From Alphaproteobacteria bacterium (lineage in GTDB: Bacteria > Pseudomonadota > Alphaproteobacteria > DSM-16000 > Inquilinaceae), in the NCBI GenBank assembly GCA_028277405.1, contig JANQGH010000071.1, positions 1 to 64,000 on the forward strand: DNA of 64,000 nucleotides, given 5' to 3'. The translations under genes were made by a program, and so were the position numbers. The notes beneath the pieces are model-generated. The model did no database searches and was not told the DNA's origin. It saw only the letters and a program-made list of their open reading frames with translations. Within the stretch, counting starts at the first letter, position 1; each line of letters opens with the position of its first letter. Below are positions 1 to 64,000 of this stretch, piece after piece.

Positions 1-280
<280 letters not shown>

Positions 281-305
281 TCAGACTGGTGCCGGGTGCG
301 GCGCC

Positions 306-617
306 TTAGGCGGCCTTCGCAGCGGCCGGCGCGTCGATGACGCCAAGAATGTCGGACTCCTTCATGATCAGCAGCTCTTCGCCGTCGATCTTGACCTCGG
401 TGCCCGACCACTTGCCGAACAGGATCCGGTCACCTGCCTTCACGTCGAGGGGCTTGGTCTCGCCCTTGTCGTTGGTCACGCCGTTACCGGCCGAAACCAC
501 TTCGCCCTCCTGGGGCTTTTCCTTGGCAGTGTCAGGAATGATGATGCCGCCGGCGGTCTTCTCGTCGGCTTCGATGCGACGAACCAGAACCCGATCATGC
601 AGCGGACGAAACGCCAT
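306..617 (-). CDS. groES: 10 kDa co-chaperonin GroES
   Basis: GroES is the heptameric lid of the GroEL chamber and works in the cytoplasm. The 103-residue protein has the usual order: [12 protein letters not shown] at the start, the mobile loop ([19 protein letters not shown], about residues 20-38) that docks on GroEL, then [35 protein letters not shown]. The length is slightly above the family norm of 95-97 because of an alanine-rich tail (APAAAKAA). It is the first gene of the groES-groEL operon, read leftward from a promoter overlapping a CIRCE operator. Nothing is abnormal. Confidence 0.98.
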
Positions 618-665
618 GTCGTAACTCCCATTTATGTCGTTGACTGTCCAGACTTGGGCGAGCTG

Positions 666-692
666 TTAGCACTCTCCCCTGGTGAGTGCCAA
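666..692 (-). promoter_or_regulatory. CIRCE operator (HrcA-binding inverted repeat)
   Basis: The arms TTAGCACTC (666-674) and GAGTGCCAA (684-692) flank a 9-base spacer. This matches the CIRCE consensus TTAGCACTC-N9-GAGTGCTAA with one mismatch. It lies 49 bases upstream of the groES start, where HrcA is known to repress groESL in many bacteria. HrcA itself is not encoded in this window. Confidence 0.93.
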
Positions 693-697
693 GGCAC

Positions 698-724
698 TTA
701 ATGCCTGCGTTTCCAAGATGCAAG
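698..724 (-). promoter_or_regulatory. Candidate sigma32-type heat-shock promoter of groESL
   Basis: On the minus strand CTTG (721-724) is followed after 17 bases by CATTAA (698-703). This resembles the alphaproteobacterial heat-shock consensus CTTG-N17/18-CYTATNT. It sits just upstream of the CIRCE element, so the operon would have both sigma32 activation and HrcA repression. The match at the -10 is partial and the call is an inference. Confidence 0.55.
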
Positions 725-790
725 AGGGTTCCAGTGACGATTTTCACACCGTCTGGCAGCACTCACGGGCGGAGGCTGCCAACACATTGA

Positions 791-852
791 TTTCACTTAT
801 TTTTGTTGCGCCCGGATGACAGTGTGGCACCATCTTCGAAGTGAAACAAAAA
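791..852. repeat. Two interleaved 8-bp inverted repeats upstream of usg
   Basis: TTTCACTT (791-798) is complementary to AAGTGAAA (839-846), and TTTTTGTT (800-807) is complementary to AACAAAAA (845-852). The order A-B-A'-B' is interleaved, not nested, so an RNA from this region could in principle form a pseudoknot-like fold. The two right arms share two bases, so both stems cannot be complete at the same time. No role is known. The rest of the 618-922 interval holds the CIRCE/promoter region and no recognisable gene. Confidence 0.35.
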
Positions 853-922
853 TCGCATGGGATTCGGAATCGCCGGGCTTGTCTTTCTGAACGTCAGTGA
901 GAAGGGGTTAGGAGGAACGACG

Positions 923-1189
923 ATGATGACCGGACTTGATCGCCAGTTGCGCGGATATCGCCTGACCACGGCGGAGATCCTCTATCACCTGCCCGACCAT
1001 CCGTCGCTGTTGCAAAGCTTCACCTGGCAGCTGTTGGACATCGCACCGCGTTTTCCCGAACTGCACCGGTTTTTGGACTTCTGGAGCCGGGATATCGATG
1101 CGGTACTGCATTCCGTCAAGGTCGGCGCGACGGAAGTGATCAGCGGCGGCGACGTCCGGCACCATCGCCACGAACTGACGTTACACTAA
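923..1189 (+). CDS. usg: Usg-family protein
   Basis: This 88-residue protein belongs to the Usg family, small proteins widespread in alphaproteobacteria whose biochemical role is not established. The diagnostic stretch is LRGYRLTTAEILYHLPDHP followed by LLQSFTWQLLDIAPRFPEL, HRFLDFWSRDID and LHSVKV, which covers nearly the whole protein. The ATG at 923 was chosen over an upstream ATG at 857 because GGAGG lies at 911-915 and the family begins at this point. It stands alone, convergent with the DUF3052-type gene. No catalytic residues are suggested by the sequence. Confidence 0.85.
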   Translation: MMTGLDRQLRGYRLTTAEILYHLPDHPSLLQSFTWQLLDIAPRFPELHRFLDFWSRDIDAVLHSVKVGATEVISGGDVRHHRHELTLH

Positions 1190-1213
1190 GTTGGGGGCAC
1201 TAAAACCGGGGCA

Positions 1214-1663
1214 TCAGGCCCTTCTGGGCCGCAGGGCCAGCGGCACCACCAGCTTGAGGCCCGACCAGATCTCGTCGACGGCGCAGACCTTCACGTCGAC
1301 CAGTCCGATCTCCAGCGCCTTGCGGCGGATGATGTCCTCGGTGATGTCGCTTTTCGGCCCGCCGGCCTTCACGGCCGCCTTCTTCGGCCAGCTAATCCAG
1401 ATCATGCCGTCCGGATCGAGCATCTGCTTCAAGGTCGGCAGGTTTTCAATCAAGGTGGCGGCGTCCTTTACGAAATAGTGGATGTAATCCAGCCGGCCGA
1501 ACTGGTTGAACCCCTCCGGCACATGCTCGCTGGTCGCCCACCAGGAGGCGCCGTCCTCCGTGATGGCGTCGACCAGGGTATCGGGCAGGCCGATGACAAA
1601 GCGGGCCTGGCCGTCCTTGAAATTCAGCTTCTTGGTCAGGGGCGTGCCGGAATAGCCGGCCAT
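1214..1663 (-). CDS. DUF3052-type small protein
   Basis: This is a 149-residue protein beginning MAGYSGTPLTKKL. That start (1663) fits the family better than an in-frame codon 36 bases upstream. The order GYSGTPLTKKLN, then a helix-rich middle (VPEGFNQFGRLDYIHYFVKD), then MLDPDGMIWISWPKK and KVCAVDEIWSGLKLVV matches what I know of DUF3052 proteins, whose function is unknown. The fold resembles a shortened methyltransferase-like sheet but lacks an obvious SAM-binding glycine motif. It is 41 bases downstream of the 2OG oxygenase gene on the same strand and may be co-transcribed with it. Confidence 0.7.
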   Translation of the reverse strand: MAGYSGTPLTKKLNFKDGQARFVIGLPDTLVDAITEDGASWWATSEHVPEGFNQFGRLDYIHYFVKDAATLIENLPTLKQMLDPDGMIWISWPKKAAVKAGGPKSDITEDIIRRKALEIGLVDVKVCAVDEIWSGLKLVVPLALRPRRA

Positions 1664-1704
1664 ATTATCGTTCCTCGCTGATCCGCATCCTGGCGTCACC
1701 GGCC

Positions 1705-2730
1705 TTAGTTCGCCATCTCCGCCTTCTGGTCAACTGTGCTGGTGAATTTTGACATCAAATAGGGGCCTGAGCGAACCGGTCCAAATTTGGCGGCCGAGCC
1801 CGCTGCCAGACAGGTCGGCAGGCACTTGATCTCGGCATCCCAGTTGGGCTGGTGAAAAAACGCGATCGACTGGCGGCGTGTCGACCCTGCCGCATCGGGC
1901 GGCGGGTTCACCACGCGATGCAGTGTCGACACCCAACGGTCGTTGGTCCAGCGCGCCATCAGGTCACCGATATTGACCACATAGGCGCCGTCGATCGCCG
2001 GAACCGGCGTCCACTGGTCGTCCAGCGTTAACACCTCCAACCCGCCGGGCGCCTGTTCCTGGCGCAGGATGGTCAAGCTGCCATAGTCCGAATGCGCGCC
2101 GGCGCGCAGCTGCCCCGGTTCCGGCGCCACCTGCTGGTCTGGATAGTTAAGCGCGCGCAAGGCGCTGATGTGCTGGTCGACCTTGTCGTCGAAGAAGTCG
2201 GGCGCGAGGTCGAGGGCGACCGCGAACAACGTCATCAAACGCGCGGCCAAACCCTCCATCGCCCGATAATAGGCCTCCCACGCCGCCCGGAAGTCCGAAG
2301 GCTGGTCCGGCCACTGGTTGGCGGAGTAGACGAACGCCTCGCTCGGGTCTTCCGGCTCGCGCGCCGGATGCTTCAGCGGACCGATGCAATAGGACTCCTT
2401 CAAATCCGGCGGGGCCGCCTCGCCGCGCGACACCGCCAGCGTCTCGCCAGCCAGACGCGCATAGCCGTAGGGGTAGCCGACATGGGGAAAGGCCACCCGT
2501 TCGCGTTCGGCCAACGGCAGGTCGAAGAAGCCCCGCGCCGCGTTCCAGCAGGCCCGATCGACAGCGTCAGGAACGCCGTGGCCGACAATGGCGAAGAAAC
2601 CGATCGTCTCGCAGGCGCCGCCGATGGCCCGCGCGACGGTTCGCCGCGCCGACTCGGATCGGGCGGAAGGCGCGATGTCGATCACCGGAATGGCCAATCT
2701 CGTCTCCTTTCGGCGGTACAAATCTCGCAT
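1705..2730 (-). CDS. Isopenicillin N synthase-family 2-oxoglutarate/Fe(II) oxygenase
   Basis: This is a cytoplasmic non-heme iron oxygenase of 341 residues. It has the N-terminal DIOX_N region (RLAIPVIDIAP, then GACETIGFFAIVGHGVP) and a C-terminal jelly-roll core. The iron-binding facial triad is visible as His213-x-Asp215 in GAHSDYGSLTIL and His271 in LHRVVNP. The 2-oxoglutarate-binding Arg286-x-Ser288 is in RRQSIAFF. The family covers IPNS, ACC oxidase-like and gibberellin-type hydroxylases, and bacterial members like this mostly have unknown substrates. The ATG at 2728-2730 is the first in-frame start. The neighbours give no substrate clue. Confidence 0.88.
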   Translation of the reverse strand: MRDLYRRKETRLAIPVIDIAPSARSESARRTVARAIGGACETIGFFAIVGHGVPDAVDRACWNAARGFFDLPLAERERVAFPHVGYPYGYARLAGETLAVSRGEAAPPDLKESYCIGPLKHPAREPEDPSEAFVYSANQWPDQPSDFRAAWEAYYRAMEGLAARLMTLFAVALDLAPDFFDDKVDQHISALRALNYPDQQVAPEPGQLRAGAHSDYGSLTILRQEQAPGGLEVLTLDDQWTPVPAIDGAYVVNIGDLMARWTNDRWVSTLHRVVNPPPDAAGSTRRQSIAFFHQPNWDAEIKCLPTCLAAGSAAKFGPVRSGPYLMSKFTSTVDQKAEMAN

Positions 2731-2822
2731 TTGAAGTCGAACGCGAGAAAAATTCGTCCGTTTGGGTCAAATTGCGATAGTGCGCGTGGACTCCGGGCCC
2801 GGACGGAGTCAAGGTACCAGAC

Positions 2823-3485
2823 ATGACCGTGCGCGAGAAACTGCCGGAACCGGTCGCCGAACTTCGGCCCCGTCAGACGACGGACGGCCCCACGCTCTAT
2901 CTGGCCCGCCATGGCGAGACCTTGTGGAACCGAGAGGGCCGGTTGCAGGGCCGGCTGGACTCACCTTTGACGAGCCATGGCAAAGACCAAGCGCGCCGCG
3001 CCGGCATGACACTGGCGGCCCTGATCGACGAGCCCGGTTATTTCTCCCTCGTCTGCAGCCCGCTGGGCCGGGCCTACCACTCCATGGAACTGATCGCCAG
3101 CGAGCTTGGGCTCGACCCCAAGGCCTGCCGCATCGACAGGCGCCTGAAGGAAATGAGCTGGGGTCGCTGGGACGGGCTGACCCATTGGGAGATCGAGGAC
3201 AATTTCTCGCAAGCGCTTGACCAGCGCGAGGCCGACCCGTGGCGCTTTGCCCCGCCGGGGGGCGAGAGCTATGCCATGGTGGCGGCCCGCCTGCGGCCGT
3301 TCCTGGAGGAAGCGGTCGGCCATGGCAGGCTGATCATCATTGCACACGGCATCGTCAGCCAGATCCTGCGCGGGCTCTATGGCCGGCTGATGCCGGACGA
3401 CATCGTGCGTCTGCCGGAGCCGCAAGACGCCGTCTTCCGCCTGGAACAAGGCACCGTCGCCGCCTTCGCCGCCGAAGCCGCGTGA
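2823..3485 (+). CDS. Histidine phosphatase (phosphoglycerate mutase-like) family protein
   Basis: This is a 220-residue cytoplasmic phosphatase or mutase. The RHGE catalytic motif (Arg29-His30) lies in LYLARHGETLWNREGR, and the second catalytic histidine is in LIIIAHGIVSQILRG. The conserved glutamate region is LKEMSWGRWDGLTHWE, typical of the cofactor-dependent PGM/CobC/GpmB group. The physiological substrate cannot be told from sequence. The stop overlaps the start of tag by four bases (GTGA), so the two are translationally coupled. Confidence 0.88.
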   Translation: MTVREKLPEPVAELRPRQTTDGPTLYLARHGETLWNREGRLQGRLDSPLTSHGKDQARRAGMTLAALIDEPGYFSLVCSPLGRAYHSMELIASELGLDPKACRIDRRLKEMSWGRWDGLTHWEIEDNFSQALDQREADPWRFAPPGGESYAMVAARLRPFLEEAVGHGRLIIIAHGIVSQILRGLYGRLMPDDIVRLPEPQDAVFRLEQGTVAAFAAEAA

Positions 3486-4123
3486 GCGCCGATGCCAAGG
3501 ACGGGCTGGTCGCTGGGCCCGACGGACGCCTGCGCTGCTGGTGGCATGGCGGGCTGGACGACTACATCGCCTATCACGATACCGAATGGGGCCGCCCGGT
3601 GGCCGACGACCGGCGTCTGTTCGAAAAGCTCTGTCTGGAGGGCTTTCAGGCGGGCTTGAGCTGGCTGACAATCCTGCGCAAGCGCGAGAACTTTCGCCGC
3701 GCCTTTGCCGGCTTCGATTTCGAGACGGTGGCGAGGTTCGGCGAGGCGGATGTCGAACGCCTGCTGCAGGATGCCGGCATCATCCGCCACCGCGGCAAGA
3801 TCGAGGCCACGATCAACAACGCACAGCGCGCCCGCGAGCTTGTCGCTGAGAAGGGCTCGATCGCGGCTTATGTCTGGGCCTTCGAACCTGAGCCGAAGGA
3901 GCGGCCGAGCGAGTTCACCTACGAGGCCTTGCGCGCCATAACAACCAGCCCGTCGGCGCAAGCCATGAGCAAAGATCTGAAAAAGCGGGGCTGGCGCTTC
4001 GTCGGCCCGACCACGGTCTATGCCTTCATGCAGGCCATGGGCCTGGTCAACGACCACCTCGAAGGCTGTGTCATCCGGGAAGAAGCCGCGTCCGATCGGC
4101 AGCGGTTCAAGCCACCGGCCTGA
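3482..4123 (+). CDS. tag: DNA-3-methyladenine glycosylase I
   Basis: Tag removes 3-methyladenine from alkylated DNA, starting base-excision repair. The 213-residue protein carries the family signature YIAYHDTEWGRPV, LFEKLCLEGFQAGLSWLTIL and GWRFVGPTTVYAFMQAMG. All four zinc ligands of the E. coli enzyme are present: Cys19, His32, His192 and Cys196 (NDHLEGCVIR). The GTG at 3482 was chosen because it overlaps the preceding stop (GTGA) and puts RCWWHGG at the expected distance from the N-terminus; the frame itself stays open much farther upstream. The protein is slightly longer than the E. coli homologue. Confidence 0.93.
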   Translation: MSADAKDGLVAGPDGRLRCWWHGGLDDYIAYHDTEWGRPVADDRRLFEKLCLEGFQAGLSWLTILRKRENFRRAFAGFDFETVARFGEADVERLLQDAGIIRHRGKIEATINNAQRARELVAEKGSIAAYVWAFEPEPKERPSEFTYEALRAITTSPSAQAMSKDLKKRGWRFVGPTTVYAFMQAMGLVNDHLEGCVIREEAASDRQRFKPPA

Positions 4124-4252
4124 ATCGATCACCTTGCCAGATGCGCGATGGCAATCGCGGATCGCATGTCGGCCATTCCGCATTCCCTGGTCGGTATCGG
4201 GCCGGCCGCAGCCTAGACTGACGTCCCCCAAACGCACCAGTCTGGACGCCCG

Positions 4253-4887
4253 ATGACGGACCCTGCCCTGTCGCCCTGGATCGCGGTTTTCACCATCGTC
4301 GGCCTGTGGGCCGTGCTGGTGGTCACGCCCGGCCCGAACTTCCTGGCCACGGTTCACGTCGCGGCGACACGGTCGCGACGCGAAGCGCTGATGGTCGTCG
4401 CCGGGCTGGCGCTTGGCACGTTCATCTGGGCGACCGCCAGCCTGGCGGGCCTGGGCCTGATGTTCCAAAGCGCCGCCTGGCTGTATCACACGGTCCGTAT
4501 CATCGGCGCAATTTATCTGATCTTCGTCGGCATCACCCTGCTGCGGTCGGCGGCACGACGATCATCTGTATCCGTGCCTGGCATCTCGGTGGCCAAGGGC
4601 CCCAGGGGCGCCTTTAGGCTCGGCCTGATCACAGATATGAGCAACCCGAAGGCCGCCGCCTTTTTCACCAGCCTGTTCGCCGTGACCCTGCCGCCCGGCG
4701 CGCCCTTTTGGCTGCAGGCCGTCGCGGTCGGTATCGTCGTTGCGATGGTCGTGGTCTGGTACGGGCTGGTGGCGTTGGCGATGCGGTCGACGCTTTTCCG
4801 CACGCTCTATCGGCGCGGACAGCGGGCGATCACGGCACTCAGCGGCGCGCTGTTCGCCGCCTTCGGCATCAGGCTGGCCTCGAACGG

Positions 4888-4891
<4 letters not shown>
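4253..4891 (+). CDS. LysE/RhtB-family amino-acid exporter
   Basis: This is a 212-residue inner-membrane protein with about six hydrophobic segments, typical of LysE/RhtB exporters of amino acids and homoserine lactones. The hallmark TPGPN motif is at residues 25-29 (VVTPGPNFLATV). A second conserved region, LGLITDMSNPKAAAFFTSLF, is also present. The substrate cannot be deduced. It is convergent with the ferredoxin gene, and the two stop codons overlap by four bases. Confidence 0.9.
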
Positions 4892-6329
<1,438 letters not shown>

Positions 6330-7190
6330 CTAGAGCGCCGGGGCCAAGTGACGCAGCGGGCCGGTTGGGCCGGTACCGTCGGCCAAGGTTTCTCCGTTCG
6401 GGCCGACCTGCTGCCAGGCGGCAAGCCGGTTGTGGATCAGGGCAACCTCGCCCACCGCGATGATTGCCGGCCGGCCGGGGTTGAGCCGCGTAATGTCGCT
6501 GGCCGCCCGGGCGAGGTTGGTGATCAGCACGGACTGTTCCGGCAACGAGGCGTTCGACGCCACCGCCACCGGGGTCATGGGCGGCTTCCCGGCCGCGATC
6601 AAACGCTCCGCAATCGTGCCGATGGTTCTAAGCGCCATATAGAACACCAACACCTGCGGTCCAAGGGCCAACGCGACCCAATCAAGGTCGCCCGGCACGT
6701 CGCCCGCACTGCCGTGCCCCGTGACGAAGGCGACGGAACTGTTCATGCCACGCTGGGTCACCGGCACGCCGGCGAGGCCCAGGCCACCGATACCGGCCGT
6801 CACGCCGGGCACGACGCGGAACGGGATGCCGGCATCGGCCAGAGCCAGCGCCTCCTCCCCGCCCCTGCCGAAGGTGAACGGATCGCCGCCCTTCAGGCGC
6901 AGGACACGCAGGCCCTCGCGGGCCCGTTCGATCAGGCGGTCGTTGATGGCTTGCTGGGTCGGGCGCGGCTTGCCCGCGCGTTTGCCGACAGGCTCAAGCG
7001 TCGCATCGGGGCGCGCCAATTGCAGGATGTCGGCACCGACGAGCGCGTCATAAAGAATGACATCGGCCTCGCGCAGCGCATGCAGCGCCGCGAGTGTCAG
7101 CAAGCCGGCATCGCCAGGCCCGGCGCCGACCAGCCAGACGGTGCCAGGTTGGAAGGGCGGGCCGGACCAAGGCAGAGACAAGCCGCTCAC
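6330..7190 (-). CDS. cobA: Uroporphyrinogen-III C-methyltransferase (SUMT)
   Basis: SUMT methylates uroporphyrinogen III twice with SAM to give precorrin-2, the precursor of siroheme and cobalamin. The 286-residue protein shows the family landmarks in order: VWLVGAGPGDAGLLTL, VILYDALV, VGKRAGKPRPTQQAIN, RLKGGDPFTFGRGGEEA and VVPGVTAG, with PVAVASNASLP later. In this operon it must serve siroheme formation for sulfite reductase, working with the separate CysG N-domain protein two genes upstream. E. coli joins both functions in one CysG chain; here they are two proteins. Its start lies 4 bases downstream of the cysH stop codon. Confidence 0.95.
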   Translation of the reverse strand: MSGLSLPWSGPPFQPGTVWLVGAGPGDAGLLTLAALHALREADVILYDALVGADILQLARPDATLEPVGKRAGKPRPTQQAINDRLIERAREGLRVLRLKGGDPFTFGRGGEEALALADAGIPFRVVPGVTAGIGGLGLAGVPVTQRGMNSSVAFVTGHGSAGDVPGDLDWVALALGPQVLVFYMALRTIGTIAERLIAAGKPPMTPVAVASNASLPEQSVLITNLARAASDITRLNPGRPAIIAVGEVALIHNRLAAWQQVGPNGETLADGTGPTGPLRHLAPAL

Positions 7191-7193
7191 GGC

Positions 7194-7925
7194 CTAGATC
7201 CCGTCGCCATGGATGCCGCATTCGGACTTGTCGAGCCAGGCCCAGCGCCCGGCCCGAGGGTTCTCGCCGGCCTTTGTCGGCCGCGTGCAGGGCTCGCAGC
7301 CGATCGAGAGGTAGCCGTCATCGACCAGCGGGTGGACCGGCAGATTGTGTTCCGACAGATAGTCCGCGACTTCCGCCTCGGACCACGGCGCCAGCGGGTT
7401 GAGCTTTAGGCGTCCGCTCGCGGGGTCACCCTCGACAGTGGGCAGGGTTTCGCGGCCGGCGCCCTGGAAGCGCTTGCGGCCGGTGATCCAACCGTCAAAG
7501 CCGGCGAGCGCCCGGTCCAAGGGCTCCGTCTTGCGCAGATGGCAGCAGAAATCGGGGTCCAGGCTCCACAGGCTGCCGTCCGGATCGTGGCGCTGTAGGT
7601 CGGCCAGATCCGGCCGCTCGTCGCGCACGTCGGTCAGGCCGAACCGTTCGACCAGGGCCTCGCGATAGGCCAGCGTGGCGCCGAACAGCTTGCCGGTGTT
7701 GAGAAAGATCACCGGCGTCGCCTTGTCGATGCGGGCGACCATGTCGAGCAGAATGGCGCTTTCCGCGCCGAACGAAGACACCAGCGCCAGCCGGCCGATG
7801 GTTCGATCGCCGAGCACGGCCGACAACAGGTCGAACCCGCCAAGGCCGGTCAAACGATCGCGCGCCTGGGCCACCTTGGCCCGCAACGCGTCGAGCGTCG
7901 GGTCTTGGACCGCGATACCGCTCAT
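7194..7925 (-). CDS. cysH: Adenylyl-sulfate (APS) reductase, assimilatory
   Basis: This cytoplasmic enzyme reduces activated sulfate to sulfite. The 243-residue protein has the nucleotide-binding SSFGAESAILL and a LNTGKLF segment. The C-terminal catalytic cysteine is Cys236 in ECGIH. The paired Cys127-Cys128 (DFCCHLRK) and Cys210-x2-Cys213 (GCEPC) are the [4Fe-4S] ligands that mark APS-using enzymes. PAPS reductases of the E. coli type lack them. APS rather than PAPS is therefore the likely substrate. Its ATG overlaps the stop of the siroheme-synthase gene (7922-7925). No sulfate adenylyltransferase is encoded in the window. Confidence 0.94.
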   Translation of the reverse strand: MSGIAVQDPTLDALRAKVAQARDRLTGLGGFDLLSAVLGDRTIGRLALVSSFGAESAILLDMVARIDKATPVIFLNTGKLFGATLAYREALVERFGLTDVRDERPDLADLQRHDPDGSLWSLDPDFCCHLRKTEPLDRALAGFDGWITGRKRFQGAGRETLPTVEGDPASGRLKLNPLAPWSEAEVADYLSEHNLPVHPLVDDGYLSIGCEPCTRPTKAGENPRAGRWAWLDKSECGIHGDGI

Positions 7926-8482
7926 GACAGCCAGCCTTCACGATCGATCGCGGCGTCGGTCTTGGCCGCCAGTTCCGGCAAGGCCAGGCCGTCGGCGCGC
8001 CAGCCCCGCCGCTTGGCACCGAGATCGTCCAGCCGGCCGGCCCATTCCGGGCCGAATGCGCTTTCCAGATGCCGCCGCAGCCGGGCGGCCAGGCCCGGGC
8101 TCTTGCCGCCGGTCGACACCGTCAGCACCAAATCGCCGCGCCTGACCAGGGCCGGGGAGTGAAAGTCGCAATAGCGAAGATCATCCTCGACATTGACCAG
8201 CGCGCCGGCACGCTTGGCGGCGGCGTGGAAGCGTCGAGTCCGGTCCTGCGGCTGGTCGACGATATAGACGACATTGTATCGCCCAAGCGCTTCGGGCGCC
8301 GGCAGGCCCGTTCGCAGGCGGTGGCCGGCAGCCTGCCGAAGCGCATCCGTCGGCGCCTCTGAATAGACCGTCAGCGTCTCGGCACCGCCTTCGACCAACT
8401 GGCCGACGCGGCGGGCAGCGGCCTCATTGTCGCCGATCAGCGCGATGGCAAGGCGCTGCGGGTCGAGCATGATGGGGATCAT
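7922..8482 (-). CDS. Siroheme synthase N-terminal type: precorrin-2 dehydrogenase/ferrochelatase
   Basis: This 186-residue protein corresponds to the N-terminal module of CysG (also Met8/SirC). It oxidises precorrin-2 to sirohydrochlorin and may insert iron to make siroheme. The core NVEDDLRYCDFHSPALVRRG and LTVSTGGKSPGLAARLR is strongly conserved, and Asp100/Asp101 correspond to the catalytic aspartate region. The usual glycine-rich GGGxVA of the NAD site is replaced by IGDNEAAARR (residues 16-25), a departure worth noting. Whether this copy has both activities cannot be told. It sits between cysI and cysH, overlapping cysH by four bases. Confidence 0.87.
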   Translation of the reverse strand: MIPIMLDPQRLAIALIGDNEAAARRVGQLVEGGAETLTVYSEAPTDALRQAAGHRLRTGLPAPEALGRYNVVYIVDQPQDRTRRFHAAAKRAGALVNVEDDLRYCDFHSPALVRRGDLVLTVSTGGKSPGLAARLRRHLESAFGPEWAGRLDDLGAKRRGWRADGLALPELAAKTDAAIDREGWLS

Positions 8483-8513
8483 TTGCGTCGCCCTCCTGGG
8501 CTTGAGGCGCCGG

Positions 8514-10343
8514 TCAGATCGTCACGGCGGGCATGGCGGCATCGATTTCCTGGATCAGCCGTTCGAGGCCCCAGCGATTGCAGAAATCGCCGAAGCTCTC
8601 GATCGACTGCCGGTGCTTCACGAAGGCGGCGAAGAGGATGTCCAGCATCTCCGGCACCTCCTCCTCCGCCACCTTGTCGAGCAGGCGGAAATTCAGGCGC
8701 GTGCCTTCGAAGTCGCCGCCAACATAGAGCGCGAAGTGGCCCGGCATGCGGCCGACCAGGCCGATATCGCCGGCATAGGGCCGGGCGCAGCCATTGGGGC
8801 AGCCGGTGATGCGCAGGCTGATGGTCTCGCGGTCGAGCCCGCGCGCCGCCAGCTTGGCCAGGACCGCGTCGACGAGCGGCTGGCGAATGCGCTCGGCCTC
8901 TGTCAGCGCCAGGCCGCAGGTGGGCAGGGCCGGGCAAGCCAGCGACCAGCGTTGAAGCGGCTTCAAATCTTGCGCCAGGGTCACGCCATGGTCGCGCAGC
9001 ATCGCCTCGATGCCGTCGCGATCCTCCGGGTCGACATCGCCGAGAATGATGTCCTGCGACGGGGCCAGGATGATCGTCGGGCGATAGCGGGTGACGACGT
9101 CCCACAGCGCGTCGCGCAAGGCGCCGCTGACCCGCCCGCTCGGCACCGGGATGCCGAGATAGAGCTTGCCGTCCTTCTGGTCGTGCCAGCCCATATGGTC
9201 GACCACGCGGAACCGCGGCAGCGGGCGCGGGTCTTCGTACGCGCGGCCGGCGACCTTCTCGACCTCCGCCCGCATCCAGTCGATGCCGCGATCGTCGATG
9301 GTGTATTTCAGCCTGGCATGGCGCCGGTCTTTCCGGTCGCCATAGTCGCGCTGGACCTTCACGATCGCCTCGACCACGCCCAAGAGGCCGTCCGGTTCGA
9401 CGAACAGAAGCGGGGTGGCCAGGCGCGGATAGGTCTTCGGCTTGTTGTGGGTCATGCCCAGCCCGCCGCCGACCGCGACCGTATAGCCCGCCAGCCGGTC
9501 GCCCTCGAACAGGGCGATGATGCCGATATCGTTGGTCAGCACGTCGGTGGAATTGTCGTCCGGCGTGGCGATGGCGATCTTGAACTTGCGCGGCAGGTAG
9601 CTGTCGCCATAGATCGGCTCCGCCTTCTTGCGGATGCGCTTCTTGACGGTCTTCTTGGCCGCAGGACGTTCGACCTTGGCGCCGTCGACCCAGATCTCGT
9701 GATAGGCGCTCGTCTTGGGCAGAAAGTGGCTGGAGATCTCCGCCGCGACCCGGTTCAGCGTCTCGTGCACCACGTCCTTGACCGGCGCCGGGGTGGCCAT
9801 GACGTTGCGCACCACGTCACCGCAGGCGGCAAAGCAGGTCAGCAGCGCCTCGTCGATTTCGGCCATCAATGCCGGCAAATGGCCCTTCAGGACGCCATGG
9901 AACTGAATGGTCTGGCGCGTGGTGACGCGGATCGACCCGTTGGCGAGGCGCTCGCCCAGCGCGTCCAGCGCCAGATACTGGTCCGGCGTCAGCCGCCCGC
10001 CCGGCACGCGGGTGCGCGCCATGACGGAGTATTCCTTGTCCAGCCCCTGCTGCTTGCGCGGCGTTGCGGTGTCTCGATCGTATTGCTGATAAACACCGTG
10101 GAATTTCAGAAGATTGTAGTCGTCCTCGGAAAACCGGTCCGTGGCCTCATCCGCCAAGGTCTCCGCGATCGTGCCGCGCAATTGCCGGCTGGCCAGCTTG
10201 ACGGCCTCGACGCCCGCCGGTGCCGCGATCGACGCCGCCGCCGGGGTTGGAGCTGGCTCAGCGGGCGTTACAGTCTGCCGCTTAGCGGCGTCCTTGTCCC
10301 CAGCCGTGTCCGACGGGGCGAGCGTTCCAGGATGACCGTCCAT
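8514..10343 (-). CDS. cysI: Sulfite reductase hemoprotein (siroheme/4Fe-4S)
   Basis: The enzyme reduces sulfite to sulfide by six electrons. The 609-residue protein has two nitrite/sulfite reductase repeats. The siroheme-4Fe-4S ligands are Cys470, Cys476, Cys515 and Cys519 (CPALPTC and TGCPNGCARP). An N-terminal Ala/Pro-rich extension of about 45 residues precedes the conserved part. I chose the ATG at 10343, preceded by GGAGA at suitable spacing, over a TTG 15 bases upstream. It heads the operon cysI-sirohaem-cysH-cobA-FNR-ferredoxin. No CysJ flavoprotein is encoded, which suggests ferredoxin-dependent catalysis in spite of the CysI-like sequence. Ferredoxin-nitrite reductase is a less likely alternative given cysH. 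Confidence 0.93.
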   Translation of the reverse strand: MDGHPGTLAPSDTAGDKDAAKRQTVTPAEPAPTPAAASIAAPAGVEAVKLASRQLRGTIAETLADEATDRFSEDDYNLLKFHGVYQQYDRDTATPRKQQGLDKEYSVMARTRVPGGRLTPDQYLALDALGERLANGSIRVTTRQTIQFHGVLKGHLPALMAEIDEALLTCFAACGDVVRNVMATPAPVKDVVHETLNRVAAEISSHFLPKTSAYHEIWVDGAKVERPAAKKTVKKRIRKKAEPIYGDSYLPRKFKIAIATPDDNSTDVLTNDIGIIALFEGDRLAGYTVAVGGGLGMTHNKPKTYPRLATPLLFVEPDGLLGVVEAIVKVQRDYGDRKDRRHARLKYTIDDRGIDWMRAEVEKVAGRAYEDPRPLPRFRVVDHMGWHDQKDGKLYLGIPVPSGRVSGALRDALWDVVTRYRPTIILAPSQDIILGDVDPEDRDGIEAMLRDHGVTLAQDLKPLQRWSLACPALPTCGLALTEAERIRQPLVDAVLAKLAARGLDRETISLRITGCPNGCARPYAGDIGLVGRMPGHFALYVGGDFEGTRLNFRLLDKVAEEEVPEMLDILFAAFVKHRQSIESFGDFCNRWGLERLIQEIDAAMPAVTI

Positions 10344-10497
10344 ACCACATTTCTCCAATGTGAAAATGTGTAATTGGATTTCAATACGGCATCATGTGAT
10401 GGTTTGAACCGATTCCACAATATTTTTTTGCTATCTTGTATAATTCACATTCTTCATATGTTTAATATGGCGTTGCGCCTTGTTTGCCGCCCCGACT
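10344..10497. promoter_or_regulatory. AT-rich divergent promoter region between cysI and the integrase-like gene
   Basis: This region is clearly more AT-rich than its surroundings. An inverted repeat CACATTT (10346-10352) and AAATGTG (10364-10370), separated by 11 bases, overlaps the cysI leader and its GGAGA ribosome site, so a bound protein or RNA stem there could control cysI. A TATAAT hexamer at 10439-10444 suits a rightward promoter for the integrase-like gene, although no good -35 is seen 17 bases upstream. Known CysB-type sites cannot be recognised by eye. Confidence 0.45.
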
Positions 10498-11754
10498 ATG
10501 ATCGCAGGAATCGAACGAGTGATTGGCCGCTCCAGGGCGCGCCGACACGTGGCGGACCCCTCCTTGGCAACAGCGACACTGACCGACCGACTGATCGCCG
10601 ACGCGGCACTGCCGCCGACCGGCCGGATCGAGCTGTGGGATACGGAGCTTTCAGGCTTCGGGATCAGGCTCTCGGCCTCGGGGCGCAAGACCTGGCAGGT
10701 GATGTACCGGGCCTCGGGCCGCAAGCGGCGCCTGACCCTGGGCACCTTCCCTTCCCTGACCGTGTCGCTCGCCCGCGATGCGGCGGGTGCGGTGCTGGCC
10801 GAGGTCGCCAAGGGCAACGACCCGGCGGCGGAACGCGTCTCGGTGCGCGGCAGCGGCTTGACCTTCGACGCGTTCGCCAAGGCCTACATCGAGCGCTACG
10901 CGAAACGCCGCAAGCGAAGCTGGCGCGAAGACCAGGCCGCCATCGCCCGCGACCTGTTGCCCGCCTGGGGCCGGCGCCAGGTCGATACGATCGGGCGGCG
11001 CGACGTCATCGCGCTGGTTGAGGGCATCAGCGCACGCGGCCACGGCTATGCCGCGAACCGGCGCCTGTCGCTGATCCGCACCATGTTCGCTTGGGGGGTC
11101 GAGGTGGCCATGGTGCCGGCCACGCCGGTCATCGGGGTGGAGCCGCCAGGGCACGAGCAGCGGCGCCAGCGGACCCTGGACGCGGCGGAGATCGCCGCCC
11201 TCTGGCAGGCCTGGGAGACCATGGCCTGGCCGTTCGGCGTGCTGTTCAAACTGATGCTGCTGACCGCCCAGCGCCGCAACCAGATGGCGAATCTGCGCCT
11301 GGCCGACATCGCCCTTGCGGACCAGGTGTGGACCATCCCGGGTGCATCGAAGAACGGCGGCAAGCGCGCCCACGCCATCCCGTTATCGACGTTCGCCTTG
11401 GAGATCATCACCTCGGTGCCGCGGTCGCCCGGCAGCTTCGTCTTCCCCTCGCGGCGGCGATCGGACCGGGTCGTTTCCGGCTTCTCGAAGGCTGCCCAGC
11501 GCGCCGCCGACCTGTCCGGCGTGACCGGTTGGCGGACGGAGGATCTGCGCCGCACGGCGGCCGCCGGGATGCTGCGCCAGGGCACACCGCCCCAGGTCGT
11601 GCGCGAGATCCTGGACCACGCCCCGCCGGGGCAAATCGCCGGCATCGACATCGGCGACACGTCGATCGGTTTCGAGGCGATGCGCAACGCCCTGGAGGGA
11701 TGGGGCGAAGACGTGCGCCAAACCGTTCGCTTGTGCGACGGCCAAAGCTCATAA
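10498..11754 (+). CDS. Degenerate P4-type tyrosine recombinase (integrase), catalytic Tyr absent
   Basis: The 418-residue protein has the architecture of phage P4-type integrases. It starts with an N-terminal arm DNA-binding domain (DUF4102; LWDTELSGFGIRLSASGRKTW... LTLGTFPSLTV), then a SAM-like core-binding domain, then the catalytic domain. The first catalytic arginine (Arg259 in TAQRRNQM) and Arg351 are present. The histidine of the HxxR box is Glu348 (RTEDLRRT). The nucleophilic tyrosine expected about ten residues after His374 is Asp384 (GIDIGDTS). There is no tyrosine after residue 184. Reading frame and flanking conserved residues are intact, so this is substitution rather than frameshift. 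It is probably an inactive remnant or a repurposed DNA-binding protein. The ATG at 10498 was chosen over a TTG 18 bases upstream. Confidence 0.82.
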   Translation: MIAGIERVIGRSRARRHVADPSLATATLTDRLIADAALPPTGRIELWDTELSGFGIRLSASGRKTWQVMYRASGRKRRLTLGTFPSLTVSLARDAAGAVLAEVAKGNDPAAERVSVRGSGLTFDAFAKAYIERYAKRRKRSWREDQAAIARDLLPAWGRRQVDTIGRRDVIALVEGISARGHGYAANRRLSLIRTMFAWGVEVAMVPATPVIGVEPPGHEQRRQRTLDAAEIAALWQAWETMAWPFGVLFKLMLLTAQRRNQMANLRLADIALADQVWTIPGASKNGGKRAHAIPLSTFALEIITSVPRSPGSFVFPSRRRSDRVVSGFSKAAQRAADLSGVTGWRTEDLRRTAAAGMLRQGTPPQVVREILDHAPPGQIAGIDIGDTSIGFEAMRNALEGWGEDVRQTVRLCDGQSS

Positions 11755-12446
11755 TCGACTCGAACCGACGGACCTAAATCGCCCGTCTCGGACGGCGCGC
11801 GCTAAAATCTTCAGCGTTTGCACTCGGAACCCGTGTTGGTTCCCAGACCAAATTGGCAATCTCATTTCGTCAATAATTTATTGTATAAAAACCGTTATAT
11901 CGACCATGACAGGGTTTTTATCCGATCGTTTTCTATCATGTGCTATCTAGAACTACCGGATTCGGCGGCATCGATTTCATTGTGACCAGACCGAGTGGTA
12001 TGCGTGTCCGCCCGATTGGGCGCCAACGCGTTGGCCGACGGGAACTGAGACGCACCGACACCCGTATCACCCGTTCCCCAATCGGCACCGTTGGCGTCGG
12101 CCGCGTCGGTTCACGGCGCACCTCTTCAAACCTCGGACCAGATGTGGATCGATCCAGCGTGACGGCGATGCGTCCAGACATGGCCTCAGGACGGCGACGC
12201 CCAGATAGTGGTCATATGGTCCGTGGATGCCCCGCCGACGGATCGGCCGCATGGGCGAGCCCTATTGACCGGACCGGGATCAATGCCGTTGGTCTTCCCG
12301 GCGGCCCCCTCGCCAGCACTGCGTCGACGGGATCACGAAACCGATGCCGCGGCGGCCATCCACGCCCGATCCGACGCTGCCGGACGGCACCACCCATCCA
12401 CATCCAGCGACCTTCGCTAACCAACCCGCCAAACGTGCATTTCCGA
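11755..12446. other. Gene-free 690-bp stretch downstream of the integrase
   Basis: No recognisable gene is seen on either strand. Open frames here are short or arginine-rich translations of GC-rich DNA without similarity to any family I know. The left part (about 11855-11945) is strongly AT-rich. The right part returns to GC-rich composition. Together with the inactive integrase it may be the scar of a lost mobile element; no terminal repeats or att duplication were identified by eye. Confidence 0.5.
11886..11920. repeat. 8-bp inverted repeat in AT-rich DNA behind the integrase
   Basis: TAAAAACC (11886-11893) is complementary to GGTTTTTA (11913-11920) with 19 bases between. It could be a core-type recombinase site, an operator or a weak bidirectional terminator. 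Chance occurrence in AT-rich DNA is also possible. Confidence 0.3.
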
Positions 12447-12839
12447 TCAGCGTGCCGGCTCGATCAGGTCCCAGAGATTGCCGTAGAGATCCTCGAAAAC
12501 GGCGACGGTGCCGTAGGCCTCGTTCCGAGGCGCCTCGCGGAACCGGACGCCGACCCGTTGCATGGCGGCATGATCGCGATCGAAATCGTCGGTCTGGAGA
12601 AACAGGAAAACCCGGCCGCCGGTCTGGTCACCGATGCGCGCCTGTTGGCGCTCCCCATCGGCCTTGGCGAGCAGCAGGTGCGTGCCGCCTGAGCCGCGCG
12701 GCGCGACCAGGACCCAGCGCTTGCCGTCGCCCAACTTCGTGTCCTCGACCAGATCGAAACCCACCTTCTTGGTGTAGAATTCGATCGCCTCGTCATAGTC
12801 GCGGACGACCAACGTGACCGCATTCAAGTTCTGAACCAT
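12447..12839 (-). CDS. VOC-superfamily (glyoxalase/bleomycin-resistance-like) protein
   Basis: This is a 130-residue, probably dimeric, cytoplasmic protein of the vicinal-oxygen-chelate fold. The two beta-alpha-beta-beta-beta modules begin NAVTLVVRDYDEAIEFYTKKVGFDLVED and FLFLQTDDFDRDHAAMQRVG. The final strand reads AVFEDLYGNLWDLIEP, with the usual metal-ligand glutamate region. The substrate is unknown; family members include glyoxalase I, dioxygenases and antibiotic-binding proteins. The ATG at 12839 is preceded by GAGGAGG at 12841-12847 and was preferred to an upstream start. It is divergent from the heme A synthase gene. Confidence 0.85.
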   Translation of the reverse strand: MVQNLNAVTLVVRDYDEAIEFYTKKVGFDLVEDTKLGDGKRWVLVAPRGSGGTHLLLAKADGERQQARIGDQTGGRVFLFLQTDDFDRDHAAMQRVGVRFREAPRNEAYGTVAVFEDLYGNLWDLIEPAR

Positions 12840-12962
12840 TGCCTCCTCGTGCCGACGCGACCGGACACCGCAGCGGGTGGCCATTGCATCGGTGCCGTCA
12901 ATATCAGATACAGCGCCAGCAGATACAGCGTGATTAATCCAACCCCGCCGGCCAACCGGACA

Positions 12963-14045
12963 ATGACCACCATCGATCAGGCTTCAACGCCTGCCCATAC
13001 GACCACAGCCGAGCGCCAAGCTGCGCGACGGCGCATCTCGGCCTGGCTGTTCGTCGCTGCCGGCATGGTGTTCGCCATGGCGGTGATCGGCGCGATCACG
13101 CGGCTGACCGAGAGCGGCCTGTCCATGGCGGAGTGGCGGCCCCTGATCGGCGCCCTGCCGCCGCTCAGCCAGGCCGAATGGGACCGGGTGTTCGATCTCT
13201 ACCGCCAAACGCCGGAATACCGGCTGGTCAATACCGGCATGTCGCTGGACGACTTCAAGACGATCTTCTTCTGGGAGTGGCTGCATCGGCTGTGGGGGCG
13301 GTTGATCGGGGTGGTCTTCGCCCTGCCCCTGCTGTGGTTCTGGCTGGCCGGAACGATCCGTCGCACGGGCCTGGGCCCCCGGCTGGGCTGGACGCTGATC
13401 GGTCTTCTGGTCCTGGGCGGCCTGCAGGGCGTGCTCGGCTGGGTGATGGTGCAATCCGGGCTGGTCGACCGGCCGTCGGTCAGCCATTATCGGCTGGCCG
13501 CCCATCTGGGCCTGGCGTTCCTGATCTTCGGGCTGTTGATCTGGGTCGGGCTGAGCGTGCGGGGCTCGACCGAGGCTTCCCGCGCCGCGCCCAGCCTGCG
13601 CCGCCATGGTTGGGGCGCGCTCGTCCTGATTTCCGTCACGGTGCTTTGGGGCGCCATGGTCGCGGGCTTGGACGCCGGTTTGGCGTACAACACCTTTCCG
13701 CTGATGAACGGCGCCCTGTTGCCGGCCGAGGCGCTGTCGATCGTGCCGGCCTGGTTGAACCTGTTCGACAACACCGCCCTGGTTCAGTTCATCCACCGCT
13801 GGCTGGCCATCTTCAGCGCCATTGTCGTGCTCGTACTGGCCGTTCGTGCGCGGCGTGTGGACGCAGGCCGTGGCTTGGCGCCATGGCTGGCGCTTGTCGT
13901 GCTGGCCCAGGTCGGGCTGGGCATCGCCACCCTGCTGCTGGGCGTGCCGATTGCGATCGCGACGCTTCACCAGGCAGGCGCCCTGACGCTGGTTGGCCTG
14001 CTGGTCGGGCTGCAATGGCGCATGACCCGTCACCACGCCGCCTAA
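12963..14045 (+). CDS. ctaA: Heme A synthase (COX15/CtaA family)
   Basis: This enzyme oxidises the C8 methyl of heme O to the formyl group of heme A, for cytochrome c oxidase. The 360-residue inner-membrane protein has about eight hydrophobic segments. Four histidine-containing heme-ligand regions are visible: FFWEWLHRLWGR, VSHYRLAAHLGLAFLIF, VQFIHRWLAIFSA and TLHQAGALTLV. The signature GAITRLTESGLSMAEWRP follows the first membrane segment. The ATG at 12963 gives the usual family length; the ribosome site before it is weak. No cytochrome oxidase genes are adjacent. Confidence 0.93.
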   Translation: MTTIDQASTPAHTTTAERQAARRRISAWLFVAAGMVFAMAVIGAITRLTESGLSMAEWRPLIGALPPLSQAEWDRVFDLYRQTPEYRLVNTGMSLDDFKTIFFWEWLHRLWGRLIGVVFALPLLWFWLAGTIRRTGLGPRLGWTLIGLLVLGGLQGVLGWVMVQSGLVDRPSVSHYRLAAHLGLAFLIFGLLIWVGLSVRGSTEASRAAPSLRRHGWGALVLISVTVLWGAMVAGLDAGLAYNTFPLMNGALLPAEALSIVPAWLNLFDNTALVQFIHRWLAIFSAIVVLVLAVRARRVDAGRGLAPWLALVVLAQVGLGIATLLLGVPIAIATLHQAGALTLVGLLVGLQWRMTRHHAA

Positions 14046-14079
14046 TCTGAAACGCGATTTCGCTGGGCTTACCCCGCGC

Positions 14080-14101
14080 ACAGCGATCAAACAGCGATCA
14101 T
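14080..14101. repeat. Tandem 11-bp direct repeat upstream of the first Opp operon
   Basis: ACAGCGATCAA (14080-14090) is followed immediately by ACAGCGATCAT (14091-14101). The two copies are one helical turn apart, an arrangement seen for direct-repeat binding regulators. They lie about 205 bases before the substrate-binding protein start and just after ctaA. No function is known. Confidence 0.4.
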
Positions 14102-14304
14102 TGGAAATAATATTACCGAATTCTCGGACTCTTTGCGATTTGCGTCCGTAGAATCCAATTGCCCGCGCTGTTCGCCCGGCCTAGGGTTTGGGAAGGCACT
14201 TGTCATGCTAATTCTGCATGTCAGGTCGTCGCCGGACGACGGCTCGGAACCCGGGTTGCGGCATGCGGCGAACAACCGAAAGAAAACAACAGGGAAATCG
14301 TGCA

Positions 14305-15888
14305 ATGCACATTCGTAAATTGGTGACGCGAGGCGCGCTGGCGCTTTCGTTTACGGTGGGTGCGGCGTTCGCCGCCCAGGCGCAGAGCGTCATCCATATG
14401 GGCGCCTCTGGCGAGCCGGACTCGCTGGACCCGCATTTCGCCTCGGGCACGTGGGAAAATCGCGTCATCGGCGACATGTTCATCGGCCTGCTGACCGAAG
14501 CCGCCGACGGCACGGCGATCCCCGGCGCGGCCACTGACTGGACGATCAGCGACGACGGCCTGGTCTATACCTTCGACCTGCGCGACGGCGCCGTCTGGTC
14601 GGACGGCGAGCCGGTCACGGCCAACGATTTCGTCTTCTCGCTGCAGCGCATCCTGACGCCGGAAACGGCCGCGCAGTACGCCTCGCTGCTCTACCCGATC
14701 GCGAACGCGGAGGCCGTGAACAGCGGCGACGCTGATCCGTCCGAGCTAGGCGCGCGCGCGATCAACGACGATACGCTGGAGATCACGCTGGCCCAGCCGA
14801 CGCCGTTCTTCCTGGAACTGCTGACCCACTACACCGCCTGGCCGGTGCCGCAGCATGTTGTCGAAGAACATGGCAACGCCTGGGTTCGCCCGGAGAACAT
14901 CCAGGTTAACGGGCCGTACATCCTGCAGGAGTGGATTCCGCAGACCCACGTCCACCTCGCGCGCAACGACATGTTCTGGGACAACGACAACGTCGCCATC
15001 GACGAGGTCTATTGGTACCCGACGGAAGATCGGTCCGCCGCGTTGAGGCGTTTCCGCGCCGGCGAACTGGACGCCAACACCGATTTCGCGTCCGAGCAGA
15101 TCGACTTCCTGCGCAGCGAGATGCCCGATTCCTATCGGATCGCGCCGTATCTCGGCATCTATTACTATCCGATCAACAGCACCGACCCGGCGCTGGCGGA
15201 CCCGAACGTGCGCATGGCGCTGAACCTGGCGGTCAACCGCGAGGCCATCACCGACCAGGTGCTGCGCACCGGCGAGATCCCGGCCATGAGCTTCGTGCCG
15301 CCGATCCCGGGCTACGAGCCGGCGGACGCGCCTTACGAGGACATGTCCTATGAAGACGCGCTGGCCGAGGCGCAGGCCTTGATGGAGGGCGCCGGCTATG
15401 GCCCCGACGATCGGCTGAGCCTGGTCTTGCGCTACAACACCTCGGAAAACCACCGGCGCATCGCGGTCGCCATCGCGTCGATGTGGCAGCAGATCTATGT
15501 CGACACCGAGCTGTTCAACACGGACGTCGCGGTGCACTACAACGATCTGGAGCAGGGAGACTTCCAGGTCGCCCGCGCCGGCTGGATCGCCGACTATCCG
15601 GATGCGCAGAACTTCCTCTACCTGCTGGAAGAAGGCATCAACTTCAACTATGGCCGCTGGGAGAACGAAGAGTTCAACCAGTTGATGGATGAGGCCATGC
15701 AGACCATCGATCTGGAGGCCCGCGCCGAGATCATGCGCGAGGCCGAGGCGATCGCGCTGAACGACGCGGCCAACATTCCGATCTACTATTACGTCTCGAA
15801 GAACCTGGTCGCGCCGCACGTGATCGGCTGGGTGGACAACACCAAGGACATTCACCGGACCCGGTGGCTGTCCCTGGACAACAGCTAA
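14305..15888 (+). CDS. Peptide ABC transporter substrate-binding protein (OppA/DppA family), cluster 1
   Basis: This is a 527-residue periplasmic binding protein (SBP_bac_5). The Sec signal peptide MHIRKLVTRGALALSFTVGAAFAAQAQ ends near residue 27. The mature part starts with VIHMGASGEPDSLDPHF and contains YTFDLRDGAVWSDGEPVTANDFV and the C-lobe region DPNVRMALNLAVNREAI. Such proteins deliver di- or oligopeptides, or related solutes, to the membrane complex. The ATG at 14305 places the signal peptide correctly and has AGGGAA upstream. It leads an operon with two permeases and two ATPases on the same strand. Resemblance to OppA of the oligopeptide group is stronger than to nickel or heme binders. 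Confidence 0.92.
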   Translation: MHIRKLVTRGALALSFTVGAAFAAQAQSVIHMGASGEPDSLDPHFASGTWENRVIGDMFIGLLTEAADGTAIPGAATDWTISDDGLVYTFDLRDGAVWSDGEPVTANDFVFSLQRILTPETAAQYASLLYPIANAEAVNSGDADPSELGARAINDDTLEITLAQPTPFFLELLTHYTAWPVPQHVVEEHGNAWVRPENIQVNGPYILQEWIPQTHVHLARNDMFWDNDNVAIDEVYWYPTEDRSAALRRFRAGELDANTDFASEQIDFLRSEMPDSYRIAPYLGIYYYPINSTDPALADPNVRMALNLAVNREAITDQVLRTGEIPAMSFVPPIPGYEPADAPYEDMSYEDALAEAQALMEGAGYGPDDRLSLVLRYNTSENHRRIAVAIASMWQQIYVDTELFNTDVAVHYNDLEQGDFQVARAGWIADYPDAQNFLYLLEEGINFNYGRWENEEFNQLMDEAMQTIDLEARAEIMREAEAIALNDAANIPIYYYVSKNLVAPHVIGWVDNTKDIHRTRWLSLDNS

Positions 15889-16119
15889 GCCTGTTGGCGT
15901 TGCGAGGGGGTGGTGTCGTGACCGGCGCCGCCCCCCGCGCCTCATCGACGCTGGTGACGGCATCTGGCCGGGTTCATCCATCGTCCGCTGTATCGTTTTC
16001 CCAGCATACTCTTGCCGTGACAGAAACACGCAGGCGAAGCCCATTTCGCAGGGCCTCAAGTCTGTCCGTGTTCCCGCCCGCCCTTCGCGGCGGACGGCGG
16101 CGGCTGAGCGGGTGAAGCC

Positions 16120-17037
16120 ATGTTAAGCTATGTCGTGCGACGCCTGCTGGTCGCGATCCCGACCCTTTTCATCATCATCACGATCGCCTTTTTCATGATG
16201 CGGGTGGCCCCCGGCGGCCCGTTCGACGGCGAGCGGGCGCTGCCGCCGGCGGTCGAGGCGAACATCGCGGCGCGCTACAACCTCGATCGGCCACTGATCG
16301 TTCAGTACGGGCTTTATCTCGGCAACGTGCTGCGCGGCGATTTCGGCCCGTCTCTTCGCGCCCGCGACTTCACGGTGACCGAGCTGATCGCGCAGGGCTT
16401 CCCGGTCAGCCTGCAGCTCGGCGGCATCGCGCTATTGCTGGCGGCCGTGGTCGGCATGACGTTAGGGGCGACGGCGGCGCTGAAACAGAACTCCGCCTAC
16501 GATTACGGGGTGATGGCCACGGCCATGTCGGGCATCGCCATCCCCAACTTCGTCATGGCGCCGCTGCTAACGCTGGTCTTCGGCATCTATTTGAGTTGGC
16601 TGCCCGTCGGCGGCTGGCGCGGCGTGGACAGCATGATCCTGCCGATCATCGCGCTGGCGCTGCCGCAGGTCGCCTATGTCGCGCGCCTGACCCGGGGCAG
16701 CATGATCGAAACGCTGCGCGCCAATTTCATTCGCACCGCGCGGGCCAAGGGCCTGCCGGAACATGTGACGATCGTGCGCCACGCGTTGAAGGGCGGGCTG
16801 CTGCCCGTCGTGTCCTATCTCGGGCCGGCGGCGGCCGGGTTGATCACCGGATCGGTCGTGATCGAGCAAATTTTCGGCATCCCCGGCATCGGCCGGTATT
16901 TCGTGCAAGGGGCGCTGAACCGCGATTATCCGCTGGTGATGGCCACGGTCATCTTCTACGGCGCCCTGATCATCATTCTGAACCTGGTGGTGGACGTGCT
17001 TTACGGCCTGCTCGACCCCAAGGTTCGGTACCAGTAA
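16120..17037 (+). CDS. oppB: ABC transporter permease, OppB/DppB type, cluster 1
   Basis: This is a 305-residue inner-membrane subunit with six predicted membrane spans. It starts MLSYVVRRLLVAIPTLFIIITIAFFMM, the standard OppB opening with a large periplasmic loop after span one. The EAA-type ATPase contact loop is RANFIRTARAKGLPEHVTIVRHALK, followed by GSVVIEQIFGIPGIGRYF. It lies 231 bases after the binding protein; that gap holds no recognisable gene and could contain an RNA processing site. It pairs with the OppC-type protein that follows. Confidence 0.94.
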   Translation: MLSYVVRRLLVAIPTLFIIITIAFFMMRVAPGGPFDGERALPPAVEANIAARYNLDRPLIVQYGLYLGNVLRGDFGPSLRARDFTVTELIAQGFPVSLQLGGIALLLAAVVGMTLGATAALKQNSAYDYGVMATAMSGIAIPNFVMAPLLTLVFGIYLSWLPVGGWRGVDSMILPIIALALPQVAYVARLTRGSMIETLRANFIRTARAKGLPEHVTIVRHALKGGLLPVVSYLGPAAAGLITGSVVIEQIFGIPGIGRYFVQGALNRDYPLVMATVIFYGALIIILNLVVDVLYGLLDPKVRYQ

Positions 17038-17058
17038 GGCGGAGGGTAGGCAGCAGCG

Positions 17059-17958
17059 ATGACCGACACCCCGTTTGGCTCAGAAGACAAGGTCGGCACA
17101 CAGCCGATCAAAGGCCGCAGCCTGTGGAGCGATGCCTGGCACCGCCTGCTGAAGAACAAGGCAGCGGTCACCGCGATGATCATTCTCGGGATCATCGCGA
17201 TCCTCTGCGTCTTCGGCCCGATGCTGACGCCCCATTCGATCGACGCGATCAACTGGGCGGCCATCAGCCAGCCGCCGACCCTGGAGAATTTCTACATCTT
17301 CGGCACCGACGGCAATGGCCGCGACTTGCTGACCCGGGTCCTGATGGGCGGCCGGGTTTCCCTGATGATCGGCATCATCGCCACGCTGGTTAGCCTGATC
17401 ATTGGCGTCACCTATGGCGCCGTCGCCGGCTTTTTCGGCGGCCGTATCGACACGCTGATGATGCGCTTCGTCGACATTCTGTATTCCCTGCCGTTCATGT
17501 TCTTCGTGATCCTGCTGATCGTCGTCTTCGGCCGGAACTTCATCCTGATCTTCGTCGCCGTCGGGGCGGTCGAATGGCTGGACATGGCCCGCATCGTGCG
17601 CGGGCAGACCCTGTCGGTCCGCCGGCGCGAGTTCATCGAGGCCGCCCAGGCGTCCGGCGTTTCCAACTTCAACATCATCCGCCGGCACGTCATTCCCAAC
17701 ACGTTGGGGCCCGTGATCGTCTACATGACCCTGACGGTGCCCAAGGTGATCCTGCTGGAAAGCTTCCTCAGCTTCCTGGGCCTCGGCATCCAGGAGCCGA
17801 TGACCAGTTGGGGCGTCCTGATCAAGGAGGGGGCGGACAATATGGAATCCGCGCCCTGGATGCTGATCTTCCCGGGCATCTTCCTGGCGGCCACCCTGTA
17901 CTGCCTGAATTTCATCGGCGACGGGCTGCGCGACGCGCTGGACCCGAAGGATCGTTAA
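17059..17958 (+). CDS. oppC: ABC transporter permease, OppC/DppC type, cluster 1
   Basis: This is a 299-residue inner-membrane permease with six spans. The family's hydrophilic N-terminus (SLWSDAWHRLLKNKAAV) precedes the first span. The FGTDGNGRDLLTRVLMGGRVSL segment is the typical OppC extracytoplasmic motif, and the ATPase contact loop is FIEAAQASGVSNFNIIRRHVIPN. The start is 21 bases after oppB. It completes the heterodimeric membrane channel of the transporter. Confidence 0.94.
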   Translation: MTDTPFGSEDKVGTQPIKGRSLWSDAWHRLLKNKAAVTAMIILGIIAILCVFGPMLTPHSIDAINWAAISQPPTLENFYIFGTDGNGRDLLTRVLMGGRVSLMIGIIATLVSLIIGVTYGAVAGFFGGRIDTLMMRFVDILYSLPFMFFVILLIVVFGRNFILIFVAVGAVEWLDMARIVRGQTLSVRRREFIEAAQASGVSNFNIIRRHVIPNTLGPVIVYMTLTVPKVILLESFLSFLGLGIQEPMTSWGVLIKEGADNMESAPWMLIFPGIFLAATLYCLNFIGDGLRDALDPKDR

Positions 17959-17988
17959 GGCGTTGTTCGAAAGAAGGATGATCAGGAT

Positions 17989-19050
<1,062 letters not shown>

Positions 19051-19100
19051 CCGACCCAATCGCCAGCCCACAAAGCCAGTCCACAAAGCCCATCAGCCGC

Positions 19101-20153
19101 ATGCCCGATAGCCATACAGCCAGCAGCCAGCCGATCTTATCCGTCCGCGATTTGAAAGTGCATTTCGCGATGCCCAAGCGCGGCCTGTTCAGCAGCCATC
19201 GCGACTATGTAAAAGCGGTCGACGGCATCAGCTTCGACCTGAAACCCGGCGAGACGATGGGGATCGTCGGCGAGAGCGGCTGCGGCAAGTCGACCTTGGG
19301 GCGCGCGGTCTTGCGTCTGATCGACCCGACCGGCGGGCAGGTGGTGTGGCTGGGCGAGGATCTGGCACAGCTGTCAACGTCCGGCATGCGCTCCAAGCGC
19401 GAGGATATGCAGATCATCTTTCAGGACCCGCTGGCGTCGCTCGACCCGCGCATGACCGTGGGCGACATCATCGCCGAGCCGCTGCGCACCTTCAAGCCGG
19501 AGGTGACCAAGCAGCAGGCGCGCGAGCATGTCAGGGAACTGATGGCCCAGGTCGGCCTGATGCCGGAAATGATCAACCGCTATCCGCACGAGTTCTCGGG
19601 CGGACAGTGCCAACGGATCGGCATCGCCCGGGCGATGATCTTGCGGCCCAAGCTGGTGATCTGCGACGAGCCGGTGTCGGCGCTCGACGTCTCGATCCAG
19701 AGCCAGATCGTCAATTTGTTGATGGAGCTGCAGCGGGACATGAACCTGTCCCTGATCTTCATCAGCCACGATCTCAGCGTCGTCCGGCACATCAGCCACC
19801 GGATCATGGTGCTGTATCTGGGCAAGCTGGTCGAGGTGGCCGACCGCGACAGCATCTATGACAACCCCAGGCACCCCTATACCCAGGCGCTGATTTCGGC
19901 CGTGCCGCTGCCCGACCCGGATGCCGAGCGCAGCAAGTCCCGCGTGGTGCTGACGGGCGATCTGCCGTCGCCGCTGAACCCGCCCAGCGGCTGCTATTTC
20001 CGCACCCGCTGCCCGCGCGCGACCGACCTGTGCGCCCAGCAGGAGCCGCCGCTGGTCGATGTCGAGGACGGCCACCGGGCCGCCTGCCACTATTGGGACA
20101 GCGAACCGCTGACCAGTTCCACGGAAACGTCCCGAAGCGGCCCGGAAACCTGA
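19101..20153 (+). CDS. oppF: Oligopeptide ABC transporter ATP-binding protein, OppF type, cluster 1
   Basis: This is a 350-residue ATPase that pairs with OppD. Walker A is GESGCGKST, the signature is [15 protein letters not shown] and Walker B is LVICDEPVSALDV. The C-terminal oligo_HPY block contains LPSPLNPPSGCYFRTRCPRATDLC. It is the last gene of the operon. The 50 bases before it contain two short copies of CCACAAAGCC and no evident Shine-Dalgarno, so translation may depend on coupling to oppD. An intrinsic terminator lies about 18 bases after its stop. Confidence 0.93.
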   Translation: MPDSHTASSQPILSVRDLKVHFAMPKRGLFSSHRDYVKAVDGISFDLKPGETMGIVGESGCGKSTLGRAVLRLIDPTGGQVVWLGEDLAQLSTSGMRSKREDMQIIFQDPLASLDPRMTVGDIIAEPLRTFKPEVTKQQAREHVRELMAQVGLMPEMINRYPHEFSGGQCQRIGIARAMILRPKLVICDEPVSALDVSIQSQIVNLLMELQRDMNLSLIFISHDLSVVRHISHRIMVLYLGKLVEVADRDSIYDNPRHPYTQALISAVPLPDPDAERSKSRVVLTGDLPSPLNPPSGCYFRTRCPRATDLCAQQEPPLVDVEDGHRAACHYWDSEPLTSSTETSRSGPET

Positions 20154-20165
20154 CGCGCGGCTGGC

Positions 20166-20198
20166 AAAAAACGGGGCGCCGACCCGTTTGGCGCCCCG
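20166..20198 (-). terminator. Bidirectional intrinsic terminator between oppF and the PfpI-like gene
   Basis: A perfect 9-bp stem, CGGGGCGCC (20172-20180) with GGCGCCCCG (20190-20198), has a 9-base loop. On the minus strand it is followed directly by six T residues (20166-20171 read as AAAAAA on the plus strand), a classic intrinsic terminator for the leftward gene. It can also stop the rightward opp operon, though the T-run on that side is weak. Confidence 0.85.
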
Positions 20199-20238
20199 AG
20201 TGTTCTCTCTATCAGGGGGTTGATTGTGTCGAGACGGC

Positions 20239-20805
20239 TCAGGCCGCCTCGGCGACAGAGCCATCACCCCCGAGATGGCTCATCACGATGCTTGTCACCT
20301 CCGGCCCCTCAAGGCCGGCGCGGACGGTCAGCAGCGACCCATCGACCTGGCTGGTCGCCTCGCCGTCAACGTTCGCGCCCGCGGCACCCAGCGCCTCGGC
20401 GCTCTCGCCTTCCGCAACGACGCTGCGGCCGGCGGCGCGCTCGGCGCCGACCAGCAGGCTCGCGGCATCGCCGACCAGGACCACGGGCTTGTCACCATCC
20501 AGAAAACCCTTCAGGAAGCGGTTTGTGTGCGCGCTCTTGGCCAGGGCGATGATACTGCGATGACCGCCGGGAACAAGTAGCGCGTCGAAATCGGCCGCCA
20601 TTTGTGTCGACAGCGCGCCATCGATCGGGAAATAGTGCCCCCAGGCGGCACCGTGCCAGCCATTGACCAGCGCGGTCTCCGACGAGACCAGCTTGACGCT
20701 TGCGCCCGCACCCAACAGAGCCTTCTGCGGCTCTGTCATCTCAATCTCTTCAAAACCATTCGCAACCAACAGCGCAATCGTCTTGCCAGCGAGGGACTCG
20801 GTCAT
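20239..20805 (-). CDS. DJ-1/PfpI-family protein lacking the nucleophilic cysteine
   Basis: This 188-residue protein has the class-I glutamine-amidotransferase-like fold of DJ-1/PfpI. The opening KTIALLVANGFEEIEMTEPQKALLGAG contains the family's conserved glutamate (Glu19/Glu20). FDALLVPGGHRSI is the usual VPGG strand-turn. The nucleophile elbow normally reads AxCHG; here it reads LVGDAAS (residues 110-116), with Gly112 and Asp113 in place of Cys-His. The whole protein has no cysteine. Protease, glyoxalase-III or deglycase activity of the usual type is therefore unlikely. Closest in style are the larger-loop catalase-C-terminal and PfpI relatives that also lack it. The gene is monocistronic with its own terminator. 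Confidence 0.82.
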   Translation of the reverse strand: MTESLAGKTIALLVANGFEEIEMTEPQKALLGAGASVKLVSSETALVNGWHGAAWGHYFPIDGALSTQMAADFDALLVPGGHRSIIALAKSAHTNRFLKGFLDGDKPVVLVGDAASLLVGAERAAGRSVVAEGESAEALGAAGANVDGEATSQVDGSLLTVRAGLEGPEVTSIVMSHLGGDGSVAEAA

Positions 20806-21148
20806 TCGGCTCTTCTCCTTACATCAGCGTTTGTTGGTCACTTGCGCCAGACCCCGTGGCCGGCAGACCGTTTGGGTGACGACGAGGACTGCCGCTCCCC
20901 CCGTGTGACCGCGAAGAACGATCGAGCCCAAACCGCGGGCCCCTCTAGCCGTCTGTTGTCAATCTCAGCCGTCCGCGCCTCGCGAGAAGACGGACCGGCG
21001 GCAGCGCGTCGCGCGCTTTTGAAGCTTCTTGACGTGGTCTAGGTGATCCTTGACCGGCTGAAAGTCAATGGCAATTGCGGCCGCGCATGGCAGATGCGAC
21101 GCGATGTCAGCCCCCTGTGCCACGGCACTCGTTCGGAAGTGCCGGCAC
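20806..21148. other. 340-bp interval between the PfpI-like gene and tRNA-Gly
   Basis: No gene is recognised here. It should contain the leftward promoter of the PfpI-like gene and the 3' trailer of the tRNA. A 7-bp stem, CGGCACT (21123-21129) with AGTGCCG (21138-21144), directly follows the tRNA 3' end in transcription direction; no U-run follows it, so it may be a processing hairpin rather than a terminator. Confidence 0.4.
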
Positions 21149-21222
21149 TGGAGCGGGCGAGGGGAATCGAACCCCCGTCGTAAGCTTGGGAAGCTTCTGC
21201 TCTGCCATTGAGCTACGCCCGC
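21149..21222 (-). tRNA. tRNA-Gly, anticodon CCC
   Basis: The minus strand folds as a complete 74-nt cloverleaf. The acceptor GCGGGCG pairs with CGCCCGC, and the D arm starts GCTCAATGGCAGAGC. The anticodon loop TTCCCAA gives anticodon CCC, read between GAAGC and GCTTA with only the outermost stem pair mismatched. The T arm GGGGTTCGATTCCCC is perfect. The terminal CCA is encoded (21149-21151). It reads the glycine codon GGG. Confidence 0.95.
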
Positions 21223-21403
21223 CGGATGCCGGGAAAATCGGCTGACTTCCCGAACACAATTGCGTTATAGGCACGGCAAAGCGGGCAATCAAGCGCCGGG
21301 CCAACGGGTTTGGCGCGTGCCCGGCGAGCCCAAGCGGCTGGACGGAGGGCGGCTTTGGGACCACATTTGGGGCAAGAAGCGCAAACGCGGCGGTGATTTG
21401 ACC

Positions 21404-21796
21404 ATGTATACATCCGAAACGAACGGCATACGGGTTAGCGTCGAGCCGACCTTTTTGGACGATCAGAGTACGCCGGACGAGAGCCACTATGTCTGGGCCT
21501 ATCGCGTCCACATCGAGAACAACAGCGCCCGGACGGTGCAGCTGCGTAACCGTTACTGGCGGATTACCGACGCCGCCGGCCTGGTTCACGAGGTCCGCGG
21601 ACCCGGCGTCGTCGGCAAGGAACCCGTGCTGGAGCCGGGAGAGACGTACGACTATACCAGCGGCGCGCCGCTGAAAACGCCATCGGGCATCATGGTGGGG
21701 TCCTATGAGATGGAATCGCCCAACGGCGATCGGTTCGATGTCGCGATCCCGGCTTTTTCGCTGGACAGCCCTTATCAGGCCGTTCGACTGAACTAA
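21404..21796 (+). CDS. apaG: ApaG-domain protein
   Basis: This is a 130-residue immunoglobulin-like (fibronectin III-type) cytoplasmic protein. It has the family landmarks [55 protein letters not shown] and [20 protein letters not shown]. ApaG was linked genetically to Co2+/Mg2+ resistance in enterobacteria, but the molecular role is still unclear. The ATG at 21404 was chosen although the frame stays open upstream, because homology begins there. It precedes folE by about 100 bases on the same strand. Confidence 0.93.
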
Positions 21797-21898
21797 GCTA
21801 TGATCTACGCCATCGGGGCGAACGTAGGATTGCCCGATGGTCGCCCGATGATCGATCGAGGCCACGCGCCAGCGGATTTAAGCCGAGGAAACTGTTTC

Positions 21899-22543
21899 AT
21901 GTGCCCTGCTGACAGCTCGTTTTCAGCCAAAGTCGTGTCCGCCGTTGCGCGGGCCGGCGACGAGGGATCTATCGTCAAGCCTTCGCGGACCGAGGCGGAG
22001 AACGCCGTGCGCGTTCTCTTGCGCTGGATCGGCGAAGACCCGCGCCGCGAGGGCTTGGAGGAGACCCCGAAACGTGTCGTCGACAGCTATGACGAGTATT
22101 TCGGCGGCTATGCCCTCGACCCTGCCGAGATCCTGTCGCGTACGTTTGAAGAGGTCGATGGCTATGACGAGATGGTCGTCCTGCGCGGGATCGATTTTCA
22201 GAGCCATTGCGAACACCACATGGTGCCCATCATCGGCAAGGCCTATGTCGCCTATCTGCCGAAGAGCCGGGTTGTCGGCATTTCCAAACTGGCGCGCGTG
22301 GTCGACGCCTTCGCGCGGCGCTTGCAGATACAAGAGCGGATGACGGCGCAGATCGCGAACACGATCCAGGAGGTTTTGCAGCCCCTCGGCGTCGCCATCG
22401 TCCTGGTGTCGGAGCATCAATGCATGACCACGCGGGGGGTCAGCAAGCCCGACGCGACCATGGCCACCTCGCGCATGCTCGGCGCCTTCAAGGACGACCC
22501 GGCGCTGCGGCGCGAGTTCCAGGCGCTGGCCGGCATCGGCTGA
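21899..22543 (+). CDS. folE: GTP cyclohydrolase I
   Basis: This cytoplasmic enzyme makes 7,8-dihydroneopterin triphosphate from GTP, the first step of folate synthesis and of some deazapurine pathways. The 214-residue protein contains the zinc site in [20 protein letters not shown] and the second cysteine in [15 protein letters not shown]. It also has [28 protein letters not shown]. These are the usual type-I motifs. The ATG at 21899 has GAGGAA 10 bases upstream; the frame remains open to 21800 without family resemblance. Confidence 0.96.
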
Positions 22544-22699
22544 CCTGCATCGGGGCCGATACCCGCCCGGTGCCATTCCGTTCAACTAGACGATCTTACC
22601 TGCGCGCTGGACAGGCGCCATCGGGAGGGCCATCATTTGCCGCCGGCCGCCGACCGGCCCAGCACTCCCATCGGCTGAGCCGGGTGACGCAAGCTTCCC

Positions 22700-24151
22700 G
22701 TGTTTGACTACCGCCCCATTACCTTCGTTATCGGCATTCTGTTGTCGATCCTGGCCGCGGCCATGATCTTGCCCGCCCTTGTCGACATCGCCTATGGGCA
22801 TGCCGATTGGGCCGTGTTCCTGGCCTCCTCGGCGGTGACGCTGTTTTTCGGCTTGATCCTGATCCTGGGCAGCCGGTCCAGCGGCTTCACGTTGAAGCTG
22901 CGCCAGGCGTTTATCCTGACCACGGCTGCCTGGGTCATCCTGCCGGCGTTCGGTGCGCTGCCCTTCGTGTTTTCCGAACTGCGGCTGAGCTACACCGACG
23001 CGTTCTTCGAAGCCATGTCGGGCATCACCACCACGGGTTCGACGGTGATCACGGGGCTGGACTCCGCGCCGCCCGGCATTCTGCTCTGGCGGGCGCTGTT
23101 GCAGTGGCTCGGCGGCATCGGCATCATCGTCATGGCCTTGTCCGTGCTGCCCCTGATGCGGGTCGGCGGCATGCAGCTCTTTCGCATGGAAAGCTCCGAC
23201 ACGTCGGAAAAGGTGCTGCCGCGCGCGGCGCAGATCGCCAGTTCGATCGGCTTCATCTATGTCGCCATGACGTTGATCTGCGCGGGTTTCTACGCGCTAT
23301 CCGGCATGCCGCTGTTCGATTCGGTGGCGCACGCCATGACGACCATCGCCACAGGCGGCTTTTCAACCTCCGACCTGTCGATCGGCGGATTTGCCAGTGC
23401 GGGAACGGATTACGTCGCCACGGTCTTCATGATCTTGGGCGGCCTGCCCTTCGTGCTTTATCTGAGGGCCGTGCGCGGCGACATCATGCCCTTGCTGCGC
23501 GACAGCCAGGTCCAATGGTTCCTGTCGATCCTGGCGGGCTTCATCGTCATGCTGACGATCTACCTGTGGGCCAGCGAGAACCAGCTCGGCCTGTTGCTCG
23601 CCTTCCGGCTGGCGGCCTTCAACACGGTCTCGGTGATGACCGGAACCGGCTACGCCACGTCGGACTACTGGCTGTGGGGCACGTTCCCGGCCGCCTGTCT
23701 GTTCTTCTTGATGTTTTTCGGCGGTTGCGCCGGGTCGACCACCTGCGGGGTCAAGATCTTTCGCATTCAGGTGCTCTACGCCACCATGCGCAGCCAGATG
23801 CGCAAGCTGAACCATCCGAACGGCGTCTTTCTGATCTATTACAACAAAAAGCCGGTCTCGGAGAGCGTCAGCTCCTCCGTCATGGCGTTCTTCTTCCTCT
23901 ATGTCATCTGCTTTGCCGCCCTGGCGGTCGGTCTCGCCCTGCTGGGGCTCGACTTCGTCACCGCCGTTTCGGCCGCGGCGACATCGATTTCCAATGTCGG
24001 GCCGGGCCTGGGACCGATCATCGGGCCGGCCGGCAACTTCATGCCGCTGCCGGATGCGGCCCTGTGGCTGATGTCGTTCGGCATGCTGCTGGGCCGGCTG
24101 GAACTGTTCACGGTTCTGATCCTGTTCGCGCCGAGCTTTTGGCGGGGCTAG
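22700..24151 (+). CDS. trkH: TrkH-family potassium uptake protein
   Basis: This is a 483-residue inner-membrane K+ channel-like subunit of the Trk system. Four M1-P-M2 repeats are visible through selectivity-filter-like segments such as ITTTGSTVI, TIATGGFS, TGTGYA and ISNVGPGLG. It begins with GTG (MFDYRPITFVIGILLSILAAAMILPAL), which matches the usual TrkH N-terminus. It needs the NAD-binding TrkA, not found in this window. The argE start follows three bases after its stop, suggesting co-transcription. Confidence 0.94.
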   Translation: MFDYRPITFVIGILLSILAAAMILPALVDIAYGHADWAVFLASSAVTLFFGLILILGSRSSGFTLKLRQAFILTTAAWVILPAFGALPFVFSELRLSYTDAFFEAMSGITTTGSTVITGLDSAPPGILLWRALLQWLGGIGIIVMALSVLPLMRVGGMQLFRMESSDTSEKVLPRAAQIASSIGFIYVAMTLICAGFYALSGMPLFDSVAHAMTTIATGGFSTSDLSIGGFASAGTDYVATVFMILGGLPFVLYLRAVRGDIMPLLRDSQVQWFLSILAGFIVMLTIYLWASENQLGLLLAFRLAAFNTVSVMTGTGYATSDYWLWGTFPAACLFFLMFFGGCAGSTTCGVKIFRIQVLYATMRSQMRKLNHPNGVFLIYYNKKPVSESVSSSVMAFFFLYVICFAALAVGLALLGLDFVTAVSAAATSISNVGPGLGPIIGPAGNFMPLPDAALWLMSFGMLLGRLELFTVLILFAPSFWRG

Positions 24152-24153
24152 GC

Positions 24154-25335
24154 ATGGTCGGGGCGGTGGAAGAGGACGCGATCGGCATCCTGGCGAGGCT
24201 GATCGCGTTCGACAGCGTCTCGACCCGCCCGAACCGGCCCCTGATCGATTGGGTCGCCGACTATCTGGCCGGCCACGGCGTCGACGCCTTCGTGCAGCCG
24301 AACGCGGACGGCACCAAGGCCAATCTTTTCGCCACCATCGGGCCGGATCAGGAAGGCGGCATCGTGCTGTCCGGGCACACGGATGTCGTTCCGGTCGACG
24401 ACCAGGTCTGGCAGACCGACCCGTTCACATTGAGCGTCCGCGATGGCCGCCTTTATGGCCGGGGCACCGCGGATATGAAGGGCTTCGTCGCCCTTTGCCT
24501 GGCCCTGGTGCCCATCTTGAAAGGACGGACGCTGACCACGCCGGTCCACCTGGCCTTTTCCTATGACGAGGAGGTCGGGTGCCTGGGCGTGCCGCATCTC
24601 GTCGACCATGTCCTGGCCAACCTGCCGAAACCGAAGCTGGCGATCATCGGCGAACCGACATCGATGCGGCCGGTCAACGCCCATAAGGGCGTGCAGATGT
24701 TCCGCACGGTGGTGACCGGCAAGGAGGCCCATTCCAGCCTTAGCCATCTGGGCACCAACGCCATCGTCGCGGCGGCCGAGATCGTCTCCGTGCTCGACCG
24801 GGCCGCCCAAAGGCTGGAGCGGGACACCGACCGCAAAAACGGCTTCGACCCGCCCTGGTCGACCTTGAATGTGGGCGTCATCGAAGGGGGCACGGCCCTC
24901 AACATCATTCCCAACCGATGCGAGGTCTCGTGGGACTACCGGCCAATGCCGGGCGAGGATACGGCCGCGACCCTGGCGTCGATCTGGGACGAGATCGATC
25001 ATGACATCGTGCCGAGGCTGCGGGCGCGGCATGCCGACGCCACGATCGAAACCGAACGGCTGTGCAACGTTCCTTGCCTGGCGCCCGACCCGGACGGCAT
25101 TGCCGAGACACTCGCGCGTTCGCTGACCGGCGCCAACGAGTCGGGCACCGTGCCGTTCGGCACCGAGGCCGGCGTCTTTCAGCGGGCGGGCATCTCGGCC
25201 GTGGTCATCGGGCCGGGCGACATCGCCCAGGCCCACCAGCCGGACGAGTATCTGACGCGCCGCCAATTGGCCGCCGGGGCCGATTTTCTGCTGAAACTCG
25301 CCGACCGGGCGGCCGGCGATCAGGTGTTGGCGTAG
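24154..25335 (+). CDS. argE: Acetylornithine deacetylase (M20 family)
   Basis: This is a 393-residue cytoplasmic metallohydrolase that releases ornithine from N-acetylornithine. The zinc ligands and catalytic residues are in SGHTDVVPV (His75, Asp77), GRGTADMKGF (Asp107) and SYDEEVGCLG (Glu139, Glu140). GEPTSMRPVNAHKG and GTEAGVFQRAGI also fit ArgE. The frame is open far upstream through trkH, but the ATG at 24154 gives the family N-terminus. argF and argD lie nearby on the opposite strand, which supports the arginine assignment over DapE. Its end overlaps the hslO end by 16 bases. Confidence 0.92.
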   Translation: MVGAVEEDAIGILARLIAFDSVSTRPNRPLIDWVADYLAGHGVDAFVQPNADGTKANLFATIGPDQEGGIVLSGHTDVVPVDDQVWQTDPFTLSVRDGRLYGRGTADMKGFVALCLALVPILKGRTLTTPVHLAFSYDEEVGCLGVPHLVDHVLANLPKPKLAIIGEPTSMRPVNAHKGVQMFRTVVTGKEAHSSLSHLGTNAIVAAAEIVSVLDRAAQRLERDTDRKNGFDPPWSTLNVGVIEGGTALNIIPNRCEVSWDYRPMPGEDTAATLASIWDEIDHDIVPRLRARHADATIETERLCNVPCLAPDPDGIAETLARSLTGANESGTVPFGTEAGVFQRAGISAVVIGPGDIAQAHQPDEYLTRRQLAAGADFLLKLADRAAGDQVLA

Positions 25336-26261
25336 AGCCGGGCCAGATCCTCCGGCCCGAAGGTGTAGTCGGTGGTGCAGAACTCGCACGCGACATGGAC
25401 CAGGCCGTCATCCTCGGTCAGGCCGGCGACCTCCGCCTCGGGCAGGGCGGCCAGCACCTTCGACACCTTTTCTGCCGAACAGCGGCACCGGGCCGCCAGC
25501 GGTTTCGGATCGAACACCCGCACCCCGTCCTCGTGGAACAGGCGGTAGAGCAGATCGGTCGATGCCAATGAGGGTGACAGCAGTTCTGCGTCGGTAACGC
25601 TGGCCATCAGCACCATGGCGCGCCGCCAGTCATCCTCATGATCGCTGGGCGTCAGCTCGGTCTGCGGGCCAGGCAAACGTTGGATCATGAGGCCGCCGGA
25701 ACGCCATTTGCCCTCCGCGCTCTTGGCCACCGCCACCTGGATGCCGGCATCGATCTGTTCCGACTGGCGAAAATAGTGCTGAAGACAGCCTGACAGCGTG
25801 TCTCCGACCAGTTCGACGATGCCCTGATAGCGCTGGGTATGCTCGCCCTGGTCGACCGTGAAGGCGAGATGCCCCTGCCCCAGCCACTGACCCGCCGGCC
25901 CCTCGTTAGCCGCCGCCGAAACCATCGCCGACTTGTCCGGGTCGAACCCGGCATAGCCACGCAAGGCGCCTTCTGAGGTGATGTCGGCAACCAGCAGGGA
26001 CACCGGGCCGCTGCCACGCGCCTGCAGGGTGAAAAAGCCGTCGAACTTCAGGGCGGTCGCCATCAACACCGCCAATGTCAGCATCTCGCCCAGCAAGGTG
26101 GCGACGGGCGGCGGGTAGTTGTGCCGATCCAGCACCTCGTGCAGCGCGGGGCCAAGCCGGACCAGCCGGCCGCGCAGGCGCGAGGCTTCGATTTGGAAGG
26201 GCAGCGCCTGATCGTCGAAGGCGGCCGTGCCGCCGGATCTGTCGCCTAACTCAGGCACCAC
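25320..26261 (-). CDS. hslO: Hsp33 redox-regulated chaperone
   Basis: Hsp33 is a cytoplasmic holdase activated by oxidative unfolding. The 313-residue protein shows the N-terminal [25 protein letters not shown] and [21 protein letters not shown]. The C-terminal zinc switch has the CxC (CRCS) and CxxC (CEFC) pairs. The start is a GTG: two adjacent GTG codons at 26259-26261 and 26256-26258 both lie inside the end of argF, with AAGGGGA upstream. I report the first. The gene is the third of the argD-argF-hslO operon, an arrangement found in other alphaproteobacteria. Confidence 0.92.
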
Positions 26262-27151
26262 AGAAGGATCCCCTTCTGGGCGTGCAGCCGGTTTTCCGCC
26301 TCGTCCCAGACCACGGATTGGGGCCCGTCGAGCACGGCGTCCGTCACCTCCTCGCCACGATGGGCGGGCAGGCAATGCATGAAAACGGCGTCGGGCTTGG
26401 CCAGCGCCATCAGGCTCTCGTTGACCTGATACCCGCGCAACAGATTGTGCCGCGACGGCGCGTCGCGATCGCCCATAGAGACCCAGGTGTCCGTGACGAC
26501 GCAGTCGGCATCGCGCACCGTGGTTTCCGGGTCCTCGCCGACCGTGACGGTGGCCCCCTGGCGGTGCGCCCATTCGATCATCGCCCTGGGCGGCGCCAGC
26601 GGGTCCGGGCAGGCCATGTGCAGTTCGAAACCGAACATGGCCGCGGCACGGATCCAGGATTTGGCGACATTGTTGCCGTCGCCGGACCAAACCACGCGGG
26701 CGCCCGCGATCGGCCCCTTCTTTTCCTCATACGTCATCACGTCGGCCATGAGCTGGCAGGGATGGCTGTCGTCCGTCAGGCCGTTGATGACCGGAACCGT
26801 CGCGGCGTCGGCCATTTCCATCAGCCGATCCTCGCCATGGGTGCGCAGCATGATGGCGTCGACATAGCGCGACAGCACGCGGGCCGTGTCGCCGATGGTC
26901 TCGCCGCGGCCGAGCTGGATTTCCTCGCCGAACAGCATGAGGGGCTGGCCGCCAAGCTGGCGCACGCCGACCTCGAACGAGACGCGCGTGCGGGTCGACG
27001 GCTTCTCGAAGATCAGCGCGACCGTTTTGCCGGCCAATGGCTGCTCGCGATCGCCCTTGGGATCGTCGCGCTTGACCGCCGACGCCGTGTCCAGGATCGC
27101 CCGCAGCCCCTCGCGCCCGACCTGGTGCAGATGCAGGAAGTGCTTAGGCAT
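26246..27151 (-). CDS. argF: Ornithine carbamoyltransferase
   Basis: This enzyme condenses ornithine with carbamoyl phosphate to citrulline in arginine synthesis. The 301-residue protein has the carbamoyl-phosphate site [21 protein letters not shown], the SHPCQLMAD segment and the ornithine/catalytic [11 protein letters not shown]. The ATG at 27151, overlapping the argD stop by eight bases, gives MPKHFLHL and is preferred over an upstream ATG. The 3' end overlaps the GTG start of hslO, so three genes are translationally chained. Confidence 0.96.
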
Positions 27152-28322
27152 CGGCCATTCTGGCCTCGGCAACGGTGGTCAGAATGCCGATCGCCTCATC
27201 GACCTCCTTCTCCGTCACGATCAGGGGCGGCAGCAGCCGGATGACATTCTCGCTGGCGCCGACGGTCAGCAGGCCGGCATTCCTGAGGTCGTCCATCAGC
27301 TCGGCAGCCGGCGGCACCGCGACCAGGCCGAGCATGAGGCCGGCGCCCCGCGCCTCCTTGAAGACCTTGGGATGGTCGGCAACGAGCTTGACCAGCTTGC
27401 GCCAAAGGATGCGGCCGATCCGATCGACCTCGTCGAGGAAGCCCGGTTCCAACAGCACGTCGAGCACGGCATTGCCTGCCGCCATGGCCAATGGATTGCC
27501 GCCAAATGTCGTACCGTGGGCACCCGCTTGCATGCCGTCGGCGGCGCTTTCGGTGGCCAGAATGGCGCCTATTGGGAAGCCCCCACCCATGCCCTTGGCG
27601 GCGCACAGCACGTCCGGCGTAATGCCCGCCCATTCATGGGCAAACAGCTTGCCGGTCCGGCCCATGCCGCACTGGATCTCATCGAAATAAAGCAGCAGGC
27701 CGAACTCGTCCGCGACCTCGCGCAAGGCACGCAGATAGTCGAGGTTGGCGGCCCGGATGCCGCCCTCGCCCTGGACCGGCTCGACGCAGATGCCGGCGGT
27801 TTCGGGCGTGATCGCGGCCCGCAGCTCATTCAGATTGCCGAACGCGACCTGGTCGAAACCCTCGACCATCGGGCCGAAACCCTTGACCAGCTTCTCGGTC
27901 TTGGCGGCCGCGATGGCGGCCAGCGTGCGCCCATGGAAGCTGCCGCCCACCGTGATCAGGCGCCATTTCTCCGGCTGGCCGTTGTGGCTGAAATGCTTGC
28001 GCACCAGCTTGACGCCGCCTTCCCAGGCCTCGGCGCCGGAATTTGAGAAGAAGACGGTATCGGCGAACGTGTTGGCGACCAGCCGTTCGGCCAGCCTCTC
28101 CTGCCCCGCGATGCGCACGATGTTGGAGGTGTGCCACAGCTTGGCGATTTGGTCCTGCAGCGCGGCCACCAGATGCGGATGGCCGTGGCCCAGCGATGTC
28201 ACCGCGATGCCGCTGGCGAAGTCGAGATAACGTCGGCCGTCGGTATCGAAGAGGTAGGCCCCCTCGCCCCGCTCGAACGTTACGTCGATCCGCGCATAGG
28301 TTGGCATCACCGCCGAAATCAT
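27144..28322 (-). CDS. argD: Acetylornithine aminotransferase
   Basis: This is a PLP-dependent class-III aminotransferase of 392 residues for the acetylornithine (and often succinyl-DAP) step. It starts [35 protein letters not shown]. The cofactor contacts are [12 protein letters not shown], and the Schiff-base lysine lies in [15 protein letters not shown] chose the ATG at 28322 because GGAG lies nine bases before it. An ATG at 28337 is a possible alternative. It is the first gene of argD-argF-hslO. Confidence 0.94.
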
Positions 28323-28387
28323 CGCTTTAAGCTCCATCTCACTGACCGCGAGCGCTGCATGGCGCTCGCGGTTCTTCAAAACGACAA

Positions 28388-28410
28388 GCGGCGCGGAAAA
28401 TCCGCGCCGC
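28388..28410 (-). terminator. Intrinsic terminator between the ABC-2 permease genes and argD
   Basis: A perfect 10-bp stem, GCGGCGCGGA (28388-28397) with TCCGCGCCGC (28401-28410), closes on an AAA loop. On the minus strand it is followed about 9 bases later by TTTT. It probably ends transcription from the upstream permease pair before argD; the short T-run makes efficiency uncertain. Confidence 0.6.
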
Positions 28411-28477
28411 CCGAGGCCCTGCGATCAGACTACAACGCCGTCGTCGGCAAATGTCAATGCGGGCGCGACCGTTTCAG

Positions 28478-29299
28478 TCAGCTCTTGATCCGCCAACCTC
28501 GCCCGACCAGGAAGCCGGTAACGGCAAGCAGCACGACAAAGGTCCCGACCAGGACGGTCAGCGAGACCCAGATCGGCACGTCGTGCGGCCCGCCCATGGC
28601 ACCCCGGAAGGCGTCGACGGCGTAGTAGATCGGGTTCACGACCATGATGGCCGCCGCCCAGTCCGGAAAGCGGTCGATCGCCACGAAGGTGCCCGACAGG
28701 AAGGTCAGCGGCACAATCAGAAAGCCGATGACGGCCGACAGCCCGTCCCACTTCTTCGCCCAAAGACCCATCAGGAAGCCGAAGACCGCCATCATGGCGC
28801 TGCTGGAAATGACCACCGCCAGGGCAGTCAGCGGCGCGGTGAAGGTCACGCCGGTGACGATCATAACCATGATCAAAACCGGCAGCGTGGTGATCATGCC
28901 GGTTATCATAGACGACACGACGAAGCCGAAGACCAGTTCCCACGGCATGACGGGCACGGAGAGATAGTCGGCGAAGATGCCTTCCAGCTTCTTGTAGACG
29001 ACGGAAAAGGCGACGTTCTGAGAGGCCCATTGCAGCAAGGTCATCATGACCATGCCAGGGGCCATGAAGCGCAGGATCGCATCGCCGGCCCCGTCGATGC
29101 GCGAGGGGCCGATGGCGAGCACGAAGACCAGTAGGTACAGGCCCATCGACAACACGGGGCCGCCGACGGTCATGAGCCAGAACCGCCGATAGACCTGAAG
29201 CTCCGCCCGCATGACCGTAGCAATGCCAAGCCAGTTCACCAGGCCGAGCACGCGCGGCGGCAACGGCGCGGCAACGGGGCGGGTGGCCATCTCGGTCAT
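28478..29299 (-). CDS. ABC-2 type permease (second of a tandem pair)
   Basis: This is a 273-residue inner-membrane protein with six predicted spans and the ABC-2 (type V exporter) pattern. Landmarks are a cytoplasmic amphipathic N-terminus (LGLVNWLGIATVMRAELQVYRRF), MAPGMVMMTLLQWASQNVAFSVV, YLSVPVMPWELVFG and FLIVPLTFLSGTFVAIDRFP. It overlaps the upstream permease by four bases (ATGA). The two differ enough to suggest a heterodimer for lipid, polysaccharide or drug export. No ATPase gene is adjacent, which is unusual for this family. Confidence 0.88.
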   Translation of the reverse strand: MTEMATRPVAAPLPPRVLGLVNWLGIATVMRAELQVYRRFWLMTVGGPVLSMGLYLLVFVLAIGPSRIDGAGDAILRFMAPGMVMMTLLQWASQNVAFSVVYKKLEGIFADYLSVPVMPWELVFGFVVSSMITGMITTLPVLIMVMIVTGVTFTAPLTALAVVISSSAMMAVFGFLMGLWAKKWDGLSAVIGFLIVPLTFLSGTFVAIDRFPDWAAAIMVVNPIYYAVDAFRGAMGGPHDVPIWVSLTVLVGTFVVLLAVTGFLVGRGWRIKS

Positions 29300-30105
29300 G
29301 GTTTCAGCTTGTAGCCGGTGGTCAGCATCCGCCATGCCACGATGGCGAGGAACAGGTTGATGCCGAACATGACGAACAGCCCGAGAACCAGCGTGCCGTC
29401 GGACTGGCCGATGAAGCCGTAGCGGAACCCGTCGATCATGTAGAAGAACGGATTGAAGTGGGCGATGACCTGCCAAACCTCGGGCAGCCGGCTGATGGTG
29501 TAGAAGGTGCCGGACAGGAACGACAATGGCACGATCACGAAATTGGTCACCGCCGCCATCTGGTCGAACTTGTCGGCCCAGATGCCGCCAATGATGCCCA
29601 AGAGGGACAGCATCATCGAGGCGGCGACCGCGTGATAGGCGATGAAGAACCCGTCATGCAGGCCGACGGGCACGAACACCCGGATCGCGGCGAAAGTGAC
29701 CGCGCCGACCAGAATGCCGCGCGTAATGCCACCGCCGACATAGCCGCACAGCAGTTCCACGGGGCTGAGGGGCGGCATCAGAACGTCGACGATGTTGCCT
29801 TGGATCTTGGAGATGACCATCGAGGACGAGGTGTTGGCGAAGGAGTTCTGAATCAGCGCCATCATCACCAGTCCGGGGGCCAGGAACTCCAGGAACGGGA
29901 CACCGTCGGCGTCGCGCACCAAGCCGCCCAGCGCCAGCGCGAAGATGGTGTAGAACAGCAAGGTCGTGACGACGGGCGCGGCAACCGTCTGGGTGAAAAC
30001 CTTCAGGAAGCGGCTGACTTCCTTAACGTACAAGGTCTTCAGCCCGATCCAGTTGATCGAGCCCACGGCGCGCGGTTGGGGGGAGGTGGGCAAAAGTACG
30101 GTCAT
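29296..30105 (-). CDS. ABC-2 type permease (first of a tandem pair)
   Basis: This is a 269-residue inner-membrane permease, paralogous to the following gene. Both share GLVMMALIQNSFANTSSSMV, LSPVELLCGYVGGG and NFVIVPLSFLSGTFYTISRLP-like segments. The ATG at 30105 starts MTVLLPTSPQPRAVGSINWIGLKTLYVKE, preceding the first span. It heads a two-gene operon and is divergent from recX. The missing ATP-binding partner must be encoded elsewhere or have been lost. The exported substrate is unknown. Confidence 0.88.
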   Translation of the reverse strand: MTVLLPTSPQPRAVGSINWIGLKTLYVKEVSRFLKVFTQTVAAPVVTTLLFYTIFALALGGLVRDADGVPFLEFLAPGLVMMALIQNSFANTSSSMVISKIQGNIVDVLMPPLSPVELLCGYVGGGITRGILVGAVTFAAIRVFVPVGLHDGFFIAYHAVAASMMLSLLGIIGGIWADKFDQMAAVTNFVIVPLSFLSGTFYTISRLPEVWQVIAHFNPFFYMIDGFRYGFIGQSDGTLVLGLFVMFGINLFLAIVAWRMLTTGYKLKP

Positions 30106-30211
30106 GCTGTCGGATCGGTTCCGGGACTGGTCGTCTTTGGGGGGGCGGGGACCATAGCGCCGTTGGGGATGGGCGACAATGCCGACGGCGATTGATATAT
30201 ATCGGCCCGAC

Positions 30212-30793
30212 ATGAATGACACGAACGCCAGCGGCACAACCGGCCCGATCAGCGCGGCACGCCTGGAAAAGGCCGCGTTTGACTATCTGGGGCGATACAT
30301 GGCGTCGACCGAGACGCTGCGCCGTGTGCTCGAACGGCGCGTGCTGAAGGCCGGGCGAAGCGGCCCCGTTGATCAGGACGACGCAGAGGCGGTGATCGCG
30401 GGGGTCGTGGCAAAATGCCGGCGCCTGGGCCTGGTCGACGATCAGCGGTTCGCCGAAGTCCGCGCCGCCAGCCTGGCGCGCCGCGGCGACAGCCCGCGCG
30501 CGATCCTGGCCAAGCTGGCGCAAAAGGGCATCGATGGCGAGACCGCGCAGTCAGCGCTGGCGAAGCTTCGGGCCGAAAGCGAGACGGACCTGGCCCTGAC
30601 CAGCGCTGTCCGCCTGGCCGAACGCCGCCGGCTGGGGCCCTGTCGCCTGCGCGACCGTGAACAGCATCGAGACCGCGACCTCGCCGCCCTGGCCCGCGCC
30701 GGCTACGGCCTGGCCATCGCGCGCGCCATTGTCGACGCCGAGGAGGCTGAGGATCTGCAGGCCTTGGTCGCGCAGTCCGCCGGCGACAGCTAA
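30212..30793 (+). CDS. recX: RecX-family recombination regulator
   Basis: RecX binds and modulates RecA filaments in the cytoplasm. The 193-residue protein is made of the family's three-helix repeats: AAFDYLGRYMASTETLRRVLERRV, LGLVDDQRFAEVRAASLARRGDSPRAI, and KLAQKGIDGETAQSALAKL. A conserved RAGYGLAIARAIVDAEE segment is near the end. Starts at 30179 and 30212 are both possible; the shorter one is reported because the extra residues show no family similarity. recA itself is not in the window. Its end overlaps the mscS-type gene by four bases, convergent. Confidence 0.87.
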   Translation: MNDTNASGTTGPISAARLEKAAFDYLGRYMASTETLRRVLERRVLKAGRSGPVDQDDAEAVIAGVVAKCRRLGLVDDQRFAEVRAASLARRGDSPRAILAKLAQKGIDGETAQSALAKLRAESETDLALTSAVRLAERRRLGPCRLRDREQHRDRDLAALARAGYGLAIARAIVDAEEAEDLQALVAQSAGDS

Positions 30794-33156
30794 TCCTCCG
30801 CCGTCGGCCCGGTTTCGGGACTGTCAGGGTCGGCCGGTTTCTTGCGTGCCGATTTGCGTTTGTGCTTCCGCTCAGTAGCGCCGGATTTTGACGGCGCGGA
30901 TTCCAATCTGATCGGCCCGGCGGGCGCCTTGCCCTGCTTGTCGACGCCGAAATAGAGCGTCCGGTGCGGAAACGGTATCTCGATGCCCAGTTCGTCGAAG
31001 CGCAGCTTCATGCGGCGGTTGAATTCGCGCCCCACCTGCCATTGCTTGATCGGCAGGGTCTTGATGCGTGCCTTGATGATCACGGCACTGTCCGCGAAGG
31101 CGTCGACGCCCAAGACCTCGATATCGTCCAGCATCAGCGGCCCGACCTCCGGGTCCGCTCTCAGCTCAGCGCTTAGCTGGTTGATGACCTCGACCACCTG
31201 ATCGGTGTTCTCGCGATAGGCCACGCCGATATCCATGACGTAGTACGAGAACTCCTTGGTCTTGTTCATAACCGTGTCGACCTGGCTGAACGGCAGGATG
31301 TGGACGATGCCTTCGAGATCCCGCAGGCGCAGGGTGCGGATCGTCATCGCCTCGACCAGGCCGGCATGGCCGGCGACCTCGATCACGTCACCGACCTGGA
31401 TCTGGTCCTCGAACAGGATGAACAGGCCGGTGATGATGTCCTTGACCAGGGTTTGGGCGCCGAAACCCACTGCCAGACCAACGACGCCGGCGCCGGCCAG
31501 CAGCGGCCCGATATTGATGCCGACTTGCGACATCACGATCATGACCACGATCAGCAGCAGAACGACCAGGATGAAATTGCGCAGGAGCGGCAGCAAGGTG
31601 CGCTCGCGCGCGCTGCGCTCGATCAGATTGCCTTCTTCGTCCGTGGCCTTGAAATGCCGTTCGATCAGCGCGGTCACGATTTCCCAAACCGCCACCGAGA
31701 CCAGGACGACGATGACGATCGCCGACAGGTTGCCCAGGGCGCGCCGGCCGAGATCCGTGTCGAACCAGGCCAGGATGCCCAGCCCCCAGACCTCAAGCAG
31801 CAGAACGATCACGATCACGCCGAGCACGCCCTGGATCGTGCGCTTCAGCGCCGGCAGGTAGGCTGCCGGCTGGCGTTCTACGCCTGTCGCTTCGGCCTGT
31901 TCCTGCCGCCGCCGCTCAAACCGGTCCAACAGCCGCTCGATCGCGACCATGGCCAGTCGCGCCACGACAAGCAGCAGGAGGGCCAGAACCGTGCCGCGCA
32001 CCATGAACAAAAAGCCGTCGGGCACCCGCAGGACCCAGACCCCGAAGATCAGCACGATGTAGATGATCGCCAGCACGTGCCAGGAATAGGACAGCCGATG
32101 CCAGAAAACGCTCAGCCATTGCGACCGCGCGGACATGCGGCGGAAGGCCTGGCGCACCGGAACCCGCATCCGCAGGACCAGAACGACCATCAGAATGCCG
32201 GCGATGACCCCGGCCAGGCTGCGCAGACCTTGGGCGGCAGGCAGCGTGGCGCCGACCGCCAGCATGAACTCGGCGATCGCAATGCCCCAGATGATGACGC
32301 CGGCGATGACGCGAACCCATTTGAAAAGCTGTTTGGCGACGTCATCTTGCATCCGCACCAGCCGGACGTTGGGCGATCGCGGCGCCAGAACGAAGCGCAG
32401 CAGCGCAGTGACGATACCGACGGCCCAGACGGCGGAGACGAAGGTGATCGAGACGCTTTCGACCCGGAGCGGTTGGTTGAGCAGAACGATGGTGACGGTT
32501 GCACCGACCACAAAGCCGATCAGCGGCGCCAGGTCGATGGCCAAACGCGCCAAGGCCAGGGGTATCCGGGCGACCCGCGAACGTCGTGGGGGTCGGGCAC
32601 CGATTTCGTCTCGGTAGCGGACGGCAAGGCGGGCGATGACGAGCCGGACGACGTAGCCTATGCCCAGAACCAGCAAGATGCTGAGCGTCAGGTCGAGCCA
32701 TCGAAGCAATATGATGCTGCTGCCCAGCATGGCCTCGATCCAGACCAGGATGTCCGGAAGGCCCCGCACGGCGTGGCCGATCTCCGACAGGCGGTCGCCG
32801 ACATGCGCCATGCGTTCCGACACGAAATTGAGAAAGCCGCGCCCGGCCTCGAAGCTCTCCTCCTGGGGCTCCAACGCGTCTCGCATCAACTGCAGCTGAT
32901 CGATCAGCCGTTGTCGCGCCGCCTCGTCCTCCAGCACCGCGATCATGTCGTCGATCTCGGCCGCCTGCATTTCCGGTGTCGGATCCGGCGACGCGGCCTC
33001 CTCCACCGCAATGGTCAACTGGCCGAGGGCGGGCGCGAGAGGAAGGACGGCCAGACAGGCCAGCAGTGCCGAGAAAAGCAGCGCCGCCCGCCAGCCGGAG
33101 AACGTCTCGAGCGGCCGAAGCAATCGGTCGGAAACAGGATTGGCGACCCGCGACAT
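30790..33156 (-). CDS. Large MscS-family mechanosensitive channel
   Basis: This is a 788-residue inner-membrane channel. A Sec-like N-terminus (LLFSALLACLAVLPLAPALGQ) precedes a periplasmic helical stretch, and about nine further hydrophobic segments follow. The MscS pore and beta domain begins at LLAGAGVVGLAVGFGAQTLVKDIITGLFILFEDQIQVGD. The C-terminal vestibule includes DIGVAYRENTDQVVEVINQL and the final basic tail (KHKRKSARKK). It should open under membrane tension to release solutes. Its length is between MscS (286 aa in E. coli) and MscK (about 1100 aa), closest in plan to YnaI/YbdG-like or MscM-type extended forms. The next gene on the same strand is eight bases upstream. Confidence 0.9.
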   Translation of the reverse strand: MSRVANPVSDRLLRPLETFSGWRAALLFSALLACLAVLPLAPALGQLTIAVEEAASPDPTPEMQAAEIDDMIAVLEDEAARQRLIDQLQLMRDALEPQEESFEAGRGFLNFVSERMAHVGDRLSEIGHAVRGLPDILVWIEAMLGSSIILLRWLDLTLSILLVLGIGYVVRLVIARLAVRYRDEIGARPPRRSRVARIPLALARLAIDLAPLIGFVVGATVTIVLLNQPLRVESVSITFVSAVWAVGIVTALLRFVLAPRSPNVRLVRMQDDVAKQLFKWVRVIAGVIIWGIAIAEFMLAVGATLPAAQGLRSLAGVIAGILMVVLVLRMRVPVRQAFRRMSARSQWLSVFWHRLSYSWHVLAIIYIVLIFGVWVLRVPDGFLFMVRGTVLALLLLVVARLAMVAIERLLDRFERRRQEQAEATGVERQPAAYLPALKRTIQGVLGVIVIVLLLEVWGLGILAWFDTDLGRRALGNLSAIVIVVLVSVAVWEIVTALIERHFKATDEEGNLIERSARERTLLPLLRNFILVVLLLIVVMIVMSQVGINIGPLLAGAGVVGLAVGFGAQTLVKDIITGLFILFEDQIQVGDVIEVAGHAGLVEAMTIRTLRLRDLEGIVHILPFSQVDTVMNKTKEFSYYVMDIGVAYRENTDQVVEVINQLSAELRADPEVGPLMLDDIEVLGVDAFADSAVIIKARIKTLPIKQWQVGREFNRRMKLRFDELGIEIPFPHRTLYFGVDKQGKAPAGPIRLESAPSKSGATERKHKRKSARKKPADPDSPETGPTAED

Positions 33157-33163
33157 GGCCTTA

Positions 33164-34834
33164 CTACTCCGCCGCCATCGGCTGAGACGGCAAATCGCCG
33201 GCCGATGCGATCAGCCGGACAGACACCCGATCGGACTTGCCCTTCACCTCGGCCTGCTCCAGCGGAAATGCGCCGAGATCAATCGAGGCCGCAGCGGCAA
33301 CCGCTTCGGAAACGACAAGCTGGACATCGTTCGCCTTCGCCAGCCCCTCCAGCCGGCTGGCGGTGTTCACGGCATCGCCGATGGCGGTGAAGGACTTGGC
33401 CTTGCCGTAGCCGAGTTCACCGACGATGACCGGCCCGACATGGATGCCGACAGCGATGCGCATCGGCGCCGGCAGGTCGGCGGCCAGGGACTCGTTCAGC
33501 CGGATCAGGCCGTCATTCATCGCACGAACCGCATCCAGCGCCTGGCGGCTGCCCTGCTGGCCACCCTGGCTGACACCGAACAGCGCCATGACGCCGTCGC
33601 CGATGAACTTATCCAGGACACCACCGGTGCTTTCCACCGCCTGGCCCATCATTTCGAAGTACCGGTTCAGGACGAAGACCGTGTCATAGGGCAGCCGGCC
33701 TTCCGACAGGCTGGTGAAGCCGCGCATGTCGGCGAACAGGATGGCGATCGTGCGCTCCTGACCTTGCAGCACCGCCTGGGGCCGATAGGCGACCTCCGTA
33801 CTGGCATTGGGCGGCAGCAGCGGCGCGACCTGAAGGTCGGCCGTGGGCCGGACCTGGCAGGCCAGGCGCACGCCCGGCGGTGCGCCGATCCGGGTCAGCA
33901 CACGCTGTTCGGCCTCGTCGGGTGCCGGCAAGGCATCGCCGCCGGCGCCGACGCGAATGCGGCAGGTCGAACAGCGCCCGCGGCCGCCGCAGACCGAGGC
34001 GTGCGGAATGCCGTACTGGCGGCTGGTTTCCAAAACGGTGGCGCCGGGCTCGATCTCGACCCGCTGGCCGCTGGCATAGGTCAGCCGAGGCCGCCTGCTG
34101 CGCTTTTCGATGAAGATCCGGATGGAGCGCGCGACGAAGACCAGAACATAAAGGGCGACCAGCGCGGCGTAGCCCACATTGATCATGCGGTTCACGCGCG
34201 CGCCCACCTCCGGCGTGACGCCGGAGTCGCTCAGCAGCCCGGTCACCCAACCCTGTTCGGCCGCCAAGCGCTGAACCTCGACACCGGCGGAGATGAAGCC
34301 GGCAATGGCCAGCGCCGGAATGAGAATGGCGGCGATGGACAGGGGCCTGACCAGAGGCGGGTACCACGGCTTCAGCCTCAGCCAGAAATGAACGCCGATC
34401 ATGCCATGCACCCAGGCGGTGACGACCAGCGCGAGCTGCACGACGATGAGCCATGGGGTGAACACCCAATAGCTGGCGAGAACGAGCGCGTAGCTGAGCA
34501 GCACGCCCTCGCCGAACTGCGCGCCGAGGGCACCAACCATATGGTCGATCAGCAAAAACGGCACCGCCATGCCGAGCGCGATCTGCCACAGCTCCCACCC
34601 GGTCATGCGCAAGGTACGCCGGCGATAGAGCGACCACAGCGCCAAGGCCAGATGGACGGCGAAGGCAAGCGTCAGCAACGTCACCATCGGGGCGTTCGAC
34701 CAGACCACGGCGAACACCTGCAGCCCCGCCTCCATGGCCGACAGCGAAACGATGCCGAGAATGTGGTTCAGCAGATGGCAGACCACGAAGACGAGCAGGA
34801 ACAGGCCCGACCAAAGCCGCAAGCGCGCGATCAT
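33164..34834 (-). CDS. Membrane-anchored 2Fe-2S ferredoxin-adenylate cyclase fusion
   Basis: The 556-residue protein has three parts. Residues 1-245 hold about six membrane spans with histidines (His20, His24, His61, His98, His143, His149) placed like heme ligands of a succinate-dehydrogenase-type cytochrome b. Residues 250-340 form a 2Fe-2S ferredoxin domain with Cys282, Cys288, Cys291 (CGGRGRCSTC) and Cys326. Residues 360-545 form a class III nucleotide cyclase domain, with metal-binding Asp369 (FADMRGF) and Asp413 (IGDGVMALFG), Lys409 and the SFTAIGDAVNTASRLEG helix. The order suggests cAMP synthesis controlled by membrane redox state. The ferredoxin-cyclase pairing is known in databases; its signal is, to my knowledge, not established. 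Heme binding is inference. Confidence 0.9.
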   Translation of the reverse strand: MIARLRLWSGLFLLVFVVCHLLNHILGIVSLSAMEAGLQVFAVVWSNAPMVTLLTLAFAVHLALALWSLYRRRTLRMTGWELWQIALGMAVPFLLIDHMVGALGAQFGEGVLLSYALVLASYWVFTPWLIVVQLALVVTAWVHGMIGVHFWLRLKPWYPPLVRPLSIAAILIPALAIAGFISAGVEVQRLAAEQGWVTGLLSDSGVTPEVGARVNRMINVGYAALVALYVLVFVARSIRIFIEKRSRRPRLTYASGQRVEIEPGATVLETSRQYGIPHASVCGGRGRCSTCRIRVGAGGDALPAPDEAEQRVLTRIGAPPGVRLACQVRPTADLQVAPLLPPNASTEVAYRPQAVLQGQERTIAILFADMRGFTSLSEGRLPYDTVFVLNRYFEMMGQAVESTGGVLDKFIGDGVMALFGVSQGGQQGSRQALDAVRAMNDGLIRLNESLAADLPAPMRIAVGIHVGPVIVGELGYGKAKSFTAIGDAVNTASRLEGLAKANDVQLVVSEAVAAAASIDLGAFPLEQAEVKGKSDRVSVRLIASAGDLPSQPMAAE

Positions 34835-35107
34835 CGGGACCTGCCGCCACAGGGGGGCGCCGATCCGCCGAGGGGCAGCAACAGGTGCGCCGGCCCGAGG
34901 GCTGGCCGCCGGGACACGGCAAGGTGAAAGCCCCGGTTGTGTGGGGGTGATCCGTGCACGGTTCGGCGAAGGGTGGGCGACAACAAATCAGCGCCGCCTT
35001 GACGAGCGGTCACCACACGTACCGGAGGCTTGGGCATGTCGCGACGCTAGCGTCCAGAAGTTAGGGGCCCGACGATGGCCCCAACCGAACCAGCCTCGAC
35101 CGGGCCG

Positions 35108-35317
35108 TCAGTGCACCGTGCCCGCGTCAATCCAGCGCTCAACCACGCCGGCCGCGGCACCCGGCGCCGCCTCCGGGTGATGAAATCGATAGATCCGCAC
35201 GGCCGCCTCGTACGCCCGGCTCTCCGCCTGGCCGGCTTCGCACAAGGTCCGGTAGGCGCGCGTAACGGCGTCGCGACACCGGCAGGGGTCTTCCCCGCTT
35301 TCCCAATCGTCGGTCAC
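35108..35317 (-). CDS. Small conserved-type protein translationally coupled to fur
   Basis: This 69-residue protein is of unknown function. It is acidic at the N-terminus, with CRCRD near residues 12-16, a further Cys26 and a helical middle (GQAESRAYEAAVRIYRFHHPEA). The ATG overlaps the fur stop codon (ATGA, 35314-35317), which argues for real translation. The three cysteines and the His-His pair could bind a metal, but no known zinc-site spacing is recognised. A role linked to Fur function is only suggested by position. Confidence 0.65.
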   Translation of the reverse strand: MTDDWESGEDPCRCRDAVTRAYRTLCEAGQAESRAYEAAVRIYRFHHPEAAPGAAAGVVERWIDAGTVH

Positions 35318-35727
35318 GACGCGCTTTTCTTCATCTTGCGGCCGTAGAGTTCCAGCCGGTGGTCAACCAGATCGTAGCCGAGGCGGGCCGCGATCCGCTC
35401 CTTCAACTCTTCCAGCTCCTCATCCTGAAACTCGATCACACGGCCGGTTTCGAGGTCGATCAGATGGTGATGGTGGTCGAGATTGGCCTCGAACCGGGAA
35501 TAGTTCTCGTTGAAATCGTGCCTTTGGACCAGGTTCATTTCGTCCAGCAGATGCAGCGTGCGATAGACCGTCGCAATACTGACCGACGAATCAATGTTAC
35601 GCGCGCGTTCAAACACGGTTTCCACATTCGGATGGTCCTGCGCTTCCGACAGAACCTGAAGGATGAGCCGCCGTTGGCCGGTCATCTTCAAGCCAGCGTC
35701 GACGCAGCGCTGTTCCAGATCAATCAT
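35314..35727 (-). CDS. fur: Fur-family metalloregulator (Fur/Mur type)
   Basis: This 137-residue cytoplasmic repressor is of the Fur family. The N-terminal winged helix (GLKMTGQRRLILQVLSEAQDHPNVETVFERA, then SVSIATVYRTLHLL) precedes the dimerisation domain. The metal-binding region reads EANLDHHHHLIDLETGRVIEF. The CxxC structural zinc pair of E. coli Fur is absent, as in alphaproteobacterial Fur/Mur, which may sense manganese or iron. It is not Irr-like, since the heme-regulatory motif is missing. The downstream 69-aa gene overlaps its stop. Confidence 0.9.
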   Translation of the reverse strand: MIDLEQRCVDAGLKMTGQRRLILQVLSEAQDHPNVETVFERARNIDSSVSIATVYRTLHLLDEMNLVQRHDFNENYSRFEANLDHHHHLIDLETGRVIEFQDEELEELKERIAARLGYDLVDHRLELYGRKMKKSAS

Positions 35728-35914
35728 GTCATCGCCTCAAAGCATCGCCCTAAATCGTTGTCGGCCGACCATAGCAAAGTTTTCGCCGCGCGTCAGGCAA
35801 TCGCTGCGTTCTTCCCCGGTCAGCCCGCATCGACGACGTCCCGTCGTTTCTGAAACCGCCATCAAACCAGCCGCGCCAGCCTAAGGCAACAACCGGTTTC
35901 CCAATTGCAAAACT

Positions 35915-35933
35915 ATTTCCTCAATATGGAAAT
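35915..35933 (+). promoter_or_regulatory. Palindromic candidate operator before the aryl-acid operon
   Basis: ATTTCC (35915-35920) and GGAAAT (35928-35933) form a 6-bp inverted repeat with a 7-base centre, 48 bases upstream of the monooxygenase start. The size and half-site style (TTTCC/GGAAA) suit an IclR-family regulator, and one is encoded in the same operon. Binding is inferred, not shown. Confidence 0.45.
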
Positions 35934-35980
35934 CTGATAAGGTCTTGCCGTCCAAACCCACACCTTGATGCGGGGCCAAG

Positions 35981-37117
35981 ATGAGAATCGCCATCGTCGG
36001 TGGCGGGCCGGCGGGCTTGTACTTCGCCTATCTGATGAACCGGGACGGTGCGGCCCACGACATCACCGTCATCGAGCAGAATGCGCCGGACGCCACCTTT
36101 GGCTTTGGGGTCGTCTTCTCCGATGCCGCGCTCAGCTATCTGGAAGAGGCGGACCCGGCCAGCTATGCGACCATTCGGCAGAAGATGGAGGTCTGGAACG
36201 ATCTGGCGATCGTCCACCGTGACCGGCGGGTCGCGATCGACGGCAACGGGTTCACCGGCATCGGGCGCCTGGACCTGCTGGAGATCCTGCAGGCGCTGTG
36301 CCGGAAGGCCGGGGTCCGGCTCGCCTTCAACACGCGCCTGTCGGACGTTTCCGATCTTTCAGAGTACGACCTCATCGTCGGGGCGGACGGGATCGGCTCG
36401 TTGGTCAGGGAACAGCGCGCCGAGCATTTCCAGCCTCAGATCAGTCATCTGACCAACCGCTTTGCCTGGTACGGCACACGCCAGCCGTTCGACACCCTGA
36501 CCCTGACCTTTCGGCAGAACGAGCATGGCTGTTTCGTCGCCCATCACTACCGCTACCGGCCGGATTTCAGCACCTTCATCGTCGAATGCGACGAAGCGAC
36601 CTGGCAGCGTGCGCCCCTGTCGGACTGGGCTGAGCAGGACAGTTTGGATTATTGCGGCCGGGTGTTCGCGCCGGATCTGGGTGGCCACGGCCTGGTGGCC
36701 AACAAGTCGATCTGGCGCCGCTTTCCGGTCGTGACCAACGGGCATTGGACCCACGACAATATGGTGCTGATCGGCGACGCCTTGCGCAGCGTGCATTTTT
36801 CGATCGGTTCGGGCACCCGCCTGGCGCTGGAGGATTCCATCGCCCTTTATCGCGCGTTCGAGGCTGTCGGCGACGATGTCCAAGCAGGATTGCGGCGGTT
36901 TGAGCAGGAACGCCGGCCGGTCGTGGACAAGCTGCTGGCCGCGGCCGCGAACAGCTTTGAATGGTACGAGCGGTTTGCCGACCTGATGCCGCTCAGCGCC
37001 GTCGATCTCGCCCACGCCTATATGACGCGCAGTGGCCGCGTCAGCGACGACAGGCTGCGCCAAATCGCCCCGAGATTCATGGCAACCTACGACGCCGAGC
37101 ACCGCGATGATGCCTGA
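35981..37117 (+). CDS. FAD-dependent aromatic monooxygenase (salicylyl-/aminobenzoyl-CoA hydroxylase-like)
   Basis: This is a 378-residue class A flavin monooxygenase. GGGPAG (8-13) binds FAD, the family's second motif is YDLIVGADGIGSLVRE, and the third is MVLIGDALRSVHFSIGSGTRLALEDSIAL. The pattern, especially GDALRSVHFSIGSGTRLALEDSI and TFGFGVVFSDAALSYLEEAD, is that of salicylyl-CoA 5-hydroxylase and the N-terminal part of 2-aminobenzoyl-CoA monooxygenase. Here the C-terminal oxidoreductase part of the latter is absent. It leads an operon with an IclR regulator and an EntE-like aryl-AMP ligase, which supports an aryl-CoA substrate. The exact substrate is inference. Confidence 0.87.
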   Translation: MRIAIVGGGPAGLYFAYLMNRDGAAHDITVIEQNAPDATFGFGVVFSDAALSYLEEADPASYATIRQKMEVWNDLAIVHRDRRVAIDGNGFTGIGRLDLLEILQALCRKAGVRLAFNTRLSDVSDLSEYDLIVGADGIGSLVREQRAEHFQPQISHLTNRFAWYGTRQPFDTLTLTFRQNEHGCFVAHHYRYRPDFSTFIVECDEATWQRAPLSDWAEQDSLDYCGRVFAPDLGGHGLVANKSIWRRFPVVTNGHWTHDNMVLIGDALRSVHFSIGSGTRLALEDSIALYRAFEAVGDDVQAGLRRFEQERRPVVDKLLAAAANSFEWYERFADLMPLSAVDLAHAYMTRSGRVSDDRLRQIAPRFMATYDAEHRDDA

Positions 37118-37898
37118 CGGCGAAGCGATCCCGCGCGGACGGCCGCGCCAACACCGTCAAGAGCGCCGCGGCCTCAAATCGACCGATACCGGCATGCGGC
37201 TGCTAAGCCTTCTGGCCGCCGCGGAGGGCCCCTTGAGCCTGACGGAGTTGGCCGCCGGGGCCGGCGTGGGCGCCAGCACCGCTCACCGGCACTTGGCGGG
37301 CTTTGTTGACGCCGGCCTGGTCAAGCACGAACGCAGCGGCGGCGAGTATGATCTCGGGCCGCTGGCTTTGAAAATCGGCTTAGTGGCACTCAGCCGCTTG
37401 GACATCGTCGCGATTGCGGAACCACGCCTCTTGAGCCTGGCCGTACGCACCAAGTCGACGGCGCTGTTGTCCGTTTGGGCGGACCGGGGACCGACCATCG
37501 TGCGCTGGCAACGCGCGCCGATGCCGTTCGTCACCTCGCTGGGTTTGGGCTCAACATTGCCGGCGACCCGGTCAGCCACCGGTCTGGTTTTCCTGTCGTT
37601 TCTGCCGACGAGTGTCACGGCCGGGGCCGTTGCGCGTGAGGGAGAGCATCTGGTCGACGCGGAGAGCATAGCCCGCTGTCGCGCCAGCCGCCTGGCCTGG
37701 GTGGACGGCACGGTCATTCCCGGCCTCAGCGCCATCGCCAGTCCGATCCTGGACTTGCAAGGCGAGGCAGCCGCGGCCATCACGCTGACCAGCCCCGACC
37801 CCGCGCTGACGCTTGAGGAGCATGGCGCCCGCTCATTCTTGCGCGAAACCACGGCTGAGCTCTCCGCCGCGCTCGGCCATCGCGCCAAGGGGTGGTGA
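37107..37898 (+). CDS. IclR-family transcriptional regulator of the aryl-acid operon
   Basis: This is a 263-residue cytoplasmic DNA-binding protein. An Arg-rich leader precedes the winged-helix domain (STDTGMRLLSLLAAAEGPLSLTELAAGAGVGASTAHRHLAGF). The effector-binding GAF-like domain follows, with SLGLGSTLPATRSATGLVFLSFL and PGLSAIASPILD. The start overlaps the monooxygenase stop, with ATG codons at both 37107 and 37110. Location inside the operon suggests autoregulation with an aryl acid or its CoA ester as effector. The palindrome at 35915-35933 is a candidate site. Confidence 0.9.
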   Translation: MMPDGEAIPRGRPRQHRQERRGLKSTDTGMRLLSLLAAAEGPLSLTELAAGAGVGASTAHRHLAGFVDAGLVKHERSGGEYDLGPLALKIGLVALSRLDIVAIAEPRLLSLAVRTKSTALLSVWADRGPTIVRWQRAPMPFVTSLGLGSTLPATRSATGLVFLSFLPTSVTAGAVAREGEHLVDAESIARCRASRLAWVDGTVIPGLSAIASPILDLQGEAAAAITLTSPDPALTLEEHGARSFLRETTAELSAALGHRAKGW

Positions 37899-37901
37899 AA
37901 C

Positions 37902-39533
37902 ATGGAGGGATTCACGCCGTGGCCGCCCGACCTGGCGCGGCACTATCGCGAGCGGGGCTACTGGACCGGCGTGCGGCTGGGCGACCTGCCGCGCGACTGG
38001 GCCGGACGCTATGGCGACGCGGAGGCGTTGGTCTGGGGCGATGCCCGGCTCAGCTATCGGCGGCTGGCGGATCTGGTCGACCGTCTGGCGCTGGGCCTGC
38101 TGGAGAGTGGCCTGCGGCCGGGCCAGCGGGTCGTGGTGCAGTTGCCGAACGACGGCGAATTCATGCTGTTGTGTTTCGCGCTTTACCGCATGGGCGCGAT
38201 CCCGGTTCTGGCCCTGCCCGCCCATCGGCGCAGCGAAATCGGCCATTTGATCGACCTGGCGGAGGCCAGCGCCTATGCGGTGCCGGCCGATACGGCGCGC
38301 TTCGACTATCTGGGCCTGGCCCGCGAGATGCGCGGCACCCATGCGACGCTGGACCTGGTCTTGACCGACCGGAACGCCGAGGGCGACACGGTGTCGATCG
38401 AAAGTCTGCTGGGGCGCCCCTCGCCGGCGACTGAGGAAATCGACCGACTGGATAAGCTGCGGCCCGACGCCGGGTCGGTCGCCCTCTTTCTGTTATCCGG
38501 CGGCACGACTGGCTTGCCGAAGCTGATCCCGCGCACCCATGACGACTACGCATACAATTTCACCCGGTCCGCTTCGCTGTGCGGCTTCGATCGAGAGACG
38601 CGCTATCTCGCCGTCCTGCCGATCGCCCACAACTTCCCCTACGGGTCCCCCGGCGTGCTAGGCGCCCTGCAGAATGGTGGCACGGCGATACTGGCGCCGA
38701 GCCCCAATCCGAAGACGGCGCTGCCTTTAATCGCGCACGAGCGGATCACGGTCACCGCTGTGGTGCCGGCCGTTGCGCTGCGCTGGATGGACGAGGCGTC
38801 GCAGATCGGCACCGATCTTTCAAGCCTGGACCTGCTGCAGGTCGGCGGCGCGCGTCTTGTGCCGGAGGCGGCGGCCAAGGTTCCCGCCAAGCTCGGCTGC
38901 CGGCTGCAGCAGGTGTTCGGCATGGCCGAGGGGCTGTTGAACTTCACGCGGCTGGGAGAAGACGTATCACTTGCGATCGAGACCCAAGGGCGGCCGATGT
39001 CGGACGGTGACGAGCTGCGCATCGTCGACCCGGCCGGGCAACCGGTGCCGGACGGTGCGCCGGGGGAACTGCTGGTGCGCGGCCCCTATACCTTGCGCGG
39101 CTATTTCCGGGCCGACGAGCACAACAAGCGCGCCTTCACCGCAGACGGCTTTTACCGCAGCGGCGACGTCGTCATCCGGCACGCGTCGGGCAACTTGATC
39201 GTCGAGGGCCGGATCAAGGATCTGATCAATCGTGGCGGCGAGAAGATCTCCGCCGAGGAGATCGAGAACGTCATGCTGGCGCATCCGGCGATTGCCAACG
39301 TGGCCGCCGTGGCCATGCCGGACCCGACATTGGGCGAACGCATTTGCGCCGTTCTTGTCTTGCGAGACGGTAAGCAGATCAACCTGTCGGACCTGACCGC
39401 GTTCATGGCGGCACGCGGCATCGCCGCCTTCAAACTGCCGGAACGGCTGGAAATCGCCGCCGACCTGCCGGTCACGCCGATCGGCAAGATCGACAAAAAG
39501 CTGTTGCGGGATCGCCTCGCCGGCGGACCTTGA
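37902..39533 (+). CDS. Aryl acid-AMP ligase (2,3-dihydroxybenzoate/salicylate adenylating, EntE-like)
   Basis: This is a 543-residue ANL-superfamily adenylating enzyme. The start EGFTPWPPDLARHYRERGYW is typical of EntE/DhbE. The A3 P-loop is LFLLSGGTTGLPKLIPR (about 196-211), and the C-terminal hinge and catalytic lysine are in RIKDLINRGGEKISAEEIE and TPIGKIDKK. The aryl-acid pocket retains AHNFPYGSPG (Asn244), matching the asparagine that contacts the 2-hydroxyl in DhbE/EntE. No siderophore peptide synthetase or aryl carrier is near, while a salicylyl-CoA-hydroxylase-like gene is. Salicylate activation for catabolism, as with SdgA of Streptomyces, is therefore more likely than siderophore synthesis. 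Confidence 0.87.
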   Translation: MEGFTPWPPDLARHYRERGYWTGVRLGDLPRDWAGRYGDAEALVWGDARLSYRRLADLVDRLALGLLESGLRPGQRVVVQLPNDGEFMLLCFALYRMGAIPVLALPAHRRSEIGHLIDLAEASAYAVPADTARFDYLGLAREMRGTHATLDLVLTDRNAEGDTVSIESLLGRPSPATEEIDRLDKLRPDAGSVALFLLSGGTTGLPKLIPRTHDDYAYNFTRSASLCGFDRETRYLAVLPIAHNFPYGSPGVLGALQNGGTAILAPSPNPKTALPLIAHERITVTAVVPAVALRWMDEASQIGTDLSSLDLLQVGGARLVPEAAAKVPAKLGCRLQQVFGMAEGLLNFTRLGEDVSLAIETQGRPMSDGDELRIVDPAGQPVPDGAPGELLVRGPYTLRGYFRADEHNKRAFTADGFYRSGDVVIRHASGNLIVEGRIKDLINRGGEKISAEEIENVMLAHPAIANVAAVAMPDPTLGERICAVLVLRDGKQINLSDLTAFMAARGIAAFKLPERLEIAADLPVTPIGKIDKKLLRDRLAGGP

Positions 39534-39548
39534 CGAAGAGGCCGCGCC

Positions 39549-40778
39549 TCAGGATTTGGCCCGTTCGGCCAGGCGAATGAACGCGCCAATGCGTGGCGCG
39601 ATGCTGTCGCGCCAGCGGCGGCCGTTGAAGATGCCGTAATGGCCGACATTCTCTTCCATATGCTGGACGCGCAGATGGTCCGGGACCGAGGGGCATAGGG
39701 CCTGGGCGGCCAGCGTCTGGCCGGGGGCGGAGATGTCGTCCAGCTCGCCCTCGACCGTCATCAGCGCCGTCGAGCGGATCGCCCCTGGCTCAACCGGGTG
39801 GCCGCGCCAGGTCATCGTGCCTTCCGGCAGACAGCGGCGTTTGAAAATGCGGTCGACGGTCTCGAGGTAGAAGTCGGCGGAAACGTCCGCGACCGACAGA
39901 TACTCGTCGTAAAAGCGGCGATGGCCTTCCGCTGAATCGCCGTCGCCGCGGATCAGATGGTGAAACTGTTCAAAATGCGCGCCGACATGGCGGCCAGGGT
40001 TCATCATCAGGAACGCGGCAAGCTGCAGAAAGCCCGGATAGACCCGCCGTCCATGGCCCGGATAGTGCGCCGGGACATCGGCCAGAAGATTGTGCTGGAA
40101 CCAGGGAATCGGGCGGTTTTCGGCGAACCTGGTGACCAGCGTCGGCTCTGCCGCCGTGTCAACCGGTCCGCCCATGAGGGTCATGGAGAGCGGCTGGGCT
40201 GGATCGTTGGCGGCGGCCAGCAGGGCCACGGCCGACAAGACCAGCGGCGCCGGCTGGCAGACCGCGATGACGTGCACGTCGGGCCCGAGCAGCCGCATAT
40301 AGGCCATAAGATGATCGATATAGTCGTCAACGCCGAAGGCCCCGGCCTGGCGCGGCACCTGGGCGGCGTCGCGCCAGTCGGTCACGTAGACGTCGTGATC
40401 GGCCATCAGGCGCGCGACGGTTCCTCGAAGCAGGGTCGCGAAGTGGCCCGACATCGGCGCCACAAGAAGCACCTTCGGGTCGCCGTCGCGGCCGACGCGC
40501 TGAAACCGGCGCAGCTGGCAAAAGGCATCCTCGCGGACGACATGTTCCAGCACCGCATAGTCGGTGTCGCCAATCGATACCTTGTCCAGTCCCCAATCCG
40601 GCTTGCTGCGGTTTTGGATGACGCCATGCAGCACCTCCGCGCCGGCGGCCATCGCGCGCCCGAACTGGGTGTGCGCCAACGGCACCAGCGGGTGGCCGAG
40701 AACAGTCAATGTCGTGTCGGCCATGGCGCGGACAGGCGCCAAGGCCAATTGCTGCATCTCGTAGAGCGAATAGAGCAT
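39549..40778 (-). CDS. phaZ: Intracellular polyhydroxybutyrate depolymerase
   Basis: This is a 409-residue alpha/beta-hydrolase that mobilises stored PHB granules in the cytoplasm. The lipase-box-like site is VCQPA, with Cys174 as predicted nucleophile instead of serine, as in intracellular PhaZ of Cupriavidus. VAPMSGHFATLLRGTVARLM forms the oxyanion region, and VYVTDWRDAAQVP and HYGIFNGRRWRD (catalytic histidine) are also family landmarks. The N-terminus MLYSLYEMQQLALAPVR lacks a signal peptide. It stands alone, convergent with the aryl-acid operon. Confidence 0.92.
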   Translation of the reverse strand: MLYSLYEMQQLALAPVRAMADTTLTVLGHPLVPLAHTQFGRAMAAGAEVLHGVIQNRSKPDWGLDKVSIGDTDYAVLEHVVREDAFCQLRRFQRVGRDGDPKVLLVAPMSGHFATLLRGTVARLMADHDVYVTDWRDAAQVPRQAGAFGVDDYIDHLMAYMRLLGPDVHVIAVCQPAPLVLSAVALLAAANDPAQPLSMTLMGGPVDTAAEPTLVTRFAENRPIPWFQHNLLADVPAHYPGHGRRVYPGFLQLAAFLMMNPGRHVGAHFEQFHHLIRGDGDSAEGHRRFYDEYLSVADVSADFYLETVDRIFKRRCLPEGTMTWRGHPVEPGAIRSTALMTVEGELDDISAPGQTLAAQALCPSVPDHLRVQHMEENVGHYGIFNGRRWRDSIAPRIGAFIRLAERAKS

Positions 40779-40887
40779 GGATTACCGTTTTGTGACGGCC
40801 GGAAATGGCGGGCGCGTACCTTACCCGCGACACCCGAGTCGGGGCCATCGTTAATTTTCATGTGCTAACTTAATGCGGGCCTGCTTG

Positions 40888-40913
40888 GCCTAGCAGAAGC
40901 TTTGGCGCTAGGC
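40888..40913. repeat. 7-bp inverted repeat upstream of the sugar-isomerase operon
   Basis: GCCTAGC (40888-40894) and GCTAGGC (40907-40913) are separated by 12 bases. They lie 34 bases before the isomerase start in the divergent region with phaZ. It could be an operator of an unlinked regulator; no regulator gene is adjacent. Confidence 0.35.
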
Positions 40914-40946
40914 TGCCGCGCGCCACCGATCACGAAGGACGACAAG

Positions 40947-42005
40947 ATGAAGACGTTGAAAGGCCCTGCCCTGTTTCTAGCCCAGTTCGCCGGCGACGAG
41001 GCGCCGTTCAACAGCCTGCCGTCGATCGCGCGCTGGGCGGCCGACATCGGCTTCAAGGGCGTCCAGATCCCGTCCTGGGACGACCGGCTGTTCGACCTGG
41101 CCAAGGCGGCAGAAAGCAAGGCCTATTGCGACGAGGTGAAGGGCGTGCTGGCCGATGCCGGTGTGGAGCTGACCGAGCTTTCCACGCACCTGCAAGGGCA
41201 ATTGGTGGCCGTGCACCCGGCCTATGACGAGGCGTTCGACGGCTTCGCGGCACCGGAGGTGCGCGGCAACCCGAAGGCACGGCAGGCATGGGCCGTCGAC
41301 CAGATGATGAAGGCGGCGAAGGCGTCGCAGAATCTGGGCGTCGGGGCGCACGCCACCTTCTCCGGCGCACTGGCCTGGCCTTACATCTACCCGTGGCCGC
41401 AACGGCCGCCGGGCCTGATCGAGACCGCGTTTGAGGAACTGGGGCGACGTTGGACGCCGATCCTGAACGCCTTCGACGAGGCCGGTGTCGATGTCTGCTA
41501 TGAGATCCATCCGGGCGAGGATCTGCATGACGGGGCCAGCTTCGAGATGTTTTTGGAGCGGGTCGGCAACCACCCGCGCTGCAACATGCTGTACGACCCC
41601 AGCCACTACATGCTGCAGCAGCTCGACTACCTCGACCACATCGACATCTATCACGACCGCATCCGCATGTTTCACGTGAAGGATGCGGAGTTCAACCCGA
41701 CCGGGCGGCAGGGCGTCTATGGCGGCTATCAGTCCTGGGTCGACCGGGCGGGCCGGTTCCGGTCGCTGGGCGACGGCCAGATCGATTTCGGCGCGATCTT
41801 CTCCAAGCTGGCGGCGTATGATTTCGACGGCTGGGCGGTGCTGGAATGGGAATGCTGCCTGAAACACCCGGAGGACGGCGCGCGCGAAGGGGCGGAGATC
41901 ATCCGCCAACACATCATTCGGGTGACCGAAAAGGCGTTCGACGACTTCGCCGACAGCGGCGCGGACGACGCCGCCAACCGGCGCATGCTGGGCATCGATA
42001 CCTAA
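40947..42005 (+). CDS. Sugar phosphate isomerase/epimerase-like TIM-barrel protein
   Basis: This is a 352-residue xylose-isomerase-like (AP endonuclease 2 fold) cytoplasmic enzyme. It opens GPALFLAQFAGDEAPFNSLPSIARWAADIGFKGVQIP. Metal ligands of the fold are suggested by VCYEIHPGEDLHDG, NMLYDPSHYMLQQLDYL, FHVKDAEF and AVLEWECCLK (Glu, Asp, His and Glu). Such proteins isomerise or epimerise keto-sugars or inososes and often pair with Gfo/Idh oxidoreductases, as here (21 bases downstream). The substrate is unknown. The ATG at 40947 has GAAGGA upstream. Confidence 0.87.
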   Translation: MKTLKGPALFLAQFAGDEAPFNSLPSIARWAADIGFKGVQIPSWDDRLFDLAKAAESKAYCDEVKGVLADAGVELTELSTHLQGQLVAVHPAYDEAFDGFAAPEVRGNPKARQAWAVDQMMKAAKASQNLGVGAHATFSGALAWPYIYPWPQRPPGLIETAFEELGRRWTPILNAFDEAGVDVCYEIHPGEDLHDGASFEMFLERVGNHPRCNMLYDPSHYMLQQLDYLDHIDIYHDRIRMFHVKDAEFNPTGRQGVYGGYQSWVDRAGRFRSLGDGQIDFGAIFSKLAAYDFDGWAVLEWECCLKHPEDGAREGAEIIRQHIIRVTEKAFDDFADSGADDAANRRMLGIDT

Positions 42006-42026
42006 GAAACTGGGAGGACAGGGCGG

Positions 42027-43217
42027 ATGGCCATCGAGGGCAAGGATCAATCCGGGGTTTCACGGCGCCTGCGGCTGGGCATGGTCGGCGGCGGACAGGG
42101 TGCGTTTATCGGTGCGGTGCACCGGATCGCCGCGCGGCTTGACGATTGTTATGAGCTGGTGGCCGGCGCCTTTTCGTCCGATCCGGACCGCGCCCGGGCC
42201 TCAGCGGCGGACCTGCGCGTGCCGGCCGATCGCGCCTATGACAGCTATGAGGCGATGGCGGCGGCGGAGGCGGCGCGCGATGACGGCATCGACGCGGTGG
42301 CCATCGTCACGCCCAACCATGTGCACTATCCCGTCGCCAGGGCCTTTCTGGACGCCGGCATCAACGTCATCTGCGACAAGCCGCTGACGACGACCTTGGA
42401 CGATGCGATGGACCTGGTCGCGACGGTCGAGCGCTCAGGCCTGATCTTCGGCCTGACCCACAACTACACCGGCTATCCCATGGTCCGCCAAATGCGCGAG
42501 ATGATCGCGGGCGGTGAGTTGGGCAAGGTCCGCTTGGTCCAGGCCGAATACGCCCAGGACTGGCTGACGACCAAGATGGAGGATAGCGGCTCCAAACAGG
42601 CGGAATGGCGCACCGACCCGGCCCGGTCCGGTGCCGCCGGCTGTGTCGGCGATATTGGTACGCACGCATACAATCTGGCCGACTTCGTGACCGGCGTACC
42701 GGCGACCGAAGTGCTGGCCGAACTGTCGATCTTCGGCGAGGGCCGGCGTCTCGACGACAATGCCGGCATGCTGCTGCGCTATGCCAACGGGGCGCGCGGC
42801 GTGCTGTGGGCCAGCCAGGTGGCGCCGGGCAACGAAAACGGGCTGCGGCTGCGGGTCTATGGCGAAAAGGCGGGGCTGAGTTGGGCGCAGGAACACCCCA
42901 ACCACCTGACCTTCACGCCCTATGGCGAGCCGCCGCGCCAGATCACGCGGGGTGGTGCAGGCTCGGGCGCGGCCGCCGCCCATGCCACGCGCATCCCGCC
43001 CGGCCATCCGGAGGGCTATCTGGAGGGCTTCACCCAGCTTTACACGGACCTTGCCGAGCAGATCAGCGCCAAGCTGGAGGGCCGCGACCCGGACCCCGCC
43101 AGCCTGCTGGTGCCGACCGTGCGCGACGGCGCGGTCGGCGTGAAGTTCATCGAGGCCAGCGTCGCGTCCAGCGCCGCCGGCGGCGTGTGGACCTCGCTGG
43201 AGTTGCCGACATCCTAG
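42027..43217 (+). CDS. Gfo/Idh/MocA-family NAD(P)-dependent oxidoreductase
   Basis: This 396-residue sugar or inositol dehydrogenase-like enzyme has an N-terminal Rossmann domain, with LRLGMVGGGQGAFIGAVHR and DGIDAVAIVTPNHVHYPVARAFL. ICDKPLTTTLDDA follows, with the conserved EKP-type lysine as DKP. The C-terminal beta-sheet domain binds the substrate and includes GDIGTHAYNLADFVTG with the conserved histidine. It forms an operon with the TIM-barrel isomerase upstream. The polyol or sugar acted upon is not known. Confidence 0.9.
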   Translation: MAIEGKDQSGVSRRLRLGMVGGGQGAFIGAVHRIAARLDDCYELVAGAFSSDPDRARASAADLRVPADRAYDSYEAMAAAEAARDDGIDAVAIVTPNHVHYPVARAFLDAGINVICDKPLTTTLDDAMDLVATVERSGLIFGLTHNYTGYPMVRQMREMIAGGELGKVRLVQAEYAQDWLTTKMEDSGSKQAEWRTDPARSGAAGCVGDIGTHAYNLADFVTGVPATEVLAELSIFGEGRRLDDNAGMLLRYANGARGVLWASQVAPGNENGLRLRVYGEKAGLSWAQEHPNHLTFTPYGEPPRQITRGGAGSGAAAAHATRIPPGHPEGYLEGFTQLYTDLAEQISAKLEGRDPDPASLLVPTVRDGAVGVKFIEASVASSAAGGVWTSLELPTS

Positions 43218-43251
43218 CCGCTTCGCTCGAAGCCTCAGTGTTGAGGGGCCG

Positions 43252-43941
43252 ATGACAGCGGCCATCGACACGCATGTCGCGCGCCTGATGCGGCTGACAC
43301 CAATCGCCGATTGCACCGTCATCGATGTCGGCTGCGGACTGGGCGCGCTGGTGCGTGCCCTGGCGGAGCAGGGCGCGGTTGCGACCGGCGTGGAGATCAG
43401 CGCGGAGAAAGTGGCCGACGCGGAGGCGCATCCGAAGGTCGGGACCGAGCGCTATGTTGTCGGCACCGGTGAGCAGTTGCCGGCCGACGACGGGTCGGCC
43501 GATCTGATCACCTACGTCTTCAGCCTGCACCACGTGCCGGTCGATCTGCAGGAGGCGGCGCTGGCGGAGGCGCATCGCGTATTGCGGCCCGGTGGCCGGC
43601 TGCATATGGTCGATCCGCTGCCGGAAGGGCCGTCGACGGAGGTGATGCGGCCGATCGAGGATGAGGATGAGGTTCGGCGCGCGACCCATGCGCGGATGGA
43701 CCGGATCGACGGCAAGCTCTGGACCCTGGTCGAGAAATCGACCTACACGATCGACCGGCCCTACGCCGATCTCGATGAATATCTGGAAAGCGTCGTTTTG
43801 GTCGACCCGAGCCGGGCCGAGCGCCTGCCGGAGACCAAAGAAATGCTGGCGGACCTGTTCGCCGAGTGGGCGGTGCGGCGCGACGGTCTTTTTTGGCTTT
43901 CCCAGCCTTGCGTCCTGTTTCATCTGACGCGCAACGGCTAA
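43252..43941 (+). CDS. Class I SAM-dependent methyltransferase (UbiE/SmtA-like)
   Basis: This is a 229-residue cytoplasmic protein of the Methyltransf_11 type. The SAM-binding motif I is TVIDVGCGLGALVRALAEQGA, followed by ATGVEISAEKVADAEAH. The motif-III-like region is ADLITYVFSLHHVPVDLQEAALAEAHRVLRPGGRLHMVDPL. The C-terminal third varies among relatives and sets the acceptor, which cannot be named. It lies 34 bases after the oxidoreductase and 29 before the amidohydrolase, so it probably belongs to the same transcript. Confidence 0.88.
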   Translation: MTAAIDTHVARLMRLTPIADCTVIDVGCGLGALVRALAEQGAVATGVEISAEKVADAEAHPKVGTERYVVGTGEQLPADDGSADLITYVFSLHHVPVDLQEAALAEAHRVLRPGGRLHMVDPLPEGPSTEVMRPIEDEDEVRRATHARMDRIDGKLWTLVEKSTYTIDRPYADLDEYLESVVLVDPSRAERLPETKEMLADLFAEWAVRRDGLFWLSQPCVLFHLTRNG

Positions 43942-43970
43942 GATAACAGCCGGCAAAAGGGGGAAACGCC

Positions 43971-45194
43971 ATGACGGTCACGATCATCCGCGACTGCACG
44001 ATCTTCGACGGCCACGATGTCTTGGACGGGCGATCCGTGGTGGTCGAAGGCGAGCGGATCGTCGATCTGCCCGACAACGGGGCCTCGGTCAGCGCCGACC
44101 AGGTGATCGAAGGCAACGGGCGCATGCTGATGCCCGGTCTGATCGATGCGCATTACCACGCCTACACGCCGAGCTACGATTTCTACGGCATCGACCGGAT
44201 GCCTGTGCCGTTGCTGACCAGCCACGCGGCCAAGCTGCTGACCGGCGCCTTGCAGCGCGGGTTCACCACCGTGCGCGACGCGGCGGGCGCGGATATCGGG
44301 CTGTGGCTGTCCTTGGAAGAAGGGCTGATCGAGGGGCCGCGCCTGTTCTATTCCGGCAAGGCGATCACACAGACCGGCGGCCATGGCGACATGCGTCGGC
44401 GCGATTACATCGAGCCCTGCGGCTGCGCCTATTCCGGCGCGCTGACCCAGACCGTGGACGGGGTCGACGAGATGCGTCGGGCCGTGCGCGAGGAGTTCCG
44501 CAAGGGTGCGCATCAGATCAAGGTCTTCATCAGCGGCGGGGTTTCGACCGCCAACGCGCCGCTGTGGATGCCGCATTTTTCCTCGGAGGAGCTGCGCTGC
44601 GCGGTGGAAGAGGCGGAAAAGCGCCGCAGCTACGTCATGGCCCATTGCCACACCGATCACGGCGCCAAGCAGTGCCTGGAGGTCGGCATCCGCTCGATCG
44701 AGCATGGCAGCGAGGTCCATGAGCACACCGCGCAGCGGATCGCCGAGGCGGGCGTGTTCGTCGTGCCGACCCTATCGGCCGGCCACAACATCGCGACCTA
44801 TGGCTCGGAACTGGGTCTGCCGGCGAGCGCGCTGGTCAAGGTCAAAGAGGTGCAGGAGAGCGCCTTGAAGTCGTTGGAAACCAATGTGCGCGCGGGCGTG
44901 AAGCTGGGCCTCGGCGCCGATTTGCACGGTCACCGTTTCCACGAACGGCAGGCCATGGAGCTGGTGCTGCGCGCCGAGGTGCAGCCGCCGATCGACGTAT
45001 TGCGCTCCGCCACCTCGATCAACGGTGAACTGGTGCAGATGAAGGGCGAGCTGGGTGTGGTGGCTGAGGGCGCCTATGCCGACCTGATCCTGGTCGACGG
45101 CGACCCGCTGGCCGACCTGTCGATGCTGCTGGAACCGCAGGAAAACATGCCGCTGGTCATGAAGGGCGGCCGGGTGATCCGCAATACGCTTTAG
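43971..45194 (+). CDS. Amidohydrolase-family protein (imidazolonepropionase/prolidase-like)
   Basis: This is a 407-residue metal-dependent hydrolase. The first metal site is MPGLIDAHYHAYTPS (HxH). QIKVFISGGVS supplies the carboxylated-lysine region, followed by MAHCHTDHGAKQCLEVGIRSIEHGSEV (two histidines). LGLGADLHGHRF near the end supplies the aspartate. The architecture with N- and C-terminal beta-sandwich pieces (ADLILVDGDPLADLSML) matches the Xaa-Pro dipeptidase/ochratoxinase-like group. No signal peptide is present. A GGGGGAAA-like ribosome site precedes the ATG at 43971. It could hydrolyse an amide delivered by the neighbouring transporter. Confidence 0.88.
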   Translation: MTVTIIRDCTIFDGHDVLDGRSVVVEGERIVDLPDNGASVSADQVIEGNGRMLMPGLIDAHYHAYTPSYDFYGIDRMPVPLLTSHAAKLLTGALQRGFTTVRDAAGADIGLWLSLEEGLIEGPRLFYSGKAITQTGGHGDMRRRDYIEPCGCAYSGALTQTVDGVDEMRRAVREEFRKGAHQIKVFISGGVSTANAPLWMPHFSSEELRCAVEEAEKRRSYVMAHCHTDHGAKQCLEVGIRSIEHGSEVHEHTAQRIAEAGVFVVPTLSAGHNIATYGSELGLPASALVKVKEVQESALKSLETNVRAGVKLGLGADLHGHRFHERQAMELVLRAEVQPPIDVLRSATSINGELVQMKGELGVVAEGAYADLILVDGDPLADLSMLLEPQENMPLVMKGGRVIRNTL

Positions 45195-45201
45195 CCGACC
45201 C

Positions 45202-46221
45202 TCAACTGTCGAACAGGTGGCAATAGACCGTTCGGTTGCCTTGCTGGATCGGCTTCGGCTCTTCCACCGCGCAACGCTCGAACGCGTGCGGGCAGCGATC
45301 GCGAAACCGGCAGCCTGACGGAGGGTTGCGCGCATCCGGGGCGCCACCATGGATCGGCAGCGCCTCGTGCGACTGGTCCGGGTGCGGCACGGGCACGGCG
45401 GTGACCAGCGCCTTGCTGTAGGGATGCAGCGGCTCGTGCACCACCTCTTCCGTCGGCCCGTCCTCGACCACCCGTCCCAGATACATCACGATGGTCCGTT
45501 CGCAGACATAGCGGACCAGGGCGAGGTCGTGCGAGATGTAGATCGCGGTCAGGCCCAGCCGTTCGCGTACGTCTCGGAACACGTTCAGGATGCCGGCGCG
45601 AACGCTGACATCCAGCATCGAGACCGGCTCGTCGGCGACGACGAAGGTCGGCTGCAGGATGAGGGCGCGGGCCATGACGATGCGCTGAAGCTGGCCGCCG
45701 GACATCTGGTGCGGATAGCGCTCCAGGATCTCCGCCGGGCTGGGCGAACGCACCAGTTCCAGCGCTTCCTCGATCAGGCCCAGCCGTTCGGCCCTGGGCA
45801 CGCCGGCATTTTCCAAGGGCTCGGCCAGGGACTGGCGGATGGTCAGGCGCGGGTTCAGGGCCTCGAACGGGTTTTGGAAAATCAGTTGCGCGCTGCGCCG
45901 GAAGGCCCGCAGATCCGCGCCGTCGATGGTCGCGGTATCGCGGCCTTCGAACAGAATGCTGCCGGAGGTCGGCGGCACCAGCTTCAACAAGAGCCGGCCC
46001 ATGGTCGTCTTGCCGCAACCGGACTCGCCCAAGAGCCCGACGCTCTCGCCGCGCTTGAGGGTAAAGCTGACGCCGTCGACGGCCTTCACCAGCGCCGACC
46101 GGCCGCGCAGGGTGGCGATCAGGTTGCTGCCGACCTGGTAGTGCTTGGCGACACCCTCGGCGCGGACCACCTCGTCGCGATGGTCCTGACCGTCGATCGC
46201 GGGCGCGGTTACGCCGACCAT
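45202..46221 (-). CDS. Oligopeptide ABC transporter ATP-binding protein, OppF type, cluster 2
   Basis: This is a 339-residue ATPase. Walker A is GESGCGKTT, the signature is MSGGQLQRIVMARAL and Walker B is FVVADEPVSMLDV. The C-terminal oligo_HPY block has PDARNPPSGCRFRDRCPHAFERC. It overlaps the preceding OppD-type gene by 13 bases and is the last gene of the racemase-transporter operon. It is convergent with the amidohydrolase gene, with seven bases between them. Confidence 0.94.
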   Translation of the reverse strand: MVGVTAPAIDGQDHRDEVVRAEGVAKHYQVGSNLIATLRGRSALVKAVDGVSFTLKRGESVGLLGESGCGKTTMGRLLLKLVPPTSGSILFEGRDTATIDGADLRAFRRSAQLIFQNPFEALNPRLTIRQSLAEPLENAGVPRAERLGLIEEALELVRSPSPAEILERYPHQMSGGQLQRIVMARALILQPTFVVADEPVSMLDVSVRAGILNVFRDVRERLGLTAIYISHDLALVRYVCERTIVMYLGRVVEDGPTEEVVHEPLHPYSKALVTAVPVPHPDQSHEALPIHGGAPDARNPPSGCRFRDRCPHAFERCAVEEPKPIQQGNRTVYCHLFDS

Positions 46222-47234
46222 GTCGCGACCTCCGACGCCTTGGCGCGCAGCATCTCGGCATCCCCGTTACGGCGGCAGGCCGAGACATGGCCCGCCGGCC
46301 CGTCGACGATCTCAACCTCGTGCAGGACCATTTCGGTCGCCCGGCATTCCGGTTCGACAAACGGGCAGCGCGGCGCGAACCGGCAGCCGCTGGGCGGCGC
46401 GCTTAAATCCGGCGGGCTGCCCTCGATCGGGGTCAGAATGCCCTGGCTCGACTGCAGGTCGGGGAAGGCATTGTACAGGCCCATCGTGTACGGGTGGTAA
46501 GGCGCGGTGAGCACTGTCCTGGTATCGCCGGACTCGACCACCTGGCCGGCATACATGACGACGATGCGGTCGCAGACGTAAGCGACGACGCTGATGTCGT
46601 GGGTCACCAAAATGACCGAAATGCCCAGGCGCTGTTGCAGCGCTTGAAGCTGGTCCAGGATCTGGCGCTGCACGATCACATCCAGCGCCGTCACCGGCTC
46701 GTCGGCGATGATCAGCTTCGGGTCGAGCGCGAGTGCCAACGCAATGGCGACCCGCTGGCGCATGCCGCCGGAAAACTGGTGCGGAAAGTCGCGCAAGCGC
46801 CGTGGTTCGATGCCGACCAGTTCGAACAGGGCCTCGGATTTCTCGCGCGCCTCCGCCTTCGACAGGCCGCCGCGCTGGCGCAGCACCTCCCCGAGTTGGG
46901 TTTCGATCCGGTAGACCGGGTCCAGGGAGTTCATGGCGCTTTGCGGAATGAAGGCGATGTCGCCCCAGCGCAGGCGGTTCATCTCGCCTTCAGACAGTTT
47001 CAGCAGGTCCGTGCCGTCAAAGAAGATCTCGCCGCCGGCAAACCGGGCGTTCTTCGGCACGACCCGGGTCAGCGCCCTGGCGATGGTGGACTTGCCGCAG
47101 CCGGACTCGCCGACCAGCCCGACGATGCCGGCCGCCGGCACATCGAACGTGGCCCCGTCGACGGCGTGGACCATGCCATTGCCGACGACATAGGACACGC
47201 TGAGATCCCGTATGGACAGCAGCGGCGCCGTCAT
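46209..47234 (-). CDS. Oligopeptide ABC transporter ATP-binding protein, OppD type, cluster 2
   Basis: This is a 341-residue ATPase with Walker A GESGCGKST, signature [15 protein letters not shown] and Walker B LIIADEPVTALDV. The oligo_HPY tail is SPPDLSAPPSGCRFAPRCPFVEPEC. The ATG overlaps the permease stop (ATGA at 47231-47234). Together with the OppF-type protein it drives import by the cluster 2 transporter. Confidence 0.94.
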   Translation of the reverse strand: MTAPLLSIRDLSVSYVVGNGMVHAVDGATFDVPAAGIVGLVGESGCGKSTIARALTRVVPKNARFAGGEIFFDGTDLLKLSEGEMNRLRWGDIAFIPQSAMNSLDPVYRIETQLGEVLRQRGGLSKAEAREKSEALFELVGIEPRRLRDFPHQFSGGMRQRVAIALALALDPKLIIADEPVTALDVIVQRQILDQLQALQQRLGISVILVTHDISVVAYVCDRIVVMYAGQVVESGDTRTVLTAPYHPYTMGLYNAFPDLQSSQGILTPIEGSPPDLSAPPSGCRFAPRCPFVEPECRATEMVLHEVEIVDGPAGHVSACRRNGDAEMLRAKASEVATWSA

Positions 47235-48163
47235 TCTTTCAGCTTCGGGAACAGGATTTCCTCATACCCCCGGCTAATGAAGAAGCCGGCGACGACGACC
47301 AGCACGATGCACACGCCGGGCGGTATGAACCAATAGTAAGCGCCGGTGGACAGCGCCTGGCTGGCATAGGCGTCCTGCAGCATGTAGCCCCAGGAGATGG
47401 TTTCCGGATCGCCGAAGCCGAGGAAGCTGATCGACGCCTCGGTCAGGATCGCCCAGCCGATGGCGATCGAGCCGTACAGGAACGACAGGGGCAGGATGTT
47501 GGGCGCGATGTGGCGGAAGACGATCTTCAGGTTGCTGGAACCGGACACGCGCGCCGCCTCGACGTAAGCCCGGGTGCGCAGGGACAGCACCTGGCTGCGC
47601 ACCACCCGCCCGGTATCCCGCCACAGAATCAAGGCCATGGCGAAGACCACGTTCCAGATGCTGGGCTCCATGAACGCCGCCAGCACGATGACGAAGGGCA
47701 GAAACGGGATGCCGAAGGCGATGTCCGCCAGGCGCATCAGCATCATGTCGACGACGCCACCGAAATAGCCGGAGATCAGCCCGACGATGGTGCCGATCAC
47801 AGCCACCACGGCGGCGGCCGTCAGGCCGATCAACAGGGCGCTTTGCGAGCCGTAGACGAGCTGGGAGAAGATGTCCCGGCCCAGGCTGGTGGTGCCCAAG
47901 ACGAAGCCGTCCTCGCCGGGCAGCCGGTCGGCGGCCAGATCGTAGGATTCGGTGAACAGGATCTCGGTCGGATCATGGGGCGCGATCTGATTGGCGAAGA
48001 CCGCGACCAGGAAGAACACGAGGTAGATGATGATCCCGATCATCGCGAACGGATCGCTGAGCGGCAGATGGATAGACCGGACAATGCGCCACAGGCCGCT
48101 GACAAACGCGTTGAGCCGGCTGGGATAGGCCGCCTGGGTGGTCGTGGCGGTCTCGCTAGGCAT
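47231..48163 (-). CDS. ABC transporter permease, OppC/DppC type, cluster 2
   Basis: This is a 310-residue six-span permease. After a 30-residue cytoplasmic leader, the first span is IGIIIYLVFFLVAVFANQIAP, followed by the OppC motif LGTTSLGRDIFSQLVYGSQSAL. The ATPase contact loop is YVEAARVSGSSNLKIVFRHIAPN. Its start overlaps the stop of the OppB-type gene by eight bases. Confidence 0.93.
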   Translation of the reverse strand: MPSETATTTQAAYPSRLNAFVSGLWRIVRSIHLPLSDPFAMIGIIIYLVFFLVAVFANQIAPHDPTEILFTESYDLAADRLPGEDGFVLGTTSLGRDIFSQLVYGSQSALLIGLTAAAVVAVIGTIVGLISGYFGGVVDMMLMRLADIAFGIPFLPFVIVLAAFMEPSIWNVVFAMALILWRDTGRVVRSQVLSLRTRAYVEAARVSGSSNLKIVFRHIAPNILPLSFLYGSIAIGWAILTEASISFLGFGDPETISWGYMLQDAYASQALSTGAYYWFIPPGVCIVLVVVAGFFISRGYEEILFPKLKE

Positions 48164-49133
48164 GGGAGATGCGCGGATCGAGCAGGCCGTACAGCAGATC
48201 GGCCAGCAGGTTCATCAGGATGACCACGACGGCGATGAGCAAGAAGGCGCCCTGAGCCAGCGGATAGTCGCTGGCGGACACCGCGCGCACCAGTTCGCGG
48301 CCGAGACCGGGCCAGCTGAACACCGTTTCGACCACCACGCTGCCCTGCATCTGATAGCCGATGGCGATGGCCAGCGACGTGGCGACCGGCAGCAGCGCGT
48401 TGCGGGCGGCGTGCCGGACTACGATGGTCCAGTTCGACAGGCCCTTGATGCGCGCCATGGTGACGAAGTCCTCGCTCATCACGTCGAGCATGTTCGAGCG
48501 CATGAGCAACAGCGGCAGGCCGTGGAAATAGATCGCCAGCGTCAAGGCCGGCAGGAACAGGTGGCGCCAGAAATCGCCGGAGGTATAGAGCGCCAGCAGA
48601 CTGGGATATTCCGACCCCGCCGTGCGCATGCCGCCGGCGGGAAACCAACCCAGGCTGAAGCTGAACACGGCCAGCAAGACCATGCCGAGCCAGAACTCCG
48701 GCATCGCCCGGGTGGTCAGGACGAACGGGATGGTGGCGCCTTCGACGAAGCTGCCCCGCTTCCAAGCGAGATAGGCGCCGCCGACGACGCCGATCATGTA
48801 GGCCAGGATGATGGAAAACAGCGACAGAACCAGCGTGTTGGGCAGCAGCATCAAGACCCGCTCGCCAACCGGCTGGCGGTAAAAGAAGCTCTCGCCCAGA
48901 TCACCGTGGAGCAGGTTCCACAGATAGATCAGATATTGCTCGAACAGCGGCCGATCGAGCCCGAAGCGGGCCATCAGGATGCGCTGCTGTTCCTCGGTGA
49001 AGGTGGGATCAATGTAGGCGGCAAGAGGGCTGCCCGGCATCAAGCGGAAGATCAAGAACAGGATGGTAGCCACCGCCCACAGCACGAAGACGAGCTGCAG
49101 CAGGCGCGACACGAACCGCTTGACGCCGGACAT
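48156..49133 (-). CDS. ABC transporter permease, OppB/DppB type, cluster 2
   Basis: This is a 325-residue permease that starts VKRFVSRLLQLVFVLWAVATILFLIFRLMPGSP, the standard OppB opening. The contact loop is DFVTMARIKGLSNWTIVVRHAARN, followed by GSVVVETVFSWPGLGREL. It comes 24 bases after the substrate-binding protein. It forms the channel with the OppC-type protein. Confidence 0.93.
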   Translation of the reverse strand: MSGVKRFVSRLLQLVFVLWAVATILFLIFRLMPGSPLAAYIDPTFTEEQQRILMARFGLDRPLFEQYLIYLWNLLHGDLGESFFYRQPVGERVLMLLPNTLVLSLFSIILAYMIGVVGGAYLAWKRGSFVEGATIPFVLTTRAMPEFWLGMVLLAVFSFSLGWFPAGGMRTAGSEYPSLLALYTSGDFWRHLFLPALTLAIYFHGLPLLLMRSNMLDVMSEDFVTMARIKGLSNWTIVVRHAARNALLPVATSLAIAIGYQMQGSVVVETVFSWPGLGRELVRAVSASDYPLAQGAFLLIAVVVILMNLLADLLYGLLDPRISHA

Positions 49134-49157
49134 CCGACGAACGTCCTCTTAGGTGAA

Positions 49158-50813
49158 CTATTCGCCGAGGGTTTCGCTAACCCCGTCGGGGTAGTGCAGT
49201 CGCCCGTCGATCACCTCATACCCGGCCTCGGCCAGGATCGCCTGGGCAACCTCGACGCCGGTTTCGAACTCGTCGACATCGTCGTTGTGCCAGAACGCCA
49301 ACGCCGGCGAGATCACCGAGTTGGACGGGACCGCGAAGCCGCGGAAGGCGGCCCCGACGATCAGGTCACGGTTGATCGCCATCGACAAGGCCTGGCGGAA
49401 TGCCGGATCGCTGAACGGCGGCCGACGGTGGTTAAAGGCGACGTAGCGGAAGCCCATGTCGACCGTCGAGACGACCTCAAGATCACCGTCCTCGCCGGCA
49501 ATCTCGATCAGGATGTTGGGATCGCCCGGATAGTCCGACAGGAAGTTGATCTCGCCCGACCGCAGCATGCCCAGCGACGCCTCAGTATTCGGCACGATGC
49601 GCAGGATCCAGCGATCGACGTTGGGGGCGGAGAAATGGTCCTGGTTCGCCTCCAACACGATCTCTTCATTGGTCAGCCAGGACGAAAACTGGAACGGACC
49701 GGAACCGATCGGGATTTCCTCCTGATAGTCCTCGGCGTTCTCTTCATCCCGCGTCGCCAGATCCTCCAACACCGGCGCCCAGATGTGCTGGGGGATCAGG
49801 TTCAGCTTCGACAGGCTGGCGGTCAGGAACGCGGCCGACGGCGCATTGAGATGGAATTGCAGCGTCGAGTCGTCGACGATCTCGATATCGGCGATGTTGC
49901 TGACGAACGGGCTGTACATCGGCGCCTCGTCGCCCATGGCGGCCTCGAACGAGAACACGACGTCTTCGACCGTGACCGGCTCGCCATCGTGCCAGGTCAT
50001 GCCGTCGCGCAGCACGATCTCGACCGTGCTGTCGTCCAGCCATTCATAGCTTTCCGCCGCCCAGGGCTGCGGCAGGCCGTCCGGCCCGATGCGCAGCAGC
50101 CTGTCCCAGATCAGTTCGGTGATCCAGCTGTCGGTGCCGCCACTGATCCAGAGAGGGTTGATGCCCTGCACGTTGTCGGTCGAGTTCAGGACCACGTCGC
50201 GCTGATCACCCAGCGGTTCCAGATTTATGAACGTCCAGGTGTTGCGGATGCCGATGCCGCCCTGGTCGATGACTGAGTCCGGGTCCCAGACGGTATTGTC
50301 ATAGGCGAAGGTCGACTGCGGGTGCGCCAACATCAGGTTTGGCTGGTCAGCGGCCAGGATGGCCTGGGCCCGATGGATCAGGTCGCGCCGTGCATCGATG
50401 TCGGTCTCGGTCCGCTGGGCCTCGACGATGGCGTCGTATTCCGGGTTCTCGTAGCCGATGAAGTTATAGCCGGTCGGCGCCGTGGTCGTGTGGAACAGGT
50501 TGAAAATCAGCTCGTCCGGGTCGCTCCGCTCCGGCCGGCCGACCATTTGCCATCCGGTGGTGTCCCAATCGTCCCGGTTGTACCAGACGATGTCGGCCAT
50601 CTGCTCCCACGGCATGACCTCGATATTGACGTCCAGGCCCAGCCGCCGCCATTCCTGGGCGATCAGTTGAACGAACTGAAACTCCGACGGCTGCGCCGCC
50701 TGGGGCCGCGAGAAGATCGTGATTTCGCGGATCTCGTCGCCGGCGGCGAAAACCGGGCCGGCGACCGAAAGGGCGAGACCGAACGCGGTTGTCGCCTTGA
50801 ACAGGTTTTTCAT
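49158..50813 (-). CDS. Peptide-type ABC substrate-binding protein, cluster 2
   Basis: This is a 551-residue periplasmic protein of the SBP_bac_5 family. The signal peptide KNLFKATTAFGLALSVAGPVFA ends near residue 23. The mature part contains the C-lobe segment PPFSDPAFRQALSMAINRDLIV and VEIVLRDGMTWHDGEPVTVEDVVFSFE. The ATG at 50813 has a near-perfect AAGGAGG eight bases upstream and was preferred over a start seven codons earlier. Operon context with a racemase suggests an amino-acid- or peptide-like ligand. Family members also bind opines, sugars and nickel chelates. Confidence 0.91.
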   Translation of the reverse strand: MKNLFKATTAFGLALSVAGPVFAAGDEIREITIFSRPQAAQPSEFQFVQLIAQEWRRLGLDVNIEVMPWEQMADIVWYNRDDWDTTGWQMVGRPERSDPDELIFNLFHTTTAPTGYNFIGYENPEYDAIVEAQRTETDIDARRDLIHRAQAILAADQPNLMLAHPQSTFAYDNTVWDPDSVIDQGGIGIRNTWTFINLEPLGDQRDVVLNSTDNVQGINPLWISGGTDSWITELIWDRLLRIGPDGLPQPWAAESYEWLDDSTVEIVLRDGMTWHDGEPVTVEDVVFSFEAAMGDEAPMYSPFVSNIADIEIVDDSTLQFHLNAPSAAFLTASLSKLNLIPQHIWAPVLEDLATRDEENAEDYQEEIPIGSGPFQFSSWLTNEEIVLEANQDHFSAPNVDRWILRIVPNTEASLGMLRSGEINFLSDYPGDPNILIEIAGEDGDLEVVSTVDMGFRYVAFNHRRPPFSDPAFRQALSMAINRDLIVGAAFRGFAVPSNSVISPALAFWHNDDVDEFETGVEVAQAILAEAGYEVIDGRLHYPDGVSETLGE

Positions 50814-50851
50814 GAAAGGGACCTCCTTGCTCATTCACTGCTTGTGCATTG

Positions 50852-50911
50852 CGCCCGGTTTCCGACAGCGCGGGCCGGGCGTTTTCTTGGTTGGGCGGCG
50901 CGGGCGCCGCC
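50852..50911. repeat. Two hairpins in the racemase/binding-protein intercistronic gap
   Basis: CGCCCGG (50852-50858) pairs with CCGGGCG (50875-50881), and GGCGGC (50894-50899) pairs with GCCGCC (50906-50911). Both lie in the 107-base gap between racemase and substrate-binding protein. Such stems between operon genes often act as processing or partial-termination sites that raise the level of the binding protein mRNA. That role is inference. Confidence 0.45.
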
Positions 50912-50920
50912 GATTGGCGA

Positions 50921-51673
50921 TCAGGCGCTCAAAACCTCTTTCGGTTTGGCGGCCGCCAGTTTCGGGGGCGGCGCGAAGGCCGTCGCGGAATGGGTCAAGC
51001 CCATCGAAACCTGTGTTTCGGCCAGCTTCAGGGCGGCCTTGCCGGCATTGATGACGGGAACACCGACCTCCGCCGAAACCGTCTCGGCGAGGTCCAGGAA
51101 CGACATGGTCATGCAGCCCAGCAGGATGGAATCCGCCCGATCCTGCTTCACGCAGGCGCGGCTGACCTCGATCAGGCGGTCGAGCGTGGCGGCCCGGTCC
51201 TGCATCAGGTCCAGAACGGCGATGTTGGTGGCACGTACCGATGCCAGCTTGGCCGCGACACCGGCCTTGTGGGCCAGATGTTCCTGGCCGGCGATCAGGC
51301 TGTCATAGATGGTCAGGATCGAAAACTTGTGGCCCAGCGAGGCCGCCAATAGCATCGAAGACTCGGCCGGCCCGATCACCGGCATGCGGACCAGCTCCCG
51401 CGCCGCCTCCAGCCCCGGATCGCCGAAGCAGCCAATGATGGCGGCGTCGAAGCCGTCGGCCTCGCAATCGCGAATGAGATCGAGCGTGGCCGGGATGGCC
51501 AGCATCTCCTCATAGGCGGATTCGATGGATGATGGTCCGGTCTCGACATCGACCACCTGGGCGGTCGTGCCCTCGAACGCCCATTGGTTCAACAACCGTT
51601 CACGACGCTTCACTTCGGTGGCGCCCATCGGTCCCTTCGACATGGGACCTGGCACGACATACGCGATTTTCAC
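50921..51673 (-). CDS. Aspartate/glutamate/hydantoin racemase-family protein
   Basis: This is a 250-residue cytoplasmic, cofactor-independent racemase-like protein. The two catalytic cysteines are Cys82 (IIGCFGDPGLEAA) and Cys187 (ILLGCMTMSFLD), at the usual positions in the two half-domains. The sequence is nearer to hydantoin racemase (HyuE) and Asp/Glu racemases than to the large MurI group. It starts with GTG at 51671-51673, preceded by AGGAGG six bases upstream. It heads the minus-strand operon with the cluster 2 transporter. Maleate isomerase-like or allantoin racemase functions are alternatives. Confidence 0.87.
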   Translation of the reverse strand: MKIAYVVPGPMSKGPMGATEVKRRERLLNQWAFEGTTAQVVDVETGPSSIESAYEEMLAIPATLDLIRDCEADGFDAAIIGCFGDPGLEAARELVRMPVIGPAESSMLLAASLGHKFSILTIYDSLIAGQEHLAHKAGVAAKLASVRATNIAVLDLMQDRAATLDRLIEVSRACVKQDRADSILLGCMTMSFLDLAETVSAEVGVPVINAGKAALKLAETQVSMGLTHSATAFAPPPKLAAAKPKEVLSA

Positions 51674-51701
51674 TGCCGGCCTCCTGTGTTGACGTGATCC
51701 G

Positions 51702-51728
51702 TGTTTTATTGAATAAAACAGCGTTTCA
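51702..51728 (-). promoter_or_regulatory. Composite palindromic operator, copy 1 (racemase promoter)
   Basis: A perfect 19-bp palindrome, TGTTTTATT-G-AATAAAACA (51702-51720), is extended by GCGTTTCA to 51728. Read on the minus strand it begins TGAAACGCTGTTT, identical to the first 13 bases of the element at 52707-52733. It lies 29 bases from the racemase start and faces that gene. It is the likely binding site of the divergently encoded IclR-family regulator. Confidence 0.65.
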
Positions 51729-51844
51729 TCAGTAGGAGAACGTTAGGACATGTCGCATCGCTGACGCAAGCATCCTAACACCGCACCTGATCGCCCCCGC
51801 CAGGGCGAACACCCACGTCGACCTGCCTTCCGGATAGGTGAGCC

Positions 51845-52669
51845 ATGACCACATCCCGCCGTTACACGATCGAAGCCGTCGACCGGGCCCTGCTTGTGCT
51901 GGAGGCGCTGGCCGAGCATCCGGATATCGGCGTGACGGAACTGGCGAAACAGTTGGGCTACACCAAGACCCTGACCTTTCGCCTGTTGCAGACCCTGGAA
52001 GAACGCGGCTTCGTCGCCAAGGATGGCGGCCAGGCCCACTACGCGCTGGGCTATCGGCTGGCCTATCTCGGCAACTGCGTCGACGAGCAGCAAAGCGTTG
52101 TCGTCGCCGCGTCGCCGATCATGGATGGCCTGCGGGACCAGACCGACGAGAACATCAATCTGATTGTCCGGGATGCCAACCGCATCCTGTGTGTCGCGAC
52201 ACGGGAAAGCCGCCAATCCATGCGGCTCTTCGCCAAGGCCGGCCGGCGCGGGCCGCTGCATGCGGGCGGCGGCAGCAAGCTGTTGCTGGCCTATGCGCCG
52301 GACGACGTTATCGAGCAGGTGCTGGCCGCACCGCTTGAGCGCTACACGCCCCATACGGTGACCGAACCCGCCAGACTGCGGCCGATCCTGAAGACCATTC
52401 GCGAAGACGGCTATCACATCACACGGGATGATCTGGACATCGGCGCCTATTCCATCGCCGTGCCAATTTGGGGGCCGCATGGCGATGTCGTGGCGGCCCT
52501 GTCGGTCGCCGGCCCCAACGCCAGGCTGGACGCCGCGCGCCAGGAGGCGCACCTGTCCGCCGCGCAAGCGGCCGCGCTGTCGATATCGGCCCGGCTGGGA
52601 AGGCCAGCGGCCGGCACCGGCGCGCCGGGCTTAAGCGAAATCTCACCGGAAAACGCTGACGCCGCTTGA
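51845..52669 (+). CDS. IclR-family transcriptional regulator of the racemase/peptidase regulon
   Basis: This is a 274-residue DNA-binding protein. The winged helix (YTIEAVDRALLVLEALAEHPDIGVTELAKQLGYTKTLTFRLLQTLEERGF) is at residues 7-60. The effector domain includes GRRGPLHAGGGSKLLLAYAPDDVIEQVL and the final GPHGDVVAALSVAGP. It is divergent from the racemase-transporter operon, with a perfect palindrome between them, and a second copy of the element follows its own 3' end, before the M28 gene. It probably controls both units. Effector unknown. Confidence 0.9.
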   Translation: MTTSRRYTIEAVDRALLVLEALAEHPDIGVTELAKQLGYTKTLTFRLLQTLEERGFVAKDGGQAHYALGYRLAYLGNCVDEQQSVVVAASPIMDGLRDQTDENINLIVRDANRILCVATRESRQSMRLFAKAGRRGPLHAGGGSKLLLAYAPDDVIEQVLAAPLERYTPHTVTEPARLRPILKTIREDGYHITRDDLDIGAYSIAVPIWGPHGDVVAALSVAGPNARLDAARQEAHLSAAQAAALSISARLGRPAAGTGAPGLSEISPENADAA

Positions 52670-52706
52670 GGCCTGAAAACAAGGCTGCTACGACTCCCGC
52701 TCAGAC

Positions 52707-52733
52707 TGAAACGCTGTTTCAGTGAACGAAACA
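52707..52733 (+). promoter_or_regulatory. Composite palindromic operator, copy 2 (M28 peptidase promoter)
   Basis: TGAAACGCTGTTTC (52707-52720) runs into GAAACA (52728-52733). The inner repeat is TGTTTC-N7-GAAACA (52715-52733), and CTGAAAC/GTTTCAG (52706-52722) also forms a palindrome. It shares its first 13 and last 5 bases with copy 1 read on the other strand. It stands 46 bases upstream of the M28-peptidase start and faces that gene. Confidence 0.65.
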
Positions 52734-52779
52734 GCGATGTCGCCATGCCGGCGATCGCGCGCAAGGGAAGGGATAGCGG

Positions 52780-54516
52780 ATGAACGAGATCGAATCCGGC
52801 CTGCTGGCCGATGTCAGCCTTGATGAGCCCTGGGGGCTGGTGGAGCGGTTTTCGACCTTCAAGCGCGAGCACCCGACCGACGTGGCGCGCGGCATGGACG
52901 ACGTGGTCTCGCGTCTTCGCGCCCATGGCGTCGACGTCACGGTCCATGAACCGTCGTTGTATCTCAGCCTGCCGGGCGAGGCGCGGGTCGAGGCCGGCGG
53001 CAAGACGTTCCGGGCCAAACCACCGGCGTACAGCGTCGACGCCAAGGACGGGCTTGAGGGCGAGCTGCTTTATGTGGCCGCCAACCAAGCCGACGACATC
53101 GACACGATCTTCGACAAGAAGCTGGACCCCGACGATCCGGCGGCCAACCGGGTTGCCGGCAAGATCGTCATTTCAGAGGGTTTCGCCAGCCCCGGCATGA
53201 TCTCGCAGTTCGAGGAACTGGGCGCGATCGGGGTTATCGGCATCAATCCCGGCGTCGACATCCATTGGGGCATCTGCACCACCATCTGGGGCACGCCGGA
53301 CCTGGACGACCTGCCGCGCAAGCCCGGCGTGGTCTCTGTCGCCGTCAGCAAGCCGGACGGTGACGAACTGATCGCGTTGGCCCGTCAGGGCGCCACCATC
53401 AAGCTGTTCACCGACATGGAGGAGGGCTGGTTCACCTCCACCCTGCCGGACGTCTTCATCCCCGGCACCGAAGAGCCGGAGAAGTACGTGCTGCTGCACG
53501 GCCATCTGGACAGTTGGGATGTCGGTGTGGGCGACAACGCCACCGGCGACGCAACCATGCTGGAGGTCGCGCGGGTCCTGTGGAAGAACCGGGACAAGCT
53601 GAAGCGATCGGTCCGCATCGCCTGGTGGCCCGGCCACTCCACCGGCCGTTACGCCGGCAGCACCTGGTTCGCGGACGAATTCGCGCTGGACCTGGAGGCC
53701 AACTGCGTCGCGCAGGTCAATTGCGACAGCCCCGGCTGCCGCTGGGCGACGGAGTTCGAGAACCTGTCGCTGATGTCGGAGGCCGACAGCTTCATCGCCG
53801 ATATCGTGAAGGAGGTGGCCGACAAGCCGATCGGCGGCGAGCGGCCGCACCGGGCCGGCGACTATTCGTTCAACAATATCGGTATCAGCAGCTATTTCAT
53901 GCTGTCGTCGACCATGACCACGGCCCTGCGGGAAGAGAAGGGCTATTACGCGGTCGGCGGCTGTGGCGGCAACATCGCCTGGCACACGGAAAACGACACG
54001 CTGGAGATCGCCGACAAGGACTCCATGGTGCGCGACATCAAGGTCTATCTCTTGGCCGTGTTCCGCAACGCCAACGCCGAGATCCTGCCCTTCGACTGGC
54101 GGGCGACGGCGAAGGAGTTCCTGGACACGATTGCCGGCTACCAAAAGACTGCGGGCGATCGCTTCGACCTCGGCCCGGCCAAGGAAGCCGCGGAAACGAT
54201 GGCCGCCGCGCTGGACGACCTCTATGCCGGCATTGACAGCGGCGCGGTCGCGCCTGAGACCGCCAACGCGATCATCCAGGACCTGGCGCGTATCCTGGTG
54301 CCGATCAACTTCACCCGCGAGGCGCGGTTCCGCCACGACCCCGCGCTGACCGTGCCACCGCTGCCGACCATCGCGACGGTGAAGGATCTGGATTATCACC
54401 AGAACAACGGCACGTTGGGCTTTGCCGTCACCCAGCTTGTACGCGGCCGCAATCGCCTGATCTCGGCCCTGCGCCAGGCGACCCGGCACATCGAGCTGGC
54501 GCGCAAGGCGGCTTAG
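52780..54516 (+). CDS. M28-family (aminopeptidase-like) protein with altered active-site Glu pair
   Basis: This 578-residue protein resembles di-zinc M28 peptidases with an inserted PA domain (about residues 90-215). Zinc-site elements are HGHLDSWDVG (His242, Asp244), GDNATG (Asp252), NCDSPG (Asp316) and AWHTENDT (His402). The Glu-Glu pair that gives the general base and a zinc ligand, normally found in a WxxEExGLxGS context, is replaced by Gly285-His286 in AWWPGHSTGRYAGS. No signal peptide is seen, so it is cytoplasmic. Glutamate carboxypeptidase-like or non-hydrolytic function is possible. The promoter carries the IclR-linked element. Whether it is an active peptidase is uncertain. Confidence 0.82.
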   Translation: MNEIESGLLADVSLDEPWGLVERFSTFKREHPTDVARGMDDVVSRLRAHGVDVTVHEPSLYLSLPGEARVEAGGKTFRAKPPAYSVDAKDGLEGELLYVAANQADDIDTIFDKKLDPDDPAANRVAGKIVISEGFASPGMISQFEELGAIGVIGINPGVDIHWGICTTIWGTPDLDDLPRKPGVVSVAVSKPDGDELIALARQGATIKLFTDMEEGWFTSTLPDVFIPGTEEPEKYVLLHGHLDSWDVGVGDNATGDATMLEVARVLWKNRDKLKRSVRIAWWPGHSTGRYAGSTWFADEFALDLEANCVAQVNCDSPGCRWATEFENLSLMSEADSFIADIVKEVADKPIGGERPHRAGDYSFNNIGISSYFMLSSTMTTALREEKGYYAVGGCGGNIAWHTENDTLEIADKDSMVRDIKVYLLAVFRNANAEILPFDWRATAKEFLDTIAGYQKTAGDRFDLGPAKEAAETMAAALDDLYAGIDSGAVAPETANAIIQDLARILVPINFTREARFRHDPALTVPPLPTIATVKDLDYHQNNGTLGFAVTQLVRGRNRLISALRQATRHIELARKAA

Positions 54517-54542
54517 GGTTCGCAAAAAGGGGGTCGGCCGGC

Positions 54543-55541
54543 ATGCGTGCCGCCTGGTACCGGTCGACCGGCCCCGCCGCCTCTGTCCTAACCGTCGGCG
54601 ACCTGCCCGCGCCCAAACCGGCGCCGGGCGAGGTGCTGGTGCGCATGCGCGCCTCGGGCATCAATCCGGCGGATCTGAAGCGTCGTGCGGGCTGGCGCGG
54701 CATGGGTATGGACCACGATCTGGTCGTGCCCCATTCAGACGGCGCCGGCGAGATCGCTGCCGTCGGCGACGGGGTCCCGGCCGAGCGCATCGGTCAGCCT
54801 GTTTGGCTGTGGAACGCGCAAGGTGGCTATAACGAGCCGGGCCGCAGCCTGGGCACGGCGGCCGAGTTCTGCGCCTTGCCGGCGGCCCAGGCCGTGCCCC
54901 TGCCCGACGGTCTGACCTTTGCCGAGGGCGCCTGCCTGGGTGTGCCGGCGCTGACGGCCCACCGCGCCGTCTTCGCCGATGGCCCGGTGGCCGGCCAGAC
55001 CATCCTGGTTGCCGGCGCGGCCGGCGCGGTCGCCCATTTTGCTGTCCAGTTCGCAGCGCAAGGCGGCGCCGGGGTGATCGGCACGGTCAGCGGCGAGACG
55101 AAGGCGCGGCACGCCCGTGACGCGGGCGCGGCCGAAACGATCAATTACCGCGAGGAAGACGTCGCGGCACGGGTTCTGGCACTGACGGACGGCGCCGGCG
55201 TCGACCGCATTATCGAGGTCGACTTCGCCGCCAACCTCGCGATCGATTGCGAGGTGATCAAGCCGAACGGCATGATCGCCTCCTACTCGTCCACCTCCGA
55301 TCCCGAGCCGGTGCTGCCCTACTACGCGCTGGCGTTCAAGGGCGTGAACGTCCGGTTCGTCCAAGGCTTCAACCTGCCGAACGACGCGCGGCAGGCCGGC
55401 ATCGAAGCGATCGACCGGCTGGCGGCCGGCGGCTTGCTGCAGATCGCGGTGGCAGAGCGCTTTCCGCTGGATCGGATCGCCAGCGCTCACGAAGCGGCGG
55501 AGACCGGCGCGATCGGCACCGTGGTCGTCGAGATCGACTGA
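54543..55541 (+). CDS. Quinone oxidoreductase-like MDR-family protein
   Basis: This is a 332-residue zinc-independent medium-chain dehydrogenase/reductase. The catalytic domain starts MRAAWYRSTGPAASVLTVGDLPAPKPAPGEVLVRMRASGINPADLKRRAG. The nucleotide domain contains ILVAGAAGAVAHFAVQFAAQGG, a loose form of AxxGxxG, and GTVSGETKARHARDAGAAETINYREEDV, consistent with NADPH. It should reduce quinones or unsaturated carbonyl compounds. It is 26 bases after the M28 gene and may be the second gene of that operon. Confidence 0.88.
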   Translation: MRAAWYRSTGPAASVLTVGDLPAPKPAPGEVLVRMRASGINPADLKRRAGWRGMGMDHDLVVPHSDGAGEIAAVGDGVPAERIGQPVWLWNAQGGYNEPGRSLGTAAEFCALPAAQAVPLPDGLTFAEGACLGVPALTAHRAVFADGPVAGQTILVAGAAGAVAHFAVQFAAQGGAGVIGTVSGETKARHARDAGAAETINYREEDVAARVLALTDGAGVDRIIEVDFAANLAIDCEVIKPNGMIASYSSTSDPEPVLPYYALAFKGVNVRFVQGFNLPNDARQAGIEAIDRLAAGGLLQIAVAERFPLDRIASAHEAAETGAIGTVVVEID

Positions 55542-55549
55542 CGGCCGGC

Positions 55550-56743
55550 CTAGACGGTGCAACCCGGCTGCGGTGCGATGGCACCCAGCGGCTCAACGAT
55601 CTCCAGCGTGCCCGACCCGGTATGGGCGATGAACATCGACAAGGTCGAATGATGGGTGTCGGCATCGATTTGGGACGGGCCGGTCGGCGTCTGATACTCC
55701 AGGCCCGCCAGGCCCGCGACCGCCGCCTCACGCGAGATCTCGCCCGACCGCTCCAACGCCGACTTCAGCGCATGCATCGCATTGTAGTGGGTCATGGCGT
55801 AGGAGGTGACGACGGTATCGGCGCCGGCGCTCTGGCGGATGCCTGAAACGAACGCTTGGGCGGCGGCGGAAGGGTCGGTTTCGATGAAGGGCTCGCAGCC
55901 ATAGGCCGCAGTTGCCGAGCCACTGTCGCCCGGATGGAAATAGGTCGCAATGCCGCCGAGATTGCAGACGGTCACCTGGCTCAGCAGGCCTTCCTCGTAG
56001 GCCTGGTTCACGAACGCCAGATGCTGCGCCCCAGGCAGGGCGAGCACGAGCAGCCCGGCCCCGCTGGCGCGGATGGCGCCGACGATCTCGCCATAGTCCG
56101 ACAGGCCGGCGACCGGTACGAAGCGCTGATCGAGCACCTGTCCGCCGGCCGCCTCGACGGTCTGTGCGGAGGCTTCGAACATCCGGCGTGGCCAGACATA
56201 GTCCGCACCCAACATGAACACCGTGTCGGCAATCTCACCCACGGCATAGCGCATCAACGGCTCCGCGCTCTGGTTGGGCACGCTGTTGAAAAAGAAGAAG
56301 ACCTCGTTGCAGGCGCCGCCCTCATAGTCCGTGGCGTACAGCAAAGGTGTCCGCGACTGCGTCATGGCATCGGCAAGGGCGTCGCGGGACGCCGACGAAA
56401 TCGGGCCGGTGACCGCGACGACACCGCTTCTGGCCACCAGGCTTTCCGCGGCGGCGGCCGAGCTCTGGGGATCGCTGGCATCGTCCTGATAGTCGATCGA
56501 GGCCGTCTGGCCGAGAATGCCGCCGGAATGGTTGATCTCGGCGATCGCGAGATCGATGCCCAGCCGCGCCTGCTGGCCAAACACCTGCCAGGCGCCGGTG
56601 AGCGGCAGAACGGCGCCGATTTCGACCGCGCTGGACGCCAACGACCGGCGCGGCCGCAACAGGGCCGGCGCGGCCAGCCCCGCCGCCATCGATCCGATAA
56701 GGTGCCGGCGACCGATGGTCGTCCGTTCGTCTTTCGTCGTCAT
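55550..56743 (-). CDS. Orphan Leu/amide-type ABC substrate-binding protein (Tat-like signal)
   Basis: This is a 397-residue periplasmic binding protein (Peripla_BP_6, LivK/AmiC/UrtA-like). The leader TIGRRHLIGSMAAGLAAPALL carries a twin-arginine and hydrophobic segment like a Tat signal. The mature start EIGAVLPLTGAWQVFGQQARLGIDLAIAEIN and ADYVWPRRMFEASAQTVEAAGG fit the amide/urea-binding branch. No LivHMGF-type permease or ATPase is near. It may feed a transporter elsewhere or act in sensing. The ATG at 56743 has GAGGAGG upstream. It is divergent from the nucleoside hydrolase gene. Confidence 0.87.
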   Translation of the reverse strand: MTTKDERTTIGRRHLIGSMAAGLAAPALLRPRRSLASSAVEIGAVLPLTGAWQVFGQQARLGIDLAIAEINHSGGILGQTASIDYQDDASDPQSSAAAAESLVARSGVVAVTGPISSASRDALADAMTQSRTPLLYATDYEGGACNEVFFFFNSVPNQSAEPLMRYAVGEIADTVFMLGADYVWPRRMFEASAQTVEAAGGQVLDQRFVPVAGLSDYGEIVGAIRASGAGLLVLALPGAQHLAFVNQAYEEGLLSQVTVCNLGGIATYFHPGDSGSATAAYGCEPFIETDPSAAAQAFVSGIRQSAGADTVVTSYAMTHYNAMHALKSALERSGEISREAAVAGLAGLEYQTPTGPSQIDADTHHSTLSMFIAHTGSGTLEIVEPLGAIAPQPGCTV

Positions 56744-56928
56744 CGTCCCCTCCTCAGATGGCAGCCGTCCGGGCACGCAAACGGCCCGACAAATCTGTTA
56801 TATCAAATCATGGTTCACGTTCTTTGGTCGAGCCGGCATACTGTGTCGACGCCACCGACAATCCGCACCCCGACCGCCCCACGCTCACCCGCGCGACAAG
56901 CGCGCGACCAGAAGGATAGCAAAAAACG

Positions 56929-58038
56929 ATGGCCATTCCCCGCGAGATCATCGACCGGTTCAAACCGCTTCCCGACGACCATATGCGCCGCTTGCTGACG
57001 CCGCCCACGGGGCCGGTGCGCATGGTCCTGGACACCGATGCCGCCAACGAGATCGACGACCAGTTCGCGCTCGCCTGGGCGCTGTTGTCGCCCGGCCAGA
57101 TCGAGGTCGAGGGTGTTACCGCCGAGCCCTATTCGTTCCAGCATCTGCGGCCAGGCCTCTTGCAGGCGCACGAGATCATGAAGGAAGGCGGCGCCAAAAC
57201 GCCCGAGGAACACGCGATCGTCGGCACCTATCGCGGCTGGGTCGAAGGATTGATAGACCAAGAAAGACACCCGGCCGAAGTCGAGTTCGTGCCGCCCGAC
57301 GAGGGCGAACAGCGCAGCTATGACGAAATCCTGCGGGTCTATGACAAGCTGAACATCGACCCCGGCGGCAAGGTCTTCCACGGCTCGCCCAGCTATCTCA
57401 CCTCGCTGGACCAGCCGATCCGTTCCCCGGCGGCGGAGTTCATCATCGAGCGGGCGTTGGCGCCGTCGGACCGGCCCCTTTATGTTTCGGCGATCGGCTG
57501 CGTTACCAACATCGCGTCCGCCCTGCTGATGGCGCCGGAGATCATCGACAACATGGTCGTTTTGTGGACCTCCGGCTACCCGAGCCGAAGCCATCGCAAC
57601 AACCTGCCGTCGCTGAACCTGGTGCAGGACAAATTGGCATCACAATTGCTGTTCGAAAGCGGCGTGGCCCATGTCTACCTGCCCGGATTTCACATCGGGG
57701 CGCAGCTCACCATCTCGCTACCGGAGATGGAGAAATGGGTGCGCGGCAAGGGCGCGATCGGCGACTATCTCTATCACCTCTATACCAACAACCCGATCCA
57801 CCATCAGCGCGGCATCACCGGCATTGAATGGCGCACCTGGATCGTCTGGGACATCATCAACATCGCCTGGCTGATCAATCCCGACTGGGTGCCGACCGAC
57901 ATTTTGCCGGCGCCCGTGCTAGCCGACGATCTGACCTGGCAGCACCCCGAGGGGCGCCATGCGATGCGCGAGGCCTATGACATCAACCGCGACGCCATCT
58001 ATCGCGACTTTTACCTGAAGCTGGAAAAGGCGCCGTAG
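56929..58038 (+). CDS. Nucleoside hydrolase (IUNH) family protein
   Basis: This is a 369-residue cytoplasmic hydrolase. The calcium- and ribose-binding N-terminal motif is MVLDTDAANEIDDQFAL, with Asp35, Asp37, Asp43 and Asp44 in the DxDxxxxxDD arrangement. An inserted lid region (about residues 80-130) makes it longer than the 310-aa norm. LYVSAIGCVTNIASALLMAPEI and the aromatic end (WRTWIVWDIINIAWLINPDWVP) are typical of the pyrimidine/purine-unspecific and ADP-ribosyl-like relatives. The substrate is not settled. It is followed seven bases later by the YihU-like gene. Confidence 0.88.
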   Translation: MAIPREIIDRFKPLPDDHMRRLLTPPTGPVRMVLDTDAANEIDDQFALAWALLSPGQIEVEGVTAEPYSFQHLRPGLLQAHEIMKEGGAKTPEEHAIVGTYRGWVEGLIDQERHPAEVEFVPPDEGEQRSYDEILRVYDKLNIDPGGKVFHGSPSYLTSLDQPIRSPAAEFIIERALAPSDRPLYVSAIGCVTNIASALLMAPEIIDNMVVLWTSGYPSRSHRNNLPSLNLVQDKLASQLLFESGVAHVYLPGFHIGAQLTISLPEMEKWVRGKGAIGDYLYHLYTNNPIHHQRGITGIEWRTWIVWDIINIAWLINPDWVPTDILPAPVLADDLTWQHPEGRHAMREAYDINRDAIYRDFYLKLEKAP

Positions 58039-58045
58039 TCCCGCC

Positions 58046-58927
58046 ATGCGCATCGCCTTTATCGGCTTGGGCACGATGGGCCTGCCGATGGCCCACAATC
58101 TGGTCAAGGGCGGCCACGAGGTCGCCGGCTTCGACGTTCAGGGGCACGCCGTCGCCCGCCATGTCGACAATGGCGGTATCGGCGCCGTTTCGGCGGTGGA
58201 AGCAGTCGGCGCGGCCGACCTGGTGATCACCATGCTGCCCAATGCGGACCATGTCCGGGCGGCCCTTCTCGGCCCCGACGGCGCGCGGGAGGCGCTGCCG
58301 CCATCGGCGCTGGTGGTCGACATGTCGACGATCCATCCGCTGGAAAGCGATGCCCTCCGCGCGGCCCTGACGGACCGAGAACAGGGCATGGTCGACGCGC
58401 CGGTAGGGCGCACGTCGCTGCATGCGATCGAGGGCAAGCTGCTGATCCTTGCCGGCGGTACAGCACGCGACATCGCCCGGGCGCAGCCGGCGTTCGATTG
58501 CATGGGCGATGAGACGGTCGATTGTGGCGGCCCCGGCACGGGCATCCGCATGAAGATCGTCAACAACTTCATGTCGATCGCCAACAACGTGCTGACCGCC
58601 GAGGCCCTGACCTTGGCCGAGAAGAGCGGCCTCGACGTCGCTTTGGCGCGGCGGGTGATGGCCGGAACAGTCGCCGGCCAGGGTCACATGAACACGACCT
58701 ATCCCGCCAAGGTGCTGAAGGGTGACCTGACGCCCGCCTTCATGCTGGATCTGGCCCACAAGGATATCGGCCTGGCCCTGGAGGTCGCTGGCAGCGCCAA
58801 TGTGCCGGCGCCCCTCGGCGCGGCGGCGCGGGAGCAGTACACGCTGGCGCGCGGACAGGGGCGCGGCGGCGAGGACTGGACCGCGATCTACGCCATGATG
58901 CGCGAACTGGCCGGGCTGAAGGGCTAA
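58046..58927 (+). CDS. YihU-like beta-hydroxyacid dehydrogenase (3-sulfolactaldehyde reductase-like)
   Basis: This 293-residue NAD(P)-dependent enzyme belongs to the 3-hydroxyisobutyrate dehydrogenase superfamily. It has GLGTMGLPMAHNL (7-19), the catalytic Lys170 in GGPGTGIRMKIVNNFMSIA, and FMLDLAHKDIGLALEVAGSANVP. The substrate loop reads VDAPVGRTS (116-124) instead of the usual APVSGG; this VGRTS motif and the MSTIHPL, FMSIAxNxLxAEA and GRGxxDWxAI segments are those of YihU, where the arginine holds the sulfonate. So 2,3-dihydroxypropane-1-sulfonate or a related sulfonated C3 compound is a good candidate. Confirmed function would need assay. Its end overlaps the dioxygenase gene by four bases. 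Confidence 0.88.
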   Translation: MRIAFIGLGTMGLPMAHNLVKGGHEVAGFDVQGHAVARHVDNGGIGAVSAVEAVGAADLVITMLPNADHVRAALLGPDGAREALPPSALVVDMSTIHPLESDALRAALTDREQGMVDAPVGRTSLHAIEGKLLILAGGTARDIARAQPAFDCMGDETVDCGGPGTGIRMKIVNNFMSIANNVLTAEALTLAEKSGLDVALARRVMAGTVAGQGHMNTTYPAKVLKGDLTPAFMLDLAHKDIGLALEVAGSANVPAPLGAAAREQYTLARGQGRGGEDWTAIYAMMRELAGLKG

Positions 58928-59697
58928 AGCGCGCCGCGCTCGCGCAGGTCCTCCGCCAGCTTGGCCTGATAGGCGGCGTGGGCCGCCTGGTCTTCGCGCG
59001 CCCGCTTGGCGTAGTAGATGAAGCCCAGCGCCTGGCGCGTGCGGCTGTGCGACTGGTTGCCGCCGGCGAAGTGCACAGTCCGCGCGTCGTGGGCCAGAAG
59101 GGTGCCTGGCGCGGCTGGAAAGGCGCGCTCTGGATATGAACCCCGAAGGCCGTCGAAGTCGCTGACCTGCTGGCTGAAGCCGATCGTCTGGGTACGCTCA
59201 TGCGGCTGGATGCCGGCCTTGTGGGAGCCTTCCAGATAGCGGACGCAGCCTGTCTCCTCGTCGACCGGTTCCAGCGCCAGCCACATGGTGACCGCGACGC
59301 AGGGTTTCAGCATGAAGTAGTAGCCGTCCTGATGGGGCGGCGTCGGCTGGCCGACCAGGGGTGGCTTGTTGAAGTACTGCATGTTGCGGCCGACGGCCTC
59401 GTCCTGCAGCAGGATTTCCGCCAGCCGCCGCGCCCTGCCCTCGAACATCAACCGTTCGAACAGCTTGTCCCATTTGAACAGCTCTTGCACCTGTTTCAGG
59501 GTGGAGCGGTCGGCGGGGTCCTCGAAATAGATGCGGTCGTCCGGAATGCCGCCAATGCGCCCCTCGCGGATATCGGCGATCTTGCCCAGCGCCGCGGCGA
59601 TCGTTTCCCGGTCCAGGAAGCCCTCGAACGCGACATAGCCGTCGCGGCCGTAGGTCGCCAGGATTTCAGGTTCGTTCCCAGGGTCGAAGGTCTTCAT
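58924..59697 (-). CDS. Phytanoyl-CoA dioxygenase (PhyH) family Fe(II)/2OG oxygenase
   Basis: This is a 257-residue non-heme oxygenase. The iron ligands are His122-x-Asp124 (TPPHQDGYYFML) and His209 (DARTVHFAGGNQSHSRTRQALGF). The 2OG-binding Arg219 or Arg221 lies in SRTRQALG. The N-terminus YGRDGYVAFEGFLDRETI is typical of PhyH. Bacterial members hydroxylate or cleave phosphonates, sulfonates, ectoine or N-methyl compounds. It lies four bases after the sulfatase gene and is probably the last gene of the transporter-sulfatase operon. The substrate may be sulfur- or phosphonate-linked, by context only. Confidence 0.88.
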   Translation of the reverse strand: MKTFDPGNEPEILATYGRDGYVAFEGFLDRETIAAALGKIADIREGRIGGIPDDRIYFEDPADRSTLKQVQELFKWDKLFERLMFEGRARRLAEILLQDEAVGRNMQYFNKPPLVGQPTPPHQDGYYFMLKPCVAVTMWLALEPVDEETGCVRYLEGSHKAGIQPHERTQTIGFSQQVSDFDGLRGSYPERAFPAAPGTLLAHDARTVHFAGGNQSHSRTRQALGFIYYAKRAREDQAAHAAYQAKLAEDLRERGAL

Positions 59698-59701
59698 GCC
59701 G

Positions 59702-61171
59702 TCAGTTCCTAGCTAGCAGTTCCGTCTCGGCGACAGCGAGCAGCGGGTCGCTCGTCTTGCGCATCCAGCCGATCAGCGCGGTGGTGAGGCGATCGATGTC
59801 CGGCGCAGCCGTGGGATCGTCAATGCGGTTGGTCTGTTCGTACGGGTCGGATGCGAGGTCATAGAATTCGCCGCGCTCGCCCCGGTTCCAGACCCGCTTA
59901 AAGCGGTTATCGACCACCAGCCGAAAGTCGGCGATGCCATGCCAGTCACCCAGGCTTCGCATCTCCGAGAAGCGATAGCGCGGCCGGTCAGCGGACAAGA
60001 GATCGGCGCCTTCATAGACGTCCGGGATCGGCAGGCCGCAGGCGGCCAGAATCGTCGCCGGTACGTCGATCAGCGAGGCGGGACCGGTCACCTGCCGTCC
60101 GGCGCCAATGCGACCCGGCAGGCGCAGGATCAGCGGCACGCGCAGGCATTCCTCGTAAGGTGCCATTTTGTGCCAGAGGCCGTGGCTGCCCATCATCTCG
60201 CCATGGTCGGAGCAATAGATGACCAGCGTGTCGTCGAGCACGCCTTGCGCCTCCAGCCGCGCCAGCAGCCGGCCGAACTGGGCATCGACCATCGAGGTGT
60301 AGCCCCAATAGGCGGCCATCGACTTGGCCCAGGGCGGCCAGCGGTCGCCGTAGTCCTCGAACAGCGCATGGTAAAAGCTGCGCGCCACGCTCGCCGGCTC
60401 GCCGCCTTGCAAACCGAAATTCGGCGGCTCCGGTGCCGTGTCGGCGCCGTACATGTCGAAGAACGGGTCCGGCACCTTGAAGGGCGGGTGGGGCGCGAAC
60501 CAGCCGCAGACCAGAAAGAAGGGCTGGTCGGCCGGGCGTTCGTCGAGGAACTGTAGAGCCAAGCTGGTGACCCAGCCGTCATAGGTCTGATCGGCCGTCA
60601 GGTCCGCTTGCCGCTTGGGCGTCGGCATCGACATCGACGGCGTGCGTCTGGTGCGCAAATCGTCGTCGGATACCGGCCAGCCGTCGGGCAAGCCACGGGC
60701 AGCGCACCAGGCCGAATAGTCGGCGGAGGCCTGGCCTTCGGCGCGGTCGAACCAGTCGTCGATGCGCCGCTTTTCCAACACCGCGTCGGCAGGCCCGTGG
60801 ACGTCGAGCAGGCCAAGCTCGGCCTCCCTGCCCTTGAACGCGGCCGGGTGGCCGTCCGGTTCCAGATGCCATTTGCCGGCATAGGCGGTGTGGTAGCCGG
60901 CGCCGCGCAGCGCATCGGTCAGGCGCGGCGGTGCTTCGATGGTGTCCTTGTTGCTCATCATATCGACCTGATGCGGGTATTGCCCGGTCATCAGGGAGGC
61001 GCGCGACGGCAGGCAGATCGGGCTGGGGCAGATCGCGTCGACGAAGCAGGTGCCCTCGCGCGCCAGCCGGTCGATATGCGGCGTCCGGCACAGGGTCCGG
61101 CCCAGGAACCCAAGCGTATCGGTCCGCTGCTGGTCGGAAATGCACAGGAGGACGTTGGGGCGCTTGCTCAT
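59702..61171 (-). CDS. Type I sulfatase, cytoplasmic
   Basis: This is a 489-residue alkaline-phosphatase-superfamily sulfatase. The metal-binding start is NVLLCISDQQRTDTLG, and the formylglycine precursor is Cys53 in CPSPICLPSRASLMTGQ (CxPSR). The histidine and lysine contacts are in HTAYAGKWHLE. The second metal site is LVIYCSDHGEMMGSHGLWHKMAPYEECLRVPLI. No signal peptide is present: MSKRPNVLLC begins the fold directly, so the substrate must be imported or made inside. Maturation needs a formylglycine-generating enzyme or an AslB-type SAM enzyme, neither of which is in the window. The frame stays open far upstream, but ATG at 61171 is the homology start. Phosphonate monoester hydrolase is a lesser alternative. 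Confidence 0.9.
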   Translation of the reverse strand: MSKRPNVLLCISDQQRTDTLGFLGRTLCRTPHIDRLAREGTCFVDAICPSPICLPSRASLMTGQYPHQVDMMSNKDTIEAPPRLTDALRGAGYHTAYAGKWHLEPDGHPAAFKGREAELGLLDVHGPADAVLEKRRIDDWFDRAEGQASADYSAWCAARGLPDGWPVSDDDLRTRRTPSMSMPTPKRQADLTADQTYDGWVTSLALQFLDERPADQPFFLVCGWFAPHPPFKVPDPFFDMYGADTAPEPPNFGLQGGEPASVARSFYHALFEDYGDRWPPWAKSMAAYWGYTSMVDAQFGRLLARLEAQGVLDDTLVIYCSDHGEMMGSHGLWHKMAPYEECLRVPLILRLPGRIGAGRQVTGPASLIDVPATILAACGLPIPDVYEGADLLSADRPRYRFSEMRSLGDWHGIADFRLVVDNRFKRVWNRGERGEFYDLASDPYEQTNRIDDPTAAPDIDRLTTALIGWMRKTSDPLLAVAETELLARN

Positions 61172-61176
61172 GGGCC

Positions 61177-62187
61177 TTAGGCCGACGCGTCCGGCTTGGC
61201 GAAGTGGCAGGCGACCTGGTGGCCGTCGCCGTGATCGATCAGTGGCGGTTCCTCGCGGCGGCAGATCTCTTCGGCGATCGGGCAGCGGGTGCAGAAATTG
61301 CAGCCCTTCGGCGGATTGGCGGGGCTGGGCAGGTCGCCGGTCAGCATGATGCGGTGGCGCTGTTTTTCCACCTTCGGGTCCGGGATCGGGACGGCGGACA
61401 ACAGGGCCTGGGAATAGGGGTGCTTCGGCGCGTGGTAGAGCGTGCGGCTGTCCGCCATCTCGACGATCTTGCCGAGATACATGACCGCGATGCGGTCGCT
61501 GATGTGCCGCACGACGCTGAGGTCGTGGGCGATGAACAGATAGGTCAGGCCCAGCCGGCCTTGCAGATCCTTCAGGAGGTTGATCACCTGGGCCTGGATC
61601 GAGACGTCGAGCGCGGCAATCGGCTCGTCGCAGACGATGAAGTCCGGGCTGAGCGCCAGCGCGCGGGCGATGCCGATGCGCTGGCGCTGGCCGCCGGAAA
61701 ACTCGTGCGGATAGCGTTGGGCGAAGGCCGGATCCAGGCCGACGGTCTCCAGCAGCTCGCCGACCCTTGCCTGCCGGTCGCGCTTTTTCAGGATGCCGTG
61801 ATGGACCGCCGCCTCGGCGATGATGGTGCCGACGGTCAGGCGCGGGTTCAGGCTGGCGTAGGGATCCTGGAAGATCATCTGCATACGCGGGCGCAGGCGC
61901 CTGATGTCCCCCTGACCAGCCGTCGCGATGTCGCGTCCATCGATGCGGATTTCGCCAGCGGTCGGCTGGTTCAGGCGCAGGATCGTGCGGCCGATGGTGG
62001 TCTTGCCGGAGCCGCTTTCGCCAACCAGGCCCAGCGTTTCGCCACGCCGAAGGTGAAAGCTGACGCCGTCCACCGCCTTGACCGCGCCGATGCGCCGCTG
62101 GATGACGATCCCGCGTGTAATCGGGAAATGCATCTTCAGGTCGCGCACCTCGACGAGGGGCGGCGCGGCGGCAGCGGTCACGTCCAT
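61177..62187 (-). CDS. Oligopeptide ABC transporter ATP-binding protein, OppF type, cluster 3
   Basis: This is a 336-residue ATPase. Walker A is GESGSGKTT, the signature is [15 protein letters not shown] and Walker B is [13 protein letters not shown]. The C-terminal oligo_HPY block has [23 protein letters not shown]. The ATG at 62187 overlaps the OppD-type stop by ten bases and gives [10 protein letters not shown]; a start 15 codons earlier is possible. The sulfatase gene follows six bases downstream. Confidence 0.94.
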
Positions 62188-63188
62188 GGCAGGCGGCCCT
62201 CGCGGCGGCGGACCTCGTCCAGCCGGTGGCACGCAGCGTGGTGCCCGTCACCCACGGTGATGACCGGCGGCACCTCGACCCGGCAGGTCTCTGTCGCCAG
62301 CGGACAGCGCGGCGCGAAGGCACAGCCCGGCGGCAGCGACGACGCGTTGGGTGGCTGGCCGGGGATGGAGTCCAGATGCTCCCCAGGCTCCTGATCCAGG
62401 CGCGGCAGGGAGGCGAGCAGGCCGATCGTGTACGGGTGCGCCGGTGCGTCGAACAGGTCCTCGACCGTGGCCCGCTCCACCACCCGGCCGGCATACATGA
62501 CGATGACCTTCTGGGCGATGCGGGCGACGACACCCAGATCGTGGCTGATCCAGACGATGCCCATATCGTGCGACGTCTGCAGGCCGACGACCAGGTCGAT
62601 GATCTGGGCCTGGATCGTCACATCCAGCGCCGTCGTCGGCTCGTCTGCGATCAGCAGACGCGGGCCGCAGGCGATGGCCAGCGCGATCATCGCGCGCTGG
62701 CGCATGCCGCCCGAAAACTGGTGTGGGTATTCGTCGATGCGGTGGGCAGCGTCGGGAATGCCGACCTCATCCAAGAGCGAAATGGCCCGGTCCCGCGCCG
62801 CCTTGCCGGTCATGCCGAGATGTTCTTCCAAGACCTCGGTGATCTGCCGGCCGACGGTCAGGACCGGGTTCAGCGAGGTCATGGCGTCCTGAAACACCAT
62901 GGCGATGTCCTTGCCGCGCAAGCGCCGCAAGTTTTCCTCATCGATCGCCAGCAGGTCGGCACCATCGAAAAAGGCCGTGCCGCTCTCGATCACGCCGGGC
63001 GGCATGGGAATGATGCCCATGATCGAGCGCATGGTGACGCTCTTGCCCGAGCCGCTTTCGCCGACGATGGCCAGCACCTCGCCCTCGGCCAGGTCGAAGC
63101 TCATATCCGCAACCGCGCGCACCTTGTCGGGCCCGCGACCGAACGAGGTGGTCAGGCCGTCGACCGAGAGCAAGAGCTGGGCCGCCAC
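62178..63188 (-). CDS. Oligopeptide ABC transporter ATP-binding protein, OppD type, cluster 3
   Basis: This is a 336-residue ATPase with Walker [11 protein letters not shown], signature [15 protein letters not shown] and Walker [14 protein letters not shown]. The oligo_HPY tail is [24 protein letters not shown]. It starts just after the permease stop (63190), one base apart. It is a partner of the OppF-type protein that follows. Confidence 0.94.
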
Positions 63189-63189
63189 G

Positions 63190-64000
63190 TTACTTCTCGC
63201 CGATCAGCTGTTGGGGGTCGAAGGCGTCGCGCAATCCGTCGCCGACGAAGTTGATGCACAGCACGGTGGTGAGCGTGAAGATGGCCGGCGGGATCCACAT
63301 CCACGGCTCCTCACGCATGATGCGCAGGTCGCGCGCGGCCTCCATCATGTTGCCCCAGGTCGGTGTCGGCAGCGGCACGCCGAGGCCCAGGAAGCTCAAC
63401 CCCGCCTCGGTCAGGATCGCGAGGCTGACCGCGAAGGTGATGTTCGCGACCAAAGGCGCTACCACGTGCGGCAGCATATGGCGGGTGATGATGATGGCGT
63501 TGGTCAGTCCCAGCGTGCGAGCGGCGGTAACGAAGTCCTGGTCGCGCAGTTGCAGGATCTGGCCACGCACCAGGCGGGCCGTCGGCGGCCAGCGCAGGCC
63601 GCCGATGATGAAGATGACGTTGACGAGGCCGGGCCCGGTGAACGCGGCCACGGTCAGCATGATGATGATCGGCGGAAAGGCCATGACCACGTCGGTGATC
63701 CGCATGACCACCATGTCGGCCCACTTGCCGAAATAGCCGGAAATCACGCCCAGCACGATACCGATGATCGTCGACAGGAAGGCGGCGGCCAGGCCGATCA
63801 CCAGCGAGACGCGGCCGCCATAGAGCGTCCGGGTCCAAATGTCCCGGCCCAGCGTATCGGTGCCCAGCCAGTGGTCCGCGCTGGGTGGTTGGCGGATCGC
63901 GGCCATGTTCAGACCCAGCGGGTCGTAGCCAGAAAAGAACGGTGCGAACGCGCACAGGATGACGATCACCCCCAACACGGCCAGCGCCACCATGGCGATC
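63190..64000 (-). CDS. ABC transporter permease, OppC/DppC type, cluster 3 (5' end outside window)
   Basis: About 270 codons of a six-span permease are visible; the cytoplasmic leader lies beyond base 64000. The first span is IAMVALAVLGVIVILCAFAPFF, followed by DHWLGTDTLGRDIWTRTLYGGRVSLVIG. The ATPase contact loop is DFVTAARTLGLTNAIIITRHMLPH. An ATG codon occurs at 63991-63993, but the family has about 20-30 more residues before this, so the true start is outside. The OppB-type and binding-protein genes are presumably just upstream. Confidence 0.93.
   Translation of the reverse strand, partial: IAMVALAVLGVIVILCAFAPFFSGYDPLGLNMAAIRQPPSADHWLGTDTLGRDIWTRTLYGGRVSLVIGLAAAFLSTIIGIVLGVISGYFGKWADMVVMRITDVVMAFPPIIIMLTVAAFTGPGLVNVIFIIGGLRWPPTARLVRGQILQLRDQDFVTAARTLGLTNAIIITRHMLPHVVAPLVANITFAVSLAILTEAGLSFLGLGVPLPTPTWGNMMEAARDLRIMREEPWMWIPPAIFTLTTVLCINFVGDGLRDAFDPQQLIGEK

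Follow-up and report, generated by a model that had tools for sequence, protein, structure and literature searches.

The window, by which we mean the whole stretch of 64,000 nucleotides of alphaproteobacterial DNA analysed here, contains a gene whose product appears to join a membrane domain, a ferredoxin domain and an adenylate cyclase. This raised the question of whether the three domains do sit in a single chain, and what such a protein would sense. The open reading frame at 33164-34834 on the minus strand is uninterrupted, starts with ATG and comprises 556 codons. The features of the gene and its two neighbours are as follows.

33164..34834, minus strand: cyaC-like gene, 556 aa, encoding a predicted membrane diheme-B anchor, a 2Fe-2S ferredoxin domain and a class III adenylate cyclase
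34085..34834, minus strand: N-terminal membrane domain, residues 1-250, six long helices (AlphaFold2, conservation)
33842..34072, minus strand: 2Fe-2S ferredoxin domain, residues 255-331 (Pfam Fer2, E 2e-8)
33230..33757, minus strand: class III adenylate cyclase catalytic domain, residues 360-535 (Pfam Guanylate_cyc, E 2e-19)
30790..33156, minus strand: large MscS-type mechanosensitive channel, 788 aa, the next gene downstream (Pfam MS_channel domains)
35314..35727, minus strand: Fur-family regulator, the next gene upstream on the same strand (NCBIfam Fur models, below the equivalog cut-offs)

The Fer2 and Guanylate_cyc matches of the window protein both lie well above the curated Pfam cut-offs, and membrane helices are predicted for residues 1 to about 245. 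Pfam and the structure models give the order of the chain as a hexahelical membrane domain, then the 2Fe-2S domain, then the class III cyclase. The AlphaFold2 model of the whole chain has a mean pLDDT of 90.5, and that of the membrane domain alone a mean pLDDT of 95.4 with a pTM of 0.88; three rows from plasmid records were left out of the structure-model input. The reading frame, the Pfam matches and the structure models thus bear out the initial annotation, which had placed all three domains in one chain.

The protein is not of a new kind, but a further member of the CyaC kind, whose architecture has already been published. The published account of CyaC (SMc01818) from Sinorhizobium meliloti presents it as a class III adenylate cyclase whose hexahelical membrane domain carries two heme-B groups, which are probably arranged as in the diheme succinate dehydrogenases and fumarate reductases (PMC10463352). 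Heme binding, the 2Fe-2S cluster, the response to quinone and the synthesis of cAMP are all reported as shown for this protein (PMC10463352, PMC9552081, PMC13259868), the findings of Wissig et al. 2019 being taken from the citing papers of 2022, 2023 and 2026. The initial annotation had held that heme in such a cyclase had not been shown; as heme-B in S. meliloti CyaC was already in print (PMC10463352, PMC9552081), that statement was wrong and out of date.

To compare the two proteins we used CyaC from close relatives of S. meliloti as a stand-in for SMc01818. These relatives were reached through a stretch of pSymB with 93-95% DNA identity, and each of their genomes has one full-length CyaC homologue. 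The cyaC gene of S. meliloti 1021 itself is chromosomal. In one relative (genome G612, locus L171) the cyaC homologue is flanked by LysR-type and TetR-type genes, exactly as published around SMc01818, where the neighbours SMc01817 and SMc01819 are LysR and TetR regulator genes, the TetR protein being CycR. Aligned over their full lengths (548 columns), the L171 protein and the window protein share 42% identity. In the reciprocal search with the relative's CyaC against the window genome, the window gene was recovered with an E value of 3.5e-129 and the next cyclase with 4e-26. Judged by these sequence comparisons, the window protein is probably orthologous to SMc01818. It shares with S. meliloti CyaC the domain order, the length, the four histidines, the four cysteines and the cyclase residues, although the identity is only 42%, and it belongs to a separate, larger clade of the family than the characterised protein. 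A maximum-likelihood tree places the window protein with its own family and the Sinorhizobium protein with Rhizobiales sequences. The neighbours also differ, the window gene standing beside Fur-family and MscS genes and the S. meliloti gene beside TetR (CycR) and LysR genes; neither a TetR (CycR) nor a LysR gene is immediately adjacent to cyaC in the window.

Because the fold search with the whole chain was swamped by cyclase domains, a model of the membrane domain by itself served as the query. Its best match in the PDB is subunit C of the Wolinella succinogenes QFR (1qlb, Z 14.6 over 195 residues, rmsd 3.1), with subunit C of the Desulfovibrio gigas QFR (5xmj) at Z 13.8 and a Chloroflexus succinate dehydrogenase subunit at Z 11.2, values to be read with the caveat that chance matches between helical bundles may score up to Z of about 13. 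All chains with Z above 8 are SQR/QFR cytochrome b, and below them is a wide gap; the first match outside this group is cytochrome b561 at Z 6.3. At the level of sequence profiles, the membrane part of the window protein has no Pfam match to the Sdh_cyt/SdhC families, and the best of the SdhC families, TIGR02046, matches weakly and under its curated cut-off (18.9 bits against 96, E 9e-4). The diheme-B QFR subunit C (1qlb, 5xmj) and the window domain have in common the fold and a tetra-histidine arrangement. Whereas subunit C pairs with FrdA/FrdB, the window domain is fused to the ferredoxin and cyclase domains, and an additional C-terminal helix runs towards these cytosolic domains.

Which residues would hold the hemes can be judged from an alignment of 63 full-length homologues, Sinorhizobium CyaC among them. 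H20, H61, H98 and H143 are invariant in 63/63, and several glycine and tryptophan positions of the membrane domain are also invariant over long evolutionary distances. The initial annotation had singled out H20/H24 and H143/H149 and left out H61 and H98. H20 and H143 hold up, but H24 is kept in 58 of the 63 sequences and H149 in 44, so the proposed ligands were half wrong and the mutational plan that went with them needs to be changed. On this basis we discarded H24 and H149 as heme ligands for the family in general; conservation suggests that H20, H61, H98 and H143 are the likely set. When the membrane domain was compared by profile with the sequences in the PDB, a single weak match emerged, 6lum_C (E 0.41), in which, counting positions by hand from the printed alignment, H20 falls exactly on His C47 and H61 on His C87. 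In the 6lum structure these two histidines are ligands of hemes bD and bP, the partner of His C47 being His D65 and that of His C87 being His D107 (PMC7447783). By analogy with these pairs, H20-H98 and H61-H143 would be the likely heme pairs of the window protein. We infer a cofactor content of two b-hemes and one 2Fe-2S cluster.

Conservation extends to the soluble domains. The ferredoxin cysteines C282, C288, C291 and C326 are invariant in the 63 homologues, as are D369, D413, N490 and R494 of the cyclase, with K409 kept in 59/63 and D487 in 62/63. We take D369 and D413 to bind the metal, K409 and D487 to select adenine, and N490 and R494 to stabilise the transition state, as in class III cyclases. 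The adenylate-type catalytic set (two Asp, Lys with Asp, Asn with Arg) is therefore complete, and both the four cluster cysteines and the full complement of catalytic residues named at the outset are confirmed. The cyclase domain matches 1wc1, the cyanobacterial CyaC (the shared name is unrelated), with Z 25.9. This protein and Rv1625c from Mycobacterium share the catalytic fold and residues with the window protein, but their regulatory parts are different. Rv1625c likewise has six helices. Its regulation is described as lipid-based (PMC12505454).

The architecture is widespread. About 75 full-length homologues were found in a sample of 289 genomes of the class (about 75/289 genomes, counted from the listed places), which excludes chance as the explanation, and further full-length homologues are present in other classes of the phylum. 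Within the same family, 14 of 17 genomes have a full-length homologue, and there is one fragment in addition. The CyaC design is thus no rhizobial oddity; it is common in the Alphaproteobacteria, extends beyond them and carries an invariant four-histidine signature, which makes signalling from quinone to cAMP a probable general device. Shorter relatives also occur. Further afield in the phylum, proteins of about 310 aa have the ferredoxin and cyclase domains without a matching membrane part (G788:C69:6421-7311 and others of family f184), and open frames of 380-386 aa have the membrane and ferredoxin domains without a matched cyclase (G154:C1:1801018-1802055 and G060:C16:27940-29001). The latter are possibly membrane redox proteins or split genes. 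The existence of both forms indicates that the modules are separable.

Taken together, we consider it highly probable (about 0.92) that the window protein is a class III adenylate cyclase of the CyaC type, regulated by redox state, with a membrane diheme cytochrome b as its quinone sensor. The membrane domain would be a diheme cytochrome b like those of the succinate/fumarate:quinone oxidoreductases, probably binding two b-hemes through H20, H61, H98 and H143. Ubiquinone and ubiquinol would exchange electrons with these hemes, so that the quinone pool would set their redox state. This state would be passed on, perhaps by way of the membrane-adjacent 2Fe-2S domain, to a homodimeric cyclase, which would then make cAMP. 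The part that the cluster plays in passing on the signal is inferred, as is the direction in which the cyclase is regulated in this organism. A sensor that turns the redox state of quinone or the membrane into cAMP had been suggested from the start, and homology to CyaC lends the suggestion good support.

It is also conceivable, if improbable, that the protein is a CyaC homologue in which the 2Fe-2S domain is the main sensor, of cytosolic redox state, oxygen or NO, and the membrane part serves chiefly to anchor it. The four cysteines of the cluster are conserved as strictly as the four histidines, and the ferredoxin-cyclase proteins of about 310 aa imply that this pair can work without a heme domain. 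However, a mere anchor would have no need of invariant histidines, glycines and tryptophans, and in S. meliloti CyaC the redox sensitivity is tied to the hemes, according to Klein et al. 2023 (PMC10463352). The fold match to QFR subunit C could also be taken to mean that the membrane domain is an electron-transferring enzyme, for example a quinone reductase, with cAMP output as a secondary matter; the ferredoxin domain would be able to pass on electrons, and the 380-386 aa homologues seem to do without the cyclase domain. We regard this as very improbable, as neither the chain nor its two same-strand neighbours contain a flavin or dehydrogenase domain and the full set of cyclase catalytic residues has been retained. 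Sensing of quinone through the diheme domain remains the preferred reading.

The neighbouring genes raise a further question, namely whether the Fur regulator and the MscS channel work together with the cyclase as a single unit that connects redox state, osmotic stress and iron. Between the stop codon of the cyclase and the start of mscS there are 7 intervening bases, rather than the eight given originally. In five genomes from one genus within the same family (g278; loci L147, L148, L149, L150 and L151) a Fur homologue with 79.5% identity adjoins cyaC and mscS, and all three genes again share one strand. The order there is mscS-fur-cyaC, which differs from the window (30790-35727, minus strand), where cyaC sits in the middle. 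Against a common unit, MscS was not found beside cyaC at the other eight same-family loci examined, some of which have short flanks, and the same holds for nearly all loci of the wider set, again with some short flanks, L063 alone having a divergent MscS. As the linkage is seen only in the window and g278, it appears to be lineage-specific, and we rejected it as a feature of the CyaC family, the neighbour not being kept outside g278. The joint expression with MscS proposed earlier is possible at the window locus but is not conserved across the loci of the family. A single unit of cyclase, channel and regulator therefore seems doubtful, and just as doubtful is an operon partnership of cyaC, mscS and fur within the window lineage that would bring osmotic release, iron status and the redox state of respiration under joint control at one locus. 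Co-function of CyaC with MscS and Fur is a weak possibility.

We also observed that the window genome (G000) has more than a dozen other class III cyclase matches and 18 matches to cNMP-binding domains, which would suggest that this organism is rich in cAMP signalling.
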